Of a stretch of 34,633 nt of DNA, positions 1-34,633 are shown piece after piece. The stretch spans positions 1 to 34,633 of the forward strand of contig RECI01000220.1 of NCBI GenBank assembly GCA_007694095.1, given 5' to 3'. Each line of letters begins with the position of its first letter. Position 1 is the stretch's first letter. The notes beneath the pieces are model-generated. The model was not told where the DNA came from. It saw nothing but the letters and a program-made list of their open reading frames with translations, and searched no databases. The stretch comes from Balneolaceae bacterium (GTDB lineage Bacteria > Bacteroidota > Rhodothermia > Balneolales > Balneolaceae). Position numbers and translations under genes: made by a program.

Positions 1-312
1 AACCAGGCCCTTGCTGTTTATTTCCCGGACTGTGAATTATTGCCCTGTGAAATCACCGAATGTTCCTGGCTTGGGAACCATACAATGAATCAAATCAGCG
101 GAGATTCTGATCAATCAAATATGACTTTTATGGAGACGGTAAAAGCTATCCGTTTTAAAATGGCATTATCTTCATATATGCGATATAAAATGGATGTATT
201 GCGCCTGATAACATTCAACAAACAGGATCTTATATACAATTGGATCCCTCCTTATCCGGTTTTCTTTTACCTATTCAGGCCTTTTGGCATTTTATTGCGA
301 AAATTGAAATAA
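1..312 (+). CDS. C-terminal part of a gene truncated by the window edge, function uncertain
   Basis: An open frame runs from base 1 to a TAA at 310-312, so about 103 residues of a longer protein are visible. An internal ATG at 40 exists, but the frame is open before it and I see no reason to start there. The tail is basic and hydrophobic and ends in a PVFFYLFRPFGILLRKLK segment. This resembles the end of uncharacterised nucleotidyltransferase-like proteins (Pfam NTP_transf_5), which often finish with an aromatic-rich 'LRP' stretch, but the match is by eye and weak. No catalytic motif is visible because the N-terminal part is missing. The next gene starts about 290 bp downstream, beyond a terminator-like hairpin. 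Confidence 0.5.
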   Translation, partial: NQALAVYFPDCELLPCEITECSWLGNHTMNQISGDSDQSNMTFMETVKAIRFKMALSSYMRYKMDVLRLITFNKQDLIYNWIPPYPVFFYLFRPFGILLRKLK

Positions 313-478
313 CACTGATTTTAAACTGCTGTCGCGTCAGCGATAAAACGACAGAAAATCATCTGAAGAGACGAACCGGGATCATCCCAATCAACAGATA
401 GGGGTCATTTTTCGAAAAACTCGCCAGATGACTATTCAACACTTTAACCATGACATGATACTACTGCATTTTTAACCC

Positions 479-501
479 AAAAAAGCCGTTAGGCCTTTTT
501 T
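479..501. terminator. Terminator-like hairpin between the partial gene and the permease
   Basis: Six A, then GCC, loop GTTA, GGCC and six T form a stem with one bulged base and an A-tract/T-tract on either side, so it could work on both strands. It lies 167 bp after the stop of the truncated gene, further than usual. A small GCCC-tcc-GGGC hairpin follows directly at 502-512. Confidence 0.5.
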
Positions 502-512
502 GCCCTCCGGGC

Positions 513-540
513 AAAATTATCATTGGTCAATGACAATTTT
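513..540. promoter_or_regulatory. 28-bp near-perfect palindrome upstream of the permease gene
   Basis: Two 14-base arms (AAAATTATCATTGG and TCAATGACAATTTT) match as reverse complements at 12 of 14 positions. The site sits 63 bp before the chosen ATG of the GntP-type permease. Size and position fit an operator for a dimeric regulator, but no regulator gene is adjacent, and an RNA hairpin is equally possible. Confidence 0.3.
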
Positions 541-603
541 GGGTTTAAATCTGGTTTTCTTTGCTTTATATTCACCAAACCTGAACAATCGATAAACCTG
601 AAT

Positions 604-1926
604 ATGGGGATTTTTATCTGGCTTCTACTTGTGGTTATGCTCATCGTCGGGATGACGGTACGGTATAAACTGCACCCTTTTCTCGCTCTTTTGGCCGGAG
701 CTATTCTTATGGGATTTGCAGCCCGGCTTGAGGCGGCCATTCTTGTAGGTGCACTGGCCGACGGTTTTGGGGCAACTCTCCGCGGAATAGGGATTGTGAT
801 TGCTGCCGGCGCTATCATCGGGGAATACCTCGACCGCAGTGGCGGAGCCAAAGTGCTTGCCGGTAAAATTCTTGAAAAGGTGGGAGAAAAAAACTCCCCA
901 CTTGCCATGGGCATGACCGGTTACATTGTCTCAATCCCAGTATTTTGTGATTCAGGGTTTATAGTCCTCTCTGCGCTGAATAAAGCCATAGCCAAACGTG
1001 CAGGCATTTCGCTGGCTGTTCTGGCCGTTGCACTGGCGTCGGGCCTGTATGCAACCCATGTATTTGTGCCCCCAACCCCCGGGCCGCTAGCTGCCGCGGC
1101 AACCCTCGGGGCCGACATTGGATGGGTTCTTATTTTGGGCCTTATCGTATCACTTCCCGTAATGGGTGCGGCTTTGATATGGGCTACACGTTATTGTAAA
1201 AAATACACCATTGAATTTGATCTTAAAGAAGCAGATACCGAAACCGGTTTCCGGCCTCCGTCATTCCTTTTGGCAATCACCCCCATTCTCACACCTATTC
1301 TTTTAATCGCTCTGAAATCCATAGCGGAACTACCAGTAAAACCTTTTGGCGAAGCCTGGATTTTTAATGCATTCCGGTTTATGGGAGACCCGATCATTGC
1401 ATTGCTGACAGGGGTATGCCTTGCATTCTTTATGGTAGGGGGTGGCAAAAAGCGTATTCAAAACAGCTGGCTTGAGGAAGCTCTGAAAAAAGCGGGTATC
1501 ATCATTCTTATTACCGGTGCAGGCGGCGCATTCGGGGCAGTGCTCAGGGAAACAGATCTCGGTGAATTTGCCGCACGTTTTGCCGAGATTGGCGGGCTGG
1601 GCGTGCTGATACCTTTCATTATTGCCGCTTTTCTGAAAACGGCACAAGGTTCCTCAACTGTTGCAATCATCACGGCAGCAGCCATCACGGCACCGCTCCT
1701 TGAACCTCTCGGTTTTGATTCCACTCTTGGAAAAGCCCTGGTTGTATTGGCGATCGGCGCCGGATCACTTACGGTATCTCATGTGAATGACAGTTATTTC
1801 TGGGTGGTTGCAAAATTCTCCGATATGGATACATCAACCGCTCTTAAAACCCACACCATTTCCACACTCATCATGGGCCTGACGGGGCTTCTGACGATAC
1901 AGCTGCTTGCTTGGCTGCTGGTTTAA
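604..1926 (+). CDS. GntP-family gluconate/organic acid:proton symporter
   Basis: The protein is 440 residues of almost continuous hydrophobic helices, which is the usual length for the GntP family (gluconate, related sugar acids or other carboxylates, taken up with protons across the inner membrane). Recognisable segments include GIFIWLLLVVMLIVGM at the N-terminus, a conserved VSIPVFCDSGFIVLSALNKA stretch, VFVPPTPGPLAAA, KTAQGSSTVAIITAAA and SHVNDSYFWVV near the C-terminus. The last two are characteristic of GntP transporters. An ATG at 523 would add 27 polar residues ahead of the first helix and overlap the palindrome at 513-540, so I chose 604. It stands alone with no sugar-acid catabolic genes beside it, so the substrate cannot be named. 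Confidence 0.9.
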   Translation: MGIFIWLLLVVMLIVGMTVRYKLHPFLALLAGAILMGFAARLEAAILVGALADGFGATLRGIGIVIAAGAIIGEYLDRSGGAKVLAGKILEKVGEKNSPLAMGMTGYIVSIPVFCDSGFIVLSALNKAIAKRAGISLAVLAVALASGLYATHVFVPPTPGPLAAAATLGADIGWVLILGLIVSLPVMGAALIWATRYCKKYTIEFDLKEADTETGFRPPSFLLAITPILTPILLIALKSIAELPVKPFGEAWIFNAFRFMGDPIIALLTGVCLAFFMVGGGKKRIQNSWLEEALKKAGIIILITGAGGAFGAVLRETDLGEFAARFAEIGGLGVLIPFIIAAFLKTAQGSSTVAIITAAAITAPLLEPLGFDSTLGKALVVLAIGAGSLTVSHVNDSYFWVVAKFSDMDTSTALKTHTISTLIMGLTGLLTIQLLAWLLV

Positions 1927-1964
1927 GATGCAACGGGGTTGGATTGATCAGATATTCACTTATC

Positions 1965-2096
1965 CCGGATTAAGCGATAGACTTCCGAAGTCTTTCGGAC
2001 TTGTGAATGAAACCTTTATATATTAAAAAATCTAAGTTTTAATGAAATGAAGAGAGACTTCGGAAGTCTTTTTCGTCTATTGCTTAATGTGGGTTT
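1965..2096. repeat. Inverted pair of a dispersed palindromic repeat after the permease gene
   Basis: The left arm (1965-1995) contains ATTAAGCGATAGAC followed by ACTTCCGAAGTCT. The right arm (2055-2096) contains AGACTTCGGAAGTCT then CTATTGCTTAATG in the opposite sense. Each arm carries its own 15-base palindrome (AGACTTC-x-GAAGTCT). The 130-bp block therefore looks like a small element with inverted ends. A half copy of the right arm occurs at 22716-22757. The element fills most of the 316-bp gap between the permease and ftsY and may also act as a transcription terminator. Confidence 0.6.
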
Positions 2097-2242
2097 ATTC
2101 CAATAAAATAGAATATGCCATATGGCGCAATAGAAGGGGCAGGCGGGTCGCTTGGGGCATCGTGGGGCCTTGTGAGAGGAGGCACAAGCAAGATGCTTGC
2201 GCCATCATGGATCATGGATCTGCGTTTGGATACCGGGAATGG

Positions 2243-3208
2243 TTAGTTTGCAATCTCTTCTCCGAACAGGGCTTTTATAAATGTAACCCTGTCAAAAACC
2301 TGCAAATCTTCGATCTGTTCCCCTACGCCGATGTATTTTACCGGCACGCTCAGTTCGTTCGAAATCCCGATAACGATGCCCCCTTTTGCGGTTCCGTCAA
2401 GTTTTGTGAGGACCAGGCCGGTAACATCCACCACTTCGGTAAAAGCTTTCGCCTGCAACATGGCATTTTGGCCGGTTGAAGCATCAAGCACCAGCAGGAT
2501 TTCATGCGGAGCACCGTCTACCACCTTGCCCATAACACGCTTGATTTTTGCCAGTTCTTCCATCAGTGATTTTTTGTTGTGCAGACGGCCGGCAGTATCA
2601 ATCAGAGTCACATCCGCACCTTTTGATTTTGCTGATGCCACCGTATCGTAAGCCACTGCGGCAGGATCGGCGTTCTGTCCCTGCTGGATAATTGGAACTC
2701 CGGCACGTTCGCTCCAGATGGTGAGCTGGTCAACCGCAGCAGCACGAAAGGTATCGGCTGCTCCAATCAGAACACTTTTGCCGGCATGTTTGTACAGATA
2801 AGCGAGTTTGCCAATTGTGGTGGTTTTCCCCACACCGTTTACCCCAACAATAAGAATCACGTGTGGTTTATGAGAAAAGCCTGCATCAAATTCGGCAGGC
2901 TGATCCGGACGGTTCTCCTTTAACAGTGCGGTGATTTCCTCCCGCATTATTTGCTGCAGTTCTGCCTGGGTGATGAATTTATCGCGGGCAACACGTGCCT
3001 CAAGCCGGCTGATTATTTCGATGGTGGTTTTTACACCCACATCTGATGAGATCAGTGCGTCTTCCAGTTCATCGAGGGTGGCATCGTCTATTTTATCCTT
3101 GCCTGCAATGCTCTTGCTGATTTTATTCAGCAACCCTTCGCGGCTTTTTTCCACACCCTTGTCGAGTTTTTCTGTTTTCCTAAGTCCGAGTTTGTCTAAC
3201 CAGCTCAT
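2243..3208 (-). CDS. ftsY: Signal recognition particle receptor FtsY
   Basis: FtsY is the membrane-associated GTPase that docks SRP-ribosome complexes at the Sec translocon. The 321-residue protein has the helical N domain (about 20-95), then the SRP-type G domain: P-loop GVNGVGKTT at 122-130, DTFRAAA at 152-158, DTAGR at 204-208, TKLDGTAKGG at 268-277 and the closing GVGEQIEDLQVFD. It lacks the long acidic A domain seen in E. coli FtsY (about 500 residues), as in many bacteria with short FtsY. The start MSWLDKLGLRK is typical of short FtsY and is used here. The gene follows pgsA-like on the same strand, but a hairpin with T-tract separates them (3232-3266), so co-transcription is doubtful. 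Confidence 0.97.
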   Translation of the reverse strand: MSWLDKLGLRKTEKLDKGVEKSREGLLNKISKSIAGKDKIDDATLDELEDALISSDVGVKTTIEIISRLEARVARDKFITQAELQQIMREEITALLKENRPDQPAEFDAGFSHKPHVILIVGVNGVGKTTTIGKLAYLYKHAGKSVLIGAADTFRAAAVDQLTIWSERAGVPIIQQGQNADPAAVAYDTVASAKSKGADVTLIDTAGRLHNKKSLMEELAKIKRVMGKVVDGAPHEILLVLDASTGQNAMLQAKAFTEVVDVTGLVLTKLDGTAKGGIVIGISNELSVPVKYIGVGEQIEDLQVFDRVTFIKALFGEEIAN

Positions 3209-3231
3209 TTTTTAAGTGAAAAGTGAAAAGT

Positions 3232-3266
3232 AAAAAGTGAAAAGTTGTTAATACTTTTCACTTTTT
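3232..3266. terminator. Perfect 13-bp inverted repeat with A/T flanks, likely bidirectional terminator
   Basis: AAAAAGTGAAAAG at 3232-3244 and CTTTTCACTTTTT at 3254-3266 are perfect reverse complements around a 9-base loop. The stem is A/T-rich and starts just past the stop codon of the phosphatidyltransferase gene, which reads leftward into it. Extra GTGAAAAGT copies just before it (3215-3231) form a short direct repeat, so it could alternatively be a repeat element. Confidence 0.55.
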
Positions 3267-3268
3267 AC

Positions 3269-3871
3269 TCAATTAAAATCTGCACCTTCTATGATTTTAC
3301 GGTAACGGATTACATAATCAATAAATGAATAAACCATAAAAAGTACGGAAATGATCATCAAGACGGTATGCAGAGTTTGCATATCTCTCAAAAAGAATAC
3401 GGACAGCCAATAAACAGCCATTATATTTACCGAAACTTTGCCCGACATAATCGACATTGCAACTTTGCCTCTCCTTTTTTTGATATGAGCAGAGCCTGCC
3501 ATAATCAGCAGGTCGCGTATCACTCCAACCACAAAATACCATAGCGGAATCCATCCAAGAATTACAGTATAAAAGAACAGGAAAAAGGCCATCAGCTTGT
3601 CAGCAACCGGATCCAGGGTTTTTCCCAGCTCTGATATTTCATCAAACCACCGTGCAACCAGTCCGTCCAGGTAATCTGATAACACTCCGTAGCATATCAG
3701 AAAAATAATAAGTTTATTTACAGTGTAGTCATTCTCGATGTGCAGCCAAATGATGGGAATCACAACTAATACACGTGAAAATGAAATTAAATTCGACCAC
3801 GTGAAAATGTCGTCTTTTACCAATACCTTCTTACCGTCAACATTTGCTGCTTCATTCATGCGGGTTTGCAT
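3269..3871 (-). CDS. CDP-alcohol phosphatidyltransferase (PgsA-like phospholipid synthase)
   Basis: This is an integral membrane enzyme that joins a CDP-activated lipid to an alcohol. In this family and size class the usual reaction is phosphatidylglycerophosphate synthesis (PgsA), though cardiolipin-type or other head groups cannot be excluded. The full signature is present: D66-x-x-D-G-x-x-A-R74-x8-G83-x3-D87-x3-D91 (DYLDGLVAR...GKTLDPVAD), with all metal- and CDP-binding aspartates. Several hydrophobic segments follow, as expected for about six helices in 200 residues. The N-terminal 25 residues are polar. It is divergent from the Nudix gene, with only 54 bp between the starts, so the two share a promoter region. 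Confidence 0.88.
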   Translation of the reverse strand: MQTRMNEAANVDGKKVLVKDDIFTWSNLISFSRVLVVIPIIWLHIENDYTVNKLIIFLICYGVLSDYLDGLVARWFDEISELGKTLDPVADKLMAFFLFFYTVILGWIPLWYFVVGVIRDLLIMAGSAHIKKRRGKVAMSIMSGKVSVNIMAVYWLSVFFLRDMQTLHTVLMIISVLFMVYSFIDYVIRYRKIIEGADFN

Positions 3872-3925
3872 ATCAAATTCGTTCGTTCAGCGGTATAATA
3901 ATACGTTATTTTTAATCAAAGATAT

Positions 3926-4531
3926 ATGCAAATGAAAGATGAGTATTTATCGAACCCCGGAAATGTCACTTCTCTCTTAATGGAAAAACCTCTGAAGTCG
4001 GAACATGTTTACGATGGACCACTGCTGCAGGTTTATACCGATAAAGTTGAGTTACCCGATAAAACAACATCAACAAGAGACTGGATTAAACATCCCGGGG
4101 CGAGTGCGGTTGTACCGGTATTTGAGGATGGTACCATCATGCTGCTGAAACAGTTTCGCTATCCGGCGCGGAAAGTGTTTATTGAAGTTCCTGCTGGTAA
4201 ACTCGATCCCGGAGAATCGCCCCGGTCCACTGCCGAGCGCGAACTTCTCGAAGAAAGCGGGATAAGATGCGATCATTTGGTTGAGATTGGATCTTTTTAT
4301 CCTGCCATTGGCTATGCTGATGAAATCATTTACACCTTTGTGGCGTGGGGCCTCAAAACAGAAGAGCAGCATGAGGATGATGATGAGTTTTTGCTCAATT
4401 ACCGCATTCCATTTGTACAGGCCATGAGCATGATCGAATCGGGTGAGATATCTGACGGCAAAACCATCTGTACACTTCTGCATACATCCATGTGGTGGAA
4501 AAAAAATGGCCCGTTCAGGATTGAATTTTAG
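3926..4531 (+). CDS. Nudix hydrolase, probable ADP-ribose pyrophosphatase
   Basis: A 201-residue cytoplasmic protein carries a complete Nudix box at 91-113, GKLDPGE-x7-REL-x-EESGI, which holds the Mg-binding glutamates. The preceding RDWIKHPGASAVVPVFEDG and LLKQFRYP segments are typical of the ADP-ribose pyrophosphatase branch (NudF type), which splits ADP-ribose into AMP and ribose 5-phosphate. FYPAIGYADEIIYTFVA after the box fits the same branch. Two ATGs stand close together (3926 and 3932) and either may be used. The exact substrate is inferred from family resemblance only. Confidence 0.88.
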   Translation: MQMKDEYLSNPGNVTSLLMEKPLKSEHVYDGPLLQVYTDKVELPDKTTSTRDWIKHPGASAVVPVFEDGTIMLLKQFRYPARKVFIEVPAGKLDPGESPRSTAERELLEESGIRCDHLVEIGSFYPAIGYADEIIYTFVAWGLKTEEQHEDDDEFLLNYRIPFVQAMSMIESGEISDGKTICTLLHTSMWWKKNGPFRIEF

Positions 4532-4610
4532 GTACTGCAGGAAAATGTTGTGGGTGTAGAATTGCCCCGGTTGTTTTATCGATTTACGACCAACAAAGTT
4601 CAGGGCTTTT

Positions 4611-4641
4611 AGCTGATAGCTGATAGCTGATAGCTGATAGC
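4611..4641. repeat. Heptamer tandem repeat (AGCTGAT)x4
   Basis: Four head-to-tail copies of the 7-base unit AGCTGAT plus a partial copy. Heptameric arrays of this kind are known as short tandemly repeated repetitive (STRR) sequences in cyanobacteria, and very similar arrays occur in other genomes. The array lies in the convergent gap between the Nudix gene and the 95-residue gene and interrupts no gene. Confidence 0.75.
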
Positions 4642-4691
4642 CAAAAAACAACATTATTTACGAAATAAACCAGGTTTGGAAAACCCCGGTA

Positions 4692-4979
4692 TTACTCACG
4701 AATCAACCCGTCTTTTACTGCCAACCGGAAAAGTGAGCGGTGCAGCCGCTTTCCGTCCAGATCACCGCGCTGTATCAATTCCTCAATCTCAACACCTGTA
4801 AACATCATCAGACATCCATTCTGCCTGAACTGTTCGTCAATGTTACGCGGATCGGTCAGCCGCAGCTTTTTGATATTGAGACCGCCCGGGCTGATGCGCA
4901 GGTCAATAAGGCAATAATAAATATCCTCAGGTTCGTTGCCGAATTCAATTTTTTGAAGTGATGTGTGGCTGAGTTTCAT
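4692..4979 (-). CDS. Conserved-looking hypothetical protein, 95 residues
   Basis: I do not recognise a family. The protein is soluble, with no signal or membrane segment, and has an even mix of charged and hydrophobic residues that looks like real coding sequence: MKLSHTSLQKIEFGNEPEDI, then a probable beta-rich middle (YYCLIDLRISPGG), a helix-like ELIQRGDLDGKRLHRSLFRL and a short charged end. The MKL start is the only sensible one. It lies 73 bp downstream of the HTH gene on the same strand and could be co-expressed with it. Confidence 0.6.
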   Translation of the reverse strand: MKLSHTSLQKIEFGNEPEDIYYCLIDLRISPGGLNIKKLRLTDPRNIDEQFRQNGCLMMFTGVEIEELIQRGDLDGKRLHRSLFRLAVKDGLIRE

Positions 4980-5052
4980 TTCTTTTGTGTTTTAATATCC
5001 AGAACAGAGGCACAGCAGTTAGAATGATAAGATTTGAAATAATGATTTTCTA

Positions 5053-5475
5053 TTACTCTCCATGCCTCACAATAAAATCGCGGGCTTTTACAATTTCAAT
5101 AATTTCACCGCTGGCAGCATCCGTAATTTGTATTTGAAACAGGCTGATGATAGCCTGGCTTTTTAAACACTCAAGGGTTTCAGATATAGTATCACACTCC
5201 TCTGATTCGCTCACGAGATCATTAACCCCCTGTACAATATATTTCAATTTTGGCTGCTGCTGTTTTTTTTGGGTTGAAGATGTATTTGCCTCTGTCATGT
5301 CTTTATCAAAATAACTGCGGATTGCTTCTTCGGTCACAAACCACTGAACACCGAGTTTTCTACCCTTCAGCCGCCCTTCCCGAAGGTAGGCCCGGAGAGT
5401 CATTTTGCTGATGCCGAGTAATTCGTGCAGATCATCAATAGAATAGAGGGTTAATGACCCAATTTTTTTTGGCAT
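5053..5475 (-). CDS. Excisionase/MerR-type helix-turn-helix DNA-binding protein
   Basis: Residues about 10-52 (YSIDDLHELLGISKMTLRAY, then LREGRLKGRKLGVQWFVTEEAIRSYF) match the winged HTH_17 (excisionase/MerR-like) fold: recognition helix, wing with GRKLGVQW, then the following helix. A linker rich in Q, K, S and T (55-75) leads to a C-terminal domain of about 65 residues that I do not recognise, ending EIVKARDFIVRHGE. At 140 residues it is much longer than a bare excisionase, so it is more likely a regulator or accessory DNA-binding protein than a phage Xis. No integrase is nearby. The A/T-rich region just before its start contains two TATACATTAA-like repeats (5511-5535) that could be its own operator. 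Confidence 0.8.
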   Translation of the reverse strand: MPKKIGSLTLYSIDDLHELLGISKMTLRAYLREGRLKGRKLGVQWFVTEEAIRSYFDKDMTEANTSSTQKKQQQPKLKYIVQGVNDLVSESEECDTISETLECLKSQAIISLFQIQITDAASGEIIEIVKARDFIVRHGE

Positions 5476-5688
5476 ATATGTTATTTTTACCTGATTATAA
5501 ATTGATATTACTTATACATTAATATACATTAAACTACATAACTATTCAGATAGTTGCATAATCAGATTTACATTTGGCTGGAATAACCGAGTTGCCGTAT
5601 ATTACCTATAGTTGACCAAAATTCAAGCCCATCCAGTGATCACTGTTTCTTTATTCTCACCCCTCCTTTCTTTAGTTTTTCTCTTTCA

Positions 5689-5850
5689 TTAAGTCTTTTT
5701 TGAATTTGAATTATGGGAACTGAATCTAATGAAGTTTTCGGGCACATTTTCTGGCTTGAATGACTGTTCTTCATTCAAATAACAACAAAAAACCTTTCCC
5801 GGTTCAAAAATTTCACAATTCAACAGTCCAAAAGTTTCTGGTTTAGACAT
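5689..5850 (-). CDS. Possible small protein, 53 residues, unknown
   Basis: An ATG at 5850 opens a 53-codon frame ending in TAA at 5689, beginning MSKPETFGLLNCEIFEPGKV and continuing with an acidic NEEQSFKPENVPENF segment. The composition is protein-like (E, K, N, F, few rare residues) but there is no recognised domain, signal peptide or ribosome binding site. It could be a genuine small gene, the remnant of a larger one, or chance. Confidence 0.3.
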   Translation of the reverse strand: MSKPETFGLLNCEIFEPGKVFCCYLNEEQSFKPENVPENFIRFSSHNSNSKKT

Positions 5851-6056
5851 CCAGATGGAGTCGGTTCGTCTGTTATTCTGTTTACCTGATCCCTGCCTTC
5901 ACTGATATCATCCTGCTGCCCCTCGATAGATTGCATCATTTTTCAACATTCTGTCGCTCGGGGCATCATTTTGTGCCTTCTTTGCCCCCGGGTTGCGCTC
6001 CATCCCCATGCCTTGCATAGGCGATTTCCGCTCCACCCGGGGTTACCATATTGTTC

Positions 6057-6074
6057 GAGGCTGTCTCAAAAGTC
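6057..6074. mobile_element. Possible relic of an insertion-sequence end
   Basis: GAGGCTGTCTCAAAAGTC resembles the terminal inverted repeats of IS1182-like elements (recalled, not searched). No matching opposite end or transposase fragment was found within the window, so at most this is a solo end left after deletion. Confidence 0.3.
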
Positions 6075-6162
6075 GTTAATGCCATTTTTAAGCTTTATAA
6101 ATTTAGGTGATGAATGTTAGAATGGATTTCCAACTATGTCAACCCTACCCCTCTCCTGTCCC

Positions 6163-6238
6163 CGACGCAAAAAACGCCGGAGGCAGGGCTTATTTTTATC
6201 ATTCAGCCGGAAACTGACCTTCGACGCAAAAAACGCCG
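6163..6238. repeat. Duplicated 17-mer CGACGCAAAAAACGCCG
   Basis: Identical copies at 6163-6179 and 6222-6238, 59 bp apart, just downstream of the stop of the sugar-isomerase-like gene. Function unknown. Confidence 0.7.
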
Positions 6239-6255
6239 CATGGAGGGGTATTGTA

Positions 6256-7179
6256 TTATTTCAGGGTAGCGTAGTTGTTTTGAATCATATAGTTAAAGCT
6301 CTCCTGAAGTTTGGCAAAAACATCACCTTCCACCTCATCCATTTCGATGACCATCCATTCGGCATATCCGGCTGCGGCTTCCATGACAGAGGGAATATCG
6401 AGTGTCCCTTTGCCAACTGCGGTCATTGGCTCATGAGGCTCAGTGGCGCTGACGTCATCAGGGTTAGCAGGACCATCTTTTACATGTAGCATCTTAACCC
6501 TGCTGCCCAACTCGCGGATGATAGCCGCAGGATCAAGCCTGGCCACTTTTACCCAATAGATATCCACCTGGAAAAAGACATCCTCATGCAGTTCATCAGC
6601 AAGTATCTGATACGGAATTCTGTCGCCGGCCCGGTTTCTAAATTCCCACCAATGGTTATGAAGCCCGAATTCAAGTCCATTTGCCCTGGCAAAATCAGAC
6701 ACATCATTATATACCGATACCAATTCCATTGTCCCGTCATAAGAACTGTAACGGGGATCTTCGGGCCAGCCGTGCCAGATTATTTTATTGCTTCCGTAGG
6801 TTTCGGCAAGTTCCAGTAGCATGTTCTTGTCACCATTTTCAGGCAGTTCGGCGTGTATGGAAGAAACCGAAAGGCCGGCATCCCGCAAATATCCTACGCC
6901 TTCCCGATGTGAAACTCCTTCCGGCCAAAATGCCGTCTCCACGTGCGTAAAGCCAATTTCTGCAAGCCGGCGCAGTGTTCCCTGCAAATCGCGCGCTATT
7001 TCATTCCTCACGGTATAGAGCTGCATGGAAAGATATGGAAGCACCTTCTCACGGTCTGCCGGCGAGCAGGCTGCCATTCCAAAAGGCAGGGCAGCTCCCA
7101 GTACACCCATACCGGATAGTTTAAAAAATGAACGCCGGTCAATCGGCTTGCTATGGAGTTTGGATAATGATTTCATCAT
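6256..7179 (-). CDS. Exported xylose-isomerase-like TIM-barrel protein (sugar phosphate isomerase/epimerase family)
   Basis: The N-terminus has a twin-arginine signal (DRRSFFKLSG at 14-23), a hydrophobic stretch and FGMAAC with Cys38, so the protein is probably Tat-exported and possibly lipid-anchored. The body is an AP_endonuc_2/xylose-isomerase-like TIM barrel: LSMQLYTVR opening strand, VETAFWPEGV, SSIHAELPE, EFGLHNHWWEF, FQVDIYWV, MLHVKDG and WMVIEMDE, which supply the His, Glu and Asp positions used for metal binding in this fold. Length (307) is standard. Such exported members are common in Bacteroidota-like polysaccharide or inositol degradation loci, but the substrate cannot be read from sequence. 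The adjacent exported hydrolase and NIPSNAP genes point to a small catabolic neighbourhood. Confidence 0.85.
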   Translation of the reverse strand: MMKSLSKLHSKPIDRRSFFKLSGMGVLGAALPFGMAACSPADREKVLPYLSMQLYTVRNEIARDLQGTLRRLAEIGFTHVETAFWPEGVSHREGVGYLRDAGLSVSSIHAELPENGDKNMLLELAETYGSNKIIWHGWPEDPRYSSYDGTMELVSVYNDVSDFARANGLEFGLHNHWWEFRNRAGDRIPYQILADELHEDVFFQVDIYWVKVARLDPAAIIRELGSRVKMLHVKDGPANPDDVSATEPHEPMTAVGKGTLDIPSVMEAAAGYAEWMVIEMDEVEGDVFAKLQESFNYMIQNNYATLK

Positions 7180-7769
7180 CGTGATTATGGTTATATGTTT
7201 GCAGCGGATGAGAAAGCTCTAACTGTAATGTATCAGAAAATTGAGAAGTTTTCTCATGTATTTGAAGGATGTCATTGGAAACCCCACTTTTTGCCCCAAA
7301 AACCCTGCTCTACGAAATATCCCTTCACTAAAGCTTCAGCGCATCTTCGATTTTAATTAGTAGAACAGGCAACACCATTGAGGAGGTGACAGTTAAAAAT
7401 TCCCTCTCGTCTGTTACGAGTGCTTCGGATAGAAGGGATTGTTATTTTGAGAATTCCCTCAGTACTTGTAGATCCTTCCGCTCCAGCCGGAAAAGCACCG
7501 GCTTACGGTCAGGATGACAGTGTACCCGGGGTTACGAGCCGGCATACTGAAAAACCCCGTATACCGGGATCCTGCATACGCCGGTTCATCGTGTTAGCCA
7601 TGCCGCTGTCATCCTGCCTGCCCTCAATCCCTCGGGGAGGAGACCCAATGCGCTTTTTGTATTGGGTTGACAAAGGATCTCATTATCATGGGAATCGCTA
7701 TCGCTCGGAGCGCTTCGCGTGCAAAAGATGAGCATTGAACTTGAATATGATTTGCATAAGTCAAAAACA
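7180..7769. other. 590-bp spacer without a supported gene
   Basis: A perfect palindrome TGAGAA-gtt-TTCTCA stands at 7242-7256, 63 bp before the start of the TIM-barrel gene, and could be an operator. ACCCGGGGTTACG at 7524-7536 matches the core of the G+C-rich repeats seen at 6035-6047. The open frames here are short and rich in R, P and C and look like noise. Confidence 0.5.
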
Positions 7770-8210
7770 CTATTTCATCACTGAATATTCCGTTGCATTC
7801 ATATATACCGATACGGCCTGTGCTACAATAACGCCATCTGCATGCGAATCTTTGTAGGCCTGCTGCCATTCAGGGTCAGCACGAAAAGCGTCCCAGTTTG
7901 CCCGGGCTGCATCGGCACTTTCGTGCATCAGAATAAAAATGAGCGTGTTCTCCCGCAGTTCAGGATCGGAGGGAACCCAGTACCCGATGTTGGTCATTCC
8001 GTGTTTTTCAAAAAGCCTCAGTGTGTGATCCTCAAAACGCCTGTGCAGAGCTTCCAGCCTGCCGTCATGGGTTGTGTAGGTACGCAATTCATATACCTTG
8101 TCTGTATTTGATTCGATAAGCTGTTCACCGGAATCTGGTGAAAAATTGAGCATTAGAACTGATGCAAAGAACAGGAATGAAGAGATTAGAATTGTCAAGG
8201 CTTGTTTCAT
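7770..8210 (-). CDS. Secreted NIPSNAP-family protein
   Basis: A 146-residue protein starts with a hydrophobic signal sequence (residues 4-24), followed by the NIPSNAP ferredoxin-like domain: VYELRTYTTHDGRLEALHRR, HTLRLFEKHGMTNIGYWVP, LIFILMHESADAARANWDAF, DPEWQQAY. The YELRTY opening, the KHGM-x-x-IGYW centre and the W-x-AF-x-x-DPEW motif are the family hallmarks. The molecular role of bacterial NIPSNAP proteins is not established; they often sit beside carbohydrate or aromatic catabolic enzymes. It is divergent from the alpha/beta hydrolase gene. Confidence 0.88.
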   Translation of the reverse strand: MKQALTILISSFLFFASVLMLNFSPDSGEQLIESNTDKVYELRTYTTHDGRLEALHRRFEDHTLRLFEKHGMTNIGYWVPSDPELRENTLIFILMHESADAARANWDAFRADPEWQQAYKDSHADGVIVAQAVSVYMNATEYSVMK

Positions 8211-8266
8211 CGAAGTAAAATTTTTTAATTGTTAGAATTTCGTTTTATAAAAACGGGCAACCTGAA

Positions 8267-8282
8267 TGTACCGGTGCACCGG
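8267..8282. promoter_or_regulatory. Palindromic site in a divergent promoter region, LacI-operator-like
   Basis: CCGGTGCACCGG (8271-8282) is a perfect 12-bp palindrome. It overlaps TGTACCGGTGCA (8267-8278), itself nearly palindromic around a central CG, as in LacI-family operators. It lies between the divergent NIPSNAP (start 8210) and hydrolase (start 8419) genes. Confidence 0.35.
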
Positions 8283-8418
8283 CAAAATGTAGTATGATTT
8301 ATTCTGTGATCAAATTGCAAATTTCAAGAACCAGTCACCTGGTTTTGTGCGCCGAAATTCTGTGTTTGTAAATTGGAATTTTCATAAAATGATTTTTCAC
8401 ATCAACAATTACAAAATT

Positions 8419-9342
8419 ATGAACCTGCTTAAAACTACATTACTCATTTTTCTGATCGTGTTGCTAACTTCACCGGTTTTTTCGCAGCCCATCATTCTCC
8501 CTTTATGGGACGGTACACCGCCGCTTCAGCAAGAAATGTATCTTGAAGAAGTACATACGCGGGAAGGCATTTTGAGAATCAGTAATGTACAAACACCAAT
8601 TCTCGAGGTATACCTGCCTGATGAACAGATCGCTAACGGTAGTGCAGTGCTTATTTTTCCTGGCGGCGGATATACCATCCTTGCATACGACTGGGAAGGA
8701 ACCGATTTTGCAAAATGGCTGCAGAATAACGGAATTGCCGGTATCGTTGTGAAATATCGCCTGCCGGTCTCGGAGTCGCTTACCGACCCAAAAGAGGTGC
8801 CACTTGCAGACGCTCAGCGTGCAATACGGCTGGTTCGCCATCATGCCGAAAGTTGGGGTATTGACCCGGAACAGGTTGGAATCATGGGTTTTTCGGCCGG
8901 CGGCCACCTGGCTTCAACACTCAGCACACAATATGAATATCGTGCACTGCCTTCAACTGACGCTATCGACTCCCTATCAGCAAGGCCCGATTTTACCATC
9001 CTGGTTTATCCGGTTATCTCATTCAGGGATGCGTCGTCACACTCGGGATCGCGAAGAAATCTGCTCGGCGATGAGCCATCTCAGGCTTTGGTTGACCGCT
9101 TTTCAGGCGAACTGCATGTAACTAACGAAACACCCCCAACCTTTTTAATTCATAGCCAGGATGATTCAGGGGTTCCTGTCCGGAACAGCCTGCTCTACTT
9201 CGAAGCACTCACAAATAATGGTGTATCCGCGTCATTACATGTATATCCTGCCGGCGGCCACGGTTTTGCATTCGGAACCGGCAACGGTGCTGTCGAAGGC
9301 TGGACAAACGTACTGCTGAACTGGCTAAAACAGTCAGATTGA
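8419..9342 (+). CDS. Secreted alpha/beta hydrolase (esterase/acetylxylan esterase-like)
   Basis: From the ATG at 8419 the protein is 307 residues with a clean signal peptide (MNLLKTTLLIFLIVLLTSPV, cut after FSQ). An upstream ATG at 8347 would place 24 residues before this signal and is rejected. The fold is the BD-FAE/esterase-lipase type: oxyanion loop PGGGY at 81-85, nucleophile elbow GFSAGG with Ser159, an acid at Asp248 or 249 (HSQDD) and His281 (GGHGF). The PLWDGTPP opening is common in periplasmic esterases of carbohydrate-utilisation loci. It probably removes acyl groups from sugars or polysaccharides; the substrate is inferred. Confidence 0.9.
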   Translation: MNLLKTTLLIFLIVLLTSPVFSQPIILPLWDGTPPLQQEMYLEEVHTREGILRISNVQTPILEVYLPDEQIANGSAVLIFPGGGYTILAYDWEGTDFAKWLQNNGIAGIVVKYRLPVSESLTDPKEVPLADAQRAIRLVRHHAESWGIDPEQVGIMGFSAGGHLASTLSTQYEYRALPSTDAIDSLSARPDFTILVYPVISFRDASSHSGSRRNLLGDEPSQALVDRFSGELHVTNETPPTFLIHSQDDSGVPVRNSLLYFEALTNNGVSASLHVYPAGGHGFAFGTGNGAVEGWTNVLLNWLKQSD

Positions 9343-9346
9343 GTGT

Positions 9347-9480
9347 AACCGCGAATGAACGCAATAGGATTTATGGTGTTTTTGCCCTGGCGTAGCTCTG
9401 CGGCCTTGGCGGTGAATTAATAGGGAACCGCGAAGGGCGCGATGAGACGCAAAGGGGGTTATGGTGTTTTTGCCTGGATA
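9347..9480. repeat. Hairpin-type repeat units 1 and 2 (left side of the GxxExxY gene)
   Basis: Unit 1 (9347-9425) begins AACCGCGAA and ends with CCCTGGCGTAGCTCTGCGG, CCTTGGCGGTGAATT and ATAGGG. Unit 2 (9426-9480) begins AACCGCGAAGGGCGCGATG and breaks off after TTTTGCCTGG. In a full unit the left part (AACCGC...GACGCAAAGGG) is an imperfect reverse complement of the right part (CCCTGGCGT...TTGGCGGT), so each can fold as a long hairpin. The same unit recurs at 9958-10172. Confidence 0.8.
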
Positions 9481-9564
9481 TAGTTTTTTGGAAAATTTTT
9501 GTAAGAGATTTCACTTTTCGGGTTCTTATTTATAGGAAATGGAATAATCAGATATAGAATCATC

Positions 9565-9948
9565 ATGACCGAAAATGAAATTGGAAAAGTGATTGTGAAT
9601 TGTGCACTCACGGTACATAAAAATCTCGGCCCCGGATTACTTGAAAATACATATCAGGCGTGTCTGCTTTATGAGCTGAATGAATCGGGCCTGGCGGTTC
9701 ATGATCAAGCAGTACTGCCGGTGAACTATAAAGGTGTGAGCCTGGATGTAGGGTACAGAATAGACCTTTGGGTGAACAGGAAGGTTGTGATTGAATTAAA
9801 AGCCGTAAAGGAATTAAAAGACCTTCACCTCGCACAAATTCTGACGTACCTGAAGCTGACAGATAACCGCCTGGGATATCTCATCAATTTCAATGTTCCA
9901 AGAATTAAACAAGGCATACGCAGGGTTGTCAACAATCTCCGGGAATAG
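9565..9948 (+). CDS. GxxExxY family protein (PD-(D/E)XK-like nuclease superfamily)
   Basis: A 127-residue protein with the defining GPGLLENTYQACLLYEL segment (G-x-x-E-x-x-Y) near residue 23, then a nuclease-like core DVGYRIDLWVNRKVVIELKA supplying Asp and the E-x-K pair. The typical end HLAQILTYLKLT, LGYLINFNVPRIKQGIRRVV completes it. Family assignment is firm. Its biochemical role is not established to my knowledge; a PD-(D/E)XK fold suggests nucleic-acid cleavage. The gene stands alone between hairpin-forming repeat units on both sides (9347-9480 and 9958-10172), the nearest starting 10 bp after its stop. This context suggests a mobile or repeat-associated unit. Confidence 0.93.
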   Translation: MTENEIGKVIVNCALTVHKNLGPGLLENTYQACLLYELNESGLAVHDQAVLPVNYKGVSLDVGYRIDLWVNRKVVIELKAVKELKDLHLAQILTYLKLTDNRLGYLINFNVPRIKQGIRRVVNNLRE

Positions 9949-9957
9949 TGATAGAAT

Positions 9958-10172
9958 AACCGCAAAGAAAATTATTGTGTATTCCCCCTGGCGTATCTCT
10001 GCGCCCATGGCGGTGAATAATTAGGGAACCGCAAAGGACGCGATGGAACGCAAAGGGATTTATTTTGCACTTCCCCCTGGCGTTTCTCTGCGCCCTTGGC
10101 GGTAAATTAATAGGGAACCGCAAAGAGCGCGATGGGACGCAAAGGGATTTATTTTGCACTTCCCCGGTGTTT
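9958..10172. repeat. Hairpin-type repeat units 3, 4 and 5 (right side of the GxxExxY gene)
   Basis: Three head-to-tail copies begin with AACCGCAAAG at 9958, 10027 and 10116. Units 4 and 5 share long runs such as GACGCAAAGGGATTTATTTT (one base apart between copies) and CACTTCCCC. Unit 3 lacks part of its left half. Unit 5 is cut short just before the GIY-YIG gene. Their inverted halves match those of units 1-2. Confidence 0.85.
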
Positions 10173-10216
10173 CTATGTGTCATGATGGTGTCATTTTGCT
10201 GAATTATCATTATTGC

Positions 10217-11071
10217 ATGAACAGCAGCGAATCTTTATTTACGGCAGAACCGTTTCTTGAACACCGTTTGAAAACCGGAATATTTGATTTTGTCCCGCAA
10301 TCGCCGGGAGTGTACAGGTTTTATGACGGGTTTGGTCATTTGCTCTATGTGGGCAAGGCAAAAAACCTCCGTTCACGGCTTTTTAGTTATAAAAGGATCA
10401 AACCGGGTTCTGTTTCACGCAAGGTATCAAAAATGATCGGCCAAACAGTTTCATTTGATTACCTGGTTACAGAGACCGAACGGGATGCGTTTCTGCTTGA
10501 AAACCGGCTGATCCGCCTTGAGCGCCCCCCTTTTAATCATGTCAACAAGGAAACGGAAACCTATTATTATGTTTACCTGAAATCAGATGGGGGAGGGCTT
10601 GAATTCAGGCTCGCGATGCGTATTCATGATGATAGTGATCATGAATTCTGGCATGGTTGTTTCAAGGGGCATGCCCCGGTCCGAAAATCCTTTGGGTGCC
10701 TACTCCGTCTTTTGTGGATGGCAGAGAATGACGTGCATAATCCCATGCACCTTCCGTTTCAGCTTACCCGTAACCTTACTCCTATGAGGTTTTACCTGCC
10801 ATGGAAGATGAACGGCCCGGAATCATGTGGCGGACTGCTTCAAGAGCTGCTTGATGCCTGGATGAGGGGTGAGAGTTGTGAAATCCTGGATTGGTTTGTG
10901 GTACAGATCGAAGGTGGAATTAAACGTACACCATTCCAGATACTCTTCCTGGAACATCACCTGGAATGTCTGAAATATTTTTTTGATCACAAATTAACCA
11001 GGCACAGGGAAATCCGCGGAGAGCGGAAGATCATAAACCAGGATGAAGTGGACGATTTACTGATTGCTTAG
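10217..11071 (+). CDS. Stand-alone UvrC-N/Cho-like GIY-YIG nuclease
   Basis: From the ATG at 10217 the protein has 284 residues. Residues 28-107 form a GIY-YIG domain of the UvrC type: PGVYRFYD (GVY 31-33), LLYVGKAKNLRSRLFSY (YVG 44-46, Arg52), then TERDAFLLENRLIRLERPPFN with the metal-binding Glu and the closing Asn. The remaining 175 residues match nothing I recognise; the UvrC RNase-H-like and HhH parts are absent (full UvrC is about 600 residues). E. coli Cho, an alternative damage endonuclease, has the same size and layout, so a role in excision repair is likely by analogy. The longer ATG at 10154 lies within or at the edge of the repeat and is rejected. Confidence 0.82.
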   Translation: MNSSESLFTAEPFLEHRLKTGIFDFVPQSPGVYRFYDGFGHLLYVGKAKNLRSRLFSYKRIKPGSVSRKVSKMIGQTVSFDYLVTETERDAFLLENRLIRLERPPFNHVNKETETYYYVYLKSDGGGLEFRLAMRIHDDSDHEFWHGCFKGHAPVRKSFGCLLRLLWMAENDVHNPMHLPFQLTRNLTPMRFYLPWKMNGPESCGGLLQELLDAWMRGESCEILDWFVVQIEGGIKRTPFQILFLEHHLECLKYFFDHKLTRHREIRGERKIINQDEVDDLLIA

Positions 11072-11113
11072 CCCACAATAAGACATCAGGAATAGACAGA
11101 TGGCACTATTTAC

Positions 11114-11152
11114 GCTGTGCGCTTAACACATTCGCATTGCGCACAGCTTTTT
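11114..11152 (+). terminator. Intrinsic terminator after the GIY-YIG gene
   Basis: GCTGTGCGC (11114-11122) and GCGCACAGC (11139-11147) form a perfect 9-bp G+C-rich stem with a 16-base loop, followed by TTTTT. It lies 43 bp after the GIY-YIG stop and just before the 3' end of the convergent RND pump gene. Confidence 0.85.
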
Positions 11153-11156
11153 AAAA

Positions 11157-14100
11157 CTAACCCTGACTTGGCTGGGCTTGCGGCACTACATCGGCAGAGC
11201 TGAAGAATTCTGCTTTTTTCACCAAAATGTACTCTTTGATCTGGTTGGATGTAATGTATACCACCGGAATCAGAATCAGGGTGATGAAGGTGGATGCAGT
11301 TAGCCCGCCGATCACAACACGTGCAAGTGATGCCTGTATTTCCCCTCCGGCACCCCATCCGAAAGAGAGGGGCAGCAATGCGAGTACAGTGGTAAATGTG
11401 GTCATCAAAATGGGCCGAAGCCTCAAACGACCTGACTGCACAACTGCTTCGAGAACTCCCAGGTTGCGGTCACGTCGCATCAGGTTGATGTAATCCACCA
11501 GTACAATTGCGTTATTCACTACAATGCCCACAAGCATAATGACTCCCATGGTGCTTTGCATATTGAAGGTGGTGCCGGTTAGCAGCATGGTGGGCACAAT
11601 TCCCACTATAGCTACAGGAACGGCAAACATCACAATCAGCGGATCGAGGAAACGCTCGAACTGAGCGGCCATCACCATGTAGATGAGGATCAGTGCCATA
11701 ATGATGGAGATCATAAAGTCGCGCTGGGCGCGCTGCTGTTCTTCATATTCACCGCTGTAAACAACTGAAAAACCGGTCGGCATGGCAAGGTCTGAAAGTT
11801 CGGCCTGGATTCGCTGAACAGCCTGCCCGAGAGGAACCCCGCTTTCAAGATTGGCAGTAATATAGGTTACCCTTTGACCATTGATCCGGTTAACGGTAAC
11901 AGGACCCCGTGAAGCCTCTTGGTCAATAACCGTGGAGATCGGAACGGTTTGCCCGCTGGCTGTGCGTACGGAGATGTTTTCAATATCGAGTGTACTCATT
12001 CTGTCCTGCTCCTGAAGGCGGACGGTAATCGGAAATTCATCACCACCAACTCGATAGACGCCGGCCCTTGCTCCCCCCACATTGGCCTGTACTGCCTGTG
12101 CCACTTCGCGGGCGGTAAGACCAAGCTCAGCAATTTTTTCCCTGTCAAAAATAATATTCTGTTCCGGACGGCCATCTTCAAGATCTGATCGAACCCCTCG
12201 GATTTCAGGAATTCTCTCCATCCTTCTTCGGATTTCTTCAGAAAGATCTTTGGCAACATCAAGGTCATAGCCCCGGAGCTGTATCTGCACGGCTTCATCT
12301 CCGCCTGACCCAAACACCCTTCGCAGTATCCAAAGGCCGCTTTGGGCACGCACCCTGAAAAATCCTCCGGGAATGCTCCCTTCAATCCGGTTCCGGATCA
12401 GATCAGCCAGTTCATACGAGCTGATGGTTCGTTCTGAAACATCAATCAGGTTCAAGTCGAGCTGAGCACGGCCATTTCTCACGTCCGTGGAGATATATTT
12501 CACCTGGTCCATCGGGGCTATTTCCGTTACAATTTCCCTCAATTCATTCAAATACCGGTTGGCTACGGCAATATTCATCCCATCAGCAAGAAAGAAATCG
12601 ATCCTGATTTCATCAGCCTCTGTCTCCGGTGCCAGTTCGGTATCTATGAACCCGGCGCTGTAAACAGCCCCAAAAATCAGCATGGTTGTTACGGCAAATA
12701 CGGTATATTTTCTGGCAATGGCTTTTCGCAGAAACCCGCTATATTTATTTTCGACTTTTTCGAAAAATATCTGGAAACGCCCTTTATCCTTCGCAGTGAG
12801 CTGGTTGTCCGGTTTAATAGTCAGGAACTTGCTGGCAAGCATCGGAACCAGTGTAAGTGCAACAAAAAGGGAACAGAAAAGGGCGAACACCACAACAAGC
12901 GCAAGCTCCTGGAACATGGTTCCGGTAAGTGTCTGCATAAACACAACCGGCAGGAATATGACAGACGTGGTGATCGTTGATGCCACAATTGCACCCGATA
13001 CTTCTTTGGTGCCAATCAGTGAACTTTCGGCAAGAGATTTACCCTGGCTGCGAAGGCGCACAATATTCTCGAGCACAACGATGGCATTGTCAACAATAAG
13101 GCCAACACCAAGTGCAAGTCCACCAAAACTCATTTGGTTCAGGGTTAATCCCGTAAAATAGAGCAGGCCAAAAGTGGCAATGATGGAAACCGGGATAGCC
13201 AGAGAGATGATAAACGTTGTTGACCCGTTTCGAAGAAAAAGGTAGAGGATAAAAATGGCCAACAATGCACCCCACATGGCAGCTTGCTGTACATTATCGA
13301 TCGAATTTTGAATAAACTCACTTTGATCGGTAACAATAAGGAGGTTCAGGTCCTGCCGTTCGGTATTGATTCGTTCCACTTCACGATGAATGAGCCGTGA
13401 AACTTCAACGGTGTTTGCACCGGTCTGCTTCCGGATCCCCATTCGGATCATAGGTTCATCATTCACAGTGGTTACACGCCAGATATCGGCATAGGCATCT
13501 TCAACAGTAGCCACATCCCGAACGCGAACAGGCCTGCCGTCAATACGGGTTATAATGGTTTCAGCGATCTGATCGATGGATGTAAATTCACCCAGTGTGC
13601 GTACGTAAAGCTGAGTGAGGCCATCGCGAACATTACCGCCGGGCAGGGTTGTATTCTCCGCAACAATCGCGTTCTGAACATCCACTGCGGTAAGGCCGCT
13701 GGCCATCATGCGGTCGCGCTTCAGGTTTACCAGTACTTCCCTGTAAACACCTCCCCAAACATCAATGGAACCAACGCCGGGAATTTGTTCTAGCCGCTTT
13801 GAAATATCCCTTTCGAGTAGCCGGGTAAGGTCATCAAGCGGGCGGGTGGATTGTGCACCGATGATTACAATCGGGGCATCGTTGGGATCAAATTTCCGCA
13901 CCCTGGGTGTATCGGCTTCATCAGGAAGATTTCTTCTTACACGGTCGAGCGCTGCCCTTACATCATTGGCTGCTTCATCAAGATTTACATTTTGGGCAAA
14001 GTTGATGCTAACCCAGCTTCTGCCTTCCTCGGAACGTGATGTTACCTCTTCAATATTGGCAACACCGGCAATAGCATTTTCAATCTGATCGGTTATAATT

Positions 14101-14282
14101 ACTTCAATTTCTTCGGGCCCTACGTTCGGGTAATCAACGGATATCGACAGTCGCGGAAATTCAATGGGGGGAAGCAGATCAACCGGCAGATAACGGAATC
14201 CTGCAATACCTAAAACCACCACGATTAAATAAATCATGGCTGTTGCAATCGGGCGGTTGATGGATGTATCGGTTAAAGCCAT
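11157..14282 (-). CDS. RND efflux transporter, inner-membrane pump (HAE/AcrB-like)
   Basis: The 1041-residue protein has the full RND layout: first helix after INRPIATAMIYLIVVVLG, a large periplasmic loop, a helix bundle from about 338, a second loop and a second bundle ending near QIKEYILVKKAEFF. The TM4 proton-relay motif reads VGLIVDNAIVVLENIV, so the first Asp (398) is kept while the second position is Asn399 instead of the Asp of AcrB, a variant common in this branch. It uses proton flow to expel drugs, detergents or lipophilic compounds. ATG at 14282 starts 8 bp after the adaptor's stop; an alternative at 14339 would add 19 residues overlapping the adaptor gene and is rejected. With the adaptor it forms a two-gene operon lacking an outer-membrane factor. 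Confidence 0.95.
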   Translation of the reverse strand: MALTDTSINRPIATAMIYLIVVVLGIAGFRYLPVDLLPPIEFPRLSISVDYPNVGPEEIEVIITDQIENAIAGVANIEEVTSRSEEGRSWVSINFAQNVNLDEAANDVRAALDRVRRNLPDEADTPRVRKFDPNDAPIVIIGAQSTRPLDDLTRLLERDISKRLEQIPGVGSIDVWGGVYREVLVNLKRDRMMASGLTAVDVQNAIVAENTTLPGGNVRDGLTQLYVRTLGEFTSIDQIAETIITRIDGRPVRVRDVATVEDAYADIWRVTTVNDEPMIRMGIRKQTGANTVEVSRLIHREVERINTERQDLNLLIVTDQSEFIQNSIDNVQQAAMWGALLAIFILYLFLRNGSTTFIISLAIPVSIIATFGLLYFTGLTLNQMSFGGLALGVGLIVDNAIVVLENIVRLRSQGKSLAESSLIGTKEVSGAIVASTITTSVIFLPVVFMQTLTGTMFQELALVVVFALFCSLFVALTLVPMLASKFLTIKPDNQLTAKDKGRFQIFFEKVENKYSGFLRKAIARKYTVFAVTTMLIFGAVYSAGFIDTELAPETEADEIRIDFFLADGMNIAVANRYLNELREIVTEIAPMDQVKYISTDVRNGRAQLDLNLIDVSERTISSYELADLIRNRIEGSIPGGFFRVRAQSGLWILRRVFGSGGDEAVQIQLRGYDLDVAKDLSEEIRRRMERIPEIRGVRSDLEDGRPEQNIIFDREKIAELGLTAREVAQAVQANVGGARAGVYRVGGDEFPITVRLQEQDRMSTLDIENISVRTASGQTVPISTVIDQEASRGPVTVNRINGQRVTYITANLESGVPLGQAVQRIQAELSDLAMPTGFSVVYSGEYEEQQRAQRDFMISIIMALILIYMVMAAQFERFLDPLIVMFAVPVAIVGIVPTMLLTGTTFNMQSTMGVIMLVGIVVNNAIVLVDYINLMRRDRNLGVLEAVVQSGRLRLRPILMTTFTTVLALLPLSFGWGAGGEIQASLARVVIGGLTASTFITLILIPVVYITSNQIKEYILVKKAEFFSSADVVPQAQPSQG

Positions 14283-14289
14283 AATTAAA

Positions 14290-15600
14290 TCAGTTTTGAG
14301 TTGCAGTATCAGCCCGTTGTCTCTCAACAACATTGTCATTCATAATCTCTCTGAGCAGGTCCCGGGGCTGCAGCCGTTGGATTTCCATAATACTCTGCCA
14401 GCTTGTCGGTCTTACCCTTGCCATGCCGCTGTCGTCACGAACCAAAAGGTTGTGGCCAACCGTAACCACCCAGTCACCACTTCTGATCCCCTCAACACCG
14501 GCCGCATCGCGACCGCGGGCGACAACACCAACGGGACGGAATTCAATATCGGTAGGATTGCTTAAATTACCGGAACCGCCGTTTGATTCAAGTTCTTCAA
14601 TGGCATCCGATTCCATTCCAAAGCTTGTGGCCACGTAAACACCGGTTTCGCCTGACTGCGGATGGCGGTAGATGGCACTCAGCGGAATTATCGTGGTTTG
14701 TTCACTTTCCCCGTACATTACGTCAACAGTAACAAACATGCCGGGAAGCAGCAACCCGTCAGGGTTGTCGATGTCAATTTCAGCCTCTGTACTAAAACTG
14801 CCGATTCCTAAAAATGGCGAGATCCGGGAAATCTGTGCGGTGAGAACCGTATCCTGTATATTATCAGAGAAAATTCGCACTCTATCTCCGGTGTTAATAT
14901 ATCCTAGCATCCGTTCAGTGAGGTTAATCGTAATTTTTGAGCGGGACAGATCACCGAGTGTAAACAGCCGGGTATTCGTATTCACCTGCATGCCGATTTC
15001 AGCATTTCTCTGGCCGGCTGTACCGGTAACGGGAGCACGGATAACGGTTTGCTCAAGGGCATCGTTTTGTTCTTCAACAGTAGACCGTGCCTGTTCAACC
15101 TGTGCATTGGCAAGTTCAACGCTTGCTTCCGCTGATTCAAGCCTTGCCTCAAGCTGTTCAATCTCCATTTCACTGCTCAGGTCTCTGGATGCAAGTATTC
15201 GTTCTCTTCGAAGCTGGGATTCAACCTCACCCAATGCAGCCTCAGCCTGTCTTCGTTGTGCAATATTAATTCGCAGGGAAGCTTCAGCCTGTCTCAGCCG
15301 TTCCCGATATTCAGTGTCCCGTAACCGGAGCAGTGCATCACCACGGTTAATCTGGTCTCCGTTTTGAACATAGATCTCTTCAATTGGGGCAGAAATTCTT
15401 GGATAGATGTCAACCTGGTTGGCTGCCCGAACAATACCATTTAATCTCTCTTCAAGCGGTAAGCCCCCGAATTGTGCCTGTACAACTTCAACCGCAGGTA
15501 TCACAGCGGCTGAATGCTCATTATTCACTTCGTTGTTACAGCCAACAAACATGAACAGGAAAAAGGCTGATGTAATCAGCAGGGAATTTTTTAAAATCAT
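14290..15600 (-). CDS. RND efflux periplasmic adaptor lipoprotein (membrane fusion protein)
   Basis: A 436-residue adaptor with a lipoprotein signal (lipobox FVGC, Cys21) links the pump to an outer-membrane channel. The order is lipoyl half-domain (GIVRAANQVDIYPRISAPIE, EIYVQNGDQINRGDALLRL), an alpha-hairpin coiled coil of about 90 residues rich in E, A, Q and R (about 90-185), the second lipoyl half (VIRAPVTGTAGQ) and beta-barrel and membrane-proximal domains. It is the first gene of the two-gene operon with the RND pump. The C-terminal region carries an unusual acidic/Ser-Gly-Asn insertion (AIEELESNGGSGNLSNP). Confidence 0.94.
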   Translation of the reverse strand: MILKNSLLITSAFFLFMFVGCNNEVNNEHSAAVIPAVEVVQAQFGGLPLEERLNGIVRAANQVDIYPRISAPIEEIYVQNGDQINRGDALLRLRDTEYRERLRQAEASLRINIAQRRQAEAALGEVESQLRRERILASRDLSSEMEIEQLEARLESAEASVELANAQVEQARSTVEEQNDALEQTVIRAPVTGTAGQRNAEIGMQVNTNTRLFTLGDLSRSKITINLTERMLGYINTGDRVRIFSDNIQDTVLTAQISRISPFLGIGSFSTEAEIDIDNPDGLLLPGMFVTVDVMYGESEQTTIIPLSAIYRHPQSGETGVYVATSFGMESDAIEELESNGGSGNLSNPTDIEFRPVGVVARGRDAAGVEGIRSGDWVVTVGHNLLVRDDSGMARVRPTSWQSIMEIQRLQPRDLLREIMNDNVVERQRADTATQN

Positions 15601-15620
15601 AATACTTTAATATTGAACAT

Positions 15621-15630
15621 CTGTTAACAG
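15621..15630. promoter_or_regulatory. Short palindrome upstream of the RND adaptor gene
   Basis: CTGTTAACAG is a perfect 10-bp palindrome 20 bp before the adaptor start, a position where a repressor of the pump operon might bind. No regulator gene is adjacent. A match of this length can arise by chance. Confidence 0.2.
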
Positions 15631-15713
15631 GATAACATATTTTTCTTGAATCCATTCCCTTCCTAATGTTAAAAAGTTTTAAAAGGGCAAGCTCTTGTAT
15701 AAAATTTTGAAAA

Positions 15714-15749
15714 ACATGTTGGTATTAACGGTGCTTTAAGCGCCTGTAG
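15714..15749. repeat. Dispersed stem-loop repeat, copy 1
   Basis: AACATGTTGGTATTAACGGT followed by GCTTTAAGCGCCTGTA. A second copy stands at 27937-27972. The centre GGTGCT-tta-AGCGCC folds with one T-G wobble where the other copy has a Watson-Crick pair. It is in the gap between the RND adaptor and thioredoxin genes. Confidence 0.6.
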
Positions 15750-15767
15750 ATAACTATTTTGGATTCA

Positions 15768-15882
15768 ATAACACAGGCAGCCTTAGGAGCTGCGGTAGGA
15801 GAAGCAATACTTGGAAAAAATCGGCTTTAAGGCTGCCGCATAGGGTGCGGTTCTTGGAACGATTCCCGTTCTGAAGTGTTAT
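15768..15882. repeat. Nested inverted-repeat element
   Basis: The inner arms GGCAGCCTTA (15776-15785) and TAAGGCTGCC (15828-15837) are perfect complements. Outer arms ATAACAC (15768-15774) and GTGTTAT (15876-15882) enclose them. The 115-bp element contains no reading frame and could be a small non-autonomous mobile element or a structured transcript. Confidence 0.5.
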
Positions 15883-16099
15883 CGATTTTCTGGAATCGCA
15901 TTTTCAAAAGAGTAACTAAATCTTCCTATATTACAATGTTTGTGAAACCGTTATCCGGTTCTGTGAATTCATAAAGTATGTTGAGTGGATTCATAGCTGA
16001 ATGGCCAATAACCGGCCCGGCAAACGCCATGAGACATAATTGCGTTTTTTGCCGCTTACTGATATTTCATAAAATAATTCCATCATTGATTATTGAACC

Positions 16100-16582
16100 A
16101 TGAGTCGTAAAACTATTATCGGTTTACTCATTGCCGTGTTTATCGGTGTGTTTATTTATTTTTCATTTTCTCAGATCACTCCCGCGGAGATAGAAAACGC
16201 GCCTGACTGGATGCCGCTGCATACAGCGATGGAACAGGCATCAGGTAATGACCGTCTTCTGATGATCGATATCTATGAAGTCGGGTGCCGCTTTTGCCGG
16301 GCAATGGACCGTGAGGTCTATCCATCACCTAGCATACGGGCGATTCTTGACCGTGATTTTTACCCGGTGAAGGTGAACGGTCACTCAGAGAATAAACTAA
16401 TTTTTAACGGTGAAGAAATAACTGAAAGAGAGTTTGCATCGAGAATGGGTGTTACGGCATACCCGTTTATTGTGGTAATGGACGCAGATGGCAATGTAGT
16501 AGACCGCAGACGCGGGTACCAGGATATCGTTGGATTCTCACGGTTTTTAAATGCCACAACGGAAAAGGTAAGACAAAGCTGA
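16100..16582 (+). CDS. Membrane-anchored thioredoxin-fold protein
   Basis: One N-terminal membrane helix (TIIGLLIAVFIGVFIYFSFS) is followed by a periplasmic thioredoxin-like domain of about 125 residues. The redox motif is C63-R-F-C66 in YEVGCRFCRAMD, preceded by LLMIDIY, and the cis-proline loop is TAYPFIVVMD. The insertion SPSIRAILDRDFYPVKVN resembles thioredoxin_7/SoxW-like proteins. It probably reduces or oxidises thiols of exported proteins; the partner is unknown. The phosphatase gene follows on the same strand after 40 bp, so the two may share a transcript. Confidence 0.88.
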   Translation: MSRKTIIGLLIAVFIGVFIYFSFSQITPAEIENAPDWMPLHTAMEQASGNDRLLMIDIYEVGCRFCRAMDREVYPSPSIRAILDRDFYPVKVNGHSENKLIFNGEEITEREFASRMGVTAYPFIVVMDADGNVVDRRRGYQDIVGFSRFLNATTEKVRQS

Positions 16583-16622
16583 TCATCAGCAGTACTTTTC
16601 TTCAACAAATAATTCAGTTTTT

Positions 16623-17126
16623 ATGAAACGAACGATTACCAAAGACGATCCTTATAAAGTATGTTTTGTATGCCTCGGCAATATTTGCCGGAGCCCGACT
16701 GCAGAAGGGATTTTTCAGCATCTTGTAAATGAGAGAAAACTATCATCGTACTTTATCGTCGATTCGGCGGGAACATCAGCATATCATATAGGTGAGCCTG
16801 CCAACAGTAAAAGCCAGTGGACCGCCAACCGGCACGGCATCAAACTCTATTCAAAAGCGCGCCGTTTTGAAGCCTCAGATCTTGATGAGTTCGACCTGAT
16901 CCTGGCTATGGACCAGGAAAACCTTAAGAACATGCAACGGCTGAGCAAAAATGGCCGGCATTTGGATAAAGTAAAACTGATGCGCGATTTTGATTCACAG
17001 CCTGAAAATGGTGAAGTTCCTGATCCGTACTATGGCGGTATGGATGGTTTTCAAAACGTCTTCGATGTATTAAAGAGAAGCTGTGAAAACCTGTTGGATG
17101 AGCTCGAGGAACTGATTGAAAAATAG
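16623..17126 (+). CDS. Low-molecular-weight protein tyrosine phosphatase
   Basis: The 167-residue cytoplasmic enzyme has the catalytic loop C17-L-G-N-I-C-R23-S directly after the first strand (KVCFVCLGNICRSPTAEGIF), with Cys17 as nucleophile and Arg23 as phosphate ligand. The general-acid loop reads DPYYGG, the expected D-P-Y-Y form. FIVDSAGTSAYHIGEPAN and LILAMDQENL are also canonical. Such enzymes dephosphorylate tyrosine kinases of polysaccharide export, arginine-phosphorylated proteins, or others; no kinase or capsule gene is nearby to decide. The gene converges with tolC-like downstream. Confidence 0.95.
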   Translation: MKRTITKDDPYKVCFVCLGNICRSPTAEGIFQHLVNERKLSSYFIVDSAGTSAYHIGEPANSKSQWTANRHGIKLYSKARRFEASDLDEFDLILAMDQENLKNMQRLSKNGRHLDKVKLMRDFDSQPENGEVPDPYYGGMDGFQNVFDVLKRSCENLLDELEELIEK

Positions 17127-17181
17127 ACTTACACATGGCATAATGTGGCAATTCCGGTTTAAACCTCTCAGACACAGCAAA

Positions 17182-18669
17182 TTATAAACCGTGCTGAATA
17201 ACAACCCCCTCCTCAAAATCGTACAGGGTTAGCCTTCTGAGGTTATAAATTGCAACCCAGTAATTTCTTACAGCCTGGATATAGCTTCTCAGGGCTGCAT
17301 CACGTTCATTTTGGGCAATGAATAGGTTGGTGATGTCGATTTGACCAATACGGTACCTGTTTCGGGCCACTTCATAACGGCGATCGGCAATTCTGTCAGA
17401 AAGTTGTGCCAGCAATAACTGGTCACGGAGCTGCAAAAATTCGGCAATAACCGTTTGAACCTGCAGTTCGAATTGTGCCTGTTCAAATGCGATGTCATCC
17501 GCCACCTGGCGCTGGGTATTGCGTGCAAAGTTAACTTCGGCTCTCTGTTTTCCCCAGTTGAATATCGGTATCTGAAAATTCAGGGTTACAAACTGCTGGT
17601 TAAGAGGTTGGGAGTAAAGATCGGTAAAATTATCAGAAGTCTGGTTCAACCCGAAATTCGCCTGAACAGATGCAGAAAATGAGCTCTGTTTTTCAGCCAA
17701 ATCCAGGTTACGGTCTGCCTCAAGGGTTTGCAGCTCAAAGTCAAGGGATGTGCTGTTATTCCGGAGCGCCATGTTCAGTGCTATGGTTTCATCAACAGGA
17801 AATTCAGGTATCTCATCCGGGATTTCCACATCAATGGGTGCATCAGTCCTGAGGCCGAGCAGTATGCGGAAATTATTTAACTGTTGATTGTATACCAGCC
17901 TTGCCTGAGTCAATGCAGATTCTGCATTTCTTAATTGTAATTCAGATTGAAGCAGATCGTTTTCAGCAATACTTCCAACATTATAGCGGCCCCGTGAAAT
18001 GTTATAAATCGAATCATTCACAGCTACATTGAATTCAGCAATATCCAGGTTTATTTTCGAAAGCAACACATCAAAATAACGTTGTGTAACTGTGAGTGAA
18101 AGTTCTTCGATAGCTTCTGAATACCTTTTTTGCGCAATCTGGAGCTGCATAGGCTCAATCCTGTTTCTCCATTTCAGTTCATTGAACTGGAAAAGCGGCT
18201 GGCTATAGCCCAAAACAAGCGGAGCAGAACTCCAGAGGTAGGTGTTTTCACTTGCAAAAATCCCAAGTCTTGTGATGCCTGTTGAAACTGATAAACTCCC
18301 CCCGGTTGGCATGATCGGCTGGTCAATAGATAGCCCGACAGACGCGTTCGACTGTTGGGTATAGATGAGAGATGTAGTCCCATCTGGATTAAAATTTTCC
18401 CTGAATGCCCGCCGGTAGTTTGGCGCATTTCCCGTCATACTCAGGCCCGGAAAAAGATCGGCGCGGTACGATTGGTACCTCCACTGGCTTGCAATCAGCG
18501 CGTAACGCGCCGACCGCGACAGCGGACTCGACTCAACCGCGAGGTCAATAGTTTCCTGCAGAGAAAGAACGTACATTTCTCTCTCCGTATCCTGAGCCCC
18601 CAAAATGACGTAATTGAACAATGTGAAAACAATACAAAGAATCAGGCTTTTCCCGGATAATAGCATCAT
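17182..18669 (-). CDS. TolC-family outer-membrane efflux channel
   Basis: A 495-residue protein with an N-terminal signal (LILCIVFTLFNYVILGAQ) and the duplicated outer-membrane-efflux-protein architecture: LSLQETIDLAVESSP opening helix, two beta segments (SLSVSTGITRLGIFAS and FVTLNFQIPIFNWGKQ) and long alpha-helical, Q/R/A-rich stretches. The second repeat includes RNRYRIGQIDITNLFIAQNE, a typical TolC motif. It is the last gene of the adaptor-permease-TolC set, 63 bp after the permease. As the only TolC in the window it may also serve the RND pump at 11157-15600. Confidence 0.94.
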   Translation of the reverse strand: MMLLSGKSLILCIVFTLFNYVILGAQDTEREMYVLSLQETIDLAVESSPLSRSARYALIASQWRYQSYRADLFPGLSMTGNAPNYRRAFRENFNPDGTTSLIYTQQSNASVGLSIDQPIMPTGGSLSVSTGITRLGIFASENTYLWSSAPLVLGYSQPLFQFNELKWRNRIEPMQLQIAQKRYSEAIEELSLTVTQRYFDVLLSKINLDIAEFNVAVNDSIYNISRGRYNVGSIAENDLLQSELQLRNAESALTQARLVYNQQLNNFRILLGLRTDAPIDVEIPDEIPEFPVDETIALNMALRNNSTSLDFELQTLEADRNLDLAEKQSSFSASVQANFGLNQTSDNFTDLYSQPLNQQFVTLNFQIPIFNWGKQRAEVNFARNTQRQVADDIAFEQAQFELQVQTVIAEFLQLRDQLLLAQLSDRIADRRYEVARNRYRIGQIDITNLFIAQNERDAALRSYIQAVRNYWVAIYNLRRLTLYDFEEGVVIQHGL

Positions 18670-18732
18670 CTGTAAGATTTTATTCTGGTTTTGCTAATAC
18701 TGTCGAACAAAAACGTTTCAAATCAGATTTTC

Positions 18733-20079
18733 TCACTCATGCCTCAGGGCAGTTACAGGCTCCTGTTCAGCAGCACGTTTCGCTGGAAAATATCCAAATA
18801 TGATACCTATAGCCGTGGCCACCCCAAAAGAGATAAGGATTGAACCAAGGGTAACGATGGACAAAATTCCCGCCGTAATTTCGATAACATAACTGAAGGC
18901 GATTCCAAGGATAATTCCGATAAAACCGCCGGTAACACTAATGGCAAGTGCCTCGGTTAAAAATTGGAGCTGGATATCCTGCCGCTTGGCCCCTACAGCA
19001 CGCCTTACTCCAATTTCACGATACCGCTCCACAACCGATGCAAGCATAATATTCATAATCCCGATTCCTCCTACCAGTAATGAAATTGAGGCTATGGAAG
19101 CCAGTACGATATTGAAAATTCTCTTGGTGCGCTGTTCTTGTTGAAGCAGCAATTCAGGTACGATAATTTCGAAATCAATTACCTGGTTATGCCTCCGCTC
19201 AAGCATACGGGAGATAATTTCTGCAATTGTGATACTGTAGGAGTTATCGGTTACGCGAACAATAGCCCTGTTAAGCTGATGATAGTTTCGTTCGCGCGGT
19301 TGTGTATCTGCCATCCCCGGCATCCCGCTTTGTGCGGCCTGTTCCTGCTGAATATCCCTGTTGGTAACAACAGCACGGTTGCCATACCGGAGCAGAATGC
19401 TCTCCGCAGGAACAAACACATCCATATTGTAATCCCTGATGCCGAGATTTTCGATCTGGCTTGAAGTGAGCTGACGCTCCTGTAAAACACCTACTACTGT
19501 AAACCATACATTGCCAGCCTTAATTTTATTGCCAATCGGGTTCTCACCGGCAAAAAACCGGGTACGGACTCCGTAGCCGATTATGGCAACCGGCATAGCA
19601 TCCAGGAAGTGCATGGATGAAAAATTACTGCCCGAAATAATTTCAAAATTGTTGATTTCAAAATAACGGTCATTCACACCAACAAGCTTACCTGATCTCA
19701 TTTGTCCCGACCTGATAAATTGCGTGTCATAAATAATTTCGGGAGATACAGCTTCCACAAATGGAATTTGCCGCTGAATGCTGTGAAGATCCTCAATTGT
19801 GAGGCCCGGTGTAAAACGCCGTTGGACAAGGAATTCTTCATCCTCGTTTTCAATCTCACCTTCCCTTTGCTCTACAACAGGTTGAATAATTACATTGTTT
19901 GTACCCAAAAGCTGCATATTTACCAATATTTCCTGCTGGGCACCGGTACCAATCGCAAGCATGGCAATGACGGAGGCAACCCCAAAAATAATTCCAAGTG
20001 AGGTAAGCATCGACCGCAGCTTATTTTGCCTGATGGCATCTATGGCAATATCGAGATTGTATAAAAAAACCTGGAACAC
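18733..20079 (-). CDS. MacB-type ABC transporter permease (no ATPase domain)
   Basis: The 448-residue protein starts with a cytoplasmic helix (NLDIAIDAIRQNKLRSMLTS), TM1 (LGIIFGVASVIAMLAIGTGA), a periplasmic MacB core of about 250 residues, then the FtsX-type three-helix unit containing GGIGIMNIMLASVVERYREI, GVRRAVGAKRQDIQLQFLTE and a final helix. It works as a dimer that couples ATP hydrolysis to export by a mechanical stroke through an adaptor and TolC. The ATP-binding subunit, usually next door (LolD/MacB-NBD-like), is absent from this window. Adaptor and TolC genes flank it at 64 and 63 bp, consistent with one transcript. Confidence 0.93.
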   Translation of the reverse strand: MFQVFLYNLDIAIDAIRQNKLRSMLTSLGIIFGVASVIAMLAIGTGAQQEILVNMQLLGTNNVIIQPVVEQREGEIENEDEEFLVQRRFTPGLTIEDLHSIQRQIPFVEAVSPEIIYDTQFIRSGQMRSGKLVGVNDRYFEINNFEIISGSNFSSMHFLDAMPVAIIGYGVRTRFFAGENPIGNKIKAGNVWFTVVGVLQERQLTSSQIENLGIRDYNMDVFVPAESILLRYGNRAVVTNRDIQQEQAAQSGMPGMADTQPRERNYHQLNRAIVRVTDNSYSITIAEIISRMLERRHNQVIDFEIIVPELLLQQEQRTKRIFNIVLASIASISLLVGGIGIMNIMLASVVERYREIGVRRAVGAKRQDIQLQFLTEALAISVTGGFIGIILGIAFSYVIEITAGILSIVTLGSILISFGVATAIGIIFGYFPAKRAAEQEPVTALRHE

Positions 20080-20143
20080 TGATCGGTAGTATCAGAATGA
20101 TTAGGGTTTATTAAACCGGCAAACATGAATGTAACTCAACAGT

Positions 20144-21469
20144 TCATGGGTTTTGGGCAATTTCAACCTCCTGACCTGTCGCTGCTTCTTCCGGCTCGAT
20201 ATATTCCCGGTATTTTTCAAGTACATCATCCGGCAGCATATCTCGCCTCAACCCCGAAGTGTCTGGCGGCATTGAAATTAAAATCTGGTCATCAGGTGTA
20301 AGCCCCTCAAGTATCACTACATCGTTATCATTGGACGAACCCATGATAATTTGCTGCATCACGGTTTGGAGGCCATCCCGTTTAAAAACAAAATGCTGGT
20401 CATCATAAGCGTGTACCGATTCAAGCGGCACAAAGAGTGCATTTTCGATGGTTTCAATTAATATGGCGTTGCTGGTGGTCATGGCCGGACGCAGAGTAGT
20501 ATCAGACTCATTGATCTCAATTTTTACTTCAAAAACCTTTGAATGTGAATTGGGACGTTGTTCTCCTATATTGGCAATTGATGTAACGACTCCGGTAAGC
20601 CGTTTATCCCTGATGGCATCCAGGCCTATTTGTACGGTTTGATTCTGCCTGATTTTTTGAATATCAACTTCATTGATGTAGGTTAGTGATTCCATTGCAC
20701 TGAAATCAGGCAGTTCTGCCACAACAGGGTCGAATGCGTTGATTGTAGATCCGGTTGTGGTTTTTCGTCCCTGCCAGTTTCTTGCATAAACAACCATCCC
20801 GTTTTCGGGAGCCTGTATGGTAAAATCCTGCATCACCTGCATGATGCGGTTTAATTTGTTTCGTTCCTGTGTAAGAGTGGCTTCAATTTCACGAAGGTTA
20901 GCTTCAGCCTGCAGCACCCGTGTCCTGTAATTCTGTTTTTCCTGAGCCAATTGCCGTTGGGTCCGTTCCAGTTCAATTTGCATTTGCCGTTGTACTGCTG
21001 GCGATTCATATACCGACTGTTCTACGGCTATCTGACGCTCCTCAAGCTGAAAGTGCAGGTTCTCAAGATTATCGCGTGCCTGGGTAAGTGTAAGTGAGCT
21101 GTCTAATTGTGCCTGTTCATATTGTGATTCTGCCCGCTGTACATCCAGTTGGGTATTTTGCATACGGGTCATGATTTCTGAACGGTCAATTTCCGCAACC
21201 ACATCCCCTTTCTGCACTACAGTTCCTTCCGGTACAAGGCTTTGTATGGTCATCTGCCATATCTGAACATCCCTGACGCCTTGCGGGCCTCGAATCTGGA
21301 TCGAATTTTTTGCCCTTAATTCCCCGGTACTGGTTACCAGAACCTGAAATTCTCCAACCTTCGGGCTGACAAAAATATCGAGCTGTTCGGATGTATCCCT
21401 GCCAATAAATGCCCAGATGGCAAGCAAAAAGCCAGTCGACAGTACAGCTATGATGATTTTTTTACTCAT
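20144..21469 (-). CDS. HlyD/MacA-type periplasmic adaptor of the ABC export system
   Basis: One N-terminal membrane anchor (KKIIIAVLSTGFLLAIWAFIG) precedes a 441-residue adaptor. The first lipoyl half (VTSTGELRAKNSIQIRGPQG and VVQKGDVVAEIDRSEI) leads into an unusually long coiled coil of about 130 residues (about 100-230, rich in Q, E, L and R), then the second lipoyl half (FTIQAPENGMVVYARNWQGR) and beta-barrel domain. It bridges the MacB-type permease and TolC. The tail (EYIEPEEAATGQEVEIAQNP) is acidic. It lies 50 bp downstream of the thioredoxin-like gene and 64 bp upstream of the permease. Confidence 0.93.
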   Translation of the reverse strand: MSKKIIIAVLSTGFLLAIWAFIGRDTSEQLDIFVSPKVGEFQVLVTSTGELRAKNSIQIRGPQGVRDVQIWQMTIQSLVPEGTVVQKGDVVAEIDRSEIMTRMQNTQLDVQRAESQYEQAQLDSSLTLTQARDNLENLHFQLEERQIAVEQSVYESPAVQRQMQIELERTQRQLAQEKQNYRTRVLQAEANLREIEATLTQERNKLNRIMQVMQDFTIQAPENGMVVYARNWQGRKTTTGSTINAFDPVVAELPDFSAMESLTYINEVDIQKIRQNQTVQIGLDAIRDKRLTGVVTSIANIGEQRPNSHSKVFEVKIEINESDTTLRPAMTTSNAILIETIENALFVPLESVHAYDDQHFVFKRDGLQTVMQQIIMGSSNDNDVVILEGLTPDDQILISMPPDTSGLRRDMLPDDVLEKYREYIEPEEAATGQEVEIAQNP

Positions 21470-21519
21470 ACTGAAGGTAATAACTTGATTTCATCTTTTT
21501 TGTTATGCAATTATTTAAT

Positions 21520-22449
21520 CTATAGTGATAGAAACTCATATAAAAATCTTTCAATTTCTAAATGAACATCTTTATGACCACCGAGTTTGTCAAAAATCAC
21601 ATCTCCATCCGGATCGATAATTACGTGCCGGGGGAATGATTCGCCAAAAATCGAGGTAACTTCAGTAGTTGTAATTGTCTGTTTGAAAAGAAACTCACGG
21701 CGTTCTAAAAATGAACTTATCCTTTCAACATCGTCCCACGCAATAGCCAAAAATTCCAAATCATTACGATGCATGTAATCCTGAACTAATTGGTTTAAAC
21801 CGGGCATTTCAACAATACAAGGTGCACAAAAACTGGCCCACCAATTAATCACTACATATTTGCCTTCGAAATCTGATAAACTTACACTTGTGCCTTCCAA
21901 TGAATGAACTTGAATTTCAGGAAGCTTTTGCCCGACCTGAATCGGGCCGCTTTCTCTTCTTAAACGAATAACTCCGTTTTCACCATTCTCTGCAGGCCAT
22001 CTATAAAACAAGGTGTTCGACTCTGTGTAATGACTAACTTCAAGAGTAGCAACAAGTGATTCTTCACGGCTAATTTCCAAATCAACCTCAGCCATTAAAT
22101 GTCCCTCTTCCACTTCGTTCATTCCCAGTCCTAGTCGGGCCGAGTGTAACTCACCATCTTTTAATAAAATTACGTAATACCCCTCAGTTTCACCTTGGCT
22201 TCCAACCCCAACTATGGCATCAATTGAATCATTACCGGTTTGAAGAGATGCAAATTTTGAGCTTTCAAGATTCACTTTTTTGAAAAATGGCTCACCAATT
22301 TCCGGACTACCATCCTGAAATTCAACAGCAATATAAGAATCATTAGCTGATGGTGTTTGTGCCGTAATAGTTGAATGACTAATAAGAAGTGTGCTAAATA
22401 AAAAGGTGCTTAGGGATAATATAAATGAACATATACTCTTCATAATCAA
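21520..22449 (-). CDS. Secreted TlpA-like thioredoxin with an extra N-terminal domain
   Basis: A signal peptide (residues 5-30) is followed by about 135 residues with no recognised family, probably beta-rich (FQDGSPEIGEPFFKKVN, VILLKDGELHSARLGLGM, SLVATLEVSHYTES). From about residue 170 a TlpA/AhpC-type domain begins: GPIQVGQKLPEIQVHSLEG, NWWASFCAPCIVEMPGLN with the Cys208-Ala-Pro-Cys211 redox pair, and FPRHVIIDPDGDVIFDKLGG. It probably handles extracytoplasmic thiols or peroxides. Its stop is 50 bp before the adaptor start, so it could be the first gene of the export operon. Confidence 0.88.
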   Translation of the reverse strand: MIMKSICSFILSLSTFLFSTLLISHSTITAQTPSANDSYIAVEFQDGSPEIGEPFFKKVNLESSKFASLQTGNDSIDAIVGVGSQGETEGYYVILLKDGELHSARLGLGMNEVEEGHLMAEVDLEISREESLVATLEVSHYTESNTLFYRWPAENGENGVIRLRRESGPIQVGQKLPEIQVHSLEGTSVSLSDFEGKYVVINWWASFCAPCIVEMPGLNQLVQDYMHRNDLEFLAIAWDDVERISSFLERREFLFKQTITTTEVTSIFGESFPRHVIIDPDGDVIFDKLGGHKDVHLEIERFLYEFLSL

Positions 22450-22511
22450 AGTTTTTGACTTTTTATTGTTGGTTCCATATCAGTTATAATTTAAACAGAA
22501 ACTCACCAATA

Positions 22512-22552
22512 CTATAATAATCATATTATGATAATAATAGTACATAGTACTA
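22512..22552. promoter_or_regulatory. Two abutting palindromes upstream of the TlpA/export operon
   Basis: A 29-base imperfect palindrome (22512-22540; arms CTATAATAATCATA and TATGATAATAATAG, 12 of 14 paired) is directly joined to TAGTAC-ata-GTACTA (22538-22552, perfect 6-bp arms). They lie 63-103 bp before the start of the first gene, in an A/T-rich region suited to a promoter. Confidence 0.35.
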
Positions 22553-22715
22553 AAATGATCCCAAAGAAGAAAACGAAAATTACAGAAATATTAATTACTT
22601 CGGATTAGGCAAAAAATGGCGCAAATTTAGCCTGCTTATCATACAAAATGTTCCTGGCTCTCAATTATGATACTTATTGAGCAATAAAACATTACCATTT
22701 TACGGAACTTGAGAT

Positions 22716-22757
22716 TGACTTCGGAAGTCTTTACTTCCATTGCTTAATGCGGGTTTA
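22716..22757. repeat. Half copy of the AGACTTC palindromic repeat
   Basis: GACTTCGGAAGTCTTTACTT followed by CCATTGCTTAATGCGGGTTTA matches the right arm at 2055-2096 (same order of palindrome, spacer, ATTGCTTAATG and GGGTTTA). The rest of the gap 22450-22962 is A/T-rich and holds no convincing gene. Confidence 0.65.
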
Positions 22758-22962
22758 CATTCCTACCAGTCGGAATCTTGCAGGCTGTAAGAGGACGGGG
22801 ACAGAAAAACAGTCATCCCCCTAATGGATGACTGTTGCTCTTTTAAAGATAGCACGACACCAGTGCCTTTCCCATGAAACCGGTTTAGCTTTATCATAAC
22901 GTATATATTAAAATAAATACGTTGCGCACTTTGTGATCTTTGAGGTAATAACACCAGATCAA

Positions 22963-23640
22963 TCAAAAAATATCTGATTCTATTTCTGAATGAATCGTTA
23001 TTTCTTCTTTCAGTATATCCAGATACTCACGCATATAGACTAACCTTTTTTCTGCAATTTCTTTCGCTGTATCGGTATGCATCAATCCGGGCAATTTGAA
23101 CAGTTTTGTATAGAAATGGTCAATCGTCCATTTCGTATCATCCGGTTCACGTTCTGTACAGAATGGATCATTATCGTTGTATAACGGACGGTTTAGTTTG
23201 GCGCTCACAATGATACAACGCGCAATACCAATGGCTCCCAGCGCATCAAGCCTGTCGGCATCCTGAACGATTTTGGCTTCCATCGTTTGGGGCTTTACGT
23301 CGGCTGTATAACTATGTGCAATGATTGCATGTGAAACAGCATCCAGCTTATTGTTTGGATAACCTGCTTCACGTAAAAAATCAGTGGCCTTAATTGCAGC
23401 CATATGAGAAGCTTTTTTCCGGTTCGGATGGTCTTTGGCGAGAACAACACAATCATGCAGCCATGCCGAAGGTAATACAATTTCCGCATCAGCGGGATGC
23501 CGGCTTAAGATGATTTTTGCATTTTCAACAACTCGTTTTACATGATAAATATAATGTGCCGTATCAAGAACAGATCCTGTTTCGATAAATACACGGCACC
23601 TGTCTTCGAGATTAGCTAACCTTTCATACATGATGGTCAC
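22963..23640 (-). CDS. HD-domain phosphohydrolase (YedJ-like)
   Basis: A 225-residue cytoplasmic protein of the HD superfamily: HVKRVVENAKI gives the first metal-binding His33, SAWLHDCV the His62-Asp63 pair, AIIAHSYT further ligands and IVQDADRLDALGAIGIARCI the distal Asp. The DADRLDALGAIGIAR motif is characteristic of the YedJ/YpgQ-type group. Members hydrolyse phosphate esters or nucleotides, but the natural substrate of this group is not settled. It has no same-strand partner close by. Confidence 0.88.
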   Translation of the reverse strand: MTIMYERLANLEDRCRVFIETGSVLDTAHYIYHVKRVVENAKIILSRHPADAEIVLPSAWLHDCVVLAKDHPNRKKASHMAAIKATDFLREAGYPNNKLDAVSHAIIAHSYTADVKPQTMEAKIVQDADRLDALGAIGIARCIIVSAKLNRPLYNDNDPFCTEREPDDTKWTIDHFYTKLFKLPGLMHTDTAKEIAEKRLVYMREYLDILKEEITIHSEIESDIF

Positions 23641-23870
23641 CCTTTATTAAATTAAACAATGAATAATTTATATTCTTAGTGCCGCATTCATGACTAAAAA
23701 TATAAGGCAGATTCGCATCTGTAATTTAAATATACGAAATGTGAATTCTTTTGGGTGCCAATTATTAAAATAAATTTGACTAAATGCCGGGATACTGGAT
23801 GCTGGATAAACAACCTGTCAGCATCTACCGGATCTGACAGCGTTGTGGGGTTCAGATGCAGCACTCAGTA

Positions 23871-24090
23871 ACACGGGTCGCACCATAGGTATCACTGCGT
23901 GCCTGCGGCACGAGCTCGGCTACCGTACCCCGGGTCGCTGACCCGGCTGGAAAGGCTCTTTGTTGGCACAAATCTTTGTTCAATTGGCCATTCTCGAATA
24001 TCACGGCTATACACCACTATCTCGTTTTTCAGCGTCTTTCCCATTCCGGCTCAGTCACGAAGTGATGCCCATGGTGCGACCCGGGGTACG
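23871..24090. repeat. Two inverted copies (A and B) of a dispersed repeat
   Basis: Copy A (23871-23902, plus) contains CGGGTCGCACCATAGG and TATCACTGCGTG. Copy B (minus sense, about 24020-24090) contains GGGTCGCACCATGGGCATCA and CTTCGTG, followed by GGAATGGGAAAGACGCTGAA. A third copy, C, is at 31333-31402. The sequence between A and B also holds G+C-rich palindromic stretches. The block occupies the gap between the HD and rhodanese genes and ends 11 bp from the rhodanese stop. Confidence 0.65.
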
Positions 24091-24100
24091 TTATACGGGT

Positions 24101-25009
24101 TTACTGAATGGACACATCAGAACGGTTCCCGTATTCTGCCCAGGATCCTTCATAGGGCCGAACTGAATCGTAACCCATCAGGCGAAGGGTAAAATAGGCG
24201 TGTGAACCACGCACATTGGTATGGCAGTGCGGAATAACCTCTTTATCCGGAGTAATTCCCCGTTCTGTGAGCATTTTTTGGATATCTGCAGCGGGTAAAA
24301 AGTAAGGTACCCCTTCGGGCTCTAAAACTTTATTCCACTCCAGGTTAACGGCATTCGGTATATGTCCGCCCCGTTCAGAGCGTACATCCTCACCGGAAAA
24401 TTCGGCGGCAGACCGGGCATCAAAAATGATTTTGTTTGGGTCGCCCATCGCTTCCATTACATAACTGATGTCGCAGGAAACAGGTTCATCCCTGTTTATC
24501 GTGAATGTTCCGGGTTCACGGGTAATGGAATAATCGATCGTCCGAAGTCCGCTGGCTTTCCACCCCTGTATGCCGCCATTCAGGAGGTAAGCATTTGAAA
24601 ACCCATAATTTTCAAGTGCGTAAAAAAGCCGTGCTGCAGCCAGGTTGTTGCCATCATCATAGATTACCACAGGGCTTCGGTTATCCAGGCCAATCGCTCT
24701 CATTTTTTCCTGGAACTCTTCGGGACCTATCAAAAAAGAGGCAATGGGATGATCTTGGTCAGTAAGATTCCTGACAGCAGGAAAATGTGTAGCCCCGGGT
24801 AAATATTCACCATTGGTTTCCTCACGTGCATCGATCAGGATCAGGTTTGCTGAACTTTGAAGCAGATCCATCAACGGCCATGCTTCAATGAGAAGCTGAT
24901 GATTCGGATAGGTAAGAAGGACTTCTTCCGGTTCGGCCTGTGAACAGCCAATAAACATGACAAAGGCGAGGGAAATTAATGAAATGGAACGGATCGACTG
25001 TTTAATCAT
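24101..25009 (-). CDS. Lipoprotein sulfurtransferase with two rhodanese domains
   Basis: From ATG 25009 the protein has 302 residues, with a lipoprotein signal (LISLAFVMFIGC, Cys22). An earlier ATG at 25090 would add 27 residues in front of this signal and is rejected. An N-terminal rhodanese domain (about 40-150: LILIDAREETNGEYLPGATH, SPVVIYDDGNNLAAARLFYA) is inactive-type, having Asp instead of Cys at the loop. The C-terminal domain (about 175-295) carries the active-site loop C262-H-T-N-V-R (HCHTNVRGSHAYFTLRLMGY), followed by VRPYEGSWAEYGN as in thiosulfate/mercaptopyruvate sulfurtransferases. It moves sulfane sulfur to thiol acceptors outside the cytoplasm. Divergent from the P-type ATPase. 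Confidence 0.93.
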   Translation of the reverse strand: MIKQSIRSISLISLAFVMFIGCSQAEPEEVLLTYPNHQLLIEAWPLMDLLQSSANLILIDAREETNGEYLPGATHFPAVRNLTDQDHPIASFLIGPEEFQEKMRAIGLDNRSPVVIYDDGNNLAAARLFYALENYGFSNAYLLNGGIQGWKASGLRTIDYSITREPGTFTINRDEPVSCDISYVMEAMGDPNKIIFDARSAAEFSGEDVRSERGGHIPNAVNLEWNKVLEPEGVPYFLPAADIQKMLTERGITPDKEVIPHCHTNVRGSHAYFTLRLMGYDSVRPYEGSWAEYGNRSDVSIQ

Positions 25010-25115
25010 TTTTAATATGATGTATATTATTATCGGATAACTTTTTATGCTGACCTGCACTGGTCCGTGATTTACTGAATTCAAATACATTTTAAAATAT
25101 CACTGAACAATCAAT

Positions 25116-27851
25116 ATGAGCAATAATACAGGGGAAACAAAAAAATTGAAATGGTACGTTCACGAAGCAGACAATGTACTAAAGAAATTAAATACAGAAA
25201 AAGACGGATTGTCGCCCGAAGAGGCTGAAAAGAGACTTGAAGAATACGGACCAAATAAACTGCCGGCAGGGAAAAAGCAATCGGCACTGGTCCGTTTTTT
25301 ACTCCACTTCCACAATATGCTGATTTATGTACTGATGGCCGCGGCTGTGGTGACCGCATTGCTTGACCATTGGATTGATACCTGGGTGATTGTTGCCGTA
25401 ATCCTGGTTAATGCAATCATCGGGTTTGTACAGGAGGGTAAAGCTGAAAAAGCACTCGAAAGCATCAAAAATATGCTGTCGCTTGATGCCAATGTGATAC
25501 GTAACGGAACCCGCAAAACCATTGATGCTGATAAGCTGGTGCCAGGTGATGTGGTTTTCATGAAATCGGGTGATAAGGTACCGGCTGATATTCGTCTGTT
25601 TAATGTTCGAAATTTCCAGGTGGAGGAATCGGCCCTTACGGGCGAATCGGTTGCCGTGGAAAAAACAACGGCTGCTGTTGAGGATGGCTCCGTACCGGGC
25701 GATCAAACCTGTATGGCTTTCTCCGGTACTTCGGTGGTATACGGCCAGGCCAGGGGAGTTGTTGTTGGAACCGGCGCCAATACGGAGCTTGGAAAAATAA
25801 ACCAGATGATGACAGAAGTGGATAAAATCACCACTCCGCTTCTTCGGCAGATCGATTCCTTCGGAAGGATTTTGTCGGTTGTAATTGTTTTGATGACTGC
25901 CCTGTTTTTTGCACTCGGCTACTTTTTCCGCGACTATTCGCTGGATGAACTTTTCCTTGCCGTAATCAGCCTTGCGGTAGCGGCCATCCCCGAAGGTCTG
26001 CCGGCTATCATGACCATTACACTGGCCGTTGGTGTGCAGGCGATGGCACGCAGAAATGCCATCATCCGAAAGCTGCCGTCGGTAGAAACACTCGGGTCGG
26101 TTGCCGTTATCTGCTCCGATAAAACCGGCACACTCACCCGGAATGAAATGACAGCCACCACCGTTGTTACTTCAGAATCTGTATATAGTGTCCAGGGAAG
26201 CGGTTATGAACCCAAAGGTGACATTAAAAAAGGAGATGATATCATATCACCGGGCGAAAACCCGCTGCTCTCTGAATTGATCAAATGCGCCCGGGTTTGC
26301 AATGAAGCATCCCTCAAACAGAAAGACGGGGAATGGGTGATCAGCGGAAACCCAACCGAAGCAGCACTGATCACGCTTGCTCACAAAGCCGGTCTGGATT
26401 CCTTTAATCCCGATCAGGTGGATGTAATACCATTCGAATCGGATCATAAATATATGGCCACACTCAATAAACTTGATGACGGCAGCAAGCGTATTTTTGT
26501 GAAAGGAGCCCCGGAGATTCTTCTTGAACTCTGTAAGAAACAGAAAACCGCGGATGGAACATCTCCCATGAAACACGACTACTGGGAGAATGAAATGCAA
26601 AAGCAGGCGGAAAACGGACGCCGCCTGATAGCCGCTGCCTACCTGGATGCAGACGACAACAAAAACACAATTGAACACGAAGATATCCAGGAAGGGTTGA
26701 TCTTCCTGGGTGTAATCGGCATGATAGACCCGCCACGCGAGGAGGCCATCGAAGCAATCAAGGTGTGCAAGCAAGCTGGTATTAGTGTGAAAATGATCAC
26801 CGGCGATCACGTCGTAACTGCCAGGGCCATCGGTAAAGAGATCGGCATCGGGGATGGTAAAAAAGCCATCAGCGGAGCAGAACTCGAAAATATGAGCGAT
26901 GATGAGATGCGCAAAGCTGCCGTGGAATACGATATATTTGCCCGAACCAGCCCCGAACATAAGCTGCGGCTTGTGAAAGCCTTGCAGGCCGAAAATCTTA
27001 TTTGTGCCATGACCGGCGACGGGGTAAACGATGCCCCCGCCCTGAAACGGGCCGATGTTGGCATCGCCATGGGAATCAAGGGAACCGAAGTAACCAAGGA
27101 AGCATCAGAAATGGTACTGGCCGACGACAATTTTGCTTCTATCGCCAATGCTGTGGAAGAAGGCCGCACGATTTACGACAATCTCCGCAAGGCAATTCTC
27201 TTTATCCTGCCCACCAACGGCGCCGAATCCCTGGTAATCATGGCCGCTTTAATCATGGGAATCGTAATGCCCATAACACCGGTACAAATTTTGTGGGTGA
27301 ACATGGTTACGGCTGTTACCCTGGCCCTGGCCCTGTCATTTGAGCCAACCGAAAAAGGGGTGATGAGCCGTCCGCCGCGAAAAACCGGTGCACCCATTTT
27401 GGGAGCTTACTTCTTGTGGAGGGTTGCATTTGTTTCCATTTTGATTGGTGGCATGACTCTCAGCCTGTATTACTGGCTCATGGACAATGGTTACGAAATC
27501 GAAACTGCAAGAACCATTGCCGTAAACACGCTTGTAGCCGGGCAGCTTTTCTATCTTTTTAATTGCCGCAAAATGTATGATTTGGCAATCGGAAAAGACT
27601 TTTTTTCAAACAAGTATGCCTTTATTGCTGCAGGTTTTCTGATCGTTTTCCAGGTGATATTTACCTACGCCCCTTTCATGCATGAATGGTTCGGCACCTA
27701 TCCGTTAGAGTTGTCTTACTGGATGTTCCCGTTGTTGTGCGGTGTTGGCGTTTTTATACTGGTTGAAATTGAAAAGGTCTTGTTTGGCAAACGGAGGCTT
27801 GCTGTTGAAAGGAGAAAACACAAATCAAAGACACTAAATGATTTGCGATAG
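25116..27851 (+). CDS. P-type (P2) cation-transporting ATPase
   Basis: The 911-residue pump has all P-type landmarks: cation-ATPase N domain (to about 75), TGES at 175-178, PEGLP in M4 (292-296), phosphorylated Asp335 in DKTGTLT, nucleotide-binding FVKGAPE, the hinge TGDGVNDAP, and ten predicted membrane helices. Ion-site residues comparable to SERCA are Glu293 (M4), Asn701 and Glu704 (M5, TNGAES), Asn729 and Thr732 (M6, NMVTA). The M6 Asp of SERCA (D800) is Ala733, so calcium specificity cannot be assumed; other cations are possible. It is divergent from the rhodanese gene with about 100 bp between the chosen starts. Confidence 0.93.
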   Translation: MSNNTGETKKLKWYVHEADNVLKKLNTEKDGLSPEEAEKRLEEYGPNKLPAGKKQSALVRFLLHFHNMLIYVLMAAAVVTALLDHWIDTWVIVAVILVNAIIGFVQEGKAEKALESIKNMLSLDANVIRNGTRKTIDADKLVPGDVVFMKSGDKVPADIRLFNVRNFQVEESALTGESVAVEKTTAAVEDGSVPGDQTCMAFSGTSVVYGQARGVVVGTGANTELGKINQMMTEVDKITTPLLRQIDSFGRILSVVIVLMTALFFALGYFFRDYSLDELFLAVISLAVAAIPEGLPAIMTITLAVGVQAMARRNAIIRKLPSVETLGSVAVICSDKTGTLTRNEMTATTVVTSESVYSVQGSGYEPKGDIKKGDDIISPGENPLLSELIKCARVCNEASLKQKDGEWVISGNPTEAALITLAHKAGLDSFNPDQVDVIPFESDHKYMATLNKLDDGSKRIFVKGAPEILLELCKKQKTADGTSPMKHDYWENEMQKQAENGRRLIAAAYLDADDNKNTIEHEDIQEGLIFLGVIGMIDPPREEAIEAIKVCKQAGISVKMITGDHVVTARAIGKEIGIGDGKKAISGAELENMSDDEMRKAAVEYDIFARTSPEHKLRLVKALQAENLICAMTGDGVNDAPALKRADVGIAMGIKGTEVTKEASEMVLADDNFASIANAVEEGRTIYDNLRKAILFILPTNGAESLVIMAALIMGIVMPITPVQILWVNMVTAVTLALALSFEPTEKGVMSRPPRKTGAPILGAYFLWRVAFVSILIGGMTLSLYYWLMDNGYEIETARTIAVNTLVAGQLFYLFNCRKMYDLAIGKDFFSNKYAFIAAGFLIVFQVIFTYAPFMHEWFGTYPLELSYWMFPLLCGVGVFILVEIEKVLFGKRRLAVERRKHKSKTLNDLR

Positions 27852-27936
27852 ACCGAAGAACCGATAGACCGAATGACCGAATTTTTCTCCTAATCGCAAA
27901 TAGGTCATTCTGTTCATCGTAAATCAAATGATGAAC

Positions 27937-27972
27937 AACATGTTAGTATTAACGGCGCTCTAAGCGCCTATA
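27937..27972. repeat. Dispersed stem-loop repeat, copy 2
   Basis: AACATGTTAGTATTAACGGC followed by GCTCTAAGCGCCTATA, 86 bp after the ATPase stop. GGCGCT-cta-AGCGCC is a perfect 6-bp stem. The match to 15714-15749 covers 36 bases with few differences. No T-tract follows, so it is not a standard terminator. Confidence 0.6.
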
Positions 27973-28026
27973 TAATGCCTGAAAAGCTTCTGCCGGAAAG
28001 GCCTGAAAAACCGGGGGATTGACAGA

Positions 28027-28071
28027 ACACCGAATATCGAATATCGAACACCGAATATTGAATATTGAATG
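28027..28071. repeat. Short GAATATCGAA-type microrepeats
   Basis: Successive CACCGAATATCGAA/GAATATTGAA words in tandem. Related words occur at 28213-28230 and at the start of both copies of the large direct repeat (33330-33365, 34440-34470), so this is a dispersed low-complexity family. Confidence 0.6.
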
Positions 28072-28090
28072 CCGCCCCGTGAGAAATATC

Positions 28091-28368
28091 GACGGTGCGG
28101 CAAACTGAATACAACAAAATTACCGTCTGCTTTAGCTGACGGATCCAAAAGCCTGCGTAAACCCGCCCCCGAGCGATGATCTCCTTAAAAACCCGAAACC
28201 AAACCGAGGGGGACACCGAATATCGAACACCGCCCACTGAAAAACATCGACGGTGTGGCAAACTGAATACAACAAAATTACCGTCTGCTTTAGCTGACGG
28301 ACCCAAAAGCCTGCGCAAACACCCCCCGAGCGATGATCCCCTTGAGGCCTGATATCAAACCGAGGGGG
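28091..28368. repeat. Imperfect tandem duplication of about 120 bp
   Basis: Copy 1 is 28091-28212 and copy 2 is 28249-28368, offset 158 bp. Both begin GACGGTG-GGCAAACTGAAT-type sequence, contain the hairpin CCGTCTGCTTTAGCTGACGG, then CAAAAGCCTGCG and GAGCGATGAT, and end AAACCGAGGGGG. No conserved reading frame runs through both copies. Confidence 0.8.
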
Positions 28369-28709
28369 TTATTCCGAAACATTGAGTGCGGGTATCAAAA
28401 AACGGATTCCTTATCGAATACCCCGGCTCAGCTCCTTAAAATATAAACACGCATTCTTGCGAGTATACATTTTCCGGACGAGAAAAATTTTTAACATTTG
28501 AGATTTTAAGGTACAAAAAGCTGTATTTTGTAACCGCACGTTACGTGATGTGACCCAACATAGTAATACATGTGCGGCACATGGAATTTTATCCAAATCT
28601 TTCCATTGTATCGATTTACTCCTGCGGAGATTTGGTACACACCCTGCCGGTTGAGGACAACTGCAGGATATAAAAAAATCAATAACTGCCCAATTAAAAA
28701 CTTACCACT
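28369..28709. other. Upstream region of gdhA without other genes
   Basis: The 341 bp before gdhA contain no supported gene. CCGCAC (28534-28539) and GTGCGG (28572-28577) form a loose inverted repeat. The gdhA promoter must lie here, but I cannot pick a -35/-10 pair or a Bacteroidota-type TAnnTTTG box with confidence. Confidence 0.4.
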
Positions 28710-30062
28710 ATGTCAGATATTCGTTTAAAAGAAATTTCACTTGATGCGATTCTTGAACTTGTTGAAGCGCGTGATCCGGGGCAGATTGCGTTCAGACAGG
28801 CTGTTCATGAAGTGATGGAATCTATCATACCGTTTATCCGTGAAAATAAAAAATACAACAACACAGGCTTGATTGAACGGATCATTGAACCCGAAAGAAT
28901 GATCATGTTCAGGGTTCCCTGGGAAGATAAAGATGGCAATTACCGGGTAAACCGCGGATACAGGGTTCAGTTCAACAGCGCCCTCGGACCGTATAAAGGA
29001 GGGCTCCGATTTCACCCAAGTGTTAACCTGAGTATCATCAAATTCCTGGCATTTGAGCAGATTTTTAAAAACTCACTCACCGGTTTAAATCTCGGCGCAG
29101 GAAAAGGCGGTTCCGATTTTGATCCAAAAGAGAAAACAGAAGCTGAAATGATACGCTTTTGCCAAAGTTTTATTTCAGAATTATACCGCCATATTTCCAG
29201 TGAAAAGGATATTCCGGCCGGGGATATCGGGGTAGGAGAAAAGGAAATTGGATATATCTATGGCCAGTACAAGCGGTTAACCTCACGATTTACCGGTGTG
29301 ATTACTGGTAAGGGCGTTGAATACGGCGGCTCTACGGTTCGCCCGCAGGCAACCGGTTTCGGACTGCTCTATTTTGTTGAAGAGATGTTACACCACCATG
29401 GAGAATCAATGGAAAATAAATCCGTGGTAATCTCCGGATCGGGAAATGTTGCGCAATATGCTTGTGAGAAAGCGCTCGAAAAAGGGACCAGGGTTATTGC
29501 GATGTCTGATTCAAATGGATTTATTCATGACAAGGATGGCATCACAAAGGAAAAGCTCGATTTTATTAAAGAGCTGAAGAAAGAACGGCACAATCGCATT
29601 CAGCAATATGCAGAAAAATTTGGCTGTGATTATAGTGAAGGCAAACCATGGGGATTGAAATGTGATATTGCCCTTCCATGTGCCACTCAAAATGAATTAC
29701 ATGAAACGGATGCACAAAACCTCATTGAAAACGGTGTGCTCTGTGTGGCCGAAGGGGCCAACATGCCTTGCACAGATGCGGCGATCAAATTGTTTCAGAA
29801 ATCGAAAGTATTTTATGCTCCCGGAAAAGCATCAAATGCCGGTGGGGTAGCAGTTTCAGGCATGGAAATGTCCCAGAATGCCCGTCGGCTTTCATGGACA
29901 TATGAAGAGGTGGATAAAAAACTGCTCGAAGTGATGAAATCAATACACCAAAAGTGTGTGCAGTTTGGAACCAATGGCGAGCAGATTAATTATATGAAAG
30001 GCGCCAATATCGCAGGATTTATCAAAGTTGCTGATGCAATGATCGCCCAGGGATATGTTTAA
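28710..30062 (+). CDS. gdhA: Glutamate dehydrogenase, NADP-type
   Basis: The 450-residue enzyme reversibly aminates 2-oxoglutarate to glutamate in ammonium assimilation. The substrate-domain signature is intact: GPYKGGLRFHP (Lys96) and NLGAGKGGSDFDPK with the catalytic Lys132. GDIGVGEKEIGYIYGQYKRL and GKGVEYGGSTVRPQATGFG are the hexameric NADP-type form (about 445-450 residues). The Rossmann domain starts SVVISGSGNVAQYACEKA (GSGNVA at 243-248) and the C-terminal NAGGVAVSGMEMSQNA is typical. It stands alone after a long spacer; glutamate synthase genes are not in the window. Confidence 0.97.
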   Translation: MSDIRLKEISLDAILELVEARDPGQIAFRQAVHEVMESIIPFIRENKKYNNTGLIERIIEPERMIMFRVPWEDKDGNYRVNRGYRVQFNSALGPYKGGLRFHPSVNLSIIKFLAFEQIFKNSLTGLNLGAGKGGSDFDPKEKTEAEMIRFCQSFISELYRHISSEKDIPAGDIGVGEKEIGYIYGQYKRLTSRFTGVITGKGVEYGGSTVRPQATGFGLLYFVEEMLHHHGESMENKSVVISGSGNVAQYACEKALEKGTRVIAMSDSNGFIHDKDGITKEKLDFIKELKKERHNRIQQYAEKFGCDYSEGKPWGLKCDIALPCATQNELHETDAQNLIENGVLCVAEGANMPCTDAAIKLFQKSKVFYAPGKASNAGGVAVSGMEMSQNARRLSWTYEEVDKKLLEVMKSIHQKCVQFGTNGEQINYMKGANIAGFIKVADAMIAQGYV

Positions 30063-30104
30063 CATCAAGTAAGCTGAGTCCTGTTTAAAAAAACCGTTTT
30101 ATTT

Positions 30105-30233
30105 GCCACCAAGGCGCAAAGACACGAAACAGCACAAAGATATTGGCATTAGCAGTGCGTTCCATTTCAGCCCTCAAGTTCATTTTTCACCCATCCCATT
30201 TCGTGAACCTTCGAGTCTTTGCGCCTTGGTGGC
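30105..30233. mobile_element. MITE-like palindromic element
   Basis: The left end, GCCACCAAGGCGCAAAGAC plus ACGAA (30105-30128), and the right end, TTCGAGTCTTTGCGCCTTGG plus TGGC (30210-30233), are reverse complements at 23 of 24 positions. The element is 129 bp in total and has no reading frame. It occupies the gap between gdhA and the reductase. The GGCGCAAAG words recall the hairpin units around the GxxExxY gene. No clear target-site duplication is visible. Confidence 0.7.
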
Positions 30234-30284
30234 TAAAACTGGTGATTATCTTTCAGCAGAATGAGTGGCCCGGAATGCCGGTAA

Positions 30285-30368
30285 CTATCTGAGGGCAAAA
30301 ACCGCGATGGCTATAAGCAGGAGTACAGCCAGTACAATCACCGTTCTTCGGATGTAAAGATGCAGCAT
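30285..30368 (-). CDS. Possible 27-residue single-helix membrane peptide
   Basis: ATG at 30368 opens a 27-codon frame ending in TAG (30285-30287). The peptide starts MLHLYIRRTV, continues IVLAVLLLIAIAVF and ends ALR, that is, a positively charged start, one complete hydrophobic helix and a basic end. The start lies 11 bp after the stop of the reductase-like gene on the same strand, suggesting translational coupling. It is too short for standard gene finders. Chance hydrophobicity cannot be ruled out, but charge layout and position favour a real small protein. Confidence 0.5.
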   Translation of the reverse strand: MLHLYIRRTVIVLAVLLLIAIAVFALR

Positions 30369-30379
30369 GGCGGATAGGT

Positions 30380-31210
30380 TTAGACAATATTAAAGCGTTC
30401 GGAGTGTATTTTATGAACGGGCACACCCCAGCCCGAAATCACAGGCTCTACGGCGTTCATCATCAGCGGCGGACCACAAATAAAATATTCGCAACTTGTA
30501 AAATCTTCAGGGGTGTACTTTTTTAGAATCTCTTCCGTGATGAAGCCTGTTTCACCATCCCAATCCCCGTCAGATTCTTCAAGCACGTGTACCACTTCCA
30601 GGTTCAGTTCAGCCGATAAAACCTTTAATTCCTCAAAAAATGGTGTAAGTTCCCGGTTTGGGGTACCGAAGATCAGGGTTATTTTACGCCTGTCGCGGCG
30701 ATCGCGCAGGGTATTGAGGATACTCATCGCCGGTGTGATCCCGATTCCCCCGGTTATGAAAATGTTATGGGTGGCTGTACTTTCACTGAGAGTGAAATTT
30801 CCATACGGCCCCTCAACGAATGCCGTGGTTCCCGGCTCCATAGTAGATATTTCTGAAGTAAAATCCCCGAGCTCTTTGATCGTAAACCTAATAATCTTTT
30901 TCTTCTCTGCACTGGATGAAATTGTGAACGGATGTTGCTGAAGTTTAAAGGGAGTGTTGCCAAGAGTGACCCAGACGAACTGTCCGGCACGGAATGTAAA
31001 TCCGATTTTACTGTATCTTGCCGTAAGCAAAAACTGGAGACCCATCATCGCAAGGCCTACAAACCCGAGACCGACACCAAATTCAATCCAGAACCCGCGG
31101 CTCTCTTCCTGATGGCCAACCAGTGCCAACACCAGTGGTGCTGCTACAAGCACAAAAAAGAGGGTGAGCCAGAAAAATGCACTCTTCAGGAACGTCGCTT
31201 TCGTTCTCAT
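30380..31210 (-). CDS. Ferric-reductase/ferredoxin-reductase-like flavoprotein lacking its haem membrane core
   Basis: From ATG 31210 the protein has 276 residues; an ATG at 31300 adds 30 unlikely residues. Two membrane helices (about 10-31 and 43-62, ending GLQFLLTARYSKIG) are followed directly by an FAD/NAD(P)H reductase: FRAGQFVWVTLG, HPFTISSS (93-100), FVEGPYGNFTL, GGIGITP (154-160), CGPP (245-248) and a C-terminal ERF. Full-length relatives have about 130-150 more residues between LTAR and the FAD domain, holding the haem-ligand histidines. That part is missing here with the frame preserved. Electron flow from NAD(P)H to FAD remains possible, but transmembrane haem transfer does not. Confidence 0.82.
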   Translation of the reverse strand: MRTKATFLKSAFFWLTLFFVLVAAPLVLALVGHQEESRGFWIEFGVGLGFVGLAMMGLQFLLTARYSKIGFTFRAGQFVWVTLGNTPFKLQQHPFTISSSAEKKKIIRFTIKELGDFTSEISTMEPGTTAFVEGPYGNFTLSESTATHNIFITGGIGITPAMSILNTLRDRRDRRKITLIFGTPNRELTPFFEELKVLSAELNLEVVHVLEESDGDWDGETGFITEEILKKYTPEDFTSCEYFICGPPLMMNAVEPVISGWGVPVHKIHSERFNIV

Positions 31211-31332
31211 TGTGTAAAAACCTTTGGTGAATATAGATTGATGAACAAGATTCAAAAAATCAGACAGATAAAAATAGCAGTTCGTTTTATAGGATTCCAA
31301 TGCTTTTCAATTCTTGTTCCCAATCCGCCGCC

Positions 31333-31402
31333 CCGTAACCCGGGTCGTGCCATAGGCATCACTGCGTGGCAGACCCGGAAAGGAAAGACGTTGAAAAAAG
31401 AT
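31333..31402. repeat. Dispersed repeat, copy C
   Basis: ACCCGGGTCGTGCCATAGGC and ATCACTGCGTG followed by GACCCGGAAAGGAAAGACGT match copy B (24020-24090, opposite strand) over about 65 bases and copy A (23871-23902) over about 30 bases. It is in the spacer between the reductase and mnmE genes. Confidence 0.65.
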
Positions 31403-31506
31403 GCATTAGTAACTATTACGATTCCTGCTTGAACGTTTAACCCTAAACCTTGAATCCCCGACGCCCATAACCTCTGGTTTATAGGGGTTCGATACAACCC
31501 AAGAAG

Positions 31507-31597
31507 ATCGCACATCACAGAACGCACATCGTGTATCGTACATCAGCCTGGTTGATCTTGATCTGCGATACACAATCTTTGATGTGCGGTGTGCGAT
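31507..31597. repeat. Inverted repeat with shared GCACATC core
   Basis: Left 31507-31538 begins ATCGCACA and ends GTGTATCG. Right 31566-31597 begins CGATACAC and ends TGTGCGAT, so both 8-bp ends of each arm pair. Between them both arms carry GCACATC/GATGTGC but at shifted positions. It may be a decayed mobile element end pair. Confidence 0.45.
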
Positions 31598-31709
31598 TGG
31601 TTTGTAGTATCCAGTATCCAGTATCACGGTTGTCTAGAACAACCTGTCAGGTCAACCTTGAACCTTAATCATCAATCGCAAGACTCTGGCCCCGAAGGGA
31701 TCCCGTTGG

Positions 31710-31816
31710 GGCAGGAGCGCCAAAAAGCGGCGCACTCTGTCAGGTCAACCTTAATCCTTAAACCCCCGACTCTGGCAGGAGCGCCAAAAAGCGGCGCACT
31801 CTGCCAGGTCGTCCTT
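31710..31816. repeat. Tandem pair of hairpin-bearing 43-mers before mnmE
   Basis: Copies at 31710-31752 and 31774-31816 (offset 64) share GGCAGGAGCGCCAAAAAGCG, GCGCACTCTG and CAGGTC. Each holds the hairpin GCGCC-aaaaagc-GGCGC. The second ends 75 bp before the mnmE start, so it could also lie in the leader of the mnmE transcript. Confidence 0.6.
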
Positions 31817-31891
31817 GAACCTTGACCGGCTGGGTGTAATTTGTTTGAATTTGGCTTATCATTTGAGCTCGGGCTAATTATTGCCGCTTTT

Positions 31892-33316
31892 ATGAACACT
31901 ATCAGTCAAAATCTGCCGATTGCCGCGATTGCCACTCCTATTGGAGAGGGAGGAATTGCCGTGATCCGTGTTTCGGGCAGGGAATCTATCCGGAAAGTGA
32001 GCGGATGCTTCAGGGGCAAAAATCTTGAGGATGCCGATACACACACAGTCCATTTTGGCAGGATCATAAAAAAGGATGGCCGTGTGGTGGATGAGGTGTT
32101 GGCAGCCGTGTTCCGTGCCCCCAAATCGTACACGGGCGAAGATACGGTGGAGGTCTCGTGTCATGGCGGCGTACTGGTGACACAGGCTGTTCTCGAAACC
32201 ATCCTTGAACAGGGCATCCGGGCGGCAGAACCGGGCGAATTTACCCGGCGTGCTTTTCTGAACGGGAAACTGGAACTGAGTCAGGCCGAAGCGGTGGCCG
32301 ATCTGATTCATGCCAAAAGCATCAAAGCGGTTGATGCCGCTAATCAACAGCTTGAGGGGCGGCTTGGAGAACATGTTAAAACATTCCGGCAGCAGATTAT
32401 TGACGCCACGGCGATGGTGGAGCTGGAGCTCGATTTTATTGAGGAAGATGTGGAGTTTGCCAACAAAGATCAGCTGCGGAAACTGCTGGCTGATGTGAGT
32501 GATGAAATTGACAGCCTCCTGGATACGTACGAAACCGGCCGCCTGGTAAAAGACGGGGTAAAAACAGTATTCATCGGCCGGCCTAATGCAGGCAAATCCA
32601 CGCTGCTTAACACCCTCGTGGGAACCGACCGCGCCATTGTAACCGCCATTGCCGGAACCACCCGCGACACCATCGATGCCGACTGGAGTTTCGACGGACT
32701 GTTGTTCAAACTGATTGATACCGCAGGACTGCGCGAAACGGAAGATGTGATTGAAGCCGAGGGCGTCAGACGCTCCCAACAAGCATTTGAACGGGCCGAT
32801 CTGGTGGTGTACCTGAAAGACCTCTCCCTGCCGCTGGATGCAGAAGAGCGTAAAGAAATTGCCGGGTTTCAAAAACGGGCCGGAAACACCCCGTTCCTGT
32901 TGATCGGCACCAAACTGGACTTGGACCGCACGCCCGAGAGTGACAAGAACCGGGAGATATCCGGTACTCAGAAACCCGTACATCAAGAACAACGCCTCCA
33001 TTATGATCTCCAAATCTCTGCCCGCAAAGGCCAAAATATTGATGCACTAAAAAAAGCGATGAAACAGCGTGCCCTCGAAAACAAAGACTATGATGCATCA
33101 AGCCTGCTCGTCACCTCCTCGCGCCATCGTGACGCATTGCAAAAAGCCCGTGAGAATGTGCAGCGGGCCATCGCCGCCCTCGACCAGGGGATCACCGGCG
33201 ACTTCCTCTCCATCGACCTTCGTGCCGCTTTAAAAGAATTAGGTACCATTACGGGGGAGATTACCAATGAACATGTTTTAGATTCGATTTTCTCCCGGTT
33301 TTGCATCGGCAAATAA
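31892..33316 (+). CDS. mnmE: tRNA uridine-5-carboxymethylaminomethyl modification GTPase MnmE
   Basis: MnmE with MnmG modifies U34 in the anticodon of several tRNAs. From ATG 31892 it has 474 residues: the folate-binding N-terminal domain (IAAIATPIGEGGIAVIRVSG, APKSYTGEDTVEVSCHGG), a helical domain, an inserted G domain with P-loop GRPNAGKST, AIAGTTRDT, DTAGLRET and TKLD, and the invariant C-terminal CIGK. All key elements are intact. The earlier ATG at 31841 adds 17 residues ahead of a typical MnmE start and is rejected. mnmG is not in the window. The stop is followed after 24 bp by the large direct repeat. Confidence 0.97.
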   Translation: MNTISQNLPIAAIATPIGEGGIAVIRVSGRESIRKVSGCFRGKNLEDADTHTVHFGRIIKKDGRVVDEVLAAVFRAPKSYTGEDTVEVSCHGGVLVTQAVLETILEQGIRAAEPGEFTRRAFLNGKLELSQAEAVADLIHAKSIKAVDAANQQLEGRLGEHVKTFRQQIIDATAMVELELDFIEEDVEFANKDQLRKLLADVSDEIDSLLDTYETGRLVKDGVKTVFIGRPNAGKSTLLNTLVGTDRAIVTAIAGTTRDTIDADWSFDGLLFKLIDTAGLRETEDVIEAEGVRRSQQAFERADLVVYLKDLSLPLDAEERKEIAGFQKRAGNTPFLLIGTKLDLDRTPESDKNREISGTQKPVHQEQRLHYDLQISARKGQNIDALKKAMKQRALENKDYDASSLLVTSSRHRDALQKARENVQRAIAALDQGITGDFLSIDLRAALKELGTITGEITNEHVLDSIFSRFCIGK

Positions 33317-33340
33317 AATACTATTGAATATCGAATATTG

Positions 33341-33516
33341 AACACCGAATATCGAATATCGAAGGCTTTGAATAATGAATATAGAATGTCCAATTTCGAA
33401 TGTCGAAGTGCCTCCTCCTTCGATATTCAGTATTCATTATTCGATATTTCCATCCCCTCGGCTGACGATTGCTTTTCTCGTCTGTCGAATCTCACCCCCC
33501 CCGACTGACGAAGTGC
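33341..33516. repeat. Large direct repeat, left copy (flanks the 163-residue gene)
   Basis: This 176-bp sequence starts AACACCGAATATCGAA and ends GACTGACGAAGTGC. The right copy, at 34457-34633, has only scattered differences; the offset is 1.1 kb. Inside, four 12-mers occur in the order A (33354-33365), B (33370-33381), A' (33417-33428), B' (33431-33442), where A' and B' are the exact complements of A and B. The last third contains CTCGGCTGACGATTGCTTTT and CTCGTCTGTCG, another potential hairpin. Confidence 0.85.
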
Positions 33517-33866
33517 CCCCATGGGGGCTGAACGAACGGAGTGTGTGAATGGAGAGATCTCGCTTACGCGGGGAAAATATGAGCCAAGTTCTGAGGAAAT
33601 TCCAATAGAAACAATATACTGAGTATGTAGTAACGCCGGATCAAAAAAATGAACGCGTTATTTTCCTCGATGGTGAAGGTGTTTTCAGGTAAGGCGGACT
33701 GTACCAATGTTAGGAGATTCAGGTACATTAAACCTGGGTGAGTTTGATATTCAGAAAAAGAAATTTTTAAACTATACTATTTTTTTGATAATTGTATTGT
33801 GGATAAAGTTCTTGAACACTTTAAATGAGTATTATATTATAAAATTGATTAATCAAATTTTTCATA
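33517..33866. other. Region between the left repeat and the 163-residue gene
   Basis: The first 80 bp are G+C-rich and then composition drops sharply to A/T-rich. A 63-codon open frame (33707-33898) overlaps the next gene in another frame and looks unconvincing. No clear promoter or known feature is seen, though the promoter of the 163-residue gene probably lies here. Confidence 0.4.
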
Positions 33867-34358
33867 ATGAAAATATCTTCCGGAAAAAGAATAGTTAAGA
33901 AAATTTTAAGAAAGTTTGGATTAACAGAACAATTAGACAGAAATATCAAAAATATTCATATTAGAAAGGATGTTGAATTAATTCCCATCCAGCCTAACCT
34001 TGAGTTTGCAGTGTACTGGAAAGTCTTACTTGTTGGTAAGGGGCCTGCTGTTATTTTAAAAGCGTTCGGCAGAGAGGTGATGAAGTTCGATGTATTTGGC
34101 AAGGATAAAGGTCATTATCACGTAGCTCCTTGTCATAATTTGAGGATTTTTTTCACTGAAGAAACAGTACTTCAACAAATTCAGCGCACTTCACTTGAAC
34201 TTCAGAGAAATGCTCAAAAATATCTGGAGATACAGTCCGACTACCGAATTAAACAAATCAGGATTGATGACGATAAGCTCTCCGATGCTATTCAGAAAAT
34301 GGTGGAGATTATGACATATTTTCTTCAACAAATACCTGAATTTAAAGACCTTCGGTAA
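33867..34358 (+). CDS. Uncharacterised conserved-type protein, 163 residues, in a repeat-bounded cassette
   Basis: The protein has a basic N-terminus (SSGKRIVKKILRKFGLTEQL), then a core beginning LEFAVYWKVLLVGKGPAVIL with the motif FGREVMKFDVFGKDKGHYHV, a segment RIFFTEETVLQQIQRTSLEL and a helical C-terminus. The E-V-x-x-F-D-x-F-G-x-x-x-G-H-Y-H pattern suggests a defined family that I recall only as a domain of unknown function (perhaps DUF7700, uncertain). There is no signal or membrane segment. Its DNA is markedly more A+T-rich than the neighbours, and it is the only gene between two 177-bp direct repeats, both signs of separate origin. Function unknown; accessory or defence-type roles are speculation. 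Confidence 0.78.
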   Translation: MKISSGKRIVKKILRKFGLTEQLDRNIKNIHIRKDVELIPIQPNLEFAVYWKVLLVGKGPAVILKAFGREVMKFDVFGKDKGHYHVAPCHNLRIFFTEETVLQQIQRTSLELQRNAQKYLEIQSDYRIKQIRIDDDKLSDAIQKMVEIMTYFLQQIPEFKDLR

Positions 34359-34456
34359 CTAGAAGAACGTAATAAGCAAGAATCAAAAAAATTAATTCGT
34401 GAAAAGTTAACAAAATGAATTTCAGTATTTTGGGAAATATCGAATAATGAACGCCG

Positions 34457-34633
34457 AACACCGAATATCGAAGGCTTTTGAATAATGAATATAGAATGTC
34501 CAATTTCGAATATCGAAGTGCCTCCTCCTTCGATATTCATTATTCATTATTCATTATTCGATATTTCCATCCCCTCGGCTGACGATTGCTTTTCTCGTCT
34601 GTCGAATCTCACTCCCCCGACTGCCGAAGTGCT
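34457..34633. repeat. Large direct repeat, right copy (reaches the window end)
   Basis: Matches 33341-33516 along its whole visible length, from AACACCGAATATCGAA to GACTGCCGAAGTGC at the last bases. The chief difference is an extra ATTCATT unit in the B' region. The match may continue beyond the window. Confidence 0.85.

Follow-up and report, generated by a model that had tools for sequence, protein, structure and literature searches.

We analysed a stretch of 34,633 nucleotides, hereafter the window, which is the whole of one contig (C20) in the draft genome of a Balneolaceae bacterium (4.56 Mb in 324 contigs, 99% complete). The species is represented by this one genome, and comparisons were made with 28 genomes of the genus and with larger sets of 98 genomes, 145 genomes of the class and 394 genomes of the phylum. 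Near the right-hand end of the window the gene mnmE is followed by two long repeats in the same orientation, which enclose a single gene for a DUF7700-like protein (Table 1). Among the flanking genes this neighbour gave an MnmE_helical Pfam match, which identifies it as mnmE, and its affinities lie within the Balneolaceae, near Rhodohalobacter halophilus and many metagenome-assembled genomes of the family. Just upstream of mnmE, at 31660-31830, we observed another palindrome-like repeat (CAGGAGCGCCAAAAAGCGGCGCACTCTG) in two copies and, near 31600, short tandem repeats of the AGTATCC type.

Table 1. Features of the window that bear on the repeats and the gene between them.
Feature	Position	Strand	Description
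Further heptamer array	28025..28073	+	between the cation ATPase gene and glutamate dehydrogenase; no gene enclosed
mnmE	31892..33316	+	ORF; upstream neighbour; stop codon about 10 bp before copy 1
Copy 1, heptamer module	33326..33452	+	long imperfect hairpin: tandem GAANNNN units, then a conserved centre, then the inverted block; z -3.9
Copy 1, REP palindrome CGGCTGACGATTGCTTTTCTCGTCTGTCGA	33456..33496	+	z -3.8; followed by a partial further unit up to 33516
AT-rich spacer, copy 1 to gene	33517..33866	.	35% GC
Accessory gene, 163 aa, DUF7700-like (PF24777)	33867..34358	+	ORF; profile match
Copy 2, heptamer module	34433..34568	+	hairpin, z -5.1
Copy 2, REP palindrome	34573..34613	+	same loop variant as copy 1

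The two repeats are 91.1% identical across 192 alignment columns, with a local alignment score of 299 against a maximum of 31 among 500 dinucleotide shuffles, and the description in an earlier note on this DNA of two near-identical repeats in the same orientation around one gene is borne out. The note had bounded them at 33341-33516 and 34457-34633; the similarity actually begins a little further to the left, and the aligned copies span 33333-33516 (copy 1) and 34442-34632 (copy 2). Each repeat is built of two modules, a hairpin of degenerate GAANNNN heptamers, with units resembling GAATATC on both sides of a conserved centre, and fused to it a REP-type palindrome of the form CGGCTGACGA..TCGTCTGTCGA, beyond which a further unit is present in part. 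In copy 2 the outermost 19 bp of the heptamer module (GGAAATATCGAATAATGAA) form a perfect inverted pair. The biggest indel between the copies is exactly one 7-bp heptamer, which fits the expectation of slippage. The nearest other copy lies on a different contig of this genome (C312, 10963-11193) and shares 77-79% identity with those of the window, which resemble one another more than either resembles any other copy found. A comparison of the hairpins with Rfam returned sub-threshold matches only.

The contig terminates within copy 2, 20 bp past its REP palindrome, and three further contigs (C312 at both its ends, and C22 and C226) break off within members of this family or close to them. Assembly breaks commonly fall at interspersed repeats. 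C312 is not supported as the continuation of the window's contig: the contig ends do not overlap, and in the relative G023 the ndvB-like/cheB pair that C312 carries and mnmE are on different contigs.

The earlier note called the enclosed gene one of unknown family, and a profile search now gives a DUF7700-like match (PF24777). The protein of the window scores 21 bits against a cut-off of 25, while its 58%-identical relative in G012 passes that cut-off with 27.9 bits and the other relative, in G016, scores 23.3. The motif FDxFGxxxGHYH, which had been picked out from the window protein, extends to KFDxFGKxxGHYHxAP and is kept in all three family proteins. The gene is patchy in its distribution: it is present in three of the 28 genus genomes, of 98 genomes only G012 and G016 hold relatives, at 58-59% identity, and the same three genomes are the only ones with the family among 394 of the phylum. 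The gene differs from mnmE in base composition, as had been noticed (35% GC versus 53%), and the spacer to its right has 25% GC; the genes of its relatives have 39.5% and 37% GC, and the low GC content is partly a trait of the family. In G012 and G016 the gene directly follows an mscS-type gene, and the stretch read around it holds no heptamer array; the mscS gene of the present genome (C264) has different genes alongside. The MBL gene that adjoins it was also sought in this genome, to serve as a marker of synteny, and gave no match. That mscS is its neighbour in two genomes invites the speculation that the DUF7700-like protein has a membrane or osmotic role.

Other assignments of the protein were tried and set aside. 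It has no relative in collections of phages, plasmids and viral contigs, which argues against phage or plasmid cargo; a defence function found no PADLOC match; and matches of superantigen-like OB-fold and PB2-like kinds were weak and under their cut-offs. A structure prediction from the three sequences reached a mean pLDDT of 52, which is too low for fold searching, and the literature searched gave no match for DUF7700.

The heptamer module is dispersed well beyond this locus. Its pattern gives 58 matches in this genome, against none for the reversed-pattern control, and these make up about 20 loci in both orientations beside ordinary genes, most of them single copies; among the flanking genes are a greA-like gene, a GntP permease, glutamate dehydrogenase and a cation ATPase. 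The array at the last two lies within the window itself and belongs to the same repeat family without forming a cassette. The arrays keep a perfect or near-perfect 7-bp periodicity and change their copy number by whole units, the properties that define an intergenic heptamer tandem repeat. Across the class the pattern was found in 41 of 145 genomes, chiefly in this family and its order and in several genera of the Balneolaceae. In four genomes the arrays favour the stop side of genes, by 31 to 11 within 150 bp and by 13 to 3 within 40 bp, with some places in G023 counted twice. An enrichment of toxin-antitoxin (TA) genes beside the arrays was considered and rejected: the 59 flanking genes are broadly mixed, and any one Pfam family turns up in at most 2 of them (the flanking set being counted alone). 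In a relative of another genus (G047:C2:415988-416053 and 544387-544515) we observed long pure tandem arrays of GAACATT, which suggest slippage as the way in which heptamer arrays of this family expand. The literature searched gave no match for the heptamer sequence.

The second module answers to the description of a REP. Its core is a 30-bp stem-loop with one central mismatch, within the 20-40 bp of such short palindromes, and is repeated in the genome; the cores of this genome sit in spacers, and the stop-side preference counted above for the heptamer arrays agrees with the position reported for REPs, mostly after stop codons (PMC3733652). The core occurs in 8 of 28 genus genomes, at 55 places among the matches listed (reversed control 0): 16 in G020, 10 each in G018 and G013, 8 in this genome and fewer in four others. 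In G020, G018 and G013 clusters of this REP flank an orthologous tyrosine transposase gene on either side (L101, G020:C83; L100, G018:C238; L103, G013:C270). The encoded proteins have 64-80% identity to that of G020 and carry an HFHW motif, and those of G020 and G013 match the NCBIfam model REP_Tyr_transpos with E-values of 3e-14 and 3e-15, under its strict equivalog cut-off of 80 bits; we refer to them as RAYTs. In G013 both sides of the REP stem are altered together (CGGC..GCCG). By inspection of core and fold no GTAG is present at the REP and CGTC lies within the stem, so that the REP family tied to RAYT genes in these Balneolaceae lacks the unpaired GTAG or CGTC motif that is usual at one end of the stem (PMC3733652).

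In the present draft assembly the cognate RAYT is absent, the best match having 35% identity and a different palindrome at its flanks, and movement of the composite is accordingly a matter of inference. Several of its other tyrosine transposase genes (L110, L111, L112 and L133, the last on G000:C11) each appear, by eye, to have a different flanking palindrome of their own, and its IS200-like Y1_Tnp genes, which by eye also have other palindromes at their flanks, were rejected as movers of the repeat. Two loop variants of the REP are present here, GATTGC in four composite copies and GAGTGC in four lone REPs, and this division makes it probable that copying took in the composite as a whole.

The earlier note saw in this arrangement an exchangeable cassette that could be gained or lost by recombination between the repeats, an interpretation that is supported only in part. 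In its fuller form a segment between long direct repeats would be gained, lost or swapped by homologous recombination, and accessory modules would so be shuffled among repeat-bearing spacers. Several observations are consistent with such exchange. The direct repeats are long and 91% identical, and the patchy gene between them is located elsewhere in its two relatives. The locus downstream of mnmE, which had been singled out for comparison, varies widely: mnmE has orthologues in 24 of 28 genus genomes, the gene on its 3' side differs across the genus, and in two relatives, G023 and R. halophilus (G019), the mnmE stop codon is directly succeeded by a heptamer hairpin, beyond which still other genes lie. 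On contig C127 three similar repeats with heptamer arrays alternate with two TA pairs, UPF0175/DUF3368 PIN protein and DUF433/DUF5615, in the order repeat-TA-repeat-TA-repeat (L042, 1289-3550); further to the right a third TA pair (Unstab_antitox/ParE) is seen, with a NusG-like gene between. The DUF2442, DUF4143-AAA and RraB genes that are common to G011 and G018 stand in a different order around the arrays of each. In 1.2 Mb of G023 every array of at least three units falls in one 19-kb segment (L258, C1:154000-173900), and a match in these 1.2 Mb was found for 4 of 32 array-adjoining genes of the present genome versus 60 of 194 others (p 0.03, from a small sample whose slots are not independent). 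The same segment contains RraB, HNH, HIT and Fic genes, and other REP-like palindromes beside its arrays. The variable site, the changed gene order, the clustering and the match rate together indicate that arrays gather in variable regions, which may have been made so by recombination at the repeats or may merely tolerate them. Against a cassette stand the placement of most arrays as single copies by ordinary genes, largely the finding that was to count against it, namely a repeat in spacers regardless of their gene content, and the relatives of the DUF7700-like gene, which have no heptamer arrays around them; nor was an allele with one repeat alone or with a swapped gene seen, the species being represented by a single genome. 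A further bracket on C312 weighs on the same side: there two same-orientation composite copies enclose ndvB-like and cheB-like genes, and in G023 this conserved pair stands side by side with its order unchanged (identities of 62% and 44%), with no array of at least three units nearby and no REP core in the whole genome. Direct composites can thus enclose resident genes without any exchange, and being bracketed does not by itself establish that a gene is a cassette. Exchange by recombination between the repeats is possible, and as an account of this locus we consider it rather unlikely. The broader proposal, in which heptamer/REP composites constitute an integrase-free shuffling system in Rhodohalobacter, exchanging single accessory modules (TA pairs, Fic, DUF4143-AAA, DUF7700) between spacers while RAYTs seed new sites, strikes us as distinctly doubtful; should accessory modules indeed be shuffled by the repeats, this would amount to a simple counterpart of integrons that works by recombination.

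Two further readings make the gene part of a recognised kind of mobile unit. The repeats could be the ends of one transposon-like element, a MITE or a REP pair mobilised with the gene as passenger, for which the internal inverted symmetry, the RAYT-linked palindrome and the perfect 19-bp terminal inverted pair of copy 2 might speak; the repeats are direct, however, no transposase lies between them, a second copy of the whole unit was not found (the protein matches the genome once), and the gene's relatives are without surrounding arrays, so that this origin is very improbable. An integron cassette, with the repeats as attC-like sites, would account for a gene-sized unit between similar hairpin-forming direct repeats, but the core boxes GTTRRRY (R') and RYYYAAC (R'') are absent from both repeats on both strands, and the repeats are scattered through the genome in both orientations instead of forming one array; missing core boxes and scattered placement led us to reject it as hardly credible.

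We propose instead that one composite interspersed repeat is present at this locus in two copies, whose position on either side of the gene is incidental and does not make it a unit of exchange; we hold this to be probable. The composite combines two known kinds of interspersed repeat, a heptamer hairpin of the tandem-repeat class found in several genera of the Balneolaceae being fused to a REP palindrome whose family is linked to a RAYT in three related genomes. Such elements build up in spacers, mostly just past stop codons, and gather in variable regions; at this locus mnmE is followed by one copy and, 1.1 kb onward, by a sister copy, with the accessory DUF7700-like gene enclosed between them. 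The composite may have been copied as a unit by a RAYT acting in trans, by a RAYT present in an ancestor, or through local duplication, and the number of heptamers would have drifted afterwards by slippage. Two observations run counter to an incidental bracket: repeats enclose genes in three intervals of about 1.1 kb, two of them on C127 and the third in the window, and accessory genes occupy all of these; and the arrays of G023 are strongly clustered in their one 19-kb segment. The missing cognate RAYT also weighs on that side, and no allele of this site free of the repeats was seen. If our interpretation is correct, the locus illustrates how interspersed repeats can produce an apparent single-gene cassette.

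In the literature searched we found no description of a heptamer hairpin combined with a REP, and the closest known systems each resemble one part of the composite. The REP/BIME elements that accompany RAYTs, as REPtrons and REPINs, are likewise short dispersed intergenic palindromes, mostly past stop codons and often in inverted pairs, which cluster around the RAYT gene in related genomes and persist as orphan copies where the RAYT is absent (PMC3733652, PMC3116915). Unlike these, the REP described here is without the GTAG or CGTC terminal tag (PMC3733652), half of its copies in this genome are fused to a heptamer hairpin, and no cognate RAYT was found in the genome. The TAACTGA repeats of Beggiatoaceae, Cyanobacteria and some Bacteroidetes share the 7-bp tandem units in spacers, the contigs that end inside them and the near-identical assemblages in different spacers, and a role of heptamer repeats in gene rearrangement has been suggested earlier, including for Bacteroidetes (PMC4679880). 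The unit in the Balneolaceae is by contrast a degenerate GAANNNN folded back as a hairpin, and its arrays lie mostly after stop codons, whereas the TAACTGA repeats of the main species stand just before start codons (PMC4679880). Compared by architecture, the BrickBuilt MITE of Porphyromonas gingivalis is also a dispersed intergenic element of tandem units with inverted ends; it is built of 23-bp units with a defined leader and tail (PMC4596501), where the composite repeat has degenerate 7-bp units and a REP as its tail.
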